Source: Sulfurospirillum cavolei
GTDB taxonomy: Bacteria; Campylobacterota; Campylobacteria; Campylobacterales; Sulfurospirillaceae
Direction: 5' to 3'
NCBI RefSeq assembly: GCF_001548055.1
Contig: NZ_AP014724.1
Location: forward strand, 1,736,001-1,800,000
Length of the DNA: 64,000 bases
Shown here piece after piece: positions 1 to 64,000 of the stretch; within the stretch, counting starts at the first letter, position 1; every line of letters begins with the position of its first letter. The notes under the pieces were generated by a model. It did not search any database, was not told where the DNA came from, and saw nothing but the letters and a program-made list of their open reading frames with translations. The translations under genes were made by a program, and so were the position numbers.

Positions 1-259
1 CTTTGGGCATCGGCAGAGCGGCTTTTTGTGCCAATCGCTCGACGATGGCATAAAGTCCGCTTGCTTGTGCGCGCGAAACTTCGACGGCATTGTAATGACG
101 CAGCACCAAGGTATCGGAATAAAAATAGCTCACGAAGTTCATAGCACCCGCCAACACGAGTGCCATCAACATACCTTGCGTTCCTCCCATCATACCGCCG
201 ACCCATACGAACACTAAGCTCATTAACGTCAATAATACGACGGTTTTGACCGTTTCCAT
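1..259 (-). CDS. htpX: Protease HtpX, N-terminal part (cut by window edge)
   Basis: About 86 N-terminal residues of a membrane-bound zinc metalloprotease of the HtpX (M48B) family are visible; the rest, including the HEXXH active site, lies beyond the left edge. The family degrades misfolded inner-membrane proteins. The start ATG (257-259) is preceded by AAGGAG seven bases away. The first ~40 residues form two hydrophobic segments rich in glycine and methionine (VGGMMGGTQGM, MALVLAGAMN), followed by the family signature SYFYSDTLVLRHYNA and then the EVSRAQASGLYAIVERLA helix and LPMPK, which match HtpX closely. The gene is divergent from the metE side. Identity is confident from this N-terminal signature although the catalytic domain cannot be seen. 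Confidence 0.85.
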   Translation of the reverse strand, partial: METVKTVVLLTLMSLVFVWVGGMMGGTQGMLMALVLAGAMNFVSYFYSDTLVLRHYNAVEVSRAQASGLYAIVERLAQKAALPMPK

Positions 260-314
260 CACGTCACTCCTTCAAAGATAATCGTTTTATTTTACCCAAG
301 ATTGGTAAATAGTT

Positions 315-341
315 TTTACATGTTAAGCGTTGTGCTATAAT
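315..341 (+). promoter_or_regulatory. Probable sigma-70 promoter upstream of the metE region
   Basis: A perfect TATAAT (336-341) is preceded by TTTACA (315-320) at a 15-base spacing, which is short; TTTTAC one base earlier gives 16. It reads toward the disrupted ORF and metE. The -35 overlaps an ACATGT motif (318-323). Confidence 0.5.
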
Positions 342-366
342 ACAACCACTCTTTTAAAAGGATACT

Positions 367-780
367 GTGTGCGGCTACCTCGTGGCTTTGGCAAAAAAGG
401 CTATTTTACGCTCTCTTCCATTCAAGCATCCGCTATTGAGCAAAAAACCAAACGCCGACACGTACGCTTACGCTATACCGCCCGTCTTTTGAGCGACACG
501 GACGAACACGAAACAAACGAAGACGATCCACCGCCCTTAAGCCCTGATCTGTTACTCCTTATCTCATCCTACCGTCCAAGACGTTGCCAATGCAGTCGAC
601 TTTTTGCTTCACGCGCACACTCTGCCATCAAGCGTGCTCGAAAACGACGTCAATGCAACTGTAATTGCCGCTATTTTAGCTTCCGCCGTACCGGTGTTCA
701 TCCGCCCTCTTTTCTTTTTACACCATCACATTTTCGCCTTCTGTGCCGTGATCGTTGACGGCTTTATACTTGAATCGTAA
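367..780 (+). pseudogene. Probable frameshifted gene upstream of metE
   Basis: No single frame is convincingly coding across this stretch, but protein-like sequence switches frame twice. From a GTG at 367, with AAAAGG upstream, one frame reads MCGYLVALAKKAILRSLPFK and stops at 490-492. The frame of position 369 then reads plausibly (LLSDTDEHETNEDDPPPLSP, about 481-560). The first frame resumes from about 553 to a stop at 778-780 with SHPTVQDVANAVDFLLHAH and a hydrophobic tail (ILASAVPVFIRPLFFL). Joined, it would be roughly 135 residues with a C-terminal membrane segment. I do not recognise the family. It ends 15 bases before metE, so it may be the remnant of a co-transcribed gene. Sequencing errors could give the same picture. 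The alternative is that the whole region is a long untranslated leader. Confidence 0.35.
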
Positions 781-795
781 AAAGGAAATACATCC

Positions 796-2991
796 ATGTC
801 ACAAACGTACGTTACGGGTTTTCCTCGAATCGGAGAAAACCGAGAACTCAAATTTGCCCTAGAGGCATTTTGGGCACGCAAAATACCCTTTAGCGAAGTG
901 AAAACACTCGCAAAATCCCTTCGCGCCAAACACTGGCGTGCGCAAAAAAATTGTGCGATCGACTTTATCGCATGCAACGATTTTAGCTATTACGACCTCA
1001 TGCTTGACACGAGCGTTCTTTTGGGTGCAATCCCCAAACGCTTTTTAGACATCGAAGATCCGATCCAGCGTTATTTTGCTATGGCACGCGGCGACGCGAC
1101 GCATCAAGCGATGGAGATGACCAAATGGTTTAACACCAATTACCATTACATCGTTCCCGAACTCGAAACGAAGACGCGATTTAAACTCGATACGCGTAAA
1201 ATCGAAGAAGAATATGCCGAAGCGAAAGCCTTAGGATTATCGCCTAAGATCAATCTGATCGGACCGATCACGTTTCTAGCCCTCTCCCGTATGCAAGACG
1301 CTACCGATGCTTTTGGTTTATTTGACGCGCTTTTAGAGGCGTATGAAGAGCTCTTTTCCTTCTTAAGCACGTTTGATGCGACGCTTCTAATCCAATGCGA
1401 TGAACCGATTTTCGTCAAAACCTTAGAGCCTCGTTATCTTAGTCTACTCAAACGAGCGTACGATCGCTTAGGCAAGGTCTCCTCGTCGCTTAAAATCAGC
1501 GTCGTGACCTACTTCGATCATGCCAAAGAAGCGGTCGACGTCTTGGTAACAACGCCGATTTGGGCGATCGGTTTGGATTTTGTTTACGGCAAAGAAAACC
1601 TTGACGTGCTTTCGCATTTTGGCGACAAATATCTTATTGCAGGGCTTATCGACGGGCGCAACGTTTGGAAAAATGACCTGAATGCTTCGCTTGGGCTCTT
1701 AAAACACATCCATGAATACCTTCCCAAAGAGCATGTCATCCTCTCTACTTCTTGCTCGCTTTTACATGTACCCTATTCGCTTCAAAGCGAAACGAAACTT
1801 CCGCTTGAAGTCAAAGATAAACTCAGCTTTGCCATCGAAAAACTCTCGGAATTAGAGTCGTTACGCGCGCATTTTGACGTCGGCGTTTTCGTCAAAAACG
1901 ATACCTCTAACGCTCCTGCTCCCCAAATGCCGCAACGCCCTTTCTTTCCGAAACGCTCTGCGTATGCACAACGCCGCATCGTACAAGAGAAGCAATTAGG
2001 TCTTCCACTTTTGCCCACGACGACGATCGGCTCGTTTCCGCAAACCCAAGAGATTCGATCTTTACGTGCTTCGTTCAAAAAAGGAGAACTCTCCCAAGAA
2101 GCCTATGAAAGCGAACTTCAAAAAGCCATTGAGGCGTGCGTGCGACTTCAAGAAGAGCTAGGACTCGACGTTTTGGTACACGGCGAGTTTGAACGCAACG
2201 ATATGGTCGAATACTTCGGCGAATTGTTAGAGGGTTTTGCCTTTAGTACACACGGTTGGGTGCAAAGTTACGGTAGCCGTTGCGTTAAACCTCCTTTGCT
2301 TTACGGAAGCGTTAAACGAAAAGCACCGATGACGCTTTCATGGATCACGTATGCCCAAAGCCTAAGCGATAAACCGCTCAAAGGTATGCTCACGGGTCCC
2401 GTGACGATTCTCAACTGGTCGTTCGTGCGTAACGACATCCCCAAAAGCGACGTCGCCTACGAAGTCGCACGTGCGATTAGCGATGAGATCGACGATCTGC
2501 AACGAAGCGATATTCGCATCATTCAAGTCGACGAAGCGGCGTTTAAAGAGGGCTATCCGCTGCGTTCAGAGAAGATCAAAGCGTATGAAGATTGGGCGGT
2601 CGAGAGTTTTAAAGCGAGCGTTTCCAGCGCATGGGATCAAACGCAAATCCATACGCATATGTGTTACAGCGACTTTAACGACATCATTCACACCATCGAG
2701 CGTCTCGATGCGGACGTCATCACCATCGAAACGGCACGCAGCGGCAATACGCTTCTCAAAGTCTTCAAAAACGTAGACTATAGGGCACAAATCGGACCGG
2801 GCGTGTACGACATCCACTCGCCTCGCGTTCCAAGCGTTGAAGAGATCACAACGCAAATCAAAGCGGTACTCGAAGTTTTCCCCAAAGAACAACTCTGGAT
2901 CAACCCCGATTGCGGGCTCAAAACCAGAGGCTGGGAAGAGACGAAAGCCGCACTTAAAAACATGGTCGAAGCGGTCAAAGCATTTCGATAA
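796..2991 (+). CDS. metE: Cobalamin-independent methionine synthase MetE
   Basis: 5-methyltetrahydropteroyltriglutamate--homocysteine methyltransferase, the last step of methionine synthesis without vitamin B12; cytoplasmic. The 731 residues compare with about 750 for E. coli MetE. The N-terminal half opens with the conserved GFPRIGENRELKFALE folate-binding signature. The C-terminal barrel carries the expected zinc ligands: H621 and C623 in HTHMCYSDF, E645 in ITIETARSG and C706 in NPDCGLKTRGW. The GSFPQT motif begins the second half. The start ATG follows AAAAGGAAA by about eight bases. A strong hairpin after the stop suggests single-gene termination. It sits 15 bases after a possibly disrupted ORF. 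I saw no riboswitch or clear operator upstream. Confidence 0.96.
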   Translation: MSQTYVTGFPRIGENRELKFALEAFWARKIPFSEVKTLAKSLRAKHWRAQKNCAIDFIACNDFSYYDLMLDTSVLLGAIPKRFLDIEDPIQRYFAMARGDATHQAMEMTKWFNTNYHYIVPELETKTRFKLDTRKIEEEYAEAKALGLSPKINLIGPITFLALSRMQDATDAFGLFDALLEAYEELFSFLSTFDATLLIQCDEPIFVKTLEPRYLSLLKRAYDRLGKVSSSLKISVVTYFDHAKEAVDVLVTTPIWAIGLDFVYGKENLDVLSHFGDKYLIAGLIDGRNVWKNDLNASLGLLKHIHEYLPKEHVILSTSCSLLHVPYSLQSETKLPLEVKDKLSFAIEKLSELESLRAHFDVGVFVKNDTSNAPAPQMPQRPFFPKRSAYAQRRIVQEKQLGLPLLPTTTIGSFPQTQEIRSLRASFKKGELSQEAYESELQKAIEACVRLQEELGLDVLVHGEFERNDMVEYFGELLEGFAFSTHGWVQSYGSRCVKPPLLYGSVKRKAPMTLSWITYAQSLSDKPLKGMLTGPVTILNWSFVRNDIPKSDVAYEVARAISDEIDDLQRSDIRIIQVDEAAFKEGYPLRSEKIKAYEDWAVESFKASVSSAWDQTQIHTHMCYSDFNDIIHTIERLDADVITIETARSGNTLLKVFKNVDYRAQIGPGVYDIHSPRVPSVEEITTQIKAVLEVFPKEQLWINPDCGLKTRGWEETKAALKNMVEAVKAFR

Positions 2992-2999
2992 AGATCAAC

Positions 3000-3023
3000 C
3001 GCAAGGGGAATTGTCTCCTTGCG
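3000..3023 (+). terminator. metE: Hairpin downstream of metE
   Basis: A ten-pair stem (one G-T wobble) of CGCAAGGGGA with TCTCCTTGCG around an ATTG loop begins nine bases after the metE stop. There is no long T run, so termination may be weak. An ACATGT motif follows at 3031-3036. Confidence 0.55.
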
Positions 3024-3044
3024 TCTGCTTTACATGTCAGGCTT

Positions 3045-3386
3045 TTAAAGCGTAACTTCCTCAAAGAGTTCTCTTAATTTTTGAAGCTCTTGGGGCGTTA
3101 ATGTTGCTAGTTTTTGGATGAAACGCTCATTGTCAATGGCTCGTATTTGCGTAACAACCACATCTGAATCTTGCTCCAACAGTTCTCTTTTAGCAATGCG
3201 CATACGAATGGGTTCGGCATCATCAATCAGTGAGGTGCTCAGTGGGAAAATAATGGTGGTTGGGTACTCGCTTTGGTTCAACTCATCGTTTTGAAACACA
3301 ACCGCAGGTCTTATCTTCCCCATTTCATTATTTTTCTTAATTGGATTGAGGTTCACAAGCCATATATCGCCCTTACAGACCGTCAT
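3045..3386 (-). CDS. MazF/PemK-type mRNA interferase toxin
   Basis: A 113-residue protein of the PemK/MazF family, endoribonucleases that cut mRNA when released from their antitoxin. It shows the family N-terminus GDIWLVNLNP and the conserved core KIRPAVVFQND, followed by the hydrophobic strand YPTTIIFPLSTS and a VVVTQIRAIDNERF stretch matching the Q-x-R region of the fold. The length is typical (105-120). Its ATG lies inside the end of the upstream antitoxin gene (14-base overlap), the usual coupled order of antitoxin then toxin. The gene converges on metE. The specific cut site cannot be predicted from the sequence. Confidence 0.88.
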   Translation of the reverse strand: MTVCKGDIWLVNLNPIKKNNEMGKIRPAVVFQNDELNQSEYPTTIIFPLSTSLIDDAEPIRMRIAKRELLEQDSDVVVTQIRAIDNERFIQKLATLTPQELQKLRELFEEVTL

Positions 3387-3600
3387 TCAACGTTCCTTCA
3401 ATGCTCTCATAGACGGCTTTGTCTGCCTCTTTTGTTTTTTCAACCGCTAAACGTATGCGTGATTTTTTTTCCGATTCAACATTAGTAGCATAAAATTCTA
3501 TCGCATCACGTATGACATCACTTTTTTTCTTACGCAAGGTTTTAGCGATGCGCTCAAGCTTCAATTCTAGGGCTTCATCAAGCCGTACCGTCGCCGTCAT
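3373..3600 (-). CDS. Ribbon-helix-helix antitoxin
   Basis: A 75-residue protein with an N-terminal ribbon-helix-helix DNA-binding domain (MTATVRLDEALELKLERIA, then KKKSDVIRDAIEFYA) and a charged C-terminal tail that would wrap the toxin. I chose the ATG at 3598-3600 because AAGGAG lies seven bases upstream; a longer reading from 3645 would start inside the promoter. It overlaps the MazF-type toxin gene by 14 bases. RHH antitoxins normally repress their own operon, and a perfect palindrome overlies the likely promoter just upstream. Confidence 0.85.
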   Translation of the reverse strand: MTATVRLDEALELKLERIAKTLRKKKSDVIRDAIEFYATNVESEKKSRIRLAVEKTKEADKAVYESIEGTLNDGL

Positions 3601-3617
3601 GGTGTCTCCTTGTAGTT

Positions 3618-3634
3618 TATAATACAGTATTATA
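3618..3634 (-). promoter_or_regulatory. Palindromic operator over the toxin-antitoxin promoter
   Basis: A perfect 17-base inverted repeat, TATAATAC-T-GTATTATA on the minus strand, ends about 17 bases before the antitoxin start. Its left arm is itself a consensus TATAAT -10 box, so RHH dimers bound here would directly block the promoter. Confidence 0.65.
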
Positions 3635-3681
3635 GCATACTCCATTTTAAAGAAGCAGTATTTATTAAATTACACATTGAC

Positions 3682-3709
3682 TTACCACCCCCACCAAATG
3701 ATGTATAAT
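3682..3709 (+). promoter_or_regulatory. Probable promoter of the coiled-coil membrane protein gene
   Basis: TATAAT at 3704-3709 with TTACCA at 3682-3687 (16-base spacing), 37 bases before the ATG of the gene at 3747. Confidence 0.5.
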
Positions 3710-3746
3710 AAGCCTTAATGTAAATTCTTGAAGATTAGGGGCACAT

Positions 3747-4868
3747 ATGAATGAAAAATTACAAAATGGTGTGCAAGAATTATTAAATCTCAAAGAGACT
3801 TGCTTAGCGGCAATCGTACCTCATTTTGATGCAAGTTTTTTAGAAGAGACAAATAAACTTTTTGAGAAAATTAGAGAAATAGATTTTTCTAAATTGGACG
3901 AAACAAAACAATCAATTATTTTAGCCCAAATTCATGCTTTCAATAGTGCAATTAAATTATTTATTGCCGTACCAGAAGCATCATCCCGTCAAGCACAATT
4001 TACGACAACAAAAGACTCTTTATTAACTGCCTTAAATGAACTTGAGAGCAAGCCAGAAAATGCTCGTTTAAGTATAAAAAATATTCTTTCAGAAAAAGCT
4101 CCCAATTACACTCAAATAGAACAAGCTATCAACACATTATCTGCCAAAATAGAAGAAGAAACGCAAACAAGAACTAATGATTTCAAATATTATCAGATTG
4201 GATTAACTAAATTAGAAAAAAAATTAGAAGATTTAGCACCTATCGAAACCCTTACTACGGATGCAACAACAACTTTAAACCTTGCGAAAGAAGCTTTAGA
4301 TAAAGCGCAAAAAACAAAAACCATAGAGTTTTCGGATACATTATCCCAAGAATATAAAAGATTAGAGAGTAAATACTTTAGGACTGGTATTGTTTGGCAA
4401 GCCTTAGCCATTGCGTCATTTATTGGTATTTTTTGTGTTCTGTACTATCATAAGATTTGTTTACTAGTGCCAAGTGATGAAATGGAAAAGATATTCCATG
4501 ATGGTTTGGTGAATTCCATTTATGCACTAAGCCCTATTTTCTCTAAAATTGGTCTCATTGCTTTTTTTGCTACAGTTTCAGGTGTTTGTTTGAAAATATA
4601 TTTTCAATACAAGCGACTTTCTCAAGAGTACAGACAAAAATCACTTCTTGCTAAAAATCTTTTGACGGGACATGATGTATTAAAACCTTATATAGGCGAT
4701 AAGATAGATACAGCATTTATTTTACCAACGATTGAAAAAATGTTAGAAGACCCTCTTTCAAAAGTTTACTCCAAACAAGACTCTCATGAAAATACACTTG
4801 GTCTTGCTGAAAAGGTGCTTGAATTGACAAAAAAAGGGAAAGAGTTAGGGGCTACAACTAAAGATTAA
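3747..4868 (+). CDS. Uncharacterised coiled-coil protein with two membrane segments
   Basis: I do not recognise this 373-residue protein. Residues 1-210 are helical and charged, with heptad-like stretches (LNELESKPENARLSIKNIL, LTKLEKKLEDLA). Two membrane segments follow at about 215-235 (WQALAIASFIGIFCVLYY) and 262-282 (IGLIAFFATVSGVCLKIYF), then a charged C-terminal region with a second short coiled coil. No catalytic motif is visible. Its codon use is much more AT-rich than the flanking genes (long runs of TTA, AAA, ATT), consistent with recent acquisition, and it sits beside a toxin-antitoxin pair. It could be a membrane effector or scaffold; that is inference only. It converges on the exonuclease gene with a TTACATGTAA palindrome between the two stops. 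Confidence 0.75.
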   Translation: MNEKLQNGVQELLNLKETCLAAIVPHFDASFLEETNKLFEKIREIDFSKLDETKQSIILAQIHAFNSAIKLFIAVPEASSRQAQFTTTKDSLLTALNELESKPENARLSIKNILSEKAPNYTQIEQAINTLSAKIEEETQTRTNDFKYYQIGLTKLEKKLEDLAPIETLTTDATTTLNLAKEALDKAQKTKTIEFSDTLSQEYKRLESKYFRTGIVWQALAIASFIGIFCVLYYHKICLLVPSDEMEKIFHDGLVNSIYALSPIFSKIGLIAFFATVSGVCLKIYFQYKRLSQEYRQKSLLAKNLLTGHDVLKPYIGDKIDTAFILPTIEKMLEDPLSKVYSKQDSHENTLGLAEKVLELTKKGKELGATTKD

Positions 4869-4883
4869 TCTTTACATGTAACC

Positions 4884-5495
4884 TTACACCCTCTCAATAT
4901 TCCGAAGCTTTATATACATCATCGCCGTCATTACCGCATCATTGAGTGCGTCGTGTTTTCCGAAGATGGGGAGTCCTAAGTCGTTCATCATCACGTCAAA
5001 CCGTAGGTCGATGACGCCATCGGGGATTAGTTTGATCTTTTTGTCGTGGTAGAGCCCTGAAACTTCGGTTTGAGGGTTGGGTAAGGTGATGCCAAGCCAC
5101 GGTTTGATGTATTTGTGGATCATCTTCATATCAAACTCAAGGTAATACCCAACCAAAGGGCGAGCGCCGATGAAGTGTAAAAACTGCTCTATCGCCACGT
5201 GCGGGGCGATGCCGTTTTCCAGATCGATATTGCGGATTTGGTGGATTTTAATGCTCGCTTCGTTAATCTCACGGCTGGGTTTAACGAAAAGCTCAAACTT
5301 TTGCGAAGTTAAAATTTTATTCTCTTTGACGATCACCGCCCCGATGGAGAGAATCTCGTCTTTTTTAGGGTTAAGCCCCGTCGTTTCGGTATCGAAAACC
5401 ACGACTTCGTCCAAAGGGGGCGCGTCGAACAAAAACCGATACCGCTCGTCTTTGAGCTTTTGAGCGTTACGATAACGCAGCCATTTTTCCCACAT
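4884..5495 (-). CDS. DnaQ-like 3'-5' exonuclease (DEDDh)
   Basis: A 203-residue exonuclease of the DNA polymerase III epsilon type. The DEDDh residues are all visible: D35 and E37 in FDTETTG, D122 in YLEFDMKMI, H181 in KHDALNDA and D186. The first ~25 residues are a basic extension before the fold. It probably trims 3' ends of DNA or RNA in the cytoplasm rather than serving as the replicative proofreading subunit, because it is coupled to a cNMP/CBS/DUF294 gene. Its ATG lies one base after the upstream stop codon (TAAC-ATG) with only a weak Shine-Dalgarno, so translation is likely coupled. This gene pairing recurs in proteobacteria. Confidence 0.88.
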   Translation of the reverse strand: MWEKWLRYRNAQKLKDERYRFLFDAPPLDEVVVFDTETTGLNPKKDEILSIGAVIVKENKILTSQKFELFVKPSREINEASIKIHQIRNIDLENGIAPHVAIEQFLHFIGARPLVGYYLEFDMKMIHKYIKPWLGITLPNPQTEVSGLYHDKKIKLIPDGVIDLRFDVMMNDLGLPIFGKHDALNDAVMTAMMYIKLRNIERV

Positions 5496-5496
5496 G

Positions 5497-7308
5497 TTAA
5501 CTTACCAACGACAATTTAAAATGGTGCGTCAAAAACTTTTTAAAGGTATTGACGATCTTGAAACTGTCTTTTAAAAGTTCGAGTTCGAGTTGATTGAGCT
5601 TTTCAATGCGAATCAAATTGTCAGAAGGCGCATCATCGCCTCGCTCCAAACGCTCTTTCAAACGCAAGCTTAAAAAAGTATCCAAAGCTTCGATGAGGGT
5701 TGAGGCAAAATTGGCGTCGAAAACCTCTTCTTTGGCAAGTTTTTTAATGCGCGTCACGGTATCGGTCGCTTCGATTTTGTACTCCAACGCCAAACTGCGA
5801 ATCCCGTGAACGATCGGGAAAATACCTCCTTTTTTGACGTCGATGCGGTTGTCTTCGGCAATCAGATGCGCGAACATACCGATAGGCGTTTCAAACGCTA
5901 CCGCCGGTTTAGCAAAATTGGCTAAAAGCGGGCTTTGCCCTTCAACGCCTTCATAGAGTTTGCGTTTCACGTGAGCCAGCAAACGACGATCACCCGCAAC
6001 GGCGATGCTGTCGACGAAAATCGCCATATTCATGACATCTTCCATATTCGGCGCGTCAAGCCACCGCACAATCTCTTTTTCGTATTCGCCTAAAGATTTG
6101 CGCCAATACGGATTGGAAACCATGATATTTCCCTCGCATTTGGGGAATCCAAAATCGATCAAAATTTCATTAAACCGCTGCATGTAAGGCACAAATGCCT
6201 CCGTATCTTCTTTTTCGGCAATAATGAGTGCGTTGTCCTGATCGGTTTTGAGCATCTGCTCTTTTCGACCTTCGCTTCCCATCACGATCAAACACGCCTT
6301 CTGCGCCAAAGCTTCCGGAACGATCATATGGTAGAGTTTTTCATAGATTTTTTCATGAATTTCCGAAATCAATTTGGCGATATAATCGACTTTCGTACCT
6401 TTAACGTGAAGTTTTTTGACAATACTCGTCACGTCCAAACTCGCTTGTTTCAGCTCTTCGAAGCTTGTTGCTTTGCGGATCTGTACCGCAACCAAATAGC
6501 TGTGATTGGCAAAATAGCTCAGCAAATCCAACTGCTCCAAAATCCCGACGATCTCGCCGTCTTTAGTCACGACGAGCCGTTTAATCGAATGTTTGGTAAA
6601 CATTAAAAGCGCGTTAAAGAGATAATCGTCCGCCTCGATCGTAATCATCGGAAAAAGCGCAATCGGTCCGATGCTTGCTTCTTTGTCATATCCTTCAAAA
6701 AGCACGTGCCGTCTGATGACGCTATCGGTCACGATGCCGTACCCTTGCGCGCTTCGCACGACGATGCAACTGCTTTTTTTGGCTTCCATTTGCCGCAAAG
6801 CACTCATAATGGAGCACTCCGTTTCGACGACGGTGGGTTCGTGTAGATAGCTATCGTGCACGCGCGCCATCATAAAACCGGAGAGCTCGGTCGTATACTC
6901 TTTTTGTTTAGCGGATTGTATTTTGTTGGCAAGACCTTGAATGTAATAGGCTTTAAACGCGGCGTTGCTGTCCAAAAGTGCTAAAAAATCCTCTTTTTTT
7001 AGCTCGTAGCAAATCAGCTCTTCCAAAACCTTAAAATGGCTCTCGCTTTTACCGTAGATCAAGGCGTCCGCATCGAACGAACTGGATTTGCCGTAAACTT
7101 TGACCAGCTCCTCTTCTTGGTATTCGCCGACTTCACCTTTGATAACGACGTATAAAAATTCGGCATTAAGCGAGGGCGAGAGCAAAAGCGTCTCTTTTTT
7201 GTAGTAAGCGATGTTCACCGAAGCGATGACGCCGGACATCTCTTTTTTGCTTAAAAGCCCAAACGGATAGATCGAGCGTAAAAACGCTTCCAAATCGTAC
7301 ATACTCAT
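5497..7308 (-). CDS. cNMP-binding / CBS-pair / DUF294 nucleotidyltransferase-like protein
   Basis: A 603-residue multidomain signalling protein. Residues ~15-115 form a cyclic-nucleotide-binding-like beta barrel (LYVVIKGEVGEYQEEE). Residues ~150-270 form a CBS pair (VETECSIMSALRQMEAKK; KRLVVTKDGEIVGIL). The C-terminal half is DUF294, a nucleotidyltransferase-fold domain with GSEGRKEQMLKTDQDNA, which supplies the G-S and D-x-D active-site pattern, followed by a helical substrate domain. I chose the ATG at 7306-7308 (MSMYDLEAF) because AAAGG lies about seven bases upstream; a longer reading starts seven codons earlier without a ribosome site. It presumably senses a nucleotide and modifies a partner. 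The target is unknown; the coupled exonuclease is the obvious candidate partner. Confidence 0.85.
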   Translation of the reverse strand: MSMYDLEAFLRSIYPFGLLSKKEMSGVIASVNIAYYKKETLLLSPSLNAEFLYVVIKGEVGEYQEEELVKVYGKSSSFDADALIYGKSESHFKVLEELICYELKKEDFLALLDSNAAFKAYYIQGLANKIQSAKQKEYTTELSGFMMARVHDSYLHEPTVVETECSIMSALRQMEAKKSSCIVVRSAQGYGIVTDSVIRRHVLFEGYDKEASIGPIALFPMITIEADDYLFNALLMFTKHSIKRLVVTKDGEIVGILEQLDLLSYFANHSYLVAVQIRKATSFEELKQASLDVTSIVKKLHVKGTKVDYIAKLISEIHEKIYEKLYHMIVPEALAQKACLIVMGSEGRKEQMLKTDQDNALIIAEKEDTEAFVPYMQRFNEILIDFGFPKCEGNIMVSNPYWRKSLGEYEKEIVRWLDAPNMEDVMNMAIFVDSIAVAGDRRLLAHVKRKLYEGVEGQSPLLANFAKPAVAFETPIGMFAHLIAEDNRIDVKKGGIFPIVHGIRSLALEYKIEATDTVTRIKKLAKEEVFDANFASTLIEALDTFLSLRLKERLERGDDAPSDNLIRIEKLNQLELELLKDSFKIVNTFKKFLTHHFKLSLVS

Positions 7309-7442
7309 CTTCACGCCTTTACATGTCAAAATCGTTCGTTCGTCGTCTTAAATCCATTTTGTACTAAGATGATTGTAACGTGAAGAGAAGCAAAAGGCTC
7401 TTACATGTCGGCTCTTTTTAGATGCTTCTTAGCGAAATGTGG

Positions 7443-7448
7443 CATAAT
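7443..7448 (+). promoter_or_regulatory. Probable -10 box (CATAAT)
   Basis: CATAAT 24 bases before the GTG start of the small acidic protein; no convincing -35 is seen, as is usual in Campylobacterota. Confidence 0.4.
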
Positions 7449-7471
7449 TGCACACAAAAAAAGGAACACGC

Positions 7472-7732
7472 GTGCACCCTGTTTTAGAAAAATTTTTAGC
7501 CGGTATTAGGGCATTGCATCAACTCGACCCTAAAAACCTGCCTCAAGAAGTCGTTGCTATTTTGGTAAAAATGAGTCCCGAAGAGCTGTTTAAAACCTGT
7601 ACGCAGCTTGCCGTCTTATGGCACAATATTCCGACCAAAGACTCCGCGTTGAGCCTCTCGGGAGAAGAGATGCAAACTTTAGCGGAGCAGTACCTTCAAG
7701 CACTGATCGCACGCGTGAAGGAAAGTCGCTAA
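7472..7732 (+). CDS. Small helical protein of unknown function
   Basis: An 86-residue, mostly helical cytoplasmic protein (MHPVLEKFLAGIRALHQ at the N-terminus) that I cannot assign to a family. I chose the GTG at 7472 because AAAAAAGGA lies six bases upstream, whereas an earlier start lies over the promoter. There is no signal peptide or membrane segment. It stands alone between two convergent or divergent neighbours and has its own -10 box, so it is probably expressed as a single gene. Confidence 0.65.
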   Translation: MHPVLEKFLAGIRALHQLDPKNLPQEVVAILVKMSPEELFKTCTQLAVLWHNIPTKDSALSLSGEEMQTLAEQYLQALIARVKESR

Positions 7733-7757
7733 ACGCTTACGAGATTTCGGCGCTACG

Positions 7758-8765
7758 CTACGCGCCGCACGCTTGAAATTTTTCCGCTAAACGTTCATAA
7801 GGAATTTTACGCCCGATAACGACCAAAAGCGAAGTCGCCTCTTCCTCGCCCCATTCCGAGCCGTAGTCAAAACCGACGACTTTGTGCACGCCTTGAACGA
7901 TTAAACGTTTGGGTTCGTCTTGAATCGCCAAAACGCCTTTGTATCGTAACATGTCATTGCCCCATTCTTCGATCAAAGCTTCCATAAACGCACCGATACG
8001 CGTCAAATCGAGCTTCTCGGCACGAAACACGTACGACTCGATGTCATCGTTAAACGAGCGTGTCGGTTTGGAGGCACTAAACGATTTGAAACGAATGTTT
8101 TGAGCGTCTTTGACTTCGTAAACACCTTGGTTGATTTTAAGCGCATCGCTTAACTCAAACGCGCCGATACCGATCCAAACTTCTTTGGGTAAAACGCCTC
8201 GGTAAGCCTCGAAAATCTCCGCTTTTGAATTGATAGACGCCAAACGTTCCAAAACACTCTGTTTTTGAGCCTCGTCGACACAATCGGCTTTGGTTAAGAT
8301 AATGCGATCGGCAAAACCGATTTGCGAAGCGCATACGCGATGCTCGTCAAGCTGTTTGAGACAATGAATCGCATCGACAAGCGTAATGACCGCATCCAAA
8401 CGAATACGTTCGCGAATCGTCTCGTCCACGAAAAATGTCTGAATAATCGGTGCGGGGTCCGCCAAGCCCGTCGTTTCTAAGATTAAACGATCGGCTTGAA
8501 AGAGTCCTTGATCCATTTTGTCCAATATCCCTTTTAACGCTTCGGTCAATTCGCCGCGAATCGAACAACAGACGCATCCGTTGCTTAGTTCCACGATCTC
8601 GACGTCGGGGCTGCTTTTTAACAACGCTCCGTCGACGCCCACCGCACCGAATTCGTTTTCGATAATGGCGATACGCTCGTTTTTGGATTGCTCCAATAAA
8701 TAATTAATCAGCGTCGTTTTACCCGAACCTAAAAATCCCGTTAAAATCGTCACGTCTAAAAGCAT
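7758..8765 (-). CDS. yjiA: G3E-family GTPase, YjiA/CobW type
   Basis: A 335-residue P-loop GTPase of COG0523. The N-terminal GTPase domain has Walker A GFLGSGKTT, the metal-binding CVCC motif in SNGCVCCSIRGEL, and the base-specificity motif ILTKADC. A CobW C-terminal domain (residues ~225-335) includes LIVQGVHKVVGFDYG. The start at 8763-8765 is set by AAGGAG seven bases upstream. It follows the YjiX-like gene with its Shine-Dalgarno inside that gene's end, and cstA lies further upstream, reproducing the btsT-yjiX-yjiA order of E. coli. That supports a YjiA role, as a metal-dependent accessory GTPase for this locus, over a zinc or cobalamin chaperone role. The exact partner is not known. Confidence 0.85.
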   Translation of the reverse strand: MLLDVTILTGFLGSGKTTLINYLLEQSKNERIAIIENEFGAVGVDGALLKSSPDVEIVELSNGCVCCSIRGELTEALKGILDKMDQGLFQADRLILETTGLADPAPIIQTFFVDETIRERIRLDAVITLVDAIHCLKQLDEHRVCASQIGFADRIILTKADCVDEAQKQSVLERLASINSKAEIFEAYRGVLPKEVWIGIGAFELSDALKINQGVYEVKDAQNIRFKSFSASKPTRSFNDDIESYVFRAEKLDLTRIGAFMEALIEEWGNDMLRYKGVLAIQDEPKRLIVQGVHKVVGFDYGSEWGEEEATSLLVVIGRKIPYERLAEKFQACGA

Positions 8766-8776
8766 CTCTTGTCTCC

Positions 8777-8977
8777 TTAGCAACAACGCGATGTACCGTT
8801 TTTTCCGCCGTAGCGCGCTTCAACGCGATCTTTGTAAAATTCTTCATAGGTCATAGGTGTTTGCTCGGGATGCGTTACGCGCATATGCTGAACGTACGTA
8901 TCGTAATCGGGCACGCCGACCATCAGGCGCGCGGCTTGTCCGAGATATTTTCCGGCTTTTGCAAGATTTTCAAACAT
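8777..8977 (-). CDS. yjiX: YbdD/YjiX-family small protein
   Basis: A 66-residue protein of the YbdD/YjiX (KCU-star) family, which accompanies CstA-type transporters. It has the family pattern: a leading helix (LAKAGKYLGQAARLMVGVPDYDTY), MTYEEFYKDRVEARYG, and a C-terminus ending in two cysteines (NGTSRCC). AAGGAG lies five bases before the ATG. It sits between cstA and the YjiA-like GTPase, all on the same strand with short gaps. The C-terminal cysteines are a plausible link to the metal-binding GTPase, which is inference. Confidence 0.9.
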   Translation of the reverse strand: MFENLAKAGKYLGQAARLMVGVPDYDTYVQHMRVTHPEQTPMTYEEFYKDRVEARYGGKNGTSRCC

Positions 8978-9035
8978 CGGTTCTCCTTAAAAAAAGCCTC
9001 AAGAAGGCAAAAGCCCTCTTGAGTTATGCGCTTGC

Positions 9036-11159
9036 TTAATGCACTGCGCCGCGTAAAATATCTTCCGCGTTGGCAGGCAAAGGTGCATAAGGGACTTCAA
9101 CCGCCGTATCTTTATCGGATTTAAGTGCCTTAAGGCATGCTTGAGCCGTAAAGAAAATCATCACGACGACGACGATCATAAAAAATACGATCAAAAATCC
9201 GTCGATTTGATTGTTAAAGATAACGCGTTCAACCGCTTCTTGCGATTTGAAAACCGCATTGGGTTTAAAATTACCGCTTGCAAGCAAAGACGAGAGTTGG
9301 TTTGCTTTTGCGAAAAAACCGATCGCAGGGTCGCTACTAAACGCTTTGTACCAACCGGCACTCATCGTACAAATAACAAGCCATGTGGAAGGAACGATGG
9401 TAACCCATGCGTACATTTGCTCTTTCTTTTTGAAAAGAACGACCGTACATAACATCAAGGCAATTCCCGCCAACATTTGATTGGTAATACCGAAAAGCGG
9501 CCACAAGGTATTGATACCGCCCAAAGGATCGACAACGCCCACGTAAAGGAAATAACCCCATGCCATAACAACCAGTGCCGTCGCCAAAAGATTGGCAAAC
9601 AACGAGTCGGTACGTTTAAGCGTCGGATTGATCAAACCTAAAAGATCTTGCAACATAAAACGAGCCGCACGCGTACCCGCATCGACGGACGTTAAAATGA
9701 AAAGTGCTTCAAATAAAATTGCAAAGTGATACCAAAACGACATCGAACCTAAACCGCCGAGTGCTCCGTGAATGATTTGAGCCATACCCACCGCCAAAGT
9801 CGGTGCGCCGCCCGCACGCGATACGATGCTTTTTTCGCCTACGTCTGCCGCGATGTTCGTTAAAACGTCGGGAGTGACGACAAAGCCCCAATTGCTAACC
9901 GTCGCACTTGCCGCCGCCGCAACGTCGGCTAAACCGCTTGGATTGAGTGCCGCCAAAGGAGAGTTCATCGCAAAGTAAACGCCCGGATCGATAATCGAAG
10001 CGGAGATCAATGCCATCATACCGACGAAAGATTCCATCAACATACCGCCGTAACCGATCAAACGCGCTTCTTTCTCGTTCGCCAACATTTTAGGCGTCGT
10101 ACCCGAAGAGATCAATGCGTGGAAACCCGATACCGCGCCGCACGCAATCGTGATAAACAAGAACGGAAATAAACTACCCGTCCAAACCGGACCGTGATCG
10201 CCAAAAGCGTACTTGGTCATTGCCGGCATTTTCATATCGGGCATCAATAAAACGATACCGATCGCAAGACCGACGATTGCTCCGATTTTTAAGAAAGTGG
10301 AGAGGTAATCTCTCGGTGCTAAAAGCAACCATACGGGAAGAACCGACGCGATAAAACCGTAAGCGATCAACGACCATGTCAATGCAACGCCGCTAAGATC
10401 GAAATAAGGTGCCCAAGTCGGGCTAGCCGCGACTTGTCCGCCGAGCATAATACCCACGATCAATCCCACAAAACCGACGACCGAAATTTCCAAAATACGA
10501 CCGGGGCGAATAAAGCGTAGGTAAATCCCCATAAAAATCGCTAAAGGAATTGTAAAGGCAACCGTAAACGTACCCCAAGGACTGTGCGTTAAGGCTTTAA
10601 CGACGACCATCGCCAAAACGGCTAAGATTATGATCATAATCATAAAGCACGCAATCAACGCGATAATGCCCGGAACCGTTCCCATCTCCATTTTGACGAG
10701 TTCGCCCAAAGAGCGCGCATCGCGTCTTGTCGATACGAAAAGAACGATATAGTCTTGAACCGCTCCGGCCAAAACGACACCGGCTAAAAGCCAAAGCATT
10801 CCGGGTAAATACCCTAGTTGCGCTGCTAAAACCGGACCGACCAAAGGACCCGCACCCGCGATTGCCGCGAAATGGTGTCCGAACAAAATCACTTTATTGG
10901 TCGGAACGTAGTCCAATCCGTCGTTATGACGAAAAGCGGGTGTCATGCGCGTGCCGTCGGCTTTTAAGACTTTATCGGCAATGTAAAGGCTGTAATAGCG
11001 ATAGCCGATCAAATAAACACACACGGCGGCGGTTAATATCCACATGGCATTAATCGTCTCGCCGCGATTAAGCGCGATATAGCCTAACGCAATAGCACCG
11101 AGTATCGCAACGAAAAACCAAGCAATCTTTCCGGTCGCGCCGGAACTGCTAGCTGTCAT
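9036..11159 (-). CDS. cstA: CstA/BtsT-family carbon-starvation transporter
   Basis: A 707-residue inner-membrane protein of the CstA family (proton-coupled uptake of pyruvate or peptides). It has many hydrophobic helices and the family signatures FGHHFAAIAGAGPLVGPV, a loop with GLDYVPTNK, SGFHALISSGTTPK and GGINTLWPLFGITNQ. The length matches E. coli CstA (701) and BtsT (716). GGGAGGT lies six bases before the ATG. Downstream are yjiX-like and yjiA-like genes, so the BtsT arrangement (pyruvate uptake) is the more likely parallel. A response-regulator gene diverges 296 bases upstream and may control it. Confidence 0.92.
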   Translation of the reverse strand: MTASSSGATGKIAWFFVAILGAIALGYIALNRGETINAMWILTAAVCVYLIGYRYYSLYIADKVLKADGTRMTPAFRHNDGLDYVPTNKVILFGHHFAAIAGAGPLVGPVLAAQLGYLPGMLWLLAGVVLAGAVQDYIVLFVSTRRDARSLGELVKMEMGTVPGIIALIACFMIMIIILAVLAMVVVKALTHSPWGTFTVAFTIPLAIFMGIYLRFIRPGRILEISVVGFVGLIVGIMLGGQVAASPTWAPYFDLSGVALTWSLIAYGFIASVLPVWLLLAPRDYLSTFLKIGAIVGLAIGIVLLMPDMKMPAMTKYAFGDHGPVWTGSLFPFLFITIACGAVSGFHALISSGTTPKMLANEKEARLIGYGGMLMESFVGMMALISASIIDPGVYFAMNSPLAALNPSGLADVAAAASATVSNWGFVVTPDVLTNIAADVGEKSIVSRAGGAPTLAVGMAQIIHGALGGLGSMSFWYHFAILFEALFILTSVDAGTRAARFMLQDLLGLINPTLKRTDSLFANLLATALVVMAWGYFLYVGVVDPLGGINTLWPLFGITNQMLAGIALMLCTVVLFKKKEQMYAWVTIVPSTWLVICTMSAGWYKAFSSDPAIGFFAKANQLSSLLASGNFKPNAVFKSQEAVERVIFNNQIDGFLIVFFMIVVVVMIFFTAQACLKALKSDKDTAVEVPYAPLPANAEDILRGAVH

Positions 11160-11455
11160 AATGTACCTCCCTTAGGTAAGTTTGTGTAGCGTTTGGTAAT
11201 CTTTAAGTAAAGCCGTCGATTTTTTTGATACGTTTTGCAACAAAAAAATCTTTATTCACCTCAAAGCACTTTACTTTCCTGCTCATTGTAGTACGTAAGC
11301 ATCTCATTAATCTCATCATATATAAAAAATTTTGTGATTTATGCGTGATTTCTATGATAAAACGACGCCGAAACCCCTCGCCATTTTCGCTAGCGTCATC
11401 AGGAAGTTATTACCAATGCAACGCTATAATTCACGTAAAAAAAAGGACGAAACGC
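11160..11455. other. Divergent control region between cstA and the response regulator
   Basis: This 296-base gap is AT-rich. It holds the cstA Shine-Dalgarno at its left end and the response-regulator -10 at its right. I saw no strong inverted repeat that could be called an operator. Confidence 0.4.
11425..11430 (+). promoter_or_regulatory. -10 box of the response regulator gene
   Basis: A perfect TATAAT 25 bases before the GTG start; -35 not recognisable. Confidence 0.5.
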
Positions 11456-12127
11456 GTGGAGCTTTTAAAAACAAAAAACGTTTTATTTGTCGAAGACAAC
11501 GATGATTTCGCACAAAATTTTATGACGCTTTTAGCCCTTTTCGTTCAAACGATTTACCACTGTAAAGACCTTCAAAGCGCACGCGAAACTTTTGCATCGC
11601 AAAGGGTCGATTTGATCATTTGCGATATCAAACTGAACAACGAAAACGGGTTAAATTTTATCGAGGAAGTGAGAAAAATCGAAACAACAATTCCGATCAT
11701 CGTCTTAAGCGGCAACAAAAACGAAGAGTTTTTATTTCGTGCGATTCCGCTCAACCTCACCGCCTATCTTTTAAAACCGATTACCTACAAAGACTTTGTC
11801 GCCTCTTTGGAAAAATGCGCCGGAGCTTTTTTCAAAAACGAAACGATCGTGCTTAAAAACGGCGACGTATTCGACCGACAAAACCAAACCCTTCACCTCA
11901 AAAGCGGGGAACTGATTGAGCTGAGCAAAAAAGAGACGCTTTTTCTCTCTCTTCTCATCGAAAACGCACACCAAATCGTAACCAAAGATATGCTACTAGC
12001 TTCGGTTTGGGATTATGAAGAGGTAAGCGAGGGGGCGATTGCCAATTTCATCATGCGCTTGCGCAAAAAGATCGGCAAACAGTTTATCCATACCGTCGCC
12101 GAAAGCGGCTACCGTTTAGGCATTTGA
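11456..12127 (+). CDS. OmpR-family response regulator
   Basis: A 223-residue transcription regulator with an N-terminal receiver domain and a C-terminal winged helix. The acidic pair is in LFVEDNDDF, the phosphoacceptor is D57 (LIICDIKL), and the conserved lysine lies in YLLKPITYKDF. The DNA-binding domain spans ~130-223 (LSKKETLFLSLLIENA, RLRKKIG, AESGYRLGI). I chose GTG at 11456 because AAAAGGA lies eight bases upstream and a TATAAT precedes it; longer readings run through the promoter. It is divergent from cstA and convergent with a sensor kinase gene, overlapping it by 12 bases at the 3' ends. It probably pairs with that kinase. Confidence 0.9.
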   Translation: MELLKTKNVLFVEDNDDFAQNFMTLLALFVQTIYHCKDLQSARETFASQRVDLIICDIKLNNENGLNFIEEVRKIETTIPIIVLSGNKNEEFLFRAIPLNLTAYLLKPITYKDFVASLEKCAGAFFKNETIVLKNGDVFDRQNQTLHLKSGELIELSKKETLFLSLLIENAHQIVTKDMLLASVWDYEEVSEGAIANFIMRLRKKIGKQFIHTVAESGYRLGI

Positions 12128-13666
12128 AAGTACGATTTGAATGCAAACGCCATTTGGAGTATTTTGAAAGAGAAGTTTTTGGCGGTACTTTTCTAAAATA
12201 CGCCTGCACATCGGAAGTCCGACGCCTTTGTTCAGTTCTTTGTCATCGATACGTCCTCGCGCGTTATCGCAAATGCGCACTTCTTTGTCTAAAATCATCA
12301 CGCGAATTCGCCTATCGTCCACGTTGGAGCGTTTAAACGCATGAATCGCATTGTTTAAGATATTGAGCCAAATTTGCATGTATTCGTTTTTAATGCCGTA
12401 AAGCACTTTCGTCTCGTCGCCTTGAATGTCCACCGTAATGTTGCCCTCAAGCAAATGCGTTTCGATTAAAGAAAGCGTCTGCTCGATCGATTCGTACACG
12501 TTAAAGTGTTGTAACAGCGTCGATGGTTTGTAAAACTCTAAAAAGTTCTGCATCGTTTGCGACATAAAATCGAGCGTTTGCTCAACCTTTTTGAGTTGGG
12601 TATACAAAAACTCTTTTTGAATCTCTTTGTCGTGTTCCATCAAACCGATCAACATTAAATTAACGCCGCTAAGGCTTGAAAGCGGCTCTCGCCATTGATG
12701 CGAAATATTGCCGATCATCTCTCCAAGTTCTGCTTTTTTCGATTGTTGCATCATCAATTTTTGGTTTTCGACGTTTTGTGCAATCGCTTTTTTAACCTCT
12801 TTGCGTAACATGTAGTTCCATAACAAAATCATACTTACGATCAACCCGATCGTTCCGAAAAAGTACCATACTTCTTTACGCAGGGGTTGTTGAACGATGG
12901 AAGGGATATAACGATTGACGATCGTCTCTTTTTCGCGTAACGAAACGCTTTGAATACCTTTATTGAGAATATCGCGCAAGATCGTATTGTTTCCCGTGAT
13001 GCCGATACGAAAAATCGTATCGATGCCCTCGACGTGCCCTCCGATTTTGAGATTGAAAAATCCTTGTTGCTTAATCTGATACGCCACCAGCGCAAAGGGC
13101 TTGATCGTCATATCGACTTGTTTATTGGCGACCAACACCAAAGCATCGCTCTCACTGGCGACCGTAAAAAGCGTTACATGTGGAAATTCTTTTTCGATTT
13201 TCGCAAACAGCGGCGACCCCCTGGGCAGTGCTAGAGTACCGCTCGGAATGGATTTAAGATCGCCGATAAAACTGTGCGTATCGGTCGTAATCAAGACGTT
13301 TTTATCGACTAAAATCGGATCGCTAAACAGTAGCCACGTATCAAGTTCGGGTGTTTGGCTGATTAAACTGACGATGTCGCATTGAGCGTCTTTGGCCTTT
13401 TCGAGGCTATCTTCCCACGTATACGTTTGTATGATTTTAACGTTCAGCCCTACGCGTCCGGCGACCAAACTTAAAAGATCGGCACCGATACCCTCGTGAT
13501 TTCCTTCCGGAGTCAAAACCTCAAACGGCATTAAAGAAGGATTGGTGCATACTTTAATATCGCGGTGCGATAAGATATAGCGTTGCTCCTCGTCGCTGAG
13601 CGTAATATGCGCATTGCCGGCAAAGAGCATCGATGCAAGGCATAAAAGCCACATGTAAGCTTTCAT
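12116..13666 (-). CDS. Sensor histidine kinase with periplasmic solute-binding domain
   Basis: A 516-residue membrane kinase. A signal peptide (about 1-19) is followed by a periplasmic bacterial solute-binding family 3 domain (~30-255; IKVCTNPSLMPFEVLTPEG, GIGADLLSLVAGRVG), one membrane segment at ~267-287, a coiled coil, and the kinase core with H323 in ISHQWREPLSSL, the N box around NILNNAIHAF and a G box at GVGLPMCRRIL. The extracytoplasmic domain type binds amino acids or small carboxylates, so it probably senses a nutrient. Its start overlaps the stop of the GDSL esterase gene (ATGA), so the two are translationally coupled. The neighbouring response regulator and cstA suggest control of carboxylate uptake. 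Confidence 0.88.
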   Translation of the reverse strand: MKAYMWLLCLASMLFAGNAHITLSDEEQRYILSHRDIKVCTNPSLMPFEVLTPEGNHEGIGADLLSLVAGRVGLNVKIIQTYTWEDSLEKAKDAQCDIVSLISQTPELDTWLLFSDPILVDKNVLITTDTHSFIGDLKSIPSGTLALPRGSPLFAKIEKEFPHVTLFTVASESDALVLVANKQVDMTIKPFALVAYQIKQQGFFNLKIGGHVEGIDTIFRIGITGNNTILRDILNKGIQSVSLREKETIVNRYIPSIVQQPLRKEVWYFFGTIGLIVSMILLWNYMLRKEVKKAIAQNVENQKLMMQQSKKAELGEMIGNISHQWREPLSSLSGVNLMLIGLMEHDKEIQKEFLYTQLKKVEQTLDFMSQTMQNFLEFYKPSTLLQHFNVYESIEQTLSLIETHLLEGNITVDIQGDETKVLYGIKNEYMQIWLNILNNAIHAFKRSNVDDRRIRVMILDKEVRICDNARGRIDDKELNKGVGLPMCRRILEKYRQKLLFQNTPNGVCIQIVLSNA

Positions 13667-14307
13667 GGGCGCAAGGGAGGGATATAATGCTCGCTCAATA
13701 AAAAAGCGATTTTCTCCGCCATCAGCGCATAGCCTTGGGCATTGGGATGAACCGCATCGCCGCGAAGCGTTTCGTTTTCCTGAATCGCCTTTAAACTTTC
13801 GTCTTCGATCACCAATGAACGTTCTTTTGCAATGTCGTAATAAAACGAAGGGACGCTAAAGCGCAAAATATCCAACGTAGCAACACCGACCAAAAGCACG
13901 TAAATACCTCTATCTTGCGCCAACTTTACCATCGCACTTATGTTGGCTTTGGTTTGGCGCACGTCGCTTTGACGCAAGAGGTCGTTTCCGCCGTGGCACA
14001 AGACCAAAATATCGGGTTGCGTGCGATCCAAAACGCTAGAGAGTCGCGCCAAGCCTTGCGCGCTCATTTCGCCCGAGACGCCTTCGTTCACGACATCGAC
14101 ATGTAAACGTTCGGCAAGAACGGAAGGATAACTTTGCTCGGACAAAACGCCGTATCCTTGGGTTAGACTATCTCCAAAAGCAACTATTTTCGTATTGAGC
14201 GGCAACGAGAGGCTCATCGTATTTCGATCGTGGGAAGAACGGTATACCTCAATGCCGACGATCAGAGCTAAAATGATGATGAAATTGCGTAAGGTAAAGA
14301 GTTCCAT
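13663..14307 (-). CDS. GDSL-family esterase/lipase (TesA-like)
   Basis: A 214-residue SGNH hydrolase anchored or exported by a hydrophobic N-terminal segment (residues ~8-19, IIILALIVGI). The four SGNH blocks are visible: S47 in VAFGDSLTQGYG, the glycine block NEGVSGEMSAQG, HGGNDLLR, and the D-H pair in DAVHPNAQGY. The family hydrolyses esters or thioesters; TesA-type members act in the periplasm. I chose the ATG at 14305-14307 because the longer reading has no ribosome site. Its stop overlaps the start of the sensor kinase gene by four bases, an unusual pairing of esterase and kinase. Confidence 0.88.
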   Translation of the reverse strand: MELFTLRNFIIILALIVGIEVYRSSHDRNTMSLSLPLNTKIVAFGDSLTQGYGVLSEQSYPSVLAERLHVDVVNEGVSGEMSAQGLARLSSVLDRTQPDILVLCHGGNDLLRQSDVRQTKANISAMVKLAQDRGIYVLLVGVATLDILRFSVPSFYYDIAKERSLVIEDESLKAIQENETLRGDAVHPNAQGYALMAEKIAFLLSEHYIPPLRP

Positions 14308-14351
14308 AGCTTTATTGTAACGTGTTGTCGCTTGTTTTAGCAACTCTTAGC

Positions 14352-14357
14352 TAGAAT
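14352..14357 (+). promoter_or_regulatory. Probable -10 box (TAGAAT)
   Basis: TAGAAT 31 bases upstream of the EamA transporter start. Confidence 0.35.
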
Positions 14358-14388
14358 AGCTCTCATTTTTTTTGAAAGTACCATAATT

Positions 14389-15294
14389 ATGAAACACAAC
14401 TCTATTGATTTGATCGGTATTGGTTTTCTACTCATCGCCATGCTCACGTGGGCAAGCTCGTTTATCGCGCTTAAAGCCGTGCTGGGCGTTATGGGACCGA
14501 TGAGTGCGATGTTTGGTCGTATGGCGATTGCTAGCCTCTGTTTTGTCTACTTTATCAAGCAGTTTCGAACCTACGAATTCACCAAGCACGACATTAAATA
14601 CATCTTACTGTTAACCTTTTTTGAGCCCTGCCTCTACTTCATCTTTGAAGCCAAAGCCTTACAACTCACCACCGCGTCCCAAGCGGGTATGATCACCTCC
14701 ATGATGCCACTTATGACCGCGATCGCGGCGAGTTTTGTGCTCAAAGAGTACCTCAGTAAACGTGTTGTCATCGGCTCTGCTCTGGCGGTCATTGGTGCGG
14801 TTTGGTTAAGTCTTAGTGCTCAAAGCAGTGAGCACGCGACCAATCCTCTCTTGGGCAACTTTTTAGAATTTTGTGCAATGGTCTGTGGAACATGGTACGC
14901 CATCTCGGTGCGCTACTTAAGCCAACGCTTCTCTGCTCTCTTTTTGACCGCGGTTCAAGCTTTTGTCGGCACGATCTTCTTCTTTCCATTAGCCATCTGG
15001 GAGTCGTGGGGCGTACCACTTACCCTTTCAGCAGAAGCAGTGGGTTGGTTGTGTTACTTGGGCATTGTCGTAACCCTAGGAGGGTATGGCATGTTCAACC
15101 TCGCCTTAGGACGCATCGAAGCGTCACGCGCCTCAGTCTTTGTCAATCTCATCCCCGTCTTCACCGTTCTTTTAGCATACGTCTTCTTAGGCGAAGTGCT
15201 CTCTCAAACGGAAATGATGGCAAGCTTTGTGATTTTTGGAGGCATCATCGTCTCTCAACTCCCGCGTTTTCGCGCAAAAGAGAAACTACTTTAG
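14389..15294 (+). CDS. EamA/DMT-superfamily transporter
   Basis: A 301-residue inner-membrane protein with ten predicted helices in two EamA repeats (1-140 and 155-290), the drug/metabolite transporter fold. Typical features are WASSFIALKAVL in helix 1, EAKALQLTTASQAGMI at the end of repeat 1 and IEASRASVFVNLIPVFTVLLA in the equivalent place of repeat 2. The substrate cannot be told from sequence; members export amino acids, metabolites or drugs. It converges on lutC, and a TTACATGTAA palindrome and the first dispersed repeat lie between them. Codon use is poorer in CG dinucleotides than that of the genes to its left. Confidence 0.85.
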   Translation: MKHNSIDLIGIGFLLIAMLTWASSFIALKAVLGVMGPMSAMFGRMAIASLCFVYFIKQFRTYEFTKHDIKYILLLTFFEPCLYFIFEAKALQLTTASQAGMITSMMPLMTAIAASFVLKEYLSKRVVIGSALAVIGAVWLSLSAQSSEHATNPLLGNFLEFCAMVCGTWYAISVRYLSQRFSALFLTAVQAFVGTIFFFPLAIWESWGVPLTLSAEAVGWLCYLGIVVTLGGYGMFNLALGRIEASRASVFVNLIPVFTVLLAYVFLGEVLSQTEMMASFVIFGGIIVSQLPRFRAKEKLL

Positions 15295-15324
15295 ACTTTA
15301 CATGTAAAAAGATTAGGAAGAGAT

Positions 15325-15437
15325 TTCTTGCAAAATCAATTTTGCAAGAAGAAAAGCACCCAAGGTGCGCGGGCTTCCTGCCGAAGGAAACTCAGTGTTA
15401 ACGTAGCTCTGGGGGCTTTGCCCCCCCAGAGCGTGTC
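15325..15437 (-). repeat. Dispersed multi-hairpin intergenic repeat, copy 1
   Basis: This copy lies on the minus strand between the EamA gene and lutC. In element order it reads GACACG, a ten-pair GC-rich stem (GCTCTGGGGG with CCCCCAGAGC, 15406-15432), the core CTACGTTAACACTG (15393-15406), a small GGC/GCC hairpin, a GCACC/GGTGC hairpin, and a 12-pair TTCTTGCAAAAT palindrome at 15325-15350. The core is identical to copies 2 and 3, while the first stem differs entirely in sequence but is still fully paired. Confidence 0.85.
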
Positions 15438-15441
15438 AAAA

Positions 15442-16029
15442 TTAAATGAAGACCACGCACGCCTCAGTGGCACCATGCGCTCCGATGACCAAAGACTGTT
15501 CGATGTCGGCTGTTTTAGACGGTCCGCTGATGAAGATGCCAAAGAGATCTTTGTCGTCAAAACCAACCCTCGTGTAGGCTTCATGCATCGTATGCACGAC
15601 CTCACCTTTGGGCACGACGATCATCAACTTTTGAGCGATAAAGTAAAGTGCTCGGTGTCTTGCATCAGCCTCTTTAACCCACACCGCACCGTTTTCGGCG
15701 ACGGCAAATTCACCTTTGATAATCGCAAGATCAACGTCTTTAAGCGTATGCGGATCATCCGTTGCACCTAACTCTTTCGTGCCTACATGTAAACCCTCTA
15801 CCGTTGAGACGATGACCGTCGCTTCGGCGTAATGCTCTTTGATGTAGCTGTCGATCTCAACCAAAGAGTCCAAATGCACGGCATTTCCACCGACACTTGC
15901 GAGCGTTGTTGCAAATTTTTCATCCAAATTCGCATAGGTCGTATGCAAAATATTGACTTCGGGTAAAGCGCTCTCATCGTGAGGCTTCGCCTCTTTAATG
16001 GCTTTTAAAATAGCTTCGCGTGAACTCAT
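15442..16029 (-). CDS. lutC: LUD-domain protein LutC
   Basis: A 195-residue LUD-domain (DUF162) protein, the smallest subunit of the LutABC complex that oxidises L-lactate to pyruvate in the cytoplasm. It has the family elements: ETVIVSTVEGLHVGTKELG-like strand, FAVAENGAVWVKE and a C-terminal FISGPSKTADIEQSLVIGAHG signature. It overlaps lutB by four bases and is the last gene of the operon. The dispersed repeat with a strong hairpin follows the stop by a few bases and may end transcription. Confidence 0.93.
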   Translation of the reverse strand: MSSREAILKAIKEAKPHDESALPEVNILHTTYANLDEKFATTLASVGGNAVHLDSLVEIDSYIKEHYAEATVIVSTVEGLHVGTKELGATDDPHTLKDVDLAIIKGEFAVAENGAVWVKEADARHRALYFIAQKLMIVVPKGEVVHTMHEAYTRVGFDDKDLFGIFISGPSKTADIEQSLVIGAHGATEACVVFI

Positions 16030-17393
16030 TTGATACCCTTTTTTGCTTTGTAAAGTTCTTTAAAACTGTTTTTGGGAAACGGCGGTAACTCTCGGTTTTT
16101 GCCCCAAAGGTTGAATTTGGAATAAACAAGTGCGCGCGGTAAAAGCGGTACCATTTTTCGTGCCATAAACCCAGCAAAGTCCATCAGTTTCGGACGGCAC
16201 ATCAGCCATGTTGCCATCTTGAGTGCGTTGTGTTTGATGGGGCTTAGATACCCAGCATCGACCACATCTTGGCGTTTTAAGTAGAGCTGATCGGCTAGAT
16301 CCACTTTGACAGGGCAGACGTTGGAGCAGGAGAAACAAAGAGAACAGGCAAACGGCAAGCTGTAGTATTTTTTAAGATCGCGACTCGGAGCAAGTGTCGA
16401 GCCAATGGGTCCAGGGATAACATAGCCATAGCTGTAACCACCGCTTCTTCGGTAAATCGGACATGTATTTAAACACGCTCCACAACGAATGCATTGAAGC
16501 GATTTGATGTAGCGTTTATCAGAGAGGATTTTGCTTCTTCCGTTATCGACGATGACGATGTGCATCTGTCCGCCCTCAACCGCACCGTGATAATGCGACG
16601 TATACGTTGTCACCGGTTGACCCGTTGCACTTCTGGCTAAAAGGCGTGTAAAGATGCTCAGGTCTTTCAACCGTGGAATGATCTTCTCAATGCCCATACA
16701 CGCGATGTGAAGCTTGGGTAAACTCGCACCCAAGTCGGCATTTCCCTCGTTGGTACAGACCACGATGCCACCCGTTTCAGCAATGGCAAAGTTCACACCG
16801 GTCATTGCCGCGTCAGCGCTTACAAATTTTTCACGCAAATGTGCTCGTGCGGCGCGTGTAAGGTAGGTTGGGTCGGCATTGCCTTTTTGGGTATTTAAAA
16901 ACTTCTCAAAGGTTGTTCCTACATCCTCTTTTTTGAGGTGAATCGCGGGAAGAACGATGTGAGAAGGCGGCTCTTTACGAAGCTGTACGATGCGCTCACC
17001 TAGGTCAGTGTCTACCACTTCGATGCCGTGCTCTTCTAAGTACGGATTGAGATGGCACTCTTCGGTGAGCATTGATTTACTTTTAACGATCATCTTCGCA
17101 CCATTGGAGCGCAAGATGTCTAAAACGATCTCATTGTGCTCTTTCGCGTCTTTCGCCCAGTGCACACGAATGCCCCGAGCTTGTGCGTTTTTTTCAAACT
17201 GCTCAAGGTATTCATCCAGATGAGAGAGCGTGTGGGATTTGATCTTATCGGCAGTATTGCGAAGCTCTTCCCATTCGTCTAAGCTTTTGGATTGGTTGTC
17301 TCGTTTAACACGAACAAACCAGAGCGCTTTGTCGTGCCATTTCATACGCTCAACATTTGCGGCAAATTTTTCGGCAAGTTCTGGGTGGCTCAT
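16026..17393 (-). CDS. lutB: Iron-sulfur protein LutB
   Basis: A 455-residue LutB/LldF protein. The N-terminal LUD domain (~65-290) includes FAIAETGGIVVCTNEGNA. Two 4Fe-4S cluster motifs follow: CIRCGACLNTCP and CSLCFSCSNVCPV. A C-terminal DUF3390-like tail completes it. The length matches the family (about 470). It forms the electron-transfer core of lactate oxidation together with LutA and LutC, with four-base overlaps on both sides showing tight translational coupling. Confidence 0.95.
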   Translation of the reverse strand: MSHPELAEKFAANVERMKWHDKALWFVRVKRDNQSKSLDEWEELRNTADKIKSHTLSHLDEYLEQFEKNAQARGIRVHWAKDAKEHNEIVLDILRSNGAKMIVKSKSMLTEECHLNPYLEEHGIEVVDTDLGERIVQLRKEPPSHIVLPAIHLKKEDVGTTFEKFLNTQKGNADPTYLTRAARAHLREKFVSADAAMTGVNFAIAETGGIVVCTNEGNADLGASLPKLHIACMGIEKIIPRLKDLSIFTRLLARSATGQPVTTYTSHYHGAVEGGQMHIVIVDNGRSKILSDKRYIKSLQCIRCGACLNTCPIYRRSGGYSYGYVIPGPIGSTLAPSRDLKKYYSLPFACSLCFSCSNVCPVKVDLADQLYLKRQDVVDAGYLSPIKHNALKMATWLMCRPKLMDFAGFMARKMVPLLPRALVYSKFNLWGKNRELPPFPKNSFKELYKAKKGIK

Positions 17394-18133
17394 TGGACGT
17401 CTCCTGCTAAAATTTGAGCGATATAGATCGTTTTAAGCGGCATTTTTTCGCGATCGATCAAGCCTTGCATGTGCATCAAACACGACATATCCACGCCGGT
17501 GATGTACTCACTGCCAGCGTCTAGATGGTCTTGCAAACGTGCGCGTCCCATCGCCGTACTCATCGCTTCTTCGGAGACCGCAAACGTTCCTCCAAAACCA
17601 CAACATTCATCTTTGCGGGTGAGTTCAGAGTAGCTAATGCCCTCTACTTTGTCGAGTAAGTTTTTGATCTTGGAGAATTCGGGTACATTCTTCTCACTCA
17701 TGCTTGCCATGCCAAGTTCTCTGTGAGCATGACAGCTGTTGTGGATGCCCACTTTGTGAGAAAATGTAGCATTCATAGAGGTAGGTTTAATGACATCGTG
17801 TAAAAACTCGATGAGTTCATAAGTGTGTGAACGCATACGCTCAAAACCCTCGCGTCCTTCTAAAAACTGGGCGTAATTATGACGCACCATACTCACGCAA
17901 CTGCCGCTAGGAGCGACGATGTAGTCGTAGTCTTTGAAGATGTTAAAAAAGCGTTCGGCTAAGAGGGCGGTTTCTTTCGCACAGCCTGTGTTGGCTTGTG
18001 CTTGTCCGCAACAGGTTTGGTTTAATGGATATTCCACATCCAACCCCAAGTTCTCTAGCACCCTCAGCGTTGCCATCGAAGCTTCAGGGTATAACTCGTT
18101 CATAAAACAGGGGATAAAAAGACCTATTTTCAT
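17390..18133 (-). CDS. lutA: CCG-domain protein LutA
   Basis: A 247-residue protein with two cysteine-rich CCG domains, as in LutA/GlpC: CFMNELYP with TCCGQAQANTGC in the first half and CHAHRELG with DECCGFGGTFAVSEEA in the second. These coordinate an iron-sulfur cluster in the lactate oxidation complex. I chose the ATG at 18131-18133 because GGAG lies seven bases upstream; the codon four positions earlier is TTG. It is the first gene of lutABC. No regulator gene (GntR or similar) is adjacent. Confidence 0.94.
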   Translation of the reverse strand: MKIGLFIPCFMNELYPEASMATLRVLENLGLDVEYPLNQTCCGQAQANTGCAKETALLAERFFNIFKDYDYIVAPSGSCVSMVRHNYAQFLEGREGFERMRSHTYELIEFLHDVIKPTSMNATFSHKVGIHNSCHAHRELGMASMSEKNVPEFSKIKNLLDKVEGISYSELTRKDECCGFGGTFAVSEEAMSTAMGRARLQDHLDAGSEYITGVDMSCLMHMQGLIDREKMPLKTIYIAQILAGDVQ

Positions 18134-18197
18134 CGTTTGCTCCAAAGTCGTTTTGGGATTATCCTAACACCGAAGACAAACAAACGTATGATATTTC

Positions 18198-18290
18198 TTA
18201 CGAGCCTAAAAGATTTTGTAAAAAGATTTCGATAAGTAACACTCCCGAAACGAGTGCTAGGATAACGGCGATAAGTTTAACGCGGCTCAT
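18198..18290 (-). CDS. 30-residue membrane peptide coupled to the RhtB gene
   Basis: A short reading frame encoding 30 residues: MSRVKLIAVILALVSGVLLI followed by EIFLQNLLGS. It is one hydrophobic helix with a positively charged N-terminus and would sit in the inner membrane. Its ATG shares four bases (ATGA) with the stop of the RhtB-type exporter gene, so it should be translated by coupling. No other candidate start exists. I know of no named family; small single-helix proteins are common but overlooked in this phylum. Confidence 0.6.
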   Translation of the reverse strand: MSRVKLIAVILALVSGVLLIEIFLQNLLGS

Positions 18291-18913
18291 CGCGACGTGA
18301 ACGCTAATTTAAAGGCGAGTGCGGCAAAAATCGTTCCGGCAACGCGATTGAGTATTTTCTCCCCGTTTTGGGTTTGAGAGAACCATTGACCGACGCGACC
18401 TGCAAGCAAAGAGACGAAAAAGAAGACGACAAAAGCACTGAGCATAAACAAAGCACCGAGCATGAAGATTTGTCCCGTGACGTTTCCAGCTTCCGGACGC
18501 GTAAATTGGGGTAAAAAGGCTAAGAAAAAGATGGAAACTTTAGGGTTAGTAATGTTCATAAAAATGCCGCGTTTGTAGAGCGAAACTAAACGTATAGGCG
18601 TTTTGTCGGTTTCCAGTTTGCTTTTGCTTGCATCTTTGAACGCCATAAACGCCAAATAAAGCAAATACGCCGCACCGATCATTTTTAAAAGCGTAAAAGC
18701 AAGTAAAGAGGTCTGAAAGATCACCGCAACGCCCAAAGCAACCGCCGTCGTATGAAAAATCAGACCGCTACAAAGCCCTAACGCGATGGCAATGCCGCTG
18801 CGACTGCCTTGACTCATCGACTGTGTTAAAACAAATAAAATATCAGGTCCCGGCGCAAGGGCTAAAAGCGTCGAAGCCGTGATAAACATTGCGATCGTTT
18901 GAAGATCAAGCAT
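18287..18913 (-). CDS. LysE/RhtB-family amino-acid exporter
   Basis: A 208-residue inner-membrane exporter with six predicted helices. It has the family N-terminus ALAPGPDILFVLTQSMSQG and the GIFMNITNPKVSIFFLAFLP motif after helix 3, and the length is typical (205-215). AAAGGAAAAGC precedes the ATG. Members export homoserine, threonine, lysine or similar amino acids; the substrate here is unknown. It is followed by an overlapping gene for a 30-residue membrane peptide. Confidence 0.9.
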   Translation of the reverse strand: MLDLQTIAMFITASTLLALAPGPDILFVLTQSMSQGSRSGIAIALGLCSGLIFHTTAVALGVAVIFQTSLLAFTLLKMIGAAYLLYLAFMAFKDASKSKLETDKTPIRLVSLYKRGIFMNITNPKVSIFFLAFLPQFTRPEAGNVTGQIFMLGALFMLSAFVVFFFVSLLAGRVGQWFSQTQNGEKILNRVAGTIFAALAFKLAFTSR

Positions 18914-18953
18914 GAGCTTTTCCTTTACATGTAAGATACGAAATTGTACCGAC

Positions 18954-19946
18954 TCACGCCTTAGATAAACCGCCTAATTGCGCAATTTGCATCGAAATTT
19001 TGAGCATCTGCACCATAATGTCGCTTTTTTCGACCGGATCATGAGCTTTAGCAAGTTTTTTTTCAAGCATTTTGAGTCGATTTTTTAAAGCGGAAAGAAG
19101 ACCTTTATTGAGATCGGAAGAGGAAGAGGACTCTTGTGCCTTTTGTAAAATCATACTTGAGCCGACGGGCGTTTTTGCTTCTTGTTCGTCGGATGCTTGC
19201 GTTTGAGTATTTTTGATCGCAAAATCTACATGTGACATCCAACCTGCCGTACCGTTTTCAAACAAAACAACGCCGCTTTTTTGTAACAACGCATCGGTCG
19301 TTGCACCGTTTTTGTACCGAAACGGCGCATCCGTACTTTCAAGCAATAATGCACCGACTTGTGCTTGATTTAAGGAGATAAGATTGTCTTGTACGGCACT
19401 TTTCTGCCAAATTTTTAATTTGGAAAAGATAGTATCGTTTTCATCGATCCAACCGTTTGCGTCTTCATCGTACTCGGATAAGTCGGCAAAACCGTCACCG
19501 CTTTTCGTACCAAAAAGTTCACTTCCTTCGTCAATGATGCCGTTTTCGTTTTTATCCCATGCTAAAAAGCCGTTATTGCGACCCAAAAGAGCAATTTCTT
19601 CTTGATTTCCGTCGCCGTTAAGATCAAATAAAAACGTTTTCGATAAATCGATACGAGCAAGCCCGCCTTCCAGATTGATAACCAAAGGATCGACGAGGGC
19701 ACCCAACGATTGTATCGTGAAAGCTTCGTAACGATCTTCACGCGATAACGTACTGTGTAAAGCAATATCGAGAACCGCCCCCGTTTGCGTTCGTATACTT
19801 CCCGTCGCCTGAAGCGTTAAGTTTTCCGATTCGTTGTTTTGCGTCAATGTTTGTACGTGCGTATCGTCGATATGCCTTACGACCGTACTGCTTTGCAACT
19901 CTTCATGGTAACTTTGTATGTTGAGCGACGATGATGTAATACGCAT
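18954..19946 (-). CDS. EF-hand-like calcium-binding protein
   Basis: A 330-residue protein without a signal peptide. Its middle carries calcium-loop sequences: FDLNGDGNQEE (~108), AWDKNENGIIDEGSELFG (~129) and YDEDANGWIDENDTIFSKLKIW (~158). This series resembles the EF-hand/dockerin-like region found in hemolysin-type secreted proteins. The C-terminal 70 residues are a charged helix (LKNRLKMLEKKLAKA). It may be a cytoplasmic or type I-secreted calcium-binding protein; no RTX nonapeptides are present. The ribosome site is weak. It stands alone, divergent from the hemolysin III gene. Function is not known. Confidence 0.75.
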   Translation of the reverse strand: MRITSSSLNIQSYHEELQSSTVVRHIDDTHVQTLTQNNESENLTLQATGSIRTQTGAVLDIALHSTLSREDRYEAFTIQSLGALVDPLVINLEGGLARIDLSKTFLFDLNGDGNQEEIALLGRNNGFLAWDKNENGIIDEGSELFGTKSGDGFADLSEYDEDANGWIDENDTIFSKLKIWQKSAVQDNLISLNQAQVGALLLESTDAPFRYKNGATTDALLQKSGVVLFENGTAGWMSHVDFAIKNTQTQASDEQEAKTPVGSSMILQKAQESSSSSDLNKGLLSALKNRLKMLEKKLAKAHDPVEKSDIMVQMLKISMQIAQLGGLSKA

Positions 19947-19996
19947 AGCTTTTTGCCCCCAAATAGCTTTTGAGAACTAAATCGACCGAATCGAGG

Positions 19997-20002
19997 TATA
20001 AT
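19997..20002 (+). promoter_or_regulatory. -10 box of the hemolysin III gene
   Basis: TATAAT 26 bases before the ATG, followed by AAGGAG as ribosome site. Confidence 0.5.
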
Positions 20003-20028
20003 TAAAGCATACAGATAAGGAGTTTACG

Positions 20029-20670
20029 ATGCAACCGACACGAAGCTACTCTCAAAAAGAAGAGATATGGCACAGTATTAGCCACGGGGTAGGACTTTTG
20101 TTAAGCGTCAGCGCATTAACGCTTTTATGCGTTTTTGCCGCTCAAAGCGGTGAGGGTGCCAAAATTGCCAGTGCGATCGTCTTCGGTATCGCGTTAATCG
20201 TCATGTACGGCGCTTCGACGCTCTATCATGCCGTGCCTTTTCCCACACTCAAAGCTATTTTACGACAATTCGATCATTGCGCTATTTACGTTTTGATTGC
20301 CGGAACGTATACGCCCGTATGTCTTTTGGGCATTCAAGGCTCGTGGGGATGGACGCTTTTTGGCATTTCATGGGGCATTGCGCTTTTCGGCACGGCACTG
20401 AAAATTCTCTTTCCGGGTCGTTTTCACCTTTTGGCGGTTATCCTTTACGCACTGATGGGATGGATGGTCGTCGTCGCGATCAAACCGCTCATGGCGAATC
20501 TCTCGACGCTTCCTTTGGTTTTACTGCTAGTCGGAGGAATTATTTACACGCTCGGCATCGGTTTTTACATACAAAAGCAACGCTTCTTTAGCCACGCCAT
20601 TTGGCATTTTTTTGTCTTAGGCGGATCGATTTTTCATTTTTTCGCCGTCTTGTCGCTCATTCGAGAATAA
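20029..20670 (+). CDS. Hemolysin III / TrhA family membrane protein
   Basis: A 213-residue protein with seven membrane helices of the hemolysin III (YqfA/TrhA, PAQR-like) family. Conserved histidine-bearing motifs are visible: HSISHGVGLL near the N-terminus, TLYHAVPF after helix 2 and HAIWHFFVLGGSIFHFF near the C-terminus. Members of the superfamily have a metal-dependent hydrolase-like site formed by these residues; the bacterial members affect membrane energetics. AAGGAG lies seven bases before the ATG. The gene ends in a hairpin shared with the convergent acyltransferase gene. Confidence 0.9.
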   Translation: MQPTRSYSQKEEIWHSISHGVGLLLSVSALTLLCVFAAQSGEGAKIASAIVFGIALIVMYGASTLYHAVPFPTLKAILRQFDHCAIYVLIAGTYTPVCLLGIQGSWGWTLFGISWGIALFGTALKILFPGRFHLLAVILYALMGWMVVVAIKPLMANLSTLPLVLLLVGGIIYTLGIGFYIQKQRFFSHAIWHFFVLGGSIFHFFAVLSLIRE

Positions 20671-20690
20671 CCCTTAAAGAAGGGCTATTC
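20665..20690. terminator. Bidirectional hairpin spanning both stop codons
   Basis: GAATA-A-CCCTT and AAGGG-C-TATTC pair around an AAAG loop (ten pairs, one A-C mismatch). The hairpin contains the hemolysin III stop and touches the acyltransferase stop, so it can serve both convergent genes. Confidence 0.65.
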
Positions 20691-21676
20691 TAAAGCAACT
20701 TATCAAATCCTATCCACTTTTTCAGCGTCTCGATTCCTACCGAAAGGATTAAACAAATTCCCAAAAGCACCGCAAAAATAATGACGGGATAGTGAAAAGC
20801 ATAAATGAAATCGGGAAAATAGTAGTAATAGATAAACGTGTGAAATAAAAAGATATTGAACGAATGCACGCCGATAAATTCGAACGCTTTTTTAGTCCAA
20901 GCAGAGACTGCTATCCATTCCGTCGTCCACAAGATCAGTAAAATCGCAAAAAACGTATCGGCTCTGACACTATCGAAAAGATAGCCGTTTTGGCGATACC
21001 ACGCGACAAATACCGTTAAAACGGCTAATAAAACAAAGCGTTTTTTCCCCAATCGATCCAACCATGCGATTATCTTCAAAAACCCGTCGGTTTGAGAAAG
21101 GTAAACGCCCGTCGCAAACGGAAAAATCCAATCGTTTACCAACGGAATCGGCACAAAGAGCAAAAGGGCGCATAGGGCTAAAAACCATAGATGAAATTTT
21201 TGCGTCAAAAAATAGACAAGAGGAAAGAGAGCGTATAAAACGATAATAAGGCTCATAAACCACCACGTCGCGTTGTACCCGTAACCGACCCACGTAAACA
21301 TGTGAAGCCCGAGCATTTGCAGCAACAAACCTTGCATGTAAGCATGTCCGTAAACGCCCTCTAAGGTTCTGCCCATAAACCAAACACCGATCGGAACGAA
21401 TAAAAGCGCGATCAACCAATAGTTCATATAGAGCTTCAACACCCTACGCTTGTAAAACGACGCGAGTTCTAGCCCTTTTTTCTTGACCGACTCTGCCAGC
21501 CCGAAACCGCTTAAAACCACGTAAATACCGACGCACACTTTGGCCAATAAGGCGGTTTGATAAACAACCCATCCCTCTTCGGGATGTTCGTAAAAAAGAT
21601 GATGCCACAAAATCAGCATCAACGCCATACCTTTACTCGCATTGGTAATCGAAACGTCAAATTTGCCCAAGACCAT
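20690..21676 (-). CDS. Acyltransferase 3 family membrane protein
   Basis: A 328-residue inner-membrane acyltransferase of the OafA/NodX type with about ten helices. The catalytic histidine pair lies near the N-terminus in LILWHHLFYEH. The CVGIYVVLSGFGLAESV segment and the tyrosine- and phenylalanine-rich C-terminal helices fit the family. It would transfer acetyl or similar groups onto a surface or lipid-linked sugar, but no glycan gene is nearby to say which. AAGGAG precedes the ATG, which lies nine bases after thiE, so the two are probably co-transcribed. Confidence 0.86.
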   Translation of the reverse strand: MVLGKFDVSITNASKGMALMLILWHHLFYEHPEEGWVVYQTALLAKVCVGIYVVLSGFGLAESVKKKGLELASFYKRRVLKLYMNYWLIALLFVPIGVWFMGRTLEGVYGHAYMQGLLLQMLGLHMFTWVGYGYNATWWFMSLIIVLYALFPLVYFLTQKFHLWFLALCALLLFVPIPLVNDWIFPFATGVYLSQTDGFLKIIAWLDRLGKKRFVLLAVLTVFVAWYRQNGYLFDSVRADTFFAILLILWTTEWIAVSAWTKKAFEFIGVHSFNIFLFHTFIYYYYFPDFIYAFHYPVIIFAVLLGICLILSVGIETLKKWIGFDKLL

Positions 21677-21685
21677 TCTTTCTCC

Positions 21686-22306
21686 TTACGGTAATAAACG
21701 TGCGATATTTTCCTCTATCGTATCGTTTTTGTACACGGCACTGATCACCGAATACATCGCGATGTCGTAGGAACGTAAAAGGGGAATCGTGTCGGGAGTG
21801 ATACCGCCGATAGCGCAAATCGGTACGTTAATGACCTTTTTGGCTTCACCGAGCACGGTATGCGGAACAACGATAGAGTTTGGCTTTGTCGGAGAGGGAA
21901 AAAACGAACCGAAAGCGACGTAATCTGCCCCCAGCGAAGCGTAATGAAGTGCTCGTGCAATATCGCCGTAACACGATACGCCGATAATTTTATCGTTTCC
22001 CAAAAGGGCCCTTGCTTCTTCATAACTCACGTCGTCTTGCCCGACATGTAAGCCGTCCGCGTTGATGCGATGCGCCAATTCCAAACGATCGTCTATGATG
22101 AAAACCGCTTCGTAAAGATCGCACAGAGCTTGAAGGCGACGGCATGTTTTTTCCGCCGCTTCATCGCTTGCGTATTTGTCGCGGTATTGGATCACTTTGA
22201 CGCCGCATTTTAACACGCGCTCCATTTGCTCTAAAATCGTCTCTTCGGGAGTCAACGTAGCGTCCGTTAAGACGTAAAGTCCGTTTAAAAGGGATTTATC
22301 GATCAT
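21686..22306 (-). CDS. thiE: Thiamine phosphate synthase ThiE
   Basis: A 206-residue TIM-barrel enzyme that joins the thiazole and pyrimidine moieties to make thiamine phosphate. Signature stretches are VIQYRDKYASDE (pyrophosphate side), DGLHVGQDDVSYEEAR, IIGVSCYG and GADYVAFGSFFPSPTK, then ICAIGGITPDTI. The length is normal. AGAGG precedes the ATG by about seven bases. I saw no TPP riboswitch in the 93 bases upstream. It leads the acyltransferase gene on the same strand, an unrelated function, so the grouping is probably positional. Confidence 0.93.
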   Translation of the reverse strand: MIDKSLLNGLYVLTDATLTPEETILEQMERVLKCGVKVIQYRDKYASDEAAEKTCRRLQALCDLYEAVFIIDDRLELAHRINADGLHVGQDDVSYEEARALLGNDKIIGVSCYGDIARALHYASLGADYVAFGSFFPSPTKPNSIVVPHTVLGEAKKVINVPICAIGGITPDTIPLLRSYDIAMYSVISAVYKNDTIEENIARLLP

Positions 22307-22354
22307 GCAAACCTCTTGCGTTTTTAAAAGAGATTGTACAGATAAAACCTTAAA

Positions 22355-22385
22355 TTGCCCAAGCTTTGCGACGCGGCTCGGGCAA
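22355..22385 (-). terminator. Hairpin downstream of the Cache-type chemoreceptor gene
   Basis: TTGCCC-A-AGC pairs with GGCT-C-GGGCAA (about ten pairs with one mismatch); read on the minus strand, it follows the chemoreceptor stop by 14 bases and leads into an AT-rich stretch. Confidence 0.5.
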
Positions 22386-22399
22386 AAGCGTTCAAAACG

Positions 22400-24280
22400 T
22401 TACGAGCGAAACTTGCTAAGCTCGTTATTGAGATTTTCGGTCATCGCATGCAAATGATCGCTTGCTTGCGAAACATTGTCGATGCTGGCGACGTTTTCTT
22501 TTGAAATCGCGTTAATCTTTTCGATTTCGACGACGATGTTTTTGATCTTGTCGGACGTACCGATAAAATCATTCACCGTATCGCGGCTTTGCGCGATCGT
22601 CGAATGAATAATTTCCGAGACGTTATTCATCCCCTTTTGCAGATTTTCCGTCACGACGGCGAGGGCTTGCACTTCATGCACGTTTTGCGCAATGTCGGTA
22701 TTAGCGTCCATGATGGATTGCACCACGACGTTGATCGTCGCATCGATCTCGACCAAGCTTTTTTGCGTGCGTTCGGCGAGTTTTCGCACCTCATCGGCAA
22801 CGACCGCAAAACCACGACCGTGTTCTCCCGCACGCGCGGCTTCGATAGCCGCGTTGAGGGCTAAAAGATTGGTCTGATCGGCAATGTCGCGGATAATATT
22901 GAGCACTTCTTTGACCTCGTTGGCGTTGTGGCTGACCGTATTGAGTCTTTCGGCAAGGTTTTGTTCCTTGCTTGCCGTCGTTCGCATCGTATCTTCGAGC
23001 TGTTCGACTTGCTCTTTGACTTCGACGATGTTGTGTTGCGTACGACTCAATGCCTCTTGCGAATCTTGCGCTTTGGCGACGGAGTTTACAAGGCTTTTGA
23101 CCAGAGCAATGCCCTCTTCTTTCGTGTTTTCCGTTATTTTGGATTCGGTCTCGACATTGCGGACGACTTCCAACGCCGTACGTGAAAGTTCTTCCGAAAT
23201 CGAAGCGTTTTCATTGCTGATTGCTTTGGACTTTTTGACGATGTCGTGCAACTTTTCAATAAAAGCGTTAATATTACGCGATACGACCGCAAATTCGTCG
23301 TTGGAGCTGACATGTAAGCGATGGCGTAAGTCGCCTTGAGACGTTGAAAGCTCCTCCACGACCGCATTGAGTCGATCGACAGGGCGAAGCAAGATACGAA
23401 TCAGCACGATCATTGTTGCGACGCTCAATGCCAACATCACAAGCCCGAGCAATGCCAACTCTTTGACTTGCGTATCTAAAAAAGCGTAAGCGACCTGTTT
23501 ATCGAAACTAATCGCGGGTAGCCATCCCGTCTCTTTAGACGTTTTGAACGCAAAGATTTTTGGGGAACCTTTATCGTCGTATTCGACCAGTCCTTCGCTT
23601 TTGGCACGAATCGCCTCGGCGATAGACGGTGCCGTATTTTTCAGCTCTTTTCCAAGCATAGTGGAATTTGGATGCGCGATAAAAATACCTTTAGTATCCG
23701 TTAGCATCCCGAAACCGCCGTTGAAATTAATGTTGGCGATCGCTTGGGTGAGCGCATCGAGCGAAATATCTAAAATAACCGCTCCGACGAAGGTCTTATC
23801 TTTAAAAATCGGCGCCATTACCGAAACGACCAATTTTTGGGTCGTCGCATCGATATACGCATCCGTTACACCCGATTTTCCCGAAGCTTTGACGCTCTTG
23901 TACCATTCTCTTATTCTTGGATCATACCCTTCGGGCAATTTGGTTCCGCTTCCCGTCATCGCGCTTCCGTCTTCAAGCCCTACCGTCGTATCGAATCCCC
24001 CCAAAGTCTTCGTCGTCTCTTGTAAGATCGTGCGGATTTGTAAGGTATCCATGATCTCGATGTCCGTCAAATAGCGTGCCGTACTCTCCATAGTGCTTTT
24101 TTTACCCGACGCCCAACTGTCGATGAAATCCGTCAACGATCGAGACGCCATGCTTAAACTGCTTTCAATTTGTATAACGCTGTTTTTTTTCGTATCCAAA
24201 TAGCTAATCACGCTAAACAGACTCAAACTTAAGAACATTAAAACGGTAATACCGAGAATTATTTTGATCTTAAACGACAT
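22400..24280 (-). CDS. Methyl-accepting chemotaxis protein, Cache-type sensor
   Basis: A 626-residue chemoreceptor. N-terminal helix (~5-25), a periplasmic double-Cache sensor (~35-270; [48 protein letters not shown]), a second helix (~280-300), a HAMP domain and a cytoplasmic signalling domain with the hairpin tip [19 protein letters not shown]. Cache domains of this kind bind amino acids, organic acids or similar small ligands. I chose the ATG at 24278-24280 because GAGAGGAA lies just upstream and the helix follows directly; an in-frame longer reading has no ribosome site. It stands alone, with its own downstream hairpin. Confidence 0.92.
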
Positions 24281-24406
24281 ATAATTTCCTCTCTTGTGAT
24301 CTCGTTGCGTGACATTATAGGCTAAAATAGTCCTCATATTTTACCCTCAATTGCTCACTTTTTGCCCATAATAGGCGTAACCGTTTTGCAACCGATAACG
24401 TTTATA

Positions 24407-25642
24407 CTAAGATGAAAGAGGAAGAGTACGTCCTTGGAAAGGTTTAAATCCTAGCGTTTCGCAAGGTATGGAGAGTGCGGGTATATCGTCTAAAAGCGTT
24501 ATAAAGTGAAAGCCCATCGTTTTACATGTAAAAAGCACATGCTCCAGCAACAACGCCTCAATGCCTTGATGCAAAAACGTCTCCTCAACCACCAATGCCT
24601 CTAAAACAGCGCTTTTTTGAGCCGTTGCGAGTGAGGTATGATGCGTTACGTGAAGCATTCCGACCACTTCGTCTTCGTGCGTTGCAACATAAAGCGCGCC
24701 CAAACGCTCCTCGTGTATCCAAGCAGTCAAAAGCTCCAAAGAAGCGTGTGGAAGCAGTCGAACTAAAGTGTCCATGTCTTCACCTTTGGCACGCCTTACC
24801 TCAGAAGATAAAGGCTGATGCGTCGACTCATATGCAATGAGTATCTTTTTACGCTCAATGCCCCAGCGATACCCGCTCATCGCACCGCTTTTGGCGATCA
24901 CACGATGACACGGAATGAGATAACCGATGTGGTTTTTCCCGATGGCACTGGCAACCGCTCGCACGGCATTGGGTTTGTCGATGTAATTGGCGATGTCTTG
25001 GTAGGTCGCAATCACGCCGTTGGGGAGATTTAACAGCGCTTTCCAGACGTTGACTTGAAGGTTTGTTCCTTTGACCAAAAGGTTGTATTTTTTATTTTTG
25101 AGAAAAATATTTTCCAAATAACGCTGGGCTTTGCCGTCGTCATGCACCAAGTTCGCATTTTCCCACAGTTCTTGAAATCGCTTGAAAATCGCCTCTTGAT
25201 TCTGGTCGATAAAGCCTAAAAAACAGATGCCTTTATCGGTGTAAGCGATCAACGCTTGCCCAAAAGGGGTGAGTCCAAAACCGTACGTGATGGTGACATC
25301 TTTTCCCTTTTCGCGCCACTCCTTAGGCGTCACGCCGATCAAATTCACAAACAGTTCATGCAACCGACTCACACTGGAAAGCCCGATGTCAAGGCTACTG
25401 TCTAAAATGGACTTGGACTCTTTGATGTGCTCTTTGGCGTAATTGAGCGTCACCGAGTGCAAAAACTGCTTGGGTGTTACGCCCACGTACTCTTTGAAAA
25501 CTCTGATAAAATGGTACTTACTCATACCGATACGCTCAGCGATCACGTCGATGGAGGGCTGTTCTTTGAAATGCGCATCGATGTATTTGATCGCTTTTTC
25601 AATCAACTGATAATTACCATGCAATGCTTCGATCTCTTTCAT
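24407..25642 (-). CDS. AraC-type HTH / O6-methylguanine methyltransferase / GNAT fusion
   Basis: A 411-residue three-part protein. Residues ~10-112 are an AraC-type helix-turn-helix pair (DVIAERIGMSKYHFIRVFKE). Residues ~115-272 are the MGMT/Ada alkyl-transfer domain with acceptor C245 in IPCHRVIA, and an upstream GVIATYQDIANYI. Residues ~286-411 form an extra domain with GNAT-like features (LYVATHEDEVVGMLHV, ALVVEETFLHQGIEALLLEH, then a LGFKPF terminus). E. coli Ada has a different N-terminal cysteine domain and no acetyltransferase. The protein would repair O6-alkylguanine and regulate genes; the acetyltransferase substrate is unknown. AGGAGG lies five bases before the ATG. A TTACATGTAA palindrome is embedded at 24522. 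Confidence 0.88.
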   Translation of the reverse strand: MKEIEALHGNYQLIEKAIKYIDAHFKEQPSIDVIAERIGMSKYHFIRVFKEYVGVTPKQFLHSVTLNYAKEHIKESKSILDSSLDIGLSSVSRLHELFVNLIGVTPKEWREKGKDVTITYGFGLTPFGQALIAYTDKGICFLGFIDQNQEAIFKRFQELWENANLVHDDGKAQRYLENIFLKNKKYNLLVKGTNLQVNVWKALLNLPNGVIATYQDIANYIDKPNAVRAVASAIGKNHIGYLIPCHRVIAKSGAMSGYRWGIERKKILIAYESTHQPLSSEVRRAKGEDMDTLVRLLPHASLELLTAWIHEERLGALYVATHEDEVVGMLHVTHHTSLATAQKSAVLEALVVEETFLHQGIEALLLEHVLFTCKTMGFHFITLLDDIPALSIPCETLGFKPFQGRTLPLSS

Positions 25643-25672
25643 GACACCCTCCTCTATTATTTTTCTATTCCC

Positions 25673-25784
25673 GACACGCCTTTAAAGCAAAGCTCTAAAG
25701 GCTACGTTAACACTGGGTAATCTTGGGCAGAAAGCCCGCGCACCTTTGGTGCTTTTCCTCATTACAAAATACGTTTTGCAAAAA
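25673..25784 (+). repeat. Dispersed multi-hairpin intergenic repeat, copy 2
   Basis: GACACG, then stem 25679-25688/25692-25701 (CCTTTAAAGC with GCTCTAAAGG, one mismatch, AAA loop), core CTACGTTAACACTG (25702-25715), a GGGC/GCCC hairpin, a GCACC/GGTGC hairpin (25740-25752) and a weaker CAAAA/TTTTG hairpin. It lies upstream of the AraC-MGMT-GNAT gene and downstream of glyA. Confidence 0.88.
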
Positions 25785-25790
25785 GTCAAT

Positions 25791-27053
25791 CTAATATGTC
25801 GCACTTTCGTACACTTTAAAGTTTGCCAAAAGTGCCATCAGCTCTTTTTTGATCTTTACATGTAACGTTTTATTATCGATATGATCCAACACGTCACACA
25901 TTTTATGGGCGATGAACGTGAACTCTTCTTCTTGCATACCTAGTGTCGTGAGTGCAGCTGAGCCGACACGGATTCCCGATGTCAGCGCCGCACTTCGCGT
26001 GTCGTTTGGAACGCTGTTTTTATTGACCGTAATACCAGCGTTCTCAAGCGCCTTGCTCGCTTCATCACCCGAATACTCTTTGTTCAGTAATGATACCAAA
26101 ATCAAGTGGTTATCCGTTCCTCCGCTGACCAAATCAAAGCCTCTTTGCAAAAAAACATCGCTTAGAACACGTGCATTTTGCTTCACGTGCTTCGCATACG
26201 CTTTCCACGACGGATCAAGCACTTCACCAAACGCGACAGCTTTTGCCGCGATGACATGTAAAAGCGGTCCACCTTGCAAAGCAGGAAAAACAGCAGAGTT
26301 GATCTTTTTCGCAAGCGCTTCATCGTTGGTCATAATCACACCGCCTCTTGGACCACGCAATGTTTTGTGTGTCGTGGAAGTGACCACATGTGCGTAAGGA
26401 AATGGACTCATATGCTCGCCTGCTGCCACCAAACCCGCAATGTGTGCGATGTCGGCAAATAAAATCGCATCTACCGCGTCCGCGATCTCTCGAAACTTGG
26501 CAAAGTTAAGCTCTCTCGCATACGCCGAAGCACCGCAAACGATCATTTTAGGTTTAACGATTTTGGCGATTTCCATGACTTTATCGTAGTCGATCACACC
26601 TTGCGCATTCACGCCGTACGAAAACGACTGGTAATTTTTACCCGAAAAACTCACTTTCGCACCGTGCGTTAAGTGACCGCCTTGTTGCAAGTCCATACCA
26701 AGTAGTTTATCGCCTGCTTGAAGTAACGCCGCATACACCGCGCCATTGGCTTGGCTACCCGAATGAGGTTGGACGTTGGCATAGGCACATCCAAAGATCT
26801 CACAGAGTCTATCAATGGCAAGCTGTTCGATCTCATCGGCAAACGCGCAACCATTGTAGTAGCGTTTTTGCGGGTATCCTTCGGCGTATTTGTTGGTAAA
26901 AATACTTCCCGTTGCTTCCATCACAGCAGGCGAGGTAAAATTCTCACTCGCAATCATCTCAAGATGCGTGGCTTGCCTCTCATACTCGTGCTGAAGAATC
27001 TCAAATACTTTCGCATCCGCCGTTGCTAAACGATCGTTTTTAATGTAGCTCAT
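25791..27053 (-). CDS. glyA: Serine hydroxymethyltransferase GlyA
   Basis: A 420-residue PLP enzyme converting serine and tetrahydrofolate to glycine and methylene-tetrahydrofolate. Conserved stretches: [11 protein letters not shown] near residue 32, [15 protein letters not shown], and the PLP-lysine motif [15 protein letters not shown]. The length is normal. I chose the ATG at 27051-27053 because AAAGGAGA lies about six bases upstream; a longer reading adds residues without support. It is a single gene here, followed by copy 2 of the dispersed repeat. A TTACATGTAA palindrome lies at 25856 in the 3' end of the gene, encoding part of LHVK. Confidence 0.96.
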
Positions 27054-27228
27054 TGTCTCTCCTTTGGCTTGATGGAAGAAGTGTAGCACCCTTAAAAAAT
27101 TCATTCAATCCAAAAATTGCCCTCTTTAAACGTGAAAGCAATTTTTGGATTGTTCTTGTACAAAAGGAGATATTTTTCAACTTTTTGACGCTCATGCTCT
27201 TTACATGTAAAAAGATAATTAAAGCGGT

Positions 27229-27263
27229 AACTGACCCTTTTTTTCTAAAAAAAAGAGTCAGTT
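27229..27263 (-). terminator. Hairpin with A/T tract downstream of a 4HB chemoreceptor gene
   Basis: AACTGAC-C-CTTTTTTT pairs with AAAAAAAAG-A-GTCAGTT. It begins 24 bases past the chemoreceptor stop and is long enough to act in either direction. Confidence 0.7.
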
Positions 27264-27286
27264 CATAAAACAGAAGAAGTGAATCA

Positions 27287-28897
27287 CTACGATTTAAACT
27301 GTTCTAGTTTGTGGTTAAGGTTCTCAGCAAGTTTAGAGAGATGATCGGCAGCACTAGCGATCTCTTCAACACTTCTAGCATTTTCACTGGTAATCGCGTT
27401 AATATTGGTGACAAGATCAACAATCTTTTCTGTGTCTTTGGCAATTTTAGTAGAGTTCTTAGCACTCATTGTGACAGACTCGACGCTCTCTTGCATCACG
27501 GAAGTTGTATGGGTAATGGTATCTTCCACATTGGTTGAAACAGAGGCTAAGCGTCTAATGTTTTGAGCATTTTTACTCATGTGATCTGAAGAGTTCACAA
27601 TGGCTTGGACAATGACATTGATAGTGGCATTAATTTCGGTAAGACTTTTTTGCGTACGCTCGGCTAGTTTTCGCACTTCATCGGCAACAACGGCAAACCC
27701 CCTTCCATGTTCGCCTGCTCGTGCGGCTTCGATAGCGGCATTGAGGGCAAGAAGATTGGTTTGATCGGCGATATCGGAGATAACGGTTAAAATTTCTTTG
27801 ACTTGCTCGGCATCTTTACTCATCTGTTCTAACTGCCCAGCCAAAGTCGTTTCTGCTTCACTGGCAAGCTCAACTTCATTTTTGAGCATGACGACTTCAT
27901 TTTTCGCAGATTCGAGTTTTTCTCCTGCGACACCTATACTTTTTTTCATCGATTCTGACAGTAACGCTGTCTCTTGAACAAACTTTTTAATAGAGACGAT
28001 CTCTTCAATGGTATTGTTGACAATCACTGTGCTGTGTTCTGCATTACGACCTATTTGCATACTAGTAGTGCTGAGTTCATGCGAAACGGAAGCATTTTCA
28101 CTGGAGGAGTGTTTGACATCATCAATAATCACTTCTAAGGTATCGACTAAGCTATTGAAACTTTGTACGATCGCTTCAATCTCATTTTTCTTGCCGTACT
28201 TAATTCTAAACTTCAACTCTTTGTTTTGAACAAAACCTGCAATACCGTCACGAATCAGCGAAACGCCTTGCATGATGTTGTTTCGAATTGCGATGCCAAA
28301 GAGAATGACGGCTAGAGTAATCATTATAGCCGATCCTACGACCAGCAAACTCGCATGATCTTTTGTCGACACAGCTTCTTTTGCATCCGTCTCGGCAAGT
28401 TGTCGATTATACTCCATCTGTTCTACAAAAGAGTTCGTCATCGCATTCATAATCGTAGGATTTTTAAAGAAAATATCTCTCGACGCTTCTTTATTATTTT
28501 CTTTTGAAAAAACAATCGCTTTATCCACAAGTTGAAGGTACGCGTTCACAGCGACGCGATCTTTTTGAAGGAACTCTTTATCCGTATCATCCGAGATGAA
28601 CGGTTCATATTTTTTTAAAGACTCCTCAAGGAGTTGTTTTCTTTTTTCAAGATCATCTTCGATTTTTTGCATAACAGTTAAATCATCTTGAGCGATATGC
28701 TGCCAAATCAAAACTCGAATCATAGAGGCGTTGAAAAGAGCATCACTCAGTATTAAAACACTGGGCAAGGCATCAACGTTACATGTATTTGTTTTTTGAT
28801 AGACCGTTTCCATTTTTTGAATAGAAATACTCAAAACTCCGATAAGACCTAAAATAGCAATGAGTAACATTGCTAATAATTGTTTTGAAATGCTCAT
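27287..28897 (-). CDS. Methyl-accepting chemotaxis protein, 4HB-type sensor
   Basis: A 536-residue chemoreceptor: first helix (~7-25), a four-helix-bundle periplasmic sensor (~30-185), second helix (~187-210), HAMP (~212-265) and a signalling domain with [19 protein letters not shown] and [19 protein letters not shown]. The sensor carries [16 protein letters not shown] at its start, nearly identical to the equivalent segment of the chemoreceptor at 40983-42593. AGGAAGAG precedes the ATG. The two genes are paralogues, although their codon use differs. This copy is more AT-rich. Its ligand is unknown. Confidence 0.92.
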
Positions 28898-29240
28898 TAA
28901 ATTCTCTTCCTTTTGATTTTTTGATTGGTTTAGCTACGAAATACGAGGTTTTCCGACATCATAAATCACTTTTATGACCTATCGTGATCTTTACTATTGT
29001 CACAAATGCTTTATCCAAAAAACGATATTACATAAAGTGTGTAGCAAGAGAATAGCTTTGCATTACGCATACAATCAAAGAATGGGCATACCAAACTTTC
29101 AATGTTTTACCGTCTCCTTTTCTTTACATGTAAAAACTTTTTGAGTTTGCCTATCATTTTAAGCCTTTTCTAATCTGAGTTGTTTTAACATATGAGCAAT
29201 TGTTCATATGAACAGTTATACATTTTAAAAGGAGCATGCG
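28898..29240. other. Gene-free region between a chemoreceptor gene and arsR-zntA
   Basis: This 343-base gap contains no credible reading frame. It holds the chemoreceptor's ribosome site at the left, a TTACATGTAA palindrome at 29124-29133 and the ArsR-type operator at 29189-29210. The centre (28950-29100) is AT-rich and I see nothing else in it. Confidence 0.5.
29189..29210 (+). promoter_or_regulatory. Probable ArsR/SmtB-family operator
   Basis: An imperfect 22-base inverted repeat, CATATGAGCAA-TTGTTCATATG, with a single mismatched pair, lies about 30 bases before the arsR start. The arms match the TGAACA-type half-sites typical of SmtB/CzrA-family repressors of zinc and cadmium efflux genes, so it fits autoregulation by the downstream ArsR protein. 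Confidence 0.7.
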
Positions 29241-29618
29241 ATGGGTGATGAATTTTGCAGTTGCGACATAGTGCACGAAAACGTCATCGAAATGGTGAAG
29301 AAGAAAATGCCGCAGGAGGAAAAGCTTTACGACCTTGCCGAGCTTTTTAAGGTTTTTGGAGACACAACGCGTGTGAAGATCATCTCGGCTCTGTTTGAAG
29401 CAGAACTGTGTGTATGCGACATCGCAGAACTCTTGCATATGACTCAGTCCGCCATCTCGCATCAGCTCCGTGTTTTGCGTCAAGCGCGTCTTGTCAAGCA
29501 CCGCAAAGAGGGAAAAGTCGTCTTTTATTCGCTTGATGACGAGCACATCAAAAACATTTTCAACCAAGGCTTAAAACACATTTTAGAACCACGAGGATTT
29601 GAGTATGCACTTCAGTGA
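29241..29618 (+). CDS. ArsR/SmtB-family metal-sensing repressor
   Basis: A 125-residue winged-helix repressor that releases DNA when it binds metal. The central HTH is VCDIAELLHMTQSAISHQLR. The alpha-3 metal site ELCVCDIA places two cysteines as in CadC-type sensors, and the N-terminus adds FCSCD, so a Cd/Pb/Zn sensor is likely. AAAAGGAG lies about seven bases before the ATG. It overlaps the zntA-type gene by 14 bases and has a matching inverted repeat in the promoter region. Confidence 0.92.
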   Translation: MGDEFCSCDIVHENVIEMVKKKMPQEEKLYDLAELFKVFGDTTRVKIISALFEAELCVCDIAELLHMTQSAISHQLRVLRQARLVKHRKEGKVVFYSLDDEHIKNIFNQGLKHILEPRGFEYALQ

Positions 29619-31602
29619 AAAAGCACCCCAAACCTGCGATGCGACAACGGGAAGTTGTTGCAGCAGATGCCAACCCATCGTTCCAGATCATGCCCATCAC
29701 GACCATGATCACGATGAACACGACCACCACCACGGTTTAGGAGATTCGAGTTTAAAAGAGATGCTCACGTCGTGGCATTTCATCACGTTTTGCATCGGTG
29801 CGGTGCTTTTTATCGCCGCTGTTTTGATGGACGAGAGTCATCCTTGGCTGTTTTGGACCTACCTACTTAGCTTCTTTCTAGTGGGCGGTGAGATTCTCTA
29901 CATGGCGGTTACCAACCTTTTCAAAGGGCATGTTTTCGATGAAAACTTTTTGATGGGACTTGCCACCGTGGGCGCATTTAGCATCGGCGAATACCCTGAG
30001 GGTGTTGCCGTGATGCTCTTTTTTAGAGTCGGTGAATTTTTCCAAGACTTAGCGGTCGATCGCTCTCGCAAGTCCATAACCCAGTTGATGGACATTCGTC
30101 CCGATTTTGCCAATCTTCAAAGCGAAGACGGCGAGCAAAAAGTCAACCCAAGCGACGTGGCACTCGGCAGTCGCATCATCGTGAGACCGGGAGAGAAAAT
30201 CCCACTCGATGGCACTATCATCGAAGGACGCTCCACACTTGACACCTCAGCATTGACAGGCGAATCTTTGCCCAAAGAGGTGGGTGTCGGCAGTGACGTA
30301 CTCTCAGGAACCATCAACAAAACAGGTGTTATCATCGTTGAGACAACCAAACTTTTTTCAGAATCCACCGTTTCAAAAATCTTAGACCTTGTGCAAAATG
30401 CAGGAGCTAAAAAAGCGAAAACGGAGCAATTTATCACAACGTTTGCGAAGTATTACACGCCTTTTGTTGTGATCTCCGCGGCATTACTTGCCTTTTTACC
30501 GCCACTTCTGATGCAAGACGCACTGTTAAGCGAGTGGTTTAGACGCTCGTTGGTTTTCCTTGTCGTTTCATGCCCGTGCGCATTGGTCGTTTCCATTCCG
30601 CTGAGTTTCTTTGGAGGCATCGGCGGTGCGTCTAAAAACGGCATCTTGGTCAAAGGCGGCAACTTTCTTGAAGCGCTCAACCGTGTCGATACCGTGGTGT
30701 TTGATAAAACAGGAACCCTCACCAAAGGCTTTTTCAGTGTGACGTCGGTTCGCGCACTTCACGGTCACAGTGAGATCGACGTCCTACGCTTAGCGGCTCT
30801 TGCGGAGATGCACTCCAACCACCCCATCGCGATCTCCATCAAACGTGCGTACATTGAGCCTTTAGATGCGGTTGTGAGTGATTATGAAGAGTTGGCGGGG
30901 TATGGTGTCAAAGCGATCATCGATGGCAAAACCGTTCTTGCGGGCAATGCCAAACTGTTGGTCGAACACGCCATCGTTCATGAAGCCATCGACACGCCTG
31001 ACACGGTGGTGTATGTCGTAGTTGAGGGGAAACTCATCGGTTCTATCCTCATCGCCGATACGCCTAAGGAAGATAGCAAACAAGCTATCTTAGCACTTAA
31101 AGCACTGGGTATCCAAGACATCGTGATGCTCACGGGAGATAATCAAACCGCCGCCGATAAAGTCGCACAGGAACTTGGCATCACCCACGTTGAAGCCGAA
31201 CTTTTACCGCACCAAAAAGTGGAGAAACTGGAAGCCCTTATGGCGAAAAAAACGGGTAACGGCAAAACCGTCTTTGTGGGCGATGGCATCAACGATGCAC
31301 CTGTTTTGGCGCGCGCTGACATCGGCATTGCCATGGGAGGCGTTGGAAGTGACGCCGCGATCGAAGCTGCGGACATTGTCATCATGACCGACGAGATCAG
31401 CAAAGTCGCCACCGCACTTAAAATCGCCCATAAAACCCACGCCATTGTGTGGCAAAACATCATTTTCGCACTGGGTGTTAAAGGGGCTATTTTGATTATG
31501 GGAGCGTTTGGAATCGCCACGATGTGGGAAGCCGTTTTTGGAGACGTCGGCGTTGCACTCATCGCCGTACTCAACGCTACTCGGGTTTTAACGCATAAAT
31601 AA
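29605..31602 (+). CDS. zntA: P1B-type zinc/cadmium/lead-exporting ATPase
   Basis: A 665-residue heavy-metal pump of the inner membrane. It has the C323-P-C325 transport motif (SCPCALV), phosphorylation loop D367-KTGTLTKG, and DGINDAPVLA hinge. The last helices contain KGAILIMG and FGDVGVALIAVLNATRV, the lysine and aspartate expected of the ZntA subgroup. Instead of an HMA domain, the N-terminus is a short Cys/His-rich tail (CDATTGSCCSRC, then repeated H-D pairs). The start ATG at 29605 is inside the end of the arsR gene and preceded by GAGG; a TTG two codons earlier is less likely. A hairpin follows the gene. Confidence 0.93.
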   Translation: MHFSEKAPQTCDATTGSCCSRCQPIVPDHAHHDHDHDEHDHHHGLGDSSLKEMLTSWHFITFCIGAVLFIAAVLMDESHPWLFWTYLLSFFLVGGEILYMAVTNLFKGHVFDENFLMGLATVGAFSIGEYPEGVAVMLFFRVGEFFQDLAVDRSRKSITQLMDIRPDFANLQSEDGEQKVNPSDVALGSRIIVRPGEKIPLDGTIIEGRSTLDTSALTGESLPKEVGVGSDVLSGTINKTGVIIVETTKLFSESTVSKILDLVQNAGAKKAKTEQFITTFAKYYTPFVVISAALLAFLPPLLMQDALLSEWFRRSLVFLVVSCPCALVVSIPLSFFGGIGGASKNGILVKGGNFLEALNRVDTVVFDKTGTLTKGFFSVTSVRALHGHSEIDVLRLAALAEMHSNHPIAISIKRAYIEPLDAVVSDYEELAGYGVKAIIDGKTVLAGNAKLLVEHAIVHEAIDTPDTVVYVVVEGKLIGSILIADTPKEDSKQAILALKALGIQDIVMLTGDNQTAADKVAQELGITHVEAELLPHQKVEKLEALMAKKTGNGKTVFVGDGINDAPVLARADIGIAMGGVGSDAAIEAADIVIMTDEISKVATALKIAHKTHAIVWQNIIFALGVKGAILIMGAFGIATMWEAVFGDVGVALIAVLNATRVLTHK

Positions 31603-31607
31603 ACTAC

Positions 31608-31641
31608 GCAAAACGCTCTTCAAATCGAGGAGCGTTTTTGC
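31608..31641 (+). terminator. Intrinsic terminator of the arsR-zntA operon
   Basis: GCAAAACGCTC pairs with GAGCGTTTTTGC around a TTCAAATCGAG loop, starting six bases after the zntA stop, with a short T run in the right arm. Confidence 0.75.
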
Positions 31642-31664
31642 TTACATGTAAAGAGTTTTTACTG

Positions 31665-32480
31665 TCATTCTTGTAGTATGCGCCACGGCTTGTCTGTGAG
31701 TGGATTTACCTCTACATGATTTTCGCTGTCAATCCAAGAATCTTGAAAGATTTTCCAGCCATTTTTATAGGGTACAAAAACAAACAAATCACCACTCAAT
31801 TGATCGTCAAACGCAAGGGCATTACCATACTTTGGTGTAAAGATTATATCTAACTCTAAATAAACTTTATGAACTTTGTTATCGATGCTTATTTCATCTT
31901 TTCCAAAACACCATTTTTCTCCTACCTCACTGGTGTAACATTTATGTTGAAATATCTTCTCAAAATATACACTTTCATCATAAGATGTTCCAACCCGTAT
32001 TAAAGAGCCAACCATTGGAATCTCGTTAGGCAAAGAGGCTATTTTTTTAGGTTCATACATAAATTCACTAATGAATAATTGCTTTTGGCTATCAACTTGA
32101 AGCTTAATACATTTATAAGTATATTCACAAGACCATAATACACTCTTTTGTTCAAAGCTACAGTCGTAATTTTGCCCTTCATGATAATTTTCACTAACGC
32201 TAATAAGACCATCCTTGCCAATATTAACAATCAAAAGATCACTTTCTTTATTTGCGGATAATGCGTAATTTTTTGTTTTTTCGAGTTTAATCCAAAAATC
32301 TTTTTCAACATAATGCCCTTCATAAGGCGACAAAAGTGTTTGCTGATTACACTGAATCGTTGGAAACTCTTTTTTTAACATATCCAACGTATAGTCAAGC
32401 CTTGTATCGTTATCTGCACATAATGATGTACTGATGGAAAATAGGCACAGTAGAAAAGCGGAATTTAATTTGGCTAGCAT
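31665..32480 (-). CDS. Periplasmic protein of unknown function
   Basis: A 271-residue exported protein that I do not recognise. A signal peptide (MLAKLNSAFLLCLFSISTSL, cleavage near residue 21-22) is followed by a beta-rich soluble domain with about eight cysteines, several in close pairs (YDCSFEQKSVLWSCEYTYKC, HKCYTSEVGEKWCF), suggesting disulfides. I chose the ATG at 32478-32480 because GGAG lies about eight bases upstream; in-frame codons further upstream extend into the intergenic region. It is AT-rich relative to its neighbours. A TTACATGTAA palindrome sits in its 5' flank (32542). Confidence 0.7.
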   Translation of the reverse strand: MLAKLNSAFLLCLFSISTSLCADNDTRLDYTLDMLKKEFPTIQCNQQTLLSPYEGHYVEKDFWIKLEKTKNYALSANKESDLLIVNIGKDGLISVSENYHEGQNYDCSFEQKSVLWSCEYTYKCIKLQVDSQKQLFISEFMYEPKKIASLPNEIPMVGSLIRVGTSYDESVYFEKIFQHKCYTSEVGEKWCFGKDEISIDNKVHKVYLELDIIFTPKYGNALAFDDQLSGDLFVFVPYKNGWKIFQDSWIDSENHVEVNPLTDKPWRILQE

Positions 32481-32563
32481 AACAATCTCCAATAGTTTTA
32501 AATCACGAAATAATTTCATGGCTAAAATCCATCTAAAATCTTTACATGTAAACACCCAAACCT

Positions 32564-33028
32564 CTAAATAATCGGCTGCTTCCGCTTTGTATAATACATC
32601 GAAGGCAGTACCAAACCAAAGGCGATGGCAAATAAAATACTCACCGCGTGCAAGCCATTTTCGATAAAACGTGAGAGCAAAACGTCGCTAACGCCCTCGG
32701 TGTTCATGCGCACAAGGCTGATCATCATCTCATACGCATACGTTCCAGGGATCATCGGAATGATAGAAGCGACCGTGTAAACGGGTCTAGGCATCACGTA
32801 ACGGCGCGACCAGAACACGCCGATAATGCCGATCGTCGTCGCGGCGATAAACGTGGAGAGTTCGATGGAAAGATGCGCGTGCATGAGTACATCGCGAAGC
32901 CCGTACGTCAACGCACCTCCTGCCGCACAAAAAGGCAATGCAGAGCGGGGCACGTTAAAAATCATTGCAAAACCCACAGCGGGAATCGCCGCCCACAAAG
33001 CGTCCAATAAAAGACTCATCCATTCCAT
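32564..33028 (-). CDS. Threonine/serine exporter, small (DUF3815-like) subunit
   Basis: A 154-residue inner-membrane protein with about five helices, resembling the C-terminal half of ThrE (ThrE_2/DUF3815). It shows FNVPRSALPFCAAGGALTYG and VYTVASIIPMIPGTYAYEM, typical of that half. I chose the ATG at 33026-33028, two bases after the upstream stop, with AAGG upstream; earlier in-frame starts would overlap the partner gene. It forms a two-gene unit with the DUF1212 protein upstream, and the pair would export threonine or serine. Confidence 0.85.
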   Translation of the reverse strand: MEWMSLLLDALWAAIPAVGFAMIFNVPRSALPFCAAGGALTYGLRDVLMHAHLSIELSTFIAATTIGIIGVFWSRRYVMPRPVYTVASIIPMIPGTYAYEMMISLVRMNTEGVSDVLLSRFIENGLHAVSILFAIAFGLVLPSMYYTKRKQPII

Positions 33029-33030
33029 CG

Positions 33031-33762
33031 TTACCATCCTTGCACTCCCAAAAGTCCCATGGCAAGCATAATGCCCAGTGATGCCATCAGCGTCATCAAG
33101 GTCGCTTGTGCCCAACGCCCCCAACCCATACTGATGTAGCCTTTAAATGCATCCAACATGGAGTTGATATAAGGAAAACCCGGAACAAGGAGCAAGACAC
33201 TCGAAGAGAGTACGATGTGCCCAGTGGTGCTAAAGCCCTCGAAAAAGGCAAGACTCGCGATGAGGGTACAGACAAATGCGGTAAACGCAAAGACGATCAG
33301 CAACGAATAGTTACGCCGTGAAAGCTCCCTGCGCACACTCATCCCTACCGATGCCGCCACAAACGTGATGAAAAAACCCGCCCAATCCGCTCCTTGCAAA
33401 TGACTAAACGCCGCGCATGAAAGACCGATCATGGGGATAATCAACCATCCAGGATACGCATTGGCATGAATATTCGCCAACGCACGCTCCACACGCATAA
33501 TGTCGCGAGGATTTTGCTCCGCCTCAATACAGATCGTGACGATCTGATGGACGATGGACATATTGATCGGCTGTTCGTACGCGCGCCTCGTACTCGTTAC
33601 GGAAGAATCACCGATCAATGTGGTTAACACGATAGCCGAGGGAATCAACGACATCTCAATGGAAGTACACCCAAGCGCTACACCCAAGCGAGAGGAGAGT
33701 TGCTCGATCAAACGGCTCTCCGCCCCATACTCCAAAAGCATCGTCGCCACTTTAACAACCAC
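33031..33762 (-). CDS. Threonine/serine exporter, DUF1212 subunit
   Basis: A 243-residue ThrE-type (DUF1212) membrane protein: an N-terminal soluble region (TMLLEYGAESRLIEQLSSRL) and about five helices, with AFTAFVCTLIASLAFFEG and LLLVPGFPYINSMLDAFKG, the latter being the conserved PGxP region. In many bacteria the two halves of ThrE are separate genes, as here. No ATG is available at the 5' end; GTG at 33760-33762, with AAGGA about eight bases upstream, is the best start, but the frame is open for another ~25 codons upstream, so the true start is uncertain. Confidence 0.83.
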   Translation of the reverse strand: MVVKVATMLLEYGAESRLIEQLSSRLGVALGCTSIEMSLIPSAIVLTTLIGDSSVTSTRRAYEQPINMSIVHQIVTICIEAEQNPRDIMRVERALANIHANAYPGWLIIPMIGLSCAAFSHLQGADWAGFFITFVAASVGMSVRRELSRRNYSLLIVFAFTAFVCTLIASLAFFEGFSTTGHIVLSSSVLLLVPGFPYINSMLDAFKGYISMGWGRWAQATLMTLMASLGIMLAMGLLGVQGW

Positions 33763-33946
33763 GGCGGTAATCCTTGTCTGTTCTTCTTTCGAGATCGTGG
33801 GAAATCCTTTGTATGTTCTATGGATAGAATCATAGTTAAAATAGGTTTAAAATGAAAAGAGAACCATCTTTTTGAGATGCACGATCACCTTTTTTACGCT
33901 TACATGTCACGTATATCTCTTGGTTTTCCTCTAACCTTCATTTTGC

Positions 33947-33952
33947 TACAAT
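33947..33952 (+). promoter_or_regulatory. Probable -10 box (TACAAT)
   Basis: TACAAT 25 bases before the start of the 12-TM protein gene. Confidence 0.35.
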
Positions 33953-33977
33953 AACGCATTTAAATCCGGAACGAACG

Positions 33978-35333
33978 ATGAACAAGCTCTGTAAAATAGC
34001 CCTTTTAGCGATTACGTTTTTACATGTCGCAAAACTTTTTATGCCCGTGAGTTTGGAGCTTTTATCGTTTTTTACGGCCGTGTTGTTTGTCTGCGGTTTG
34101 GGAATGCAAAAAAAGGGATTCTTGCGCATTACGGTGCTTTTTTTCGTTTTGGGAACGACGATCCTCCTTGTATACCGCCTTGCCTTTCCCGTCTGGATGC
34201 AATCGCTCACGTCTATGACCAATATTATCGCGATCATCGTCGTGATGCAACTTTTTTCGATTCCCATCGAAGCGGGACGTTACAGCGACACCGTCGAGTA
34301 TTGGCTCAAAAAATTGTTTCGCAAAGAGAGTTCGCTTTACTTTTTTGCGATGCTCGTGACCAACCTTTTTTCGAGTTTTTTACTCTTCGGAACCGTTCCC
34401 GTCATGGTCGCGCTCTTTAACAAAGCCCTTAAAAACAGCGTTTTAGACTATCAACGTTTTTTTGCGACCGCGATTATGCGCGGTTATGCGCTCGTGCTTT
34501 TTTGGGCACCCGGAGCCGTCATCATCTTGCTGGTCATGCAAGTGACGCACGTGTCGTGGTCGGAACTTTTCGTACCGGGCTTTTTATTAAGCACGATCGG
34601 ACTCATCACGTCGTACCTTTTGGAACATACGTTGCGTTTCAACCGCCCTGTCCTTTCAGAGCCCTTTGAAGCTTCTGCACGTCTTGCGCACAATGCCCCG
34701 AGACAAACGGTGCATATCGTACTGGTCGTCGTTTCGCTTTTACTTTGCATCGCCCTTTTGGAGTCTTTTTCCATCGGCACGGCGACGGGAAGAATTTTGC
34801 TTGCGGGTTTTATGATCTCCGTCGTTTGGATCGTGTCGTTTGCGAAGCATCCCAAGCTTGTTGCGATCTTGAAAACGTATGCGCAAAGCGGCATCACGCA
34901 AGCAACCGACTTTGCGATCTTTTTTATCGCGGTGGGATTGTTTGCGGGAGCGATCGATCATAGCGGTATTTTAATGCACGTTCAGCCTCTCTTGCAAGAG
35001 AGCATCAACCGCATGGGCATTTTTTCCATCATCGTCATACCGCTTTTATTTATCGTTATTGCGATCTTCGGTATCCACCCGCTTGTCCTTGCGGTCATGT
35101 TCGGCAAGATTTTACTCTCCCTCTCGTTGCCGCTCTCTTCCGTTTCGGTGGCACTTCTTTTGATCTTAGCGGCGGCGATTTCGTTTATCGTTTCGCCCTT
35201 TGCCGGTATGTCATTGATGACCGCCAAGTTTTTAAACGTCACGCCGCTGGACGTTTCGCTTCGATGGAACCTGCTCTTTTGCACGCTTTTTTTAGCGGAA
35301 GGGATTTTATTTGCTTACATGTGGTCTTTTTAA
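33978..35333 (+). CDS. Polytopic membrane protein, transporter-like
   Basis: A 451-residue inner-membrane protein with about twelve hydrophobic helices and a large cytoplasmic segment near residue 230 (HTLRFNRPVLSEPFEASARL). The layout, with two half-buried loops such as LFGTVPVMVALFNKALK and ISFIVSPFAGMSLMTAKF, recalls the ion-transporter superfamily (CitM/DcuC-like), but no signature identifies a substrate. GGAACG precedes the ATG. It converges on the glutamine amidotransferase gene and overlaps it by four bases. Its role cannot be assigned. Confidence 0.7.
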   Translation: MNKLCKIALLAITFLHVAKLFMPVSLELLSFFTAVLFVCGLGMQKKGFLRITVLFFVLGTTILLVYRLAFPVWMQSLTSMTNIIAIIVVMQLFSIPIEAGRYSDTVEYWLKKLFRKESSLYFFAMLVTNLFSSFLLFGTVPVMVALFNKALKNSVLDYQRFFATAIMRGYALVLFWAPGAVIILLVMQVTHVSWSELFVPGFLLSTIGLITSYLLEHTLRFNRPVLSEPFEASARLAHNAPRQTVHIVLVVVSLLLCIALLESFSIGTATGRILLAGFMISVVWIVSFAKHPKLVAILKTYAQSGITQATDFAIFFIAVGLFAGAIDHSGILMHVQPLLQESINRMGIFSIIVIPLLFIVIAIFGIHPLVLAVMFGKILLSLSLPLSSVSVALLLILAAAISFIVSPFAGMSLMTAKFLNVTPLDVSLRWNLLFCTLFLAEGILFAYMWSF

Positions 35334-36037
35334 AGCGTTTTTGAAGTGACATGTAAGAACTCCAAAAGCGTGTGCATCATCGCTTCGGTGCGTTGCGTGC
35401 GCTCCTCAATCCGTAAAAACATCGCTTCTTCGTTTTGCACGTATCGCGAAGGGACAAGTTCGTCTCGACAGTTTTTGACGATAGACGCTATCGTCTTTTC
35501 GGTCATTTCCAGATGAAACTGCAAACCGATTACGTTTTTTCCGACTTGAAAAGCCTGATGTGCGCACGCGTCGCTCTTTGCAAGCCAAAAGGCATCGCGG
35601 GGAAGATCAAATGTTTCGCCGTGCCAATGAAACACTTCAAGCGAATGCGAAAAGGCAAAGACTCCCTCTTGGGTATCGTACCGAGCGGGTACGATCGGAA
35701 ACCAACCGATCTCTTTTTCACGATTAGGATACACCGCACTGCCTAGAGCACTCGCGATCAATTGCGCTCCCAAACAAATTCCTAAAACAGGTTTGCAAGA
35801 CGCGATCATCGAACGTATCCACGCTTTTTCTTCCGCAAGCCAAGGGTACGCCGCTTCGTCGTTGACGCTCATCGGTCCACCCATCACGATCAAAAAATCG
35901 ATCTCTTCGAGCTTCGGAAAAGATGCGTTTTGTTCGTAAAAACGCGTGTAGGTTACTTGATACCCTTGCGCGACAAGCCACGGCTCGATCGTTCCCAAAC
36001 CCTCAAAGCTTACATGTAAAAATGCATGTGCTCTCAT
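35330..36037 (-). CDS. Class I glutamine amidotransferase
   Basis: A 235-residue GATase1-family protein of the GuaA-like, stand-alone type. The catalytic cysteine is in LGICLGAQLIAS and the histidine in GLQFHLEMTEK; the oxyanion strand is FLIVMGGPMSVND. These proteins hydrolyse glutamine or related gamma-glutamyl compounds. I chose the ATG at 36035-36037 because AAAGGAG lies five bases upstream. It is divergent from the ATP-grasp/alpha-E gene module by 205 bases; a functional link is possible but not shown. A TTACATGTAA palindrome overlaps its 5' end. Confidence 0.86.
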   Translation of the reverse strand: MRAHAFLHVSFEGLGTIEPWLVAQGYQVTYTRFYEQNASFPKLEEIDFLIVMGGPMSVNDEAAYPWLAEEKAWIRSMIASCKPVLGICLGAQLIASALGSAVYPNREKEIGWFPIVPARYDTQEGVFAFSHSLEVFHWHGETFDLPRDAFWLAKSDACAHQAFQVGKNVIGLQFHLEMTEKTIASIVKNCRDELVPSRYVQNEEAMFLRIEERTQRTEAMMHTLLEFLHVTSKTL

Positions 36038-36242
36038 AAAACTCCTTTTCAAAATAGAGTAGAACCTTTGAAATTCTTTTGAGTGAGCATAGCATAAAAA
36101 GCCCCTTGCTTCGCCTTTTTTTTCGTATACGACACGTTGTTTAAAAAATAACCAAAAAATTACATTTTTATTCGCTTCCTCTGCTTATTTTTGTGCTAAA
36201 CTGCTTGCATCACATTGACGTGAAAGGGCAAAGGTAACGGTC

Positions 36243-37616
36243 ATGATAGAGTCACACTCTCCCCTCTACGATGCTTTCAAAAGCGTCTTAAATACCATCG
36301 ATACGCAACGCGTCCAAGAGTTACTCGCCTACATGAACACCGAGGCGATCAATTTCAATCTCTTTAAAAACAATGCCTTTATCGAACGTAAATTTCCGTT
36401 CGATATTATTCCGCGCATCGTTTCCCACCAAGAGTTCACGTACCTTGAAAAAGGCATTCAACAGCGCATTTACGCCCTCAACCTCTTTTTAGAAGACATT
36501 TACGGTGCGCAAAAAATTCTCAAAGACGGCATTATTCCCAGCGAATTCGTCTTCGCGTCCAAAGCCTATCTGCCCGCATTTGCGAATACACCCGTATCAA
36601 AGAACATTCGCGTGCATATCAGCGGCATCGATTTGGTCAAAAACAGCGTCGGCGACGGCTGGGTCGTTTTGGAGGACAATCTACGCGTTCCAAGCGGCGT
36701 GAGTTATCCGCTTTCGTTGCGTATTTTGACGCGCAAAGTTTTTCCCGAATTTTTTGAAAAGCTCCCGATTCAAAGCGTGCACGATTATCCCAAGCGTCTC
36801 GAAGCGGCGATGGACTACGTCAATACGGGCGGTATTAACGTTATTCTTACTCCCGGACGGTACAATTCGGCGTTTTACGAACACTCGTACCTTGCCAAGC
36901 AAAGCGGTACGGTCTTAGCGACGGGAGACGACCTCTTTGTCGAAAAAGACAAAGTCTACCTGAAAACCTATCTCGGCAAAAAAGCGCGCGTCGGTGCGAT
37001 TTACCGTCGTCTCGACGACGATGCGCTCGATCCGGTGGAGTTCAATGCCGACTCGCTTATCGGCGTACCGAACATCACCCAAGCCTACCGTGCCGGCAAT
37101 ATCGCGCTTATGAACAGCATCGGAAACGGCATCGCCGACGACAAAGGGATTTATTACTTCGTACCGGCGATGATTCGTTATTATATGAACGAAGAACCGA
37201 TCTTACAAAACGCGCCGACGTATTTGGCATTTTTTGAAAAAGATCGCAATCACATCTTGCAAAACCTACGCACGCTCGTCATTAAAGACGTCGCCGAAGC
37301 GGGCGGATACGGCGTCGTTTTCGGCTCTAAACTCTCCAAAAACGAGCGCGAAGCCCTCAAAGACGCTATCATCAAAGAACCCAGACGCTTTATTGCTCAA
37401 GAAGTCATCGAATTTTACGACATCGAGTGCTTAACGAACGAAGGAACGTTAAGCCCGAGAAAAGCCGATCTTCGAATGTTTTCGATCTTTAGCGACGATA
37501 TTTTCATCTGGCCGTGCGGCTTGACGCGTTATGCTATGGATCCGAGCAGCTACATCGTCAACTCTTCCCAAGGCGGAGGATTTAAAGATACGTGGGTTTT
37601 AAAGGAGAGCAAATGA
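36243..37616 (+). CDS. Circularly permuted ATP-grasp protein (COG2308)
   Basis: A 457-residue protein of the circularly permuted ATP-grasp type 2 family (DUF404/DUF407). Recognisable stretches: RIYALNLFLEDIYGAQKIL, NLRVPSGVSYPL, ILTPGRYNSAFYEHSYLAKQ, GDDLFVEKDKVYLKT and YIVNSSQGGGFKDTWVL at the C-terminus. Such enzymes are predicted carboxylate-amine ligases that form peptide or amide bonds; the substrate is unknown. AAAGG precedes the ATG. It starts a five-gene module in which each next gene overlaps it: alpha-E, transglutaminase-like and two M14-like genes. A separate fused homologue is at 43566-46046. Confidence 0.9.
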   Translation: MIESHSPLYDAFKSVLNTIDTQRVQELLAYMNTEAINFNLFKNNAFIERKFPFDIIPRIVSHQEFTYLEKGIQQRIYALNLFLEDIYGAQKILKDGIIPSEFVFASKAYLPAFANTPVSKNIRVHISGIDLVKNSVGDGWVVLEDNLRVPSGVSYPLSLRILTRKVFPEFFEKLPIQSVHDYPKRLEAAMDYVNTGGINVILTPGRYNSAFYEHSYLAKQSGTVLATGDDLFVEKDKVYLKTYLGKKARVGAIYRRLDDDALDPVEFNADSLIGVPNITQAYRAGNIALMNSIGNGIADDKGIYYFVPAMIRYYMNEEPILQNAPTYLAFFEKDRNHILQNLRTLVIKDVAEAGGYGVVFGSKLSKNEREALKDAIIKEPRRFIAQEVIEFYDIECLTNEGTLSPRKADLRMFSIFSDDIFIWPCGLTRYAMDPSSYIVNSSQGGGFKDTWVLKESK

Positions 37617-38275
37617 TCCTCATTTCACCGCAAACCGCCGAAAGCCTCTACTGGATGGGACGATACATCCAACGTGCCGAGAGTATGACGCGTCTTATTA
37701 TCGCGCTGTTCGATAAAATTATCGACGAAAACTTCAACGAAGCCAAAGATCTGTACGAAAAATTGGGTATCGCGCTTCATTATACTTCTTCGCAGGCGTT
37801 TTTGCGTAAAAGCGTCTTTGAACTTGATTTTATCAGTTTGCTCTACGTCATCAATACCGCACGCGAAAATGCGATCTTAACGCGTTCGCACCTGCCCAAT
37901 CGTATGTTTAGCCGTATTAACGCTTTGTATTTAAAATACCAAGCCGCTAAAGAAGAGCCTACGGTCTCGATTTATTGGCTCGAATCGACGCTTCAGGAAC
38001 TCGATGCGATCTGGGGCAATTTGGAACTCTCTTTGGTAGAATCCAAAGAAGCACCGCTCATCGAACTTGGAAAAGTCGTCGAACGTATGGATCTGAGTAT
38101 TCGCCTGTTCGACAGTATCGAAGCGGCCGTTTGGGATACAGAAAAGCTTAATGTCATTGCCGATAAAATACGTCCCGGTCACAAAAAAATTCTTTTATCC
38201 AGTAGCCAAAAAGCCAAAGCTTTAGCTACGATCAATTCGGTATTTGGAGCTTTAATCACATCTCATGAAAGTTAA
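37613..38275 (+). CDS. Alpha-E domain protein (COG2307)
   Basis: A 220-residue all-helical alpha-E (DUF403) protein: SAESLYWMGRYIQRAESMTRL-like start (ESLYWMGRYIQRAE), then ENAILTRSHLPNRMFSRIN and KVVERMDLSIRLFDSIE. The family always accompanies the COG2308 ATP-grasp and probably forms the acceptor or regulatory partner. Its ATG overlaps the ATP-grasp stop (ATGA), and the last 11 bases overlap the transglutaminase-like gene. In the second module the equivalent domain is fused to the ligase. Confidence 0.9.
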   Translation: MILISPQTAESLYWMGRYIQRAESMTRLIIALFDKIIDENFNEAKDLYEKLGIALHYTSSQAFLRKSVFELDFISLLYVINTARENAILTRSHLPNRMFSRINALYLKYQAAKEEPTVSIYWLESTLQELDAIWGNLELSLVESKEAPLIELGKVVERMDLSIRLFDSIEAAVWDTEKLNVIADKIRPGHKKILLSSSQKAKALATINSVFGALITSHES

Positions 38276-39038
38276 TTTTTCGTATGATTTTACCCTCACG
38301 TTTCCAGAATCCGTGAGAGACCATCGCTACTGTTTGCGTATCGTTCCTTACGAAAACGCTATACAAACCTGTTCCAACCTTGACATACGCGTCAATACGA
38401 ATGCGGCGTTCGAACAAGGAACCGACGGTTTTGCCAACCGTTTCGTGTACGGGACCATCGCAAAACCGCACAAAAGTTTAAGCGCACACATCGAAGGCGA
38501 ACTCGAGCTTTTACCCTACGTCTATTGCGACGAAGAGCCTCCCGCTCTTTACAATGCACCTTCGCCGCTTGTGAGCTTTTGCGCGTTGATGCAGGCGTTT
38601 TTGGACGAAACGACGCTTCCGGTGAGTGCTTTTCGCAAGGCTTTTATGCTCACGCAAAAAATACGTGATAGCTTTACGCTGATCGAAAGTACCAAAGCGG
38701 AAGGGTTGGAGAGTTTTTTACTCTATAAAGAGGGGCTTCGAAACGATTTTAGCCATCTTTTGATTGCTTTATTGCGACATGTCAACATTCCCGCTCGTCT
38801 GTGCCACGGTTTTATCGAAGGCGAAAATAAAACGCATACGTGGGTCGAAGCATGGATGGACGGCGATTGGAGAGGATTCGATCCGATCAAAGGCATCGTC
38901 ATTCACGACGAACCTTACGTAAAATTGGCACATGGACGCGATTTTTCCGATTGTGCGATTTACAAAGGCAGTTATATCGGAAAACGTCAACACATTTTAA
39001 AAATTACGGGACAAATCGGAAGGGAAGAACAACAATGA
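38265..39038 (+). CDS. Transglutaminase-like protein lacking the catalytic cysteine
   Basis: A 257-residue protein with an N-terminal beta region and a C-terminal transglutaminase core. The expected pattern G-x-C-x-D-F at the nucleophile is here G157-L-R159-N-D-F, so arginine replaces cysteine. The paralogue at 42672 keeps C189 and the DUF2126 protein keeps C180 in the same alignment. The histidine and aspartate positions survive (THTWVEAWMDGDWRGFDP). The fold is intact but peptidase or transamidase chemistry would be lost, so it is probably a binding or scaffold subunit. It overlaps both neighbours by 11 and 4 bases. Confidence 0.88.
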   Translation: MKVNFSYDFTLTFPESVRDHRYCLRIVPYENAIQTCSNLDIRVNTNAAFEQGTDGFANRFVYGTIAKPHKSLSAHIEGELELLPYVYCDEEPPALYNAPSPLVSFCALMQAFLDETTLPVSAFRKAFMLTQKIRDSFTLIESTKAEGLESFLLYKEGLRNDFSHLLIALLRHVNIPARLCHGFIEGENKTHTWVEAWMDGDWRGFDPIKGIVIHDEPYVKLAHGRDFSDCAIYKGSYIGKRQHILKITGQIGREEQQ

Positions 39039-39988
39039 TCGAAGAAGTTTTCAGCGTTCAACTTCCCGTCAACGAGACGCTTTCGCTCAAACGCAACCGT
39101 TTTGCGCCGAGCGATATTACGAAAGCGACCAAACGCATTTCGATCGTCACGGGCATTCACGGCGACGAAATCGAAGGGCAATACGTCTGTTACTTGCTTG
39201 CCAAATGGCTCAATGCCAACCCTGAGGCGATTAAAGGCATCGTCGATATTTATCCCGCCATGAATCCGATGGGCATCGATAGCATTACGCGTGGTTTTCC
39301 GTTTTACGACGTCGATCTAAACCGTACGTTTCCGGGAAGCACGTCCGATTTTTTACCCGCGCAAGTCTCCAACGCCATCGTCGATACGGTCAAAGGAAGC
39401 GACTACGCCATCGATATTCACGCAAGCAATATCTTTTTACGCGAACTCCCCCAAGTGCGCATCAGCCGCGCCAATGCCGACGAGTTGGTTCCTCTAGCGG
39501 AAAAACTCGGTATCGATTTTATTTGGGTGCACGATGCGGTAACGGTTTTGGAGTCGACCTTTTCGCATGCGATGAACACGCTCGGTACGCGAACCTTGGT
39601 CGTGGAAATGGGTGTCGGAATGCGTATTACCAAAGAGTACGGACAAAACCTCACGCGCGGTCTTTTGAACCTGATGGCACATGTAGGCATTATCGATAAG
39701 CCAATTTTACCGCCGACGACGCTTGCGGTTTCAACGCTCAATTCCGAAGTTTTTTTTATCAACGCCTCCAAAGCGGGCGTTTTTATTCCTATTTTAGAGC
39801 ATAACGTCAGCGTACTGCGCGGCGAAAAACTCGGGGAAATCATTGATCCGCTTTTGGGCGTCGTCCAAGAGACGATCATCAGCCCGTGCAACGGACTTTT
39901 ATTTACGATTCGCGAATACCCCGTCGTTTACGAAGGCTCTTTGATTGCTCGCATACTAGAAGACCCCAAAGAGGAAGCAAGCGTATGA
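39035..39988 (+). CDS. M14-type aspartoacylase/succinylglutamate desuccinylase-like enzyme
   Basis: A 317-residue zinc hydrolase of the AspA/AstE family. The zinc ligands are visible: H42 and E45 in GIHGDEIEG and H129 in AIDIHAS. The substrate-binding arginine lies in DVDLNRTFPGS and a glutamate base in LVVEMGVG. A C-terminal beta domain (~235-317) includes IISPCNGLLFTI. Members cleave N-acyl amino acids or peptides. Starts with an ATGA overlap of the transglutaminase-like gene and ends with an ATGA overlap of the inactive paralogue. It may release or trim what the ATP-grasp ligase makes, which is inference. Confidence 0.9.
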   Translation: MIEEVFSVQLPVNETLSLKRNRFAPSDITKATKRISIVTGIHGDEIEGQYVCYLLAKWLNANPEAIKGIVDIYPAMNPMGIDSITRGFPFYDVDLNRTFPGSTSDFLPAQVSNAIVDTVKGSDYAIDIHASNIFLRELPQVRISRANADELVPLAEKLGIDFIWVHDAVTVLESTFSHAMNTLGTRTLVVEMGVGMRITKEYGQNLTRGLLNLMAHVGIIDKPILPPTTLAVSTLNSEVFFINASKAGVFIPILEHNVSVLRGEKLGEIIDPLLGVVQETIISPCNGLLFTIREYPVVYEGSLIARILEDPKEEASV

Positions 39989-40941
39989 GAGAAGAAGTTT
40001 TATTTGAAATCAGCTCTTTGAGCCGCAATCCGCTTAAAGTCAAAGGGTACCGCTTTGGACGAGAAGGTACGACGCCTAGTTGCGTGATCGTAGGACCGAT
40101 GACGGGAAACGCGATCGATCAACTGTGGATCGCCTCTCAAGTCGTACGCTTTTTACGCCAACAAGAACTGGCAAACGCCGCATTTATCAAAGGCGAAATT
40201 CTCGTCGTTCCTACGGTCAATCCCTATTCCTTCAATATGGGCAAAAGTTTCTGGCCGCTCGATAACACCGACATTGACGTGATGTTTCCGGGCTATGATA
40301 AAGGCGAGACGACCCAACGCATCGCCGCACGACTGTTTGAAAAAACCAACAACTACGACTACGCAATTTTACTCGAAGCCAGAAAAGATCACGTCGAGTG
40401 TATCCCTTACGTCAAAGTGTTGCAAACGGGTCGCGAAAATATCGATCATGCCAGAGCGTTCGGGCTTGATTTTATTCATCTCAAAGAGCCGAGTCCTAGC
40501 GATACGGTTTCGCTGAACTACAACTGGCAAATCTGGAACGCGCAATCGTTTTCGCTCGTCTCGGGTAAAAAAGGTGTTTTACAAAAAAACGAAGCCAATA
40601 AAGTGATCGATGCGATCATTCGGTTTCTTTCGCAAAAAGGGCTGATCGATTATGCGACGTTTGCGGCATCAAGCGGCAACATCATCACGCAAAACGACAT
40701 TGAAGCGATTAAAAGCACCGCCGCGGGACTCTTCGACGCGCTGGTTCCGATCGGCGAATGCGTCGTTCACGGTCAACCATTAGGTCGTATTTTCAATGCG
40801 CTGGAAGGAACGTTGATGCAGACGATTATCTCTCCGTGCGACGGCATCGTTTCGTGTCGCTACGACTATTCGATGATTTTTCAAAATGCGATCGCGTACC
40901 GTATTATCAAAGCGGAAGCGGCACTAAATCGTTACATGTAA
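39985..40941 (+). CDS. Inactive M14 aspartoacylase-like paralogue
   Basis: A 318-residue paralogue of the preceding enzyme. It aligns through the same segments, including the C-terminal domain with IISPCDGIVSC, but the zinc-binding positions are replaced: G-P-M39-T-G-N42 instead of G-I-H-G-D-E, DIDVMFPG instead of DLNRTFPG, and ILLEARKDH where DIHAS would be. All three ligands are lost, so hydrolysis is unlikely. Being translationally coupled to the intact copy, it may form a mixed dimer or bind substrate. It ends in a TTACATGTAA palindrome that includes its stop codon. Confidence 0.87.
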   Translation: MREEVLFEISSLSRNPLKVKGYRFGREGTTPSCVIVGPMTGNAIDQLWIASQVVRFLRQQELANAAFIKGEILVVPTVNPYSFNMGKSFWPLDNTDIDVMFPGYDKGETTQRIAARLFEKTNNYDYAILLEARKDHVECIPYVKVLQTGRENIDHARAFGLDFIHLKEPSPSDTVSLNYNWQIWNAQSFSLVSGKKGVLQKNEANKVIDAIIRFLSQKGLIDYATFAASSGNIITQNDIEAIKSTAAGLFDALVPIGECVVHGQPLGRIFNALEGTLMQTIISPCDGIVSCRYDYSMIFQNAIAYRIIKAEAALNRYM

Positions 40942-40950
40942 GAAAGCAGA

Positions 40951-40972
40951 GGAGCAAAGAAGTCTTTGCCCC
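40951..40972. terminator. Hairpin between the M14-like and chemoreceptor genes
   Basis: GGAGCAAAG pairs with CTTTGCCCC (nine pairs, one mismatch) around AAGT, between the convergent stops. Confidence 0.55.
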
Positions 40973-40982
40973 TAAACGCAGA

Positions 40983-42593
40983 TTATGAGCGGAATTGATT
41001 GAGTTTGGTATTGAGGTTTTCGGCTAAACGCGAGAGATGATCCGCCGCCGCGGCGATCTCTTCGACGCTTCTAGCGTTTTGGCTGGTCAGCGTATTGATG
41101 TTGGAAACCATAGAGACGATTTTATCGGTGTCGTTGGAAATCTTATGCGAATTGGACGCACTCGTCGTTACGGACGTCACGCTCTTTTCCATCACGTCTA
41201 CCGTTCCCAAAATCGTCGATTCGACGCCGCTGGAAACATCTGTCAGCCTTTGAATATTTCGAGCGTTTTTATTCATCTGATCGGACGAATCCACGATCGA
41301 CTGAACGATGACGTTGATGGTCGCGTTAATCTCGGTCAAAGAGGCTTGCGTACGTTCGGCAAGCTTTCGCACCTCATCCGCAACGACGGCAAATCCGCGT
41401 CCGTGTTCTCCGGCACGTGCCGCTTCGATGGCGGCATTGAGCGCCAATAAATTCGTTTGGTCCGCAATATCGGAGATGACGGTCAAAATTTGTTTGACCT
41501 GCTCGGCATCGTGGCTCATCTGCTCCAATTTATGCGCCAATGCGCTCTCGGCCTGACTGGCATTATCGACTTCGTTTCGCAACGAAATAACCTCTTCTTT
41601 GGCATTGTTAAGCTTTTGACCCGCAGAGGCGATCTCCGTTTTCATCGCTTCGGAGAGTTGTGCCGTCTCTTGAACGAAACGTTTGATCGTATCGATCTCG
41701 TGAATCGCGTTTTCGACGATCAAAGAGCTTTGCTCGGCATTGCGCCCGATTTGCATACTGGTCGTACTAAGCTCATGCGAAACCGATGCGTTTTCGTTGG
41801 ACGAATTTTTGGCATCTTCGATCGTGTGTTCTAGCGTATCGACCAAGTCGTTGAAACTCTTGACGATCTCGTTGATTTCGTTTTTCTTGTCGTAGCTGAT
41901 GCGAAATTTGAGCTCTTTGGTGCGCACAAAACTCGTGATACTGTCGCGAATCAAATGCACGCCTTGCAAAATATTTTTGCGAATCGCAAAGCTTAAAACC
42001 AAGACCGAAAGCCCAACGGCGAGCGCGACCAAAATCATCATCAACGTTGCGTTTTCTTTCGTATCGACGGCAATCTTCGCATCGTTTTGCGATAAGGTTT
42101 TATTGTACGCCATATGCTCTTCCAAAAGGGTATTGAGTGCCGTGCTTTGTGTACGCAAGTTATACAACAATGCTTTAGCTTCTTCGTTTCTATCGGCTGA
42201 CGACAAGGTAAAGAGTTGCTCGGAAATAGCGATAAAAGGGCTAATCAGCTCTTTTTCCTTAAGATACATCTCTTTATCTTTTTCGTCGGAAAGTAAACTT
42301 TCGTATTTTTTATAGCTGGCGTCAAATTTTGCCCGATACTCGTGAAAACGTTTTTCAATCCTTTGAAAATCCTCTTTATCGTGAGCCGTAATGTGTTCCC
42401 ACAGCCTCACGCGCATCTGATTAAATTCGTTTTGCATGTCCGCCATAATTAAAACGCTCGGAAGCGAATTGACGTTACAGGTATTGGTTTTTTCAAACAC
42501 TTGCTCCATCTTGGTCAGCCCGATACCGAAAATAGCGATAAGCCCGAAAATAGCGATGGATAGCATCATCATCAATTGTCGTGAAATACTCAT
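40983..42593 (-). CDS. Methyl-accepting chemotaxis protein, 4HB-type sensor (second copy)
   Basis: A 536-residue chemoreceptor paralogous to the one at 27287-28897, same length and architecture: helix ~7-25, four-helix-bundle sensor, helix ~187-210, HAMP and signalling domain with [17 protein letters not shown]. The sensor begins with [16 protein letters not shown], almost matching the other copy, while the rest of the sensor diverges. I chose the ATG at 42591-42593 because AAGGAG lies six bases upstream. It lies between the two ligase modules on the same strand as the second, without overlap with either. Confidence 0.92.
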
Positions 42594-42671
42594 AGTTGAC
42601 TCCTTTATGATCTTGAGTGAAATCATAACTTAGCAAGTGTGACAAATGCGTTGCATGCTAAAAAAGGAGTT

Positions 42672-43562
42672 TTAAATGTTTCGTCGTACGTCCACTTCGA
42701 TGGAAAGTTTGCTTTGCCCGCTACTGAGCACCACGCCTCGAAGCGGTGCAACGTCGTCGTAGTCTCTGCCGCTTCCTAAGACGATGTGTTGCGTGCTTGC
42801 AAGAAGATTGTTCGTCGGGTCGAATGCCGCCCAACCGTATTGCGGGATATACACGCCGACCCACGCATGCGACGCGTCGCTTCCGAAGAGTTTTTCGCCT
42901 CCAAGCGGAGGCACGGTTTCGATATAGCCGCTGACGTATCGAGCACTCAGTCCCAACGAACGAAGTGCCGCAATCGCAAATTGCGCAAAGTCTTGGCACA
43001 CGCCTTTCTTGGCTTCGAAAATCTCCTCAATCGGCGTCGTAATATCGCTAAAACCGGCGACAAAATCAAAATCGTCGTAGATGCGCCCCATAAACTCTTT
43101 GATCGCTTCGGCGATAGGACGGTGCGGTTCGAACGAACGTCGCGCATAAGCGCGAATAGCGTCCGAAGCCTTGGGAATACGTTTGGAGTCGAATAAAAAG
43201 AGCTTTGCCTCAATCGCATCGGGATCAAAACGCGTTAATGCGCTTGCGACCTCTTCACATGTCAGCGTTAACGCTTCAAAACGCTCGACGCGCCTTAAGA
43301 CCTCTTGTTCGTCTATGCTGACATGGGAACGACCGACGACGCTCAAGGATCGATGCGCCTCGCGAATCAACAAATGCGACGTTGCGTTCCCGAACATATC
43401 GGTAAAATCGCTGGTTTCGTACGCCAATGGCGTCACTTCCATCTGAAAATCCATGACATGTTGCGTGACACTCTCTTTGGGACGCAACCGTGCGATATTG
43501 TGGCTAAACGTCACAAGCCCTTGATAATGAAACGCCGTTTGATGGTAAATTTCGTACGTCAT
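42672..43562 (-). CDS. Transglutaminase-like protease/transamidase (COG1305)
   Basis: A 296-residue protein with an N-terminal beta domain (~1-90; TYEIYHQTAFHYQGLVTFSH, HNIARLRP) and a transglutaminase core (~150-290). The catalytic triad is visible: C189 in GVCQDFAQF, H in SHAWVGVYIPQYGWAAFD, and its aspartate. This arrangement, with the DUF N-terminal domain, is usual for proteins linked to ATP-grasp and alpha-E genes. It is the last gene of the second module, three bases after the fused ligase gene. It probably cleaves or crosslinks a peptide; substrate unknown. Confidence 0.9.
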   Translation of the reverse strand: MTYEIYHQTAFHYQGLVTFSHNIARLRPKESVTQHVMDFQMEVTPLAYETSDFTDMFGNATSHLLIREAHRSLSVVGRSHVSIDEQEVLRRVERFEALTLTCEEVASALTRFDPDAIEAKLFLFDSKRIPKASDAIRAYARRSFEPHRPIAEAIKEFMGRIYDDFDFVAGFSDITTPIEEIFEAKKGVCQDFAQFAIAALRSLGLSARYVSGYIETVPPLGGEKLFGSDASHAWVGVYIPQYGWAAFDPTNNLLASTQHIVLGSGRDYDDVAPLRGVVLSSGQSKLSIEVDVRRNI

Positions 43563-43565
43563 AGG

Positions 43566-46046
43566 CTACTCGTCATAATGGGAAAAATAGGTTTTGGAAA
43601 GCTCCACCGAACACAGTGAAAAATGTTCCGAAAGCTGTGTCAAAAGTCGATCGAGTGCCGTGTAAAAGCTTTCATTCTCGTCTAAGAGCATCAACGACGC
43701 AAGGTTACTGAGCGTGAGAGTGCTGTACGCTTGAAAAATCGGCTCTTCGTAAGCACTCAAATACGTCTTGCGTTTGGGCAGAGCCTTTAAGTCCTCCAAC
43801 AAAGCTTGCGTCACGTAAGCGACGGATTTGGGAAAATGCGGATTTAAGATCAAAAACTCCACCACGTTTTCAAGTTGTAAAGAGCTTTTATACTGCGTAC
43901 GGTACGCGTTAAAGCTTTCGCTTGAGCTCAAAAATGCCTCTAAAATATCGTACGTCACGGCTTTATCGTGTTTAAAACAGAGCAATGAACGTGCTTTCGA
44001 AAGCGTTAAAAGCGCACTTTCGAGTTTAAATCCGATGTCGTAGACGATCAAACCTTGCTCTTTGTACATACTCTCTTCCACCAGCTCTTTGTATGCCACA
44101 AGGTACAACAACACTTTATCGAGTTCGCTTAACATACTGCGAACGGGCGTATTGGGTTTTTTCGTAAATTGCTTCCACTCTTTTTGCATCTGTTCGAACA
44201 GTTTCCACGCCTCGATCGCCAACAGGCTTTTAACGCAAAGATTTGCATTGCCCAGTCGTTCCAGCGTAAACGCGAGAGAGCCTTGTTTGTGGGCGTCTTT
44301 CATCAACGAGGCGATTTCAAGCAAGGGATTTTGCGCCGTCTCTTCGTCTAAAAATCCCGGATACGTCATCGTCACATGGGTTAACGCTTTTTGCAAGGTG
44401 CGTTTGGACTCTTGCGAAACGCTGCCTTCGTAGTGGTGAAAATCGGTCATCTTTTTGACCGTATAGCGCATCAGTCGCAACGTATGAATCGCACGCGAAA
44501 GATAACGCCCGAGCCAAAAGAGGTTCTCGGCTTTGAGCGTGGGCAAGGTGTTGAGCGAAGCGTCGATAAAGGGCAAAGCCGCATAATTTGGAAGATTTTC
44601 GTTCTTTTTATCCTCTCCCAAAATCCACAAATCTTTGCTCGTTCCTCCCTTTTGCGACGAAACGAGCAATGCGTCTTTGGAAGCGGAAACGCGCACCAAT
44701 CCGCCGTTCATCACGGTGTAATTTTCATTCTTTTTCAAGGCGTAAGCGCGTATGACCGCATTGCGCGGTTCGATTTTGCCGTTACCGTAAAAAGGCGTCG
44801 TCGAAAAGTCGATCGCCTCTTGTGCGACGTACTGATGCGGATTGTCTAAAACGCTTTTTTGCAGTTTCTCTTTCATCGCTTCGGAAAGGTTTTTGACCAA
44901 ATAGGTCTGAATCGATTCGGTTTTGTCGATTTTTTTAAGAATAAAATTCTCGAAGTTTTCCATCACGAACGTTAACTCTTTTTCTTGTCCGCACCACCAC
45001 GTTGCGATTTGCGGCAAAATCAGCTCTTCGTTCAGAAAAAAACGGCAAATACGTTCCATAAAAGGGTTCAGTCCGATATTTTCCACAATCGCACTGCCGA
45101 TGGGATTGATCATCGCAAGATTGCCTTGGCGTACGCAATCCACCAAACCCGCAACGCCGAGCTTTGAATCTTCCAAAAGCTCCAGCGGATCGCAAAATCG
45201 ATCGTCCAGACGTTTGACCAAGGTTTGAATCGGTTTGAGTCCGCTTAAACTTTTCAGCCATACGCTACCGTTTTTGCACAACAGATCATCGCCTTGAACG
45301 AGGTTAATTTCTAAAAACGAACTCAGATACGCATGTTCAAAATAGGTCTCGTTGTGCGGTCCGGGCGTTAAAAGCGCGGCTTTAGAAGTGTCGCCTTTGG
45401 TCAGTTTTTTGAGCAGTTTTTTATACTCTTCAATAAAAGGAAAAAGCTTTTTGACCTCATGGTCCGCGTAAAAATCTTTCGCCGCGATATTCATCGTCAA
45501 ACGGTTTTCGATGGCATACCCCAAACCCGAAGGTGCTTGCGTGCGATCGTTAATGACCCACATCTTTCCGTCCGGCCCTCTTGCTAGGTCTAATGCGTAA
45601 AAATAGAGCTGAAAATCTTCACGTAAGCCCATACCGTGTACGGCACTCAAAAAGCCTTTGTGCGTAAAAATAACTTCGGCGGGAATGATGTTCTCTTTTA
45701 AGAGCAACCGTTCGCCGTAGAGGTCTTTTAAAATAAAATTGAGCAGTTTGGCACGTTGTTTAATCCCTTGTTTGACGCTTTTCCACTCTTCTTTCGTGAT
45801 CATAAAAGGAATCGGATCTAAACTCCACGGACGGTTGCCTTCGCCCTCCGGATCGTTATAAACGTTGTACGTAACGCCGTTATCTTCCAGATGCCATGCG
45901 ATCTCGGCTTGTTTACTCTCCAACTCCTCAACGCTCAAACGCTCCAAATGTGCCGCTAAGTTCTTCCAATGCGCCCGTACGTTACGGTCTTTATCGACCA
46001 TTTCGTCACAAAAAGAGGCAGAAGCGTAGGTATCGAAAAACTGCAT
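43566..46046 (-). CDS. Circularly permuted ATP-grasp / alpha-E fusion
   Basis: An 826-residue fusion. Residues ~40-480 are the COG2308 ATP-grasp (RAKLLNFILKDLYGERLLL, INDRTQAPSGLGYAIENR, LLTPGPHNETYFEHAYLSSF, VSSQKGGTSKDLWIL). Residues ~510-826 are an alpha-E domain (AENLFWLGRYLSRAIHTLRL, MYKEQGLIVYDIGFKLESAL). In the first module these are separate genes (36243 and 37613). The ligase would activate a carboxylate with ATP and join it to an amine. Its start overlaps the upstream stop by one base (TAATG) and its stop lies three bases before the transglutaminase gene. Confidence 0.92.
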   Translation of the reverse strand: MQFFDTYASASFCDEMVDKDRNVRAHWKNLAAHLERLSVEELESKQAEIAWHLEDNGVTYNVYNDPEGEGNRPWSLDPIPFMITKEEWKSVKQGIKQRAKLLNFILKDLYGERLLLKENIIPAEVIFTHKGFLSAVHGMGLREDFQLYFYALDLARGPDGKMWVINDRTQAPSGLGYAIENRLTMNIAAKDFYADHEVKKLFPFIEEYKKLLKKLTKGDTSKAALLTPGPHNETYFEHAYLSSFLEINLVQGDDLLCKNGSVWLKSLSGLKPIQTLVKRLDDRFCDPLELLEDSKLGVAGLVDCVRQGNLAMINPIGSAIVENIGLNPFMERICRFFLNEELILPQIATWWCGQEKELTFVMENFENFILKKIDKTESIQTYLVKNLSEAMKEKLQKSVLDNPHQYVAQEAIDFSTTPFYGNGKIEPRNAVIRAYALKKNENYTVMNGGLVRVSASKDALLVSSQKGGTSKDLWILGEDKKNENLPNYAALPFIDASLNTLPTLKAENLFWLGRYLSRAIHTLRLMRYTVKKMTDFHHYEGSVSQESKRTLQKALTHVTMTYPGFLDEETAQNPLLEIASLMKDAHKQGSLAFTLERLGNANLCVKSLLAIEAWKLFEQMQKEWKQFTKKPNTPVRSMLSELDKVLLYLVAYKELVEESMYKEQGLIVYDIGFKLESALLTLSKARSLLCFKHDKAVTYDILEAFLSSSESFNAYRTQYKSSLQLENVVEFLILNPHFPKSVAYVTQALLEDLKALPKRKTYLSAYEEPIFQAYSTLTLSNLASLMLLDENESFYTALDRLLTQLSEHFSLCSVELSKTYFSHYDE

Positions 46047-49000
46047 TAGGCTTTCATTCCTTTTCGTCTTAGATCGAGCGTATGCGGGTATTCAAGGCTC
46101 GGCGGTAAGGTCTCGACCCACAAAGTCTTCGTAGGATCGCCCTCCAACGCCATCACGGTCGCACGCGTGTTTACATGCGCGGTTGAAGTCTGAATCACCG
46201 AAGGCGTAAGATAGCGTAGCTCGCCTTGAGAATGGTTAAAATCCCAAAAACGGTTGATACGTCTGGACTGGGCTTCGTAACTGTTGATCGGGAAAGTGTC
46301 GTAACTGCGTCCGCCCGGATGAGCCACAAAATAACGCATACCGCCGATGGAGCGTTGGTTCCAACGATCAACCACGTCAAACGTTAAAGGCGTATCCACG
46401 CCGATGGTGGGATGCAAAGCCGACCACGGTTGCCACGCTTTGTACTTCACGCCCGCAACGAATTCTCCTTCCACGCCTGTGGGCGAAAGCGGAACGACGA
46501 CGCCGTTACATGTAAGGGTATAGCGTTCGGGAATAAAATCTTTGATCTTGACTTGCACGCGCTCCAACGAAGAATCTACATAGCGAGACGTTCCTTGTGA
46601 GCCGCTCTCTTCGCCAAGAACATGCCAAGGCTCGATGGCGGCGCGAAGTTCCAGATGCATCTTTTCAATCGTCGTCATTCCGTAAAGCGGAAAGCGAAAC
46701 TCGAAAAACGGATCGAACCAATCCAGCGCAAAAGGATAACCTTCGGCATTGAGAAAACCGACAATGTCGCGTAAATCTTCTTTGACGTAGTGTTCCAGTA
46801 AAAACTTATCGTGAAGCTGTGTGCCCCAGCGCACCAGTTGGTGTTGGTACGGTTTTTTCCAAAAGAGAGCAACCAAAGTGCGTACTAAAAGCATCTGTAA
46901 AAGCGCCATCTGCGCGTGTGGAGGCATATCAAACGCACGTAGTTCCAAGATGCCAAGCCTGCCACTGCTGGAATCGGGCGAATAGAGCTTGTCGATGCAA
47001 AATTCGCTTCGGTGTGTGTTGCCTGTAATGTCGGTCAGCATATGGCGAAACAGCCTATCGGTCAGCCAAAACGGCACACTCTCGCCCTCGGGAATCTGCG
47101 CAAAGGCGATCTCAAGCTCGTAGAGATTTTCCGCCCTGCCCTCATCCACACGTGGTGCTTGCGAGGTTGGACCGATAAATGCGCCTGAGAAGAGGTACGA
47201 AAGTCCTGGGTGGTGTTGCCAAAACGTGATAAGACTGCGAAGCAGATCGGGACGGCGTAACAGCGGACTGTCTTCGGGTTTGAGCGCACCGATCGTGACG
47301 TGATTGCCCCCGCCCGTGCCTGTGTGTTTGCCGTCTAACATAAACTTTTCTGTCCCCAAGCGTGATTCGTGTGCCTCTTTGTAGAGGGTCAAAAGATTCT
47401 CACTGAGTGCTTTCCACGATGTTGCAGGGTGAATGTTCACTTCAATGACACCGGGGTCTGGCGTGACTTTGATGCGCTCTAGCCTTAGATCATGCGAAGG
47501 TTCATACCCTTCCAAAAATACTTTTACATGTAAAGATTCTGCCACCGCTTCGATGCATGCGACCAAGTCTAAAAGGGCTTCTGTATGGTTGAGGGGTGGA
47601 AGAAAGATAAAGAGTTTTCCCTCGCGCACTTCTGCGCAAAGTGCCGTGCGTACAAAGGTCTGGGTTTGGGTATTTGAAAGGGTTGCATCGACTTTTTTGC
47701 AACGCTTGTGTGCTAAGATGCTGTACTCGCCCAAAGCGGGATAATGCGCAAACAGATCGGGTTCAAAAGGAAGTGCTAGCTCAGAGTGCGGCTTTTCGAC
47801 CAAAGAGCCCAGTGGAAGCCTGAGCCCAAGGGGTGAATTGCCCGCACTGAGGTACAAATAGCCACGCCTTAACACCCACGAAGAGGTGATCCATCGTGTC
47901 GTTCCAAAATTCAACGGTAACACATACCCCACAGGATTATTAAGCCCCCTAGAGAACACTTTGGCGATCGTTTGTCGCTCCAAAGAGTCGGAGAGATCGG
48001 ATTTCATCGGATCGATGTCGATGGGCAGTTCGGACTCTTTAATGATGTAATACAAGGGGTCTTCGTACGCTTCAATAATGTTTTGATCGCTCACACCAAG
48101 GGTCAGTGCTAGTTTGGCTAAAAAGCGTTTGGCATCGTCGTTAGTATAGTCGTAGGTTTCGTTCATATCGGCAAACAGTGTAGGATTGTTCCAGATGGGT
48201 TTGCCATCTTTGCGCCAAATGATGGAGGTTTGCCACCTTGGAAGCGGCTCACCAGGGTACCATTTCCCTTGGGCATAGTGAAGCATGCCACCTTTGGTAA
48301 ATGAGCTTAAAAGTTTGCGTGAGAGTGTGTCGGCGAGAGAGCGTTTGTGCGCACCGTCGGCTTTGGTATTCCACTCATCGCCTTCCATATCATCAATCGA
48401 AACAAAGGTCGGCTCACCACCCATGGAAAGCCTTACATCGCCCTCTTCCAAAGCTTTGTCGACTTCAAAACCTAAGTTATAAATAGCATCCCATTGGTCT
48501 TCACGGTACGGTTTGGTCACACGCGGCGATTCAAAAATGCGTTTGACCGTGTTGTCATAAATGAATTCTGTTTCGCATTTATCGCTCATACCCTCGATCG
48601 CATAGGCACTCTCATACGAAGGCGTGCACGCAAGCGGTATATGTCCCTCGCCCGCAAAAAGCCCACTGGTCGCATCAAGCCCTATCCAGCCGGCTCCGGG
48701 GATATAGACTTCCGTCCACGCATGAAGATCGGTAAAGTCTGCTTCGGGACCACTTGGGCCATCGAGTGAGGCGACATCGGCTTTGAGTTGCACGAGGTAG
48801 CCCGAGACAAACCGCGCCGCAAGCCCTAGATGGCGAAGCACTTGCACAAACAGCCACGCAAAGTCACGGCAACTGCCCAGTTTTTTTTCCAACGTCACTT
48901 CGCAGGTTTGCACTCCCGGTTCTAAACGAATCGTGTAGGAGAGATGGCGGTTGATCTCGCTATTAAGATAGACCAAAAAATCAATAATAGAGCGTTTTTT

Positions 49001-49408
49001 ACAATCCAAAGAGCGTACAAAAGCCCTTAAAAGCTCACCATCCTCGCTCTCTTCAAGGTAGGGAAGCAGTTCCTTTTGGAGTTCTTTTTTGTAGACAAAT
49101 GGAAACTCTTTGGCATACTCATCGACAAAAAAATCAAACGGATTGATCGTGATGAGATCGGCGATGATCTCCACATCGATGCAGAGCTCTTTCGTTTTTT
49201 CAGGAAAAACGATGCGTGCTAAGTAGTTGCCAAAAGGGTCTTGTTGCCAGTTGATAAAATGGTTTTCGGGTTTGATTTTGAGCGAATAGCCCTCAATCGG
49301 GGTGCGACTGTGAGGAGCTGGGCGCAAACGGATGATATGCGGGGACAGAGAAACGTAACGATCGTAACGGTACTCGGTTTTATGCGACAAAACGACTTTA
49401 AGCGACAT
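46046..49408 (-). CDS. Transglutaminase-like / DUF2126 (predicted amidoligase) protein
   Basis: A 1120-residue protein (COG4196 type). The first ~290 residues hold a transglutaminase-like domain with C180 in GSCRDFAWLF and the H/D pair in DLHAWTEVYIPGAGWIGLD. The remainder is DUF2126, a family predicted to have a glutamine-synthetase-like ligase fold: GEPTFVSIDDMEGDEWNTKA, WRKDGKPIWNNPTLFAD, LDGKHTGTGGGNHVTIGAL and RRPDLLRSLITFWQHHPGLS. It would join an amine to a carboxylate with ATP. It leads the second module. About the first 2 kb of the gene (near 47.3-49.4) appears poorer in CG than the remainder. Confidence 0.9.
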   Translation of the reverse strand: MSLKVVLSHKTEYRYDRYVSLSPHIIRLRPAPHSRTPIEGYSLKIKPENHFINWQQDPFGNYLARIVFPEKTKELCIDVEIIADLITINPFDFFVDEYAKEFPFVYKKELQKELLPYLEESEDGELLRAFVRSLDCKKRSIIDFLVYLNSEINRHLSYTIRLEPGVQTCEVTLEKKLGSCRDFAWLFVQVLRHLGLAARFVSGYLVQLKADVASLDGPSGPEADFTDLHAWTEVYIPGAGWIGLDATSGLFAGEGHIPLACTPSYESAYAIEGMSDKCETEFIYDNTVKRIFESPRVTKPYREDQWDAIYNLGFEVDKALEEGDVRLSMGGEPTFVSIDDMEGDEWNTKADGAHKRSLADTLSRKLLSSFTKGGMLHYAQGKWYPGEPLPRWQTSIIWRKDGKPIWNNPTLFADMNETYDYTNDDAKRFLAKLALTLGVSDQNIIEAYEDPLYYIIKESELPIDIDPMKSDLSDSLERQTIAKVFSRGLNNPVGYVLPLNFGTTRWITSSWVLRRGYLYLSAGNSPLGLRLPLGSLVEKPHSELALPFEPDLFAHYPALGEYSILAHKRCKKVDATLSNTQTQTFVRTALCAEVREGKLFIFLPPLNHTEALLDLVACIEAVAESLHVKVFLEGYEPSHDLRLERIKVTPDPGVIEVNIHPATSWKALSENLLTLYKEAHESRLGTEKFMLDGKHTGTGGGNHVTIGALKPEDSPLLRRPDLLRSLITFWQHHPGLSYLFSGAFIGPTSQAPRVDEGRAENLYELEIAFAQIPEGESVPFWLTDRLFRHMLTDITGNTHRSEFCIDKLYSPDSSSGRLGILELRAFDMPPHAQMALLQMLLVRTLVALFWKKPYQHQLVRWGTQLHDKFLLEHYVKEDLRDIVGFLNAEGYPFALDWFDPFFEFRFPLYGMTTIEKMHLELRAAIEPWHVLGEESGSQGTSRYVDSSLERVQVKIKDFIPERYTLTCNGVVVPLSPTGVEGEFVAGVKYKAWQPWSALHPTIGVDTPLTFDVVDRWNQRSIGGMRYFVAHPGGRSYDTFPINSYEAQSRRINRFWDFNHSQGELRYLTPSVIQTSTAHVNTRATVMALEGDPTKTLWVETLPPSLEYPHTLDLRRKGMKA

Positions 49409-49557
49409 AGCGACCCCTTTGGTAAGAAAATCGATGTCATTATAACATCAAGTGCTTCTTTCGTGCGTGCGCTTTTGCTTAAGATATCATCAGAAGCGTT
49501 CTTAAAAAATGCTTAGAACGCTTGACATGTAAACAATAGAGTTCTTGCAGAACTCTT

Positions 49558-49650
49558 GACACGTCTTTAAAGCAAAGCTCTAAAGACTACGTTAACACTG
49601 CGTTTTCTTCGGCGCAAAGCCCACCTTCTTGCAAAATGAGTTTTGCAAGA
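49558..49650 (+). repeat. Dispersed multi-hairpin intergenic repeat, copy 3
   Basis: GACACG, stem 49564-49573/49577-49586 (TCTTTAAAGC with GCTCTAAAGA, one mismatch, AAA loop), core CTACGTTAACACTG (49587-49600), a GGC/GCC hairpin and the TCTTGCAAAA palindrome (49627-49650). The GCACC/GGTGC hairpin of copies 1 and 2 is missing. It sits between the DUF2126 gene and the HlyD gene. Confidence 0.85.
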
Positions 49651-49682
49651 TGTCTAATGAATATTGCAAAAAGTCTGGTGAT

Positions 49683-50951
49683 TTAGGGTTCCATAAGCGC
49701 ATTTTTTCCCATACGTTTTAAGGGAAGCAAAATATACTCTAAAACGGTTCGTTTTCCCGTGATAATGTTAATACTCGCCTCCATACCGGGCATGATCGGC
49801 AGATTTGCTCCGAAACGGTCTTTGTCGGCTTTGATTTTCACGGCATAAAAAATATCGCCTTTTTGCGTCGTAAAGCTATCGGGGCTAATCGATATCAGTT
49901 CGCCTTCGATCATACCGTACTTCGCATAATCGTACGCCGTAATCTCGATATTGGCTTTTTGACCGACCCATATACGCCCGCGATCGGCGGCTTTAATATT
50001 GGCTTCGATCGTCAAACCCTCTTCCAAGGGCGTAATTTCCGCAACTTTATCGCCCGGTTTAATCGTACCGCCGATCGTATGAAAGTACAAAATATTCACA
50101 ATACCGTTTACCGGAGAGGTAATGAGCAAACGGTTCGTTCGATCGATACTGGCTTCGCTTTGTTGGGAAAGCTGTGTCAATTTTAAGCGTACTTCTTGAA
50201 GATCGTTGAGTTGCTTGGATAAAATATCGGAGCGAACGGAGCCTAACTCATGCACCGCTTCTTTGTATTTACCTTGCGTAATCGGTATTTGATTGGTCAC
50301 TTCGTCGATTTGCGTAATCAAATTTTGTTTTTTACTCAGTTCAAACAAATACTCTTTACGCGATCCCGCACCCGATTTCATTAACTGTTCGGTAATCGAA
50401 ACGTTCTCTTTTGCCATATTGAGTTCAAGCGAGAGATTTTTTTCCTTGATTTCAAGCTCTTTAAGCTCGTATTGACGTTGTTCGACTTTTTGCTGTACGC
50501 CGCTTAAGCGTTCCGTATTGTTCGTTTTTTCGCTTTTAAAAATCTGCATTTCGTTTTGAACGATCTCGGGATAGCCTTCGCTCATATACGCTTCAAAAAC
50601 CAAAGGCTTATCGTCAATCAAACTCATCAAACGTTGTTCTTTTGCAAGGAGCGAAATTCTATCCAAATCTTTGCTTTTCAGATCGGCGGTAAAAAAGGCC
50701 TGATTGAGCTGGTAAATCGGCTGATTGACTTTGACCGTATCGCCTTCTTTGACTAAAATCTCCGAAACGATACCGCCTTCTAAGTGTTGAAGCACCTTGG
50801 TTTGTCCTGAAGGTACGGCTTTTCCGCTTCCTCTGACAACCTCATCGATATGGCTAAATGCCGACCATAGAAAGAAAACGACGAAAAAAAGCCCGATGGG
50901 AACGACCGTGACGTAATAGCTCCATCGCTTTTCGATCATCATGTCTAACAT
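49683..50951 (-). CDS. HlyD-family type I secretion periplasmic adaptor
   Basis: A 422-residue membrane-fusion protein of type I secretion. One N-terminal helix (~14-33), a split lipoyl domain (GSGKAVPSGQTKVLQHLEGG; EILVKEGDTVKVNQPIYQL), a long coiled coil (~110-260) and a beta-barrel region ending with MPGMEASINIITGKRTVLEYI, as in LapC/PrtE proteins. AAGGA lies eight bases before the ATG. It overlaps the ABC transporter gene by seven bases, and the RTX gene is upstream of both, so all three form one operon. The outer-membrane TolC-like partner is not in this window. Confidence 0.93.
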   Translation of the reverse strand: MLDMMIEKRWSYYVTVVPIGLFFVVFFLWSAFSHIDEVVRGSGKAVPSGQTKVLQHLEGGIVSEILVKEGDTVKVNQPIYQLNQAFFTADLKSKDLDRISLLAKEQRLMSLIDDKPLVFEAYMSEGYPEIVQNEMQIFKSEKTNNTERLSGVQQKVEQRQYELKELEIKEKNLSLELNMAKENVSITEQLMKSGAGSRKEYLFELSKKQNLITQIDEVTNQIPITQGKYKEAVHELGSVRSDILSKQLNDLQEVRLKLTQLSQQSEASIDRTNRLLITSPVNGIVNILYFHTIGGTIKPGDKVAEITPLEEGLTIEANIKAADRGRIWVGQKANIEITAYDYAKYGMIEGELISISPDSFTTQKGDIFYAVKIKADKDRFGANLPIMPGMEASINIITGKRTVLEYILLPLKRMGKNALMEP

Positions 50952-53035
50952 ACGGGTTTTCCTTGCAACTGTTTTAAAATCTCTTCTTTAGGGCCATCCG
51001 CTACGATACGCCCGTTGTTGACGACCATCACGCGATCGACCAAATCCAAAGCGGCGAAACGATGCGTAATGACGATCAGCGTTTTATCGCGTAAAAGCGG
51101 CTTAAGGTGGTCGACCATCTCTTTTTCAAGCCCGACGTCCATGCCGGTCGTCGGCTCGTCCAACACGACGATCGAGGGATCGTTAATCAACGCACGCGCA
51201 AGACCGACCAAATGACGTTGTCCCACCGAGAGGCGACTGCCGTTTTCGCCGACTTGAAAATTTTCTCCCTCGCCCGAACGTTTGACAAGTTCGTCCAAAC
51301 CCGTCATCGCCAAAAGCTTAATCAAACGCTCTTTGCCGATACGTATGCCCAGTTCGATATTGTCTTTAAGCGTTCCGGCAAATAAAAACGGCTCTTGCGG
51401 CATAATGCCGATATGTGCGCGAAGCTCCACCGGATGAAGGGTATGAATTTCGTGTCCGTCGATATGAATCGTACCGCTTTGTGCGGAATCGATGCCGGAG
51501 AGTAGCCTCAAAATCGTGCTTTTACCCGCACCCGTGCGCCCGATGATGCCGATTTTTTCGCCTTGCTTGATCTTGAAAGTGGCTTGAAGCAAAGAGGGAT
51601 TTTTAGAACCCTCGTACGTGTACGTGACATGGTTAAATTCGATATTTCCCTCTAAATTTCGAACGCCGAATTCAACGGATTTTTGCGTTTCCAAAGGCAA
51701 ATGCCAAAAGCGATTCAGCGAATCGAGGGCTTCTTTAAACTCTTTGTATTTCACTAAAATCGTCGAAATATTCACAATCGGAACCATCGCGCGTCCGACC
51801 AAAATACTCAATGCTACCAAAGCACCTAACGTTAGATTTTTTTCTTGAATCTCGTAAACGCCCGCCACCAAAGCAAACATCGTCGCAAACTGCATCACGA
51901 CCGCGGAGAGGCTCATCGCCAAATTGGTGTGCATTTGAATTTTGAGATTGACGAAATTGTAAAAATGGATTAATTTACGCCATTTAAACAAACGCGTCGT
52001 TACCGCATTGGTCAATTTGAGCGTTTCGATACCCTGAATCGTCTCAAATAAAAAATTGTGTTTCATCTGTCCGTCGTTAAAGAGTTTTTGACTCCAACGA
52101 AACAAAGGAATTTGAAATCCAAGGTTGATCGCAACAACGACGATACCGCACAAAAGCGTAATCGCGGCAATGATCGGAGAGATAATGTAAATAATCAACA
52201 AGGTCAGTGCGATAAAAGGCAAATCCAACGCCAAAGAGATACTTTTGGACATAAAAAAGTCGCGTACTTGCGCAGCTTCCCTAAAAAGGTTGGCTTTAGA
52301 GCCGGCTAAAAGACGATCGTGACTGCTTTGCAAAAGCATTAAACGCTCTAAAATCTCTTCTTCCAAAATACTTCCGATGCGCTTGCCCATCGTTTCCAAG
52401 ATATAAACGCGCGCCATTTTAAATAAAGCGTCGAACATGTAGATCAAGGCTACGCCGATCGTTAAAACGGCCAAGGTTTCCGTCGCGAAATTCGGGATGA
52501 CACGGTTATAAACGTTCATCGTATACATCGGGATTAAGATGACGAACAAATTGATAAAAACCGTCAAAATTCCGACGCGAACGATCTCCTCTTTGGAGCG
52601 TATCAGATGGTTCCAAAACCACGCTTTACTGTGATCTTCTTGTTCGAGTATACCGCCATGATCTTCGGGCTTGTAAAAAACCAAGAGCATCGAAAAGCGC
52701 TTTTGAAGCGTCGGCATATCGATCACTTCTTCAATGCCGTAGTGAAGATCGAGCACGGTCACGGAACCGTTGTCGAAGGCTTTGATAATTGCGATTAAGC
52801 CCTCTTGCGAACATGCGATGCAAGGCACCAAATGCGCCTCGACCATATCGCGTTCAAGGCTAAGGGCTTCACATGTCAGTCCAAAATCCTTTGCACTTCG
52901 AACGATCGCTTCGTTATGGATAGGCTCATGCCCCAAAACCGTATCGATCGTCTCGTACGAAACGTTCCCGTAGTAAAAATCAAGAATATACTTGTATGCT
53001 TGTACTAAATAATCGTTTTTTTCCGCTAATTCCAT
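50945..53035 (-). CDS. Type I secretion ABC transporter (LapB-like)
   Basis: A 696-residue exporter with an N-terminal C39-like domain (~1-125) that lacks the catalytic cysteine, so it binds but does not cleave cargo; a six-helix membrane domain (~160-440); and an ATPase domain with Walker A GRTGAGKST, signature SVGQRHLVGLARAL, Walker B VVLDEPTTGMD and H-loop VITHRFAALDLVDR. This composition is typical of exporters of large RTX adhesins. It lies 21 bases after the RTX gene, and its AAAAGGA is about 15 bases before the ATG, which is rather far. Confidence 0.93.
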   Translation of the reverse strand: MELAEKNDYLVQAYKYILDFYYGNVSYETIDTVLGHEPIHNEAIVRSAKDFGLTCEALSLERDMVEAHLVPCIACSQEGLIAIIKAFDNGSVTVLDLHYGIEEVIDMPTLQKRFSMLLVFYKPEDHGGILEQEDHSKAWFWNHLIRSKEEIVRVGILTVFINLFVILIPMYTMNVYNRVIPNFATETLAVLTIGVALIYMFDALFKMARVYILETMGKRIGSILEEEILERLMLLQSSHDRLLAGSKANLFREAAQVRDFFMSKSISLALDLPFIALTLLIIYIISPIIAAITLLCGIVVVAINLGFQIPLFRWSQKLFNDGQMKHNFLFETIQGIETLKLTNAVTTRLFKWRKLIHFYNFVNLKIQMHTNLAMSLSAVVMQFATMFALVAGVYEIQEKNLTLGALVALSILVGRAMVPIVNISTILVKYKEFKEALDSLNRFWHLPLETQKSVEFGVRNLEGNIEFNHVTYTYEGSKNPSLLQATFKIKQGEKIGIIGRTGAGKSTILRLLSGIDSAQSGTIHIDGHEIHTLHPVELRAHIGIMPQEPFLFAGTLKDNIELGIRIGKERLIKLLAMTGLDELVKRSGEGENFQVGENGSRLSVGQRHLVGLARALINDPSIVVLDEPTTGMDVGLEKEMVDHLKPLLRDKTLIVITHRFAALDLVDRVMVVNNGRIVADGPKEEILKQLQGKPVC

Positions 53036-53056
53036 ACCGACGTTTACCGATCCTTT

Positions 53057-53100
53057 TTAACTGACATGTAACAAAAACGTATTGATTCCGTCACTAATCT
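53057..53100 (-). other. C-terminal secretion-signal coding end of the RTX gene
   Basis: The final codons encode a short hydrophobic tail (INTFLLHVS) and the stop overlaps an ACATGT motif. Type I secretion signals of LapA-type proteins lie in such extreme C-termini. Confidence 0.5.
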
Positions 53101-56100
53101 CATACGACGAACTATGATCGCTCAGAGCCCATGAAGTCGATGCGGTACCTCCGTCAACCGTAAAATTCGACGAGGACGTAATCGAAAGATTCGCATAATT
53201 TACATCGTCTACGTTGAGGTTGATCTCATACGTTGAGGTATTAGAATCGGTATCAACGCTTGATGTTTGCGCAAGCGAATAAAGCATATCAAAGCTAATG
53301 GACGCCGTTGCGGAAGATAACGACGAAAGATCCAACGTTTCAATATGGTTAAACGCCGTCGTGTCGTTTAGCGTACTTCCGCCGGCAATACCGTTGATCG
53401 CGACCGTATCGTTACCGCCGTTACCGTTAAACGAAATCTCGTCCAATTGCGAAAAATCCAATACAAGATGATCGTCGCTCGCCGTTCCCGTGATGCCTAA
53501 TTGATCGTTACCCAATGCGTCAACGCTTAAGGATTGAATATCCATCGACGTAGTTCCATGAATCGCAACGCTACCGCTTCCCTCCAACGTCGCAATATCG
53601 CCGCCTCCGACGCTAAGATCATTGTAGTCTAAGGTCGTCGTCGTTGTATTTGCAACATTCAACGTTTCAATTCCAACCATCGTTTGAGTACTTAAATCCA
53701 TCGTAGAGGTCGTATAAAGCGTATCGCTTCCGCCCGTATCGTTAATATTCATCGCGTAATCGATCGTTATCGTATTGACGTTTGAGCCCGTATTTAACTG
53801 CGTAATACCGCTGGTATCCGTTAAATCCGCCGAGCCCGTATAATCGGTAAGATTCAGCGTTTCGACATGGCTTATTTTGCCAAAATCCGCCGCATTAAGC
53901 GTACTCGTTCCCGTCACGCTTAGCGTATCGGAACCGTTTCCAAGATCGATACTTGTGAGAGTATCTAAAAAGCTACTCTTAAGCGTCAACGATTCATTAC
54001 CGCTAGAACCGCTCACCGATGTTGTATCGCTATCGATCGTCGCACCCGAAATATCAACGCTCACGCCGCTTGCTAAGGTGATTGCATCGACGTTGCTTAT
54101 GCTTTGCGTGTACGACGTTCCGCCCGTAAATGCCAAGGTGGTCGTGAGCGTATCGGCGATAGAAGACCACGTAAATGCCGTATCGCTTCCGACTTCGACG
54201 ATCAACGAGCCGCTTCCCGATACCGTATGTCCTGATACGATATCGTCCGTTACGCTCATCGTTCCGCTTGAGATGCTAAGAACATCGACATGGGTTAGAT
54301 TTCCGCTATACGTTCCCGTTCCGCTCCAGTCTACATGTAAGATCGTACTTGCGGCGATTGATGAAAAATCCGCATTGAGCGTTGCATCCAAATTCGTGAC
54401 GCTTAGGGTTCCGTTACCGCTGATCGTCTCACCGCTCACGACCGAGGCATCGGCACTTAAGATTATCCCATCGGCGATAACGACGCTATCGGTGCTTAGG
54501 GTTCCGCTCATTGTCGTTGAAGCGTTAACGTTGATTGTTTCAACATTGGTGATATGGGAAGCATTGATGTTTAAACCGCTTGCGGCAATCGTAAGAACAT
54601 CGCCCGTCCCTCCGCCGCCGTCAATCATTCCGCTCGGAGAGGAAGCCATCGTAGAGAGAATCGTGATCGTATCGTTTCCGTTACCGGCAACAACGCTCGC
54701 GGAAGCATTATCCAAATTAAACGTATCGGCATTCGCGGTACCGCTGAGCGTTTGGGTTCCCGTTCCGTCGTTGATCGTAAACGTACCGCTATAACCCGTC
54801 ACGTTTTTTATCGAAAGATCGACGCTTGCCGTTCCGGAGTTAATCACGATATTACCGCTACCTTCATAAGCACTAAGAGTATTGGCTTGTGTTCCCGAAA
54901 GCGTCAATGCCGCACTCGTATTGACGGTATCCAACACCGTACCGATCGTTACGCCGGAAAGATCCAACGCAGTCGTGACGTTCAGCGTTACGGTACCGCT
55001 AATACTGTTGGTGAGTCCCGAAAAATTGTTAGACGCGGCCGTCGAACTTGCCGTAATATCAAGCGAACCGTTTCCTATGATACTGAGCGTTTTTCCGTTG
55101 AGCGTTTCTGCGGTTACGGTAGCCGTTATGCCGCTATCTACGGAGACGCTCGATATTGTTCCTAAAATACCCGAAAACGTTGCATCGGCTTTAAATTCAA
55201 GCGTTTTCGTTCCGCTGAGTGTCACACCGGAAAGGTCTGCGGCAGAGTCGCTACCCACGATAAGCGTCACCGAACCTCCGCCCGTAACGCTTTTACCGGA
55301 TACTTCGCTTGCTTGTACTATCAATGTCGCACCGCTTGCCACATAAAAACTTTCAATACCGCTTAACGCCGAACTCGAAAGATCAACCGTATTGGCCGTG
55401 ATGTATAATTGATCGTTGGCAGAACTGCCGAGATTAATAGACGTATATGCCGAGTCTATTTTAACCGTCTCGCTCGTACCGACACTGGTTGTTAATGCAC
55501 CGCTATATGCATAATTGGTCAAATCGACGACTTCCATCCCTGCTATTTTCGTAAAATCAAGCGCACCGTTACCCGTAACGACGAGCGTATCCGTAGAACC
55601 TGAAGAATCACTAATCGTATCGTTAGTATTTGTGCCGAAACTTGACGTACCGATCGTGACCGTTTCACTTCCCGTGCTACCGTAGATTTTTAACGCTCCA
55701 CCGCTATCTTTACTAAAACCTGCAACGCTTGCATCAAGCGTTCCCCCCGCGGCTAAGACAAGGCTTAAAAGACCGCCGCTGTTCAAACTGGTCGATGCAA
55801 GAGACATTGCATTCACATTCGTTGCGTTAAGCGTACCGTTGATCGTAAACGTTTTGCCGCTCATCGAGCTTCCAGAACCGCTAAGGCTCGCACCCGAGGC
55901 AATCGTGATGATCGGAGAACCTGAAAACACCCCGCTCAGTGAACTGCTTCCGCTTGTAACGTTAATCGCTTCGACATTGCTAATAGTGCTTGCATTTAAA
56001 GCGACTCCGCCGCTGATATTTAACGTATCTGTGCCGCTCCCTCCGATAAGGCTTAAATTTGCGATTGCACTATTATTAACGGCATTGGTACCTCCGGAAG

Positions 56101-59100
56101 ACAGATCGACGGTTGTCAAACCGCTGCCGCCGTTATACGCTTCGTTGCCTAAGCTCACATTGTTGCTGCCGCCGGAGAGTTTTAAGATTTCGACACCCGT
56201 AATATTGGTCAACATTGCATCGCTAATCGTCGCTCCGCTATCGGTAATCTGTAAAATATCCGCCGTGCCGCTACTATCGCTTACGATATCCGAACTGTTC
56301 AAGTACGCACTGGCAAATTGATACGTATCGTTACCTAGACCGCCGTAAAGGCTATCGGTTTGGTGTCCCGCGATCAACGTATCCGCACCGCTTCCGCCCG
56401 TGATCGCATTGGAAACGCTTTGAGCACCGACAAGCGTCATTGCCGTAGATCCGCTACCCGTCATCACGATTTTGGAAATATTCGTATACGTTTTGGAACT
56501 GTTCATATCAAGGCTACTCGTAATGCCCGTAACGTTAAGCGTATCGCTTGCGCTAGCGTATCCGATAAAGTCGGTATATAATGTCGCTTGCGCTTTGGAA
56601 ATCGTTAATGTTTGCGACGTACCGCCTTGGTAAAATTTCAACCCCTCGATGCCGCTCACCGAAAGCGTCGAGAGATTTTGGTCACCCGAGACGTTCACCC
56701 ACACCATATCCGTGCCGCTACTACCGGTATCGGAAATAATATCGGAAGCAATATCCGAACTTGAAGTGAACACATACGTATCGCTACCCTCTTGTCCGTC
56801 CATTCGATCCGTACCGCTTCCGCCCGTGATCACGTCATCGCCTTCACCGCCGTAAATCGTATCGGCTTTTGACGTACCGACGATCGTATCGATACCGTCT
56901 CCTCCGCTAATCGTTATCGCTCCGCTATATCCCGAAACGTTCATGCCGCTCAGATCGACGATCGAGCCGTCATCGTCGGAATTGACTTTTAAAATACCGC
57001 TTCCCGTCAAGGTGACGCCGCTTAGCGTTTGCCCGTCGGTAGCGTTTAAAACGACGGTTCCGCTGTTGACTATACTCATCGTATCGCCTGTTATCGACGC
57101 CGTATTCATACTCAACGTTTTTCCGCTAGCGATGCTTAACGTCGAAGTTGACATGTCACCCGTTATCGAGGTATCGGCATTGATGTTGATCGTCTCAATG
57201 CTTGCAATGACGGAAGCATTTTGCGTTATCGCCGCATTGATATTTAAAGTATCGTTACCGCCGTTACCGACGATGGAAGCTTTGGCGGCCGTAATGTTAA
57301 AGACATCGGCTCCGCTTCCGCCTTTGAGGGTATCTAAACCGCTTCCGGTATTCATGGTCACGGCACTGCTCATCGACGAGGCATCTATAACGAGTGCATT
57401 CGTATTGGACGTCGCGTTAATCGTCGAAAGCCCCATCGCCGTAGCATACGCGCCTAGCGTAATCAAACCGGTATAGGCATTAAGATCCAGAGTAGAAAGC
57501 CCGCTAAAGGTTGAAAGATTGGCGTCGACCACCGGCGTCGAACCGCTCAACGAAAGCACGTCGTTACCGCTTGCTCCGATGATGCTCGCATTGGGTGTTG
57601 CATCGGCTAACGCCGCGGAAGTATACACGAACGTATCCACGCCCGTTCCGCCGATTAAGCTCACTCCGGAAAGACGGCTCTCGTTGGCACCGATCGTAAA
57701 CGTATTCGTTCCGGCGTACAGTTGTACTTTTTCGATAGCACTTAGGTTGGCAAACTGTGCATCGCTTATCGTTCCGGCATCCAAAAACACCACGCTGTCC
57801 ACCCCGCCGCCGCCGTCGATGATGTCGGCACTCGAAAGATTGGAAATCGAATAGTTAAAGGTGTCGGCTCCGCTTCCGCCCAAAAGCGTCGCACCGCTTA
57901 TCGTACTGATGTCAACGGTTACCGTATTGGTGCCGTTGTAGAGTTGGATTTTTTCGATATGCGATATAGAACCTAGCATCGCCGTCGTGAGCGTTCCCGC
58001 GCTTAAAAAGTTTAAGGTATCGACACCGTCTCCACCGTCTAAAATATCGTGCGCGTCGAAGGCACTCAGCGAATAGTTAAACGTATCGGCTCCCGTACCG
58101 CCGATGATCGTTACGTCGTTTTTATCCAAATTCGATACATTGTTGCCTGATGAGGAGAGCTGAATGATTTCAAGATTGGAGATATTGGAAAATTGCGTAT
58201 TGCTAAGCGTTCCCGCATCGCGAAAGTACAGTGTATCGGTATCCGCACCCGCATTGATCGTATCGCCGGAAGTCAATTCGGCGATATAAAAATAAAGCGC
58301 ATCGCTACCGCTTGACATGTCAACGATATCGCTACCGTAATTAGCACTTGCGTTACTGGAAAGATTGCTGGCATAATAGACATCGTCTCCGGATCCAAAC
58401 GTAACCGAGTTATTGGCGGTATTGCCGTAAACGGTATTGTCGTAAGCACTGCTTGCCAAGACATGGGTAAAGCCGTAAATCGTATCGGTTAGTGCGGCAT
58501 TAGAGGCATCTCGTGCGGTATTGGCAGCCAAGTCGACGATAACACCGCCTGCGTATTCGTTATAGCGCAACCAGTCCGAACCGTCAACCGTCGATGCGTC
58601 GTTACCGTAAAGCGTATCGCCGTCCATCGCGCCGTAAATAAAATCTTGTCCCGAACCGCCGTAAACGGTATCGTGATCATGATCTCCCGTATTCACTCCC
58701 GTATAACTCGTTGCATTTGCGCGAATTACGTCGTTTCCGTTACCTCCGTAGATCACGTCGGCTCCGTCCCCTCCGGCGATCGTATCGTTATCCGATCCTC
58801 CGTCGATATAATCATCGCCGCCGCCGCCGTAGAGTGAGTCGTTTCCGGCATAACCCCAAATACTGTTATTCGAACTATTACCCGAAATCGTATCGCCGTT
58901 GAGTGTTGAGTTGGTACTATTAGAGCCTTCGATATTTTCAAAATTACGAATCGTATCGACATAGCCGGAAGCCCCGAAGCTAGAGCCGTTATAGATTTGA
59001 ACCGTCGTATCGACATTGCCTTCGGCAAGCGTAACGTTGATTTTATTTTCGTAATAGTATCGAACCGTATCTTCACCATCCCCGCCGTCTAAAACGTCGT

Positions 59101-62100
59101 TACCGCCGTAACCTTCGATACGATCGTTACCCGCACCGCCTTCAATCGTATTGACGTTCGCGTTGCCGTAAAACGTATCGGCATAATTTGTTCCCGTCAT
59201 ATGATCGATAGCGGTAATAACGTCGTTACCGCGGCTATTCGAAATATGTTGTGCCAGCGTATCGCTCAAATCGGTATACGCTCCCTCATTAATGCCGTCG
59301 ATCGAATAATCGATCCAACTGTTCGCGGCATTTCCCGTTCCGATAATCGTATCGTTTCCCGCTCCACCGGCAAACGTATTGATGCCTGTGCGATCGTCTA
59401 AAACATCGTTACCGCTACCGCCGAAAAGTGTGTCGTCGCCGCCGCTTCCGCTTAAATAGTTATCGGCGTCATCGCCGCGAATCGTATCATTTCCAAGCCC
59501 GCCGATAAAATCTTCAATATTAACGATCGTATCGTTATCACCGCCGCTAATTGTTACCGTCGCGTTCGTTGAACCGTTTAGCGTTACGTTGATCGCGTAG
59601 GAATTGCTAATCGCCGAATAATCGACTCTATCGCTAACGCCTTGTCCCCCGTTGATATAATCGCTCCCGTCCGATCCGCTAATCGCATAAATCGTATCGT
59701 TGCTCGTCGTCCCGTAAGAACCGTTATCGTCACCGTAAATTACATCCGCACCCAAGCTTCCCCAAATGAGGTCGCTTCCCTCGCCGCCGTAAATCGTATT
59801 AATGGACGTATCGGTGATCGAGCCTGAAAGCGTATCGGCGTAAATACGATCATTTCCCGCACCGCCGTAAATCGTATCGCCCCCGAGTCCGCCGTAAATC
59901 GTATCCGCACCGTTACCGCCGCTGATAACGTTGACAAGAGAATTTCCCGTAATCGTATCGCCAGAATCGCCTCCGGTCACGTTTTCGATCGCATCCGTTA
60001 AACGAAGCGTTCCTCCGCCGCCGCTTGTTTGTGAAGAGGTCGAATTTGAAATATCGACCGTCACGGAAGATGTCGCCGCACTAAAATCAAGCGTATCCGT
60101 ATTATTCCCGCCCGTAACCGTATTGGTTGCGGTTGCATCGGCAAGGTAAAAAAGATCGTCGCCGTCGTTTCCTTGCATCGTATTGATACCACTACCACCG
60201 TTGAGGTAATCCGCTCCGCTTCCACCGTATAGCGTATCGTTATCTGCCCCGCCCCATAAGCTATCGTCACCGAGTCCACCGTAAAGCGTATCGTTGCCCG
60301 CTTCGCCTAATAACGAATCGTTGCCCGTCTCCGTACCGTCGATGCTTGTTGCGCTATTATCATCACCGTAAAGAACGTCGGCACCGGCACCGGCAATGAG
60401 CGTATCGTTTCCGCTACGTCCGATCAACCTATTGGCATATCCGTCGCCTGTTACCGTATCGGCAAACAAAGAGCCCGAAACATTCTCGATTTCGTAAATA
60501 AGATCGGTCCCAAAATCCGTTCCTACCGAGCTGTATGTCGATAAATCAACATTTACGCCCGAACTCGTCGCGTAAAAATAATCAATCGTATCACCGAGCG
60601 TTTCAGTCGTCTCGCCGCCGTAAATCGTATCGTTGCCGGAGGTCATTACAAACCAATCATCTCCCGCATTACCGCGTAAATCGTCCGAGCCGCTGTTTCC
60701 CGTGATCGTATCGGCGTAGCTTGAACCCAAAACACGTTCAAACGAACTAAGCGTATCGGTCGTACCCCAACTATCGGTCGCGCTTCCCGAAGCTTGTCCG
60801 TAGGCATTGAGACCCGAAGCCAAATTCACTTTAACGCCCGCAACGTCGTAAACGTAACTCACCGTATCCCAGCCGTTGCCGCCCGTCAAAATATCTGCTC
60901 CGGCAAAACCGCTTATCGTATCGTCGTTATCGTCGCCGCTTAGCGTATCGGCATTTGTTCCGCCGTATATCGTATCGTTCCCGCCGCCGCCGTTAATGAT
61001 TAAGGTATCGCTCGGTCGCGTCGTGAGCGTTGAATTGAGCGTCGTTGAAAAGAAATTGTCGGCATAACTACTACCGATATACGCTTCGATACCGCTTACG
61101 ATCGTGTCGGTACCGACGTTGGAAGCCGTACTTCCGATGACCGTCGGCGTAGCGACGCTTCCGCTTAGCGTACCGTCGGTCACTTCGATCAAACCGTCGC
61201 TATCGACAAAAGCAACCACGCGTTTGGTCGATGTCGCATAGCTGACCGTATCAATACCCGTCGTACCGCTATCACTGAACGTGTCGTTTCCGCCGCCGCC
61301 GTAAAAAAGATCCGAACCCTCTTTGCCGTCGAGTAAGTCGTCGTCCAAACCGCCGTCTAAAGTGTCGTTTCCGCTACTTCCGTAAAGCGTATCGGCTCCG
61401 GCTTCACCGTTAAGCGTATCCGCGGACGCTACATGTGAGTTGGTAACGTCATCGCCGTATAAAACGTCGTTACCGTCGCCGCCTTTGATATTATCTGCTC
61501 CCGCGTTACCGTAAATCGTATTGGACATACCGTCGCCGTATAGGGTATCGCCGGCACCGCCGCCGTTAATATTCTCAATATTTTGAATCGTTTCGATATT
61601 GCCGTAACCGTCGTTACCGATCTGTAAAGTCGCTAAATTGACGATGATAGACGTCGAAGAGATCGCGCTGAAATCAACCGTATCGGCACTGCCTGTCCCA
61701 CCGTCGATAAAATCGATACCGGCACTGGTGTAAATCGTATCGTTTCCGGCACCGCCTTTAAGGGTATTGGCTCCCGCATCACCCCACAGCGTATCGTTTC
61801 CGCCACCGCCGGTAATATGTTCAATCTCGTCAAACGTACTCAGGCTACTTCCCGCTACACTAATCGTTCCGGCCGACATGTCAATTTGAAGATCGGTGCC
61901 CGTTGCAATGTCCGACATGTCTAAAACATCGTTCGTTCCGATATTGCCGCTTCCGTTATCGCCGTGAAGAACATCTCCGTCTAAGGCACCAAAAAGCGTG
62001 TCGTTTCCTTCACCGCCAAAAAGCGTATCGATACCGCCGCCGCCTCTTAGAGTATCGTTTCCGGCTTCACCGTAAAGCGTTTCCGCTAAAGCACCGCCGT

Positions 62101-64000
62101 TCACGACATCCGAACCGCCGCCGGAATAAATTTTACTCAAGACCCCTGTATCCGCACCGCTAATCGTATCGGCACCGATACCCGAACGTAAAATTTCAAT
62201 CGTCGCCGTATCCACGACGTCCGAACCGTCGCCGTAGATATTCCCCGTATTTAACAGTGCCGTAATCGCAATACCGTTCGTGATATAATCGAGCGTATCG
62301 ACGCCCGCTCCGCCGTAAAGCGTATCGTTTCCGGCATCGCCGCGTAAACTATCGCCTCCGTCTCCGGCATACAACGTATCGTTTCCGGCACCGCCGATGA
62401 GCGTATTGTGTCCGTCCGATATGCCGTGCGAATTTAGGGCATTATCGCCGTAAAGTACGTCGGCAAGCGTTCCGCCCGTGATCGTATCGGCACCTAAATT
62501 TCCGTAGATCGTTACCGAAGCCGTACCGCCGCTTAGCGTATCCGCACCGCTTCCCGAGCTAAAAACTTCAATCGTCGTCAAAATATCCGTTCCGATACCG
62601 CTACTTCCGGCGTTATCCGTCACATTCGTACCGCCGATCAATGTCATATTGTTGGTATTGGAACTATAATCGATCGTATCGACTCCGGCATCGCCGTAGT
62701 AAAAATCGTTCGCACCGTCTAAGGTACCGATCAACATGTCGTTATCGGCCCCGCCGTAAAGCACATCACTGCCCAATCCGCCGTCTAGGGTATCGCTTCC
62801 CTCATTTCCCATCAATGTATTGGTTAAACTATCTCCGAGGATCGTATCTGCGGCTTTGGAACCGAAAATATTTTCGATATTTCGTATCAGATCGTCGTTA
62901 CCGCCGCTGCTTCCTATCGTAACCGTCGTATACGTCGCGGCATTTAACGAGACGTTAATCGCATCGTAAAGTGTTCCGTAATCTAAGGTATCGACACCCG
63001 CCCCGCCGTCAAGCGTCATAGCTGCGGTATCCGTAGAGGTGCTCAAGGTAAAGCTATCGTTGTATGTGCCCGTCACGATCACTTCAGCCTCGGAATAATA
63101 ATCTTTAGCAGAGCTTGACGCGCTTTTAAAGAGTGTTTGCGTTCCTAGATCAACCGTCAAAGCAGCATTTGCCGTCGTGTAATCGAGTGTATCGCTTCCA
63201 TCTCCTCCGATGAGCGAATCACCGTCTAGATTACCGCTTAGCGTATCGTCGCCGTCGTTACCGTTTAGCGTATTGAGGGTTCCTGAAAGTCCGATTAAGG
63301 TATCGTTGCCGCTTCCGCTTAAAACGTTTTGTATCGAAACAAGCGCATCGTAGGATGAAGAGGACGTAAAATAAGCTCTTCCCGTCGTCAAGTTTGCGAC
63401 GATAGACGCTGTTTCGGAAGAGTAATCGGCAGTGTTCGTTCCGCTACCGCCGTCGAGATAATCGCCCTCAAGGTTACCGTAAAGCGTGTCGTTACCGCCA
63501 AGTCCGCTTAAGGTATTGAGGGTTCCCGAAGCACCGATCAACGTATCGGACTGTGCCGAACCTAAAACATTTTCGATACCGTAAAGTTTATCCGTTCCGA
63601 TCGTTGCTCCGGTTGCGTTACCGTTTTGCAAATCAACCGTAACGCCGTAATAAGACGTTGCACTGTAATCTGCCGTATCGATTCCGCTATCGACCGAGGT
63701 ACTCATACCTCCGATCAGCGTATCGTTTCCCTCTCCGCCGCTTAAGGTATCGTTCCCTGCTTCACCGTAGAGCGTATCGTCTCCGGCTCCACCGCTAAGC
63801 GTGTCGGCACCTACACCCGCACGAACGATATTGTCGTTGCCGTTTCCGATAATCGTATCGGCACCGCTACCTGTAGCGATATTATTAATATTGGCAAGTG
63901 TATCCGAGTTACTCGACGTCGGCATACTACCGGAAAGATATACGTTGTTGCCTGCGGACGTCAAGTTAACGACCAAATTACTACTTTGTGCCGTATAATC
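53057..64000 (-). CDS. Giant RTX calcium-binding exoprotein (5' end beyond the window)
   Basis: 3647 residues are visible and the N-terminus lies beyond the right edge. The open frame extends to the last base (DYTAQSSN before the first internal start), in repeat-like sequence. Residues 1 to ~2550 contain dozens of GGxGxDxLx nonapeptides in clusters (GGAGNDTLYAGDGGDSL, GGGGDDYIDGGSDNDTI), separated by repeated NIENI-type spacers. The last ~1090 residues are degenerate beta repeats (SNVETINVNAS, SGVTLSGTKTLEFKAD) with a C-terminal region ending in INTFLLHVS, the likely uncleaved secretion signal. It is exported by the ABC and HlyD proteins encoded downstream. It probably acts as an adhesin or cell-surface sheath protein; no enzyme domain is seen. 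Confidence 0.92.
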   Translation of the reverse strand, partial: DYTAQSSNLVVNLTSAGNNVYLSGSMPTSSNSDTLANINNIATGSGADTIIGNGNDNIVRAGVGADTLSGGAGDDTLYGEAGNDTLSGGEGNDTLIGGMSTSVDSGIDTADYSATSYYGVTVDLQNGNATGATIGTDKLYGIENVLGSAQSDTLIGASGTLNTLSGLGGNDTLYGNLEGDYLDGGSGTNTADYSSETASIVANLTTGRAYFTSSSSYDALVSIQNVLSGSGNDTLIGLSGTLNTLNGNDGDDTLSGNLDGDSLIGGDGSDTLDYTTANAALTVDLGTQTLFKSASSSAKDYYSEAEVIVTGTYNDSFTLSTSTDTAAMTLDGGAGVDTLDYGTLYDAINVSLNAATYTTVTIGSSGGNDDLIRNIENIFGSKAADTILGDSLTNTLMGNEGSDTLDGGLGSDVLYGGADNDMLIGTLDGANDFYYGDAGVDTIDYSSNTNNMTLIGGTNVTDNAGSSGIGTDILTTIEVFSSGSGADTLSGGTASVTIYGNLGADTITGGTLADVLYGDNALNSHGISDGHNTLIGGAGNDTLYAGDGGDSLRGDAGNDTLYGGAGVDTLDYITNGIAITALLNTGNIYGDGSDVVDTATIEILRSGIGADTISGADTGVLSKIYSGGGSDVVNGGALAETLYGEAGNDTLRGGGGIDTLFGGEGNDTLFGALDGDVLHGDNGSGNIGTNDVLDMSDIATGTDLQIDMSAGTISVAGSSLSTFDEIEHITGGGGNDTLWGDAGANTLKGGAGNDTIYTSAGIDFIDGGTGSADTVDFSAISSTSIIVNLATLQIGNDGYGNIETIQNIENINGGGAGDTLYGDGMSNTIYGNAGADNIKGGDGNDVLYGDDVTNSHVASADTLNGEAGADTLYGSSGNDTLDGGLDDDLLDGKEGSDLFYGGGGNDTFSDSGTTGIDTVSYATSTKRVVAFVDSDGLIEVTDGTLSGSVATPTVIGSTASNVGTDTIVSGIEAYIGSSYADNFFSTTLNSTLTTRPSDTLIINGGGGNDTIYGGTNADTLSGDDNDDTISGFAGADILTGGNGWDTVSYVYDVAGVKVNLASGLNAYGQASGSATDSWGTTDTLSSFERVLGSSYADTITGNSGSDDLRGNAGDDWFVMTSGNDTIYGGETTETLGDTIDYFYATSSGVNVDLSTYSSVGTDFGTDLIYEIENVSGSLFADTVTGDGYANRLIGRSGNDTLIAGAGADVLYGDDNSATSIDGTETGNDSLLGEAGNDTLYGGLGDDSLWGGADNDTLYGGSGADYLNGGSGINTMQGNDGDDLFYLADATATNTVTGGNNTDTLDFSAATSSVTVDISNSTSSQTSGGGGTLRLTDAIENVTGGDSGDTITGNSLVNVISGGNGADTIYGGLGGDTIYGGAGNDRIYADTLSGSITDTSINTIYGGEGSDLIWGSLGADVIYGDDNGSYGTTSNDTIYAISGSDGSDYINGGQGVSDRVDYSAISNSYAINVTLNGSTNATVTISGGDNDTIVNIEDFIGGLGNDTIRGDDADNYLSGSGGDDTLFGGSGNDVLDDRTGINTFAGGAGNDTIIGTGNAANSWIDYSIDGINEGAYTDLSDTLAQHISNSRGNDVITAIDHMTGTNYADTFYGNANVNTIEGGAGNDRIEGYGGNDVLDGGDGEDTVRYYYENKINVTLAEGNVDTTVQIYNGSSFGASGYVDTIRNFENIEGSNSTNSTLNGDTISGNSSNNSIWGYAGNDSLYGGGGDDYIDGGSDNDTIAGGDGADVIYGGNGNDVIRANATSYTGVNTGDHDHDTVYGGSGQDFIYGAMDGDTLYGNDASTVDGSDWLRYNEYAGGVIVDLAANTARDASNAALTDTIYGFTHVLASSAYDNTVYGNTANNSVTFGSGDDVYYASNLSSNASANYGSDIVDMSSGSDALYFYIAELTSGDTINAGADTDTLYFRDAGTLSNTQFSNISNLEIIQLSSSGNNVSNLDKNDVTIIGGTGADTFNYSLSAFDAHDILDGGDGVDTLNFLSAGTLTTAMLGSISHIEKIQLYNGTNTVTVDISTISGATLLGGSGADTFNYSISNLSSADIIDGGGGVDSVVFLDAGTISDAQFANLSAIEKVQLYAGTNTFTIGANESRLSGVSLIGGTGVDTFVYTSAALADATPNASIIGASGNDVLSLSGSTPVVDANLSTFSGLSTLDLNAYTGLITLGAYATAMGLSTINATSNTNALVIDASSMSSAVTMNTGSGLDTLKGGSGADVFNITAAKASIVGNGGNDTLNINAAITQNASVIASIETININADTSITGDMSTSTLSIASGKTLSMNTASITGDTMSIVNSGTVVLNATDGQTLSGVTLTGSGILKVNSDDDGSIVDLSGMNVSGYSGAITISGGDGIDTIVGTSKADTIYGGEGDDVITGGSGTDRMDGQEGSDTYVFTSSSDIASDIISDTGSSGTDMVWVNVSGDQNLSTLSVSGIEGLKFYQGGTSQTLTISKAQATLYTDFIGYASASDTLNVTGITSSLDMNSSKTYTNISKIVMTGSGSTAMTLVGAQSVSNAITGGSGADTLIAGHQTDSLYGGLGNDTYQFASAYLNSSDIVSDSSGTADILQITDSGATISDAMLTNITGVEILKLSGGSNNVSLGNEAYNGGSGLTTVDLSSGGTNAVNNSAIANLSLIGGSGTDTLNISGGVALNASTISNVEAINVTSGSSSLSGVFSGSPIITIASGASLSGSGSSMSGKTFTINGTLNATNVNAMSLASTSLNSGGLLSLVLAAGGTLDASVAGFSKDSGGALKIYGSTGSETVTIGTSSFGTNTNDTISDSSGSTDTLVVTGNGALDFTKIAGMEVVDLTNYAYSGALTTSVGTSETVKIDSAYTSINLGSSANDQLYITANTVDLSSSALSGIESFYVASGATLIVQASEVSGKSVTGGGSVTLIVGSDSAADLSGVTLSGTKTLEFKADATFSGILGTISSVSVDSGITATVTAETLNGKTLSIIGNGSLDITASSTAASNNFSGLTNSISGTVTLNVTTALDLSGVTIGTVLDTVNTSAALTLSGTQANTLSAYEGSGNIVINSGTASVDLSIKNVTGYSGTFTINDGTGTQTLSGTANADTFNLDNASASVVAGNGNDTITILSTMASSPSGMIDGGGGTGDVLTIAASGLNINASHITNVETINVNASTTMSGTLSTDSVVIADGIILSADASVVSGETISGNGTLSVTNLDATLNADFSSIAASTILHVDWSGTGTYSGNLTHVDVLSISSGTMSVTDDIVSGHTVSGSGSLIVEVGSDTAFTWSSIADTLTTTLAFTGGTSYTQSISNVDAITLASGVSVDISGATIDSDTTSVSGSSGNESLTLKSSFLDTLTSIDLGNGSDTLSVTGTSTLNAADFGKISHVETLNLTDYTGSADLTDTSGITQLNTGSNVNTITIDYAMNINDTGGSDTLYTTSTMDLSTQTMVGIETLNVANTTTTTLDYNDLSVGGGDIATLEGSGSVAIHGTTSMDIQSLSVDALGNDQLGITGTASDDHLVLDFSQLDEISFNGNGGNDTVAINGIAGGSTLNDTTAFNHIETLDLSSLSSATASISFDMLYSLAQTSSVDTDSNTSTYEINLNVDDVNYANLSITSSSNFTVDGGTASTSWALSDHSSSYEISDGINTFLLHVS

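Follow-up and report, generated by a model that had tools for sequence, protein, structure and literature searches.

A conserved, predicted inactive paralogue accompanies an AstE/AspA-type zinc amidohydrolase in bacterial ATP-grasp/alpha-E operons

Why would an operon keep, side by side, an apparently intact zinc hydrolase and a full-length relative of it that has lost the metal site? This question is raised by two overlapping genes at 39035-40941 (+), here called M14A and M14B, in a 64,000-nucleotide stretch of Sulfurospirillum cavolei DNA (hereafter the window; contig NZ_AP014724.1, positions 1,736,001 to 1,800,000). We consider the residues and predicted folds of the two proteins, the distribution and ancestry of the pair, and the operon in which it lies, and weigh what the second protein may do.

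Both proteins belong to an AstE/AspA-like family. The Pfam model PF24827, which describes the catalytic domain of succinylglutamate desuccinylase/aspartoacylase, recognizes M14A (39035..39988, +; 317 aa) with 69.3 bits (E 4e-19; cut-off 25) and M14B (39985..40941, +; 318 aa) with 37.8 bits (E 2e-9), and matches all 89 M14B members scanned, whereas the peptidase M14 model PF00246 does not detect the pair. M14A displays the motifs G40-I-H42-G-D-E45, D94-L-N96-R97-TFPG, D127-I-H129 and V190-E191-M-G, a complete catalytic set consisting of the zinc triad (H42, E45, H129), the substrate motif DxNR (N96-R97) and the general base (E191). By its sequence, M14A lacks none of the residues of an AstE/AspA-type zinc amidohydrolase, and activity is predicted. 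In M14B the motifs read G37-P-M39-T-G-N42 and D96-I-D98-V99-MFPG (DIDV for DLNR), with E131 at the place of the third ligand and V192 at that of the general base. An earlier note on this DNA had already read the full zinc site in the first protein, M39, N42 and a non-histidine residue at the ligand places of its overlapping downstream paralogue, and DIDVMFPG in place of DLNRTFPG, and had aligned the two over their whole length; profile-profile alignment of the families agrees, spanning residues 3-314 and 4-313 with the C-terminal domain included (21% identity, E 7e-36). Its description of the pair as fused does not hold, as M14A and M14B are separate proteins that are only coupled, through a 4-nt ATGA stop/start overlap (39985..39988, +) read directly in the sequence. 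The note made no mention of the general-base Glu, whose loss from M14B is more telling than that of the zinc ligands.

Predicted structures place both proteins in the same fold. The M14A model (pLDDT 86) matches DoeB (6twm; Z 30.9, rmsd 2.1 over 294 residues), the M14B model (pLDDT 89.6) matches 3cdx (Z 30.1, rmsd 2.9 over 299 residues), and each matches DoeB, 3cdx, 3na6 and the cyanophycin dipeptide hydrolase CphZ over nearly its whole length (Z 27-31). The fold of the PF24827 amidohydrolases (DoeB/EutE 6twm, CphZ 8ein, 3cdx) is common to M14A and M14B, but the zinc triad and the aligned Glu are found in M14A and neither of them in M14B; the M14A Glu aligns with that of DoeB, 3cdx and 2qj8. 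As modeled, M14B keeps the fold of M14A without zinc ligands or general base, and judging by its residues it is a member of the AstE/AspA family by descent, not as an enzyme.

These losses recur throughout the homologues. Among 91 distinct M14B sequences, none holds H39, E42 or H131 (0/91): M, L, I or T stands at the first place, N, D or T at the second, A, E, P, T or S at the third, and Y, F, I, V or L where the general base would be. In M14A, H42, E45, H129, N96, R97 and E191 are invariant in 86-88 of 88 sequences (the zinc ligands in 87-88), and 63 stand-alone relatives, taken from phylum-wide samples for comparison, keep H, E, H and the Glu without exception (63/63). Chance loss in M14B is excluded by this difference. 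The substrate Asn-Arg behaves differently, being intact in 71/71 M14B outside Campylobacterota and replaced within that phylum by Asp (19/20) followed by Val, Ala, Thr or Met; the Campylobacterota proteins also share a constant E131-x-R133-K134-D135...C139 stretch at the old third-ligand region.

The pair closes an operon of five genes whose boundaries all overlap. A circularly permuted ATP-grasp ligase (36243..37616, +; PF14403, E 1e-135; dN/dS 0.022 against the nearest relative) is followed by an alpha-E domain protein (37613..38275, +; PF04168, E 7e-22), which overlaps the ligase gene by ATGA and stands in the same order in related loci, then by a transglutaminase-like protein (38265..39038, +; PF01841, E 2e-14), M14A and M14B. 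Scans for promoters and terminators across the operon found no excess of sites over the chance expectation. The best 80 loci of an M14B-based scan of bacterial genomes, many of which are MAGs, come from Sulfurospirillum, Lachnospiraceae, other Bacillota, Bacteroidales, Succinivibrio and Duodenibacillus, and the pair is thereby found in Campylobacterota, Bacillota, Bacteroidota and Pseudomonadota. Most of these 80 loci match the window in all five genes and in their order, with M14A and M14B nearly always the last two; in one locus, unrelated genes are inserted between the transglutaminase and M14A. M14A adjoins M14B wherever flanking DNA is present, including all 19 genomes of the genus that have M14B, and further pairs came from samples of the phyla of Lachnospiraceae (348 genomes), Bacteroidales (345) and Succinivibrio (398), with M14A beside M14B in every clear case. 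M14B without M14A was seen only at contig ends or in split assemblies (three loci), and no solitary M14A of this operon type occurred among the loci compared. The same 4-nt overlap joins the two genes in 43 of 84 related pairs, an overlap of any length in 56/84, and the gap is 30 nt or less in 79/84. No extra conserved operon gene or substrate protein appeared within about 8 kb, where other families reach at most 16 of 77 loci, with ORFs shorter than 90 aa left unclustered.

The transglutaminase-like gene is less constant. Its catalytic Cys, within GVCQDF, is kept in the gut loci, the intermediate loci (see below) and some Sulfurospirillum loci, is Ser in S. diekertiae-like genomes (GLSQDF or GISQDF), and is Arg in the window (GLRNDF), where the gene is under purifying selection (dN/dS 0.072); the window protein (38265-39038) looks like a second pseudoenzyme of the same operon. 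Some Sulfurospirillum operons lack the gene altogether, with alpha-E followed directly by M14A (six loci). Because either the Cys or the gene has been lost in some of its loci, the ligase, alpha-E and the M14 pair are the durable core in Sulfurospirillum. In the clade of the window, where the M14B substrate Arg and the transglutaminase Cys are both gone, the chemistry of the system could be in the course of being abandoned.

Nearby lies a second amidoligase cluster (42672-49408, -), composed of a transglutaminase with intact Cys, a CP-ATP-grasp/alpha-E fusion and a transglutaminase/DUF2126 putative amidoligase, which also adjoins the five-gene operon in other Sulfurospirillum genomes. A methyl-accepting chemotaxis protein (40983-42626, -) separates the two clusters here, and in one other locus they are directly adjacent. 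The genome has a third PF24827 match (1784-3175, -, of locus L134, near 708700), which is longer, resembles by eye the Csd4/Pgp1 cell-shape carboxypeptidases and is unrelated to the pair.

How old is the pair, and in what order were the residues lost? In a tree of 66 proteins, M14A forms one clade (100/98), as do the zinc-less M14B (100/100) and the zinc-less together with intermediate M14B (99/95). Leaving out the four catalytic motifs left the groups unchanged (zinc-less plus intermediate M14B 96/95), ruling out that convergence in the motifs forces the tree. That M14A is the active parent of M14B, as the earlier note had it, is not supported; the two are sister lineages, and on this tree the pair is the product of one old duplication followed by co-inheritance across four phyla. 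The M14A and M14B of Succinivibrio and Duodenibacillus (Pseudomonadota; three loci) group with those of Bacteroidota and Bacillota. The comparison suggests that the whole operon was transferred between gut bacteria.

The intermediate M14B come from seven genomes, namely six of nine genomes of one family and a genome drawn with the Succinivibrio sample (G764), whose M14B sits on a long branch and is unsure in its exact place. They lie in the same operon, retain HGDE or HGNE, DINR and DVH/DIH, and carry Met or Val where the general-base Glu would stand; by the mechanism of the family they should be inactive too. The earlier note had held that homologues keeping the histidines would speak against its reading, and such homologues do exist in these seven genomes, yet their general-base Glu is gone. 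Because this early branch keeps the ligands without the Glu, the general base was probably lost first; the zinc site probably followed on the stem of the main clade, and then the Asn-Arg in Campylobacterota only.

What, then, might the second protein do? The likeliest answer is close to the obligate mixed dimer suggested in the earlier note: we consider it rather probable that M14A and M14B form an obligate complex, a heteromer in which only M14A cuts, within an amide-conjugate system. Coupled translation would supply the two proteins in equal amounts, M14A would cut the amide bond, and M14B would give a structural face; in most lineages, M14B would also provide a second, non-cutting pocket whose Asn-Arg carboxylate clamp positions or gates the substrate. 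This substrate would probably come from the ATP-grasp/alpha-E ligase of the same operon, as its product or as a conjugate; the ligase itself, and the amides that AstE, DoeB and CphZ are known to act on, suggest an amino-acid or peptide conjugate from the operon. The substrate-holding subunit proposed in the earlier note accords with the Asn-Arg kept in 71/71 M14B outside Campylobacterota, but fits the window protein, with Asp-Val, less well; since the clamp too has been lost in Campylobacterota, the role of M14B may have shifted there from substrate binding to structure or regulation. More tentatively, with confidence a little short of even, we propose that this half-enzyme, half-pseudoenzyme heteromer of the AstE/AspA branch is the dedicated hydrolase of an amide-conjugate pathway in gut anaerobes and Sulfurospirillum, and that its lineages preserve the successive losses of general base, zinc and substrate clamp, in that order.

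The evolutionary distances of M14A and M14B are correlated (r = 0.87), and the correlation is 0.46 after the distances of the ligase are removed; the same correction leaves 0.34 for M14A or M14B with the transglutaminase. As 0.46 is only a little higher, most of the residual correlation between M14A and M14B reflects shared operon history, and a coupling analysis would need more than the 57 distinct pairs available. The correlation and the frequent coupling support, without proving, contact between the two proteins. Counting against the heteromer, the known AstE/AspA enzymes, to our knowledge, work without a dead partner, and the two losses in the clade of the window might mark a system going out of use there.

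Several other readings must be set against this. M14B might act alone as a binding or sensor protein, taking up the ligase product or a peptide and regulating the ligase or M14A without a fixed complex. A binder would explain why the Asn-Arg clamp is kept outside Campylobacterota though the zinc site is gone, and M14B has a specific invariant cluster, NYNW..W; yet the gene constantly adjoins, and is often ATGA-coupled to, M14A and not the ligase, and Campylobacterota have lost the clamp and still keep the gene, so that we regard this as unlikely. Pseudoenzyme partners can also inhibit, and coupled translation would hold M14A and M14B at 1:1, as would suit an M14B that inhibits or stores M14A, the heteromer being inactive and M14A working once released or as a homodimer. 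The strict co-inheritance through apparent inter-phylum transfers fits a needed subunit equally, and inhibition or storage seems to us a decidedly improbable function.

The conserved residues of M14B itself bear on whether it has acquired a chemistry of its own, metal-free or differently metallated. Across 89 sequences, 26 columns are invariant, including R14, N79, N84, D93, T95, D96, F101-P-G103, G107-E108, T110-Q111, D173, Y179-N-W181 and W184; the polar ones among them (N79, N84, D93, D96, E108, Q111, D173, N180), together with the new invariant E131, R133, K134, D135 and C139 at the old zinc site of Campylobacterota, could be taken for a new active site. However, D96, the FPG turn and the Asn-Arg are what is left of the AstE pattern; the two clades have different residues at the zinc site, as would not be expected of one new active site; and no His or Cys is invariant, the commonest (H142 in 69/91, C50 in 65/91, H293 in 61/91) being Tyr, Ala and Tyr in the window protein, so that alternative zinc ligands were rejected. 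New catalysis seems very unlikely to us. The loss of three zinc ligands and the general base, and in Campylobacterota of the substrate Arg, might suggest a decaying duplicate that has yet to disappear. This is hardly credible for a gene with full-length frames in four phyla, 26 invariant columns, no solitary M14A in the operon type, and strong purifying selection (dN/dS against the nearest relative genome, for pairs with unsaturated dS, 0.044, compared with 0.024 for M14A, and 0.05-0.07 in other pairs); the selection and the four-phylum conservation rule out a pseudogene or local decay. Taken at the level of sequence, the comparisons support M14B as a conserved paralogue under selection, dead as a catalyst and always found with an intact M14A.

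Operons that join ATP-grasp and alpha-E genes were reportedly defined by Iyer et al. in 2009. The Anbu operon consists of ATP-grasp, alpha-E, transglutaminase and Anbu genes (PMC6376114, PMC5666114); its first three genes have the same order as those of the window, where the M14 pair stands in the place that the Ntn hydrolase Anbu would take. Anbu was found neither in the operon nor elsewhere in the genome, the sole match to the proteasome-fold model PF00227 being HslV. A precedent for the proposed heteromer is TldD/TldE, homologous subunits of which only one has a metal site and both are required for activity, TldE being regarded as a copy whose center has been lost; the complex matures peptides such as microcin B17 (PMC5810440). 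The M14 pair shares with it, by sequence, a metal site in one of two homologous subunits, but the fold is unrelated, and TldD/TldE is an analogue of mechanism only. M16 pairs such as the alpha and beta subunits of mitochondrial processing peptidase include a homologous but inactive subunit, which provides residues that the metallopeptidase needs (PMC11266112, PMC12731061); these differ in fold and clan and are not M14-like. Both examples show that a live metallopeptidase subunit and a dead one can make up an obligate enzyme. Closer in fold are the M14 pseudopeptidases CPXM1/2, AEBP1, domain III of carboxypeptidase D and Ecm14, which have lost ligands or the general base (PMC11266112), as M14B has, and carboxypeptidase D combines active and inactive domains in one chain. 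All of these, however, are eukaryotic and of the carboxypeptidase branch rather than AstE/AspA, and none is an operon-encoded subunit. The AstE/AspA structures matched by our models are described as single enzymes, none being listed with an inactive partner.

Active/inactive pairs are thus known in other metalloprotease folds, and we came across no account of one in the AstE/AspA branch or among bacterial M14-like enzymes; no description of the M14A/M14B pair was found in the open literature, a search outside which the founding ATP-grasp/alpha-E operon paper lay. The live protein seems to work in permanent partnership with its dead copy. With its age, its presence in four phyla and its surviving intermediates, the pair offers a natural series on what a subunit does after it ceases to be an enzyme. 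In gut bacteria it further directs attention to an unstudied amide-ligase system, the hydrolase half of which can be expressed as a defined two-protein unit.
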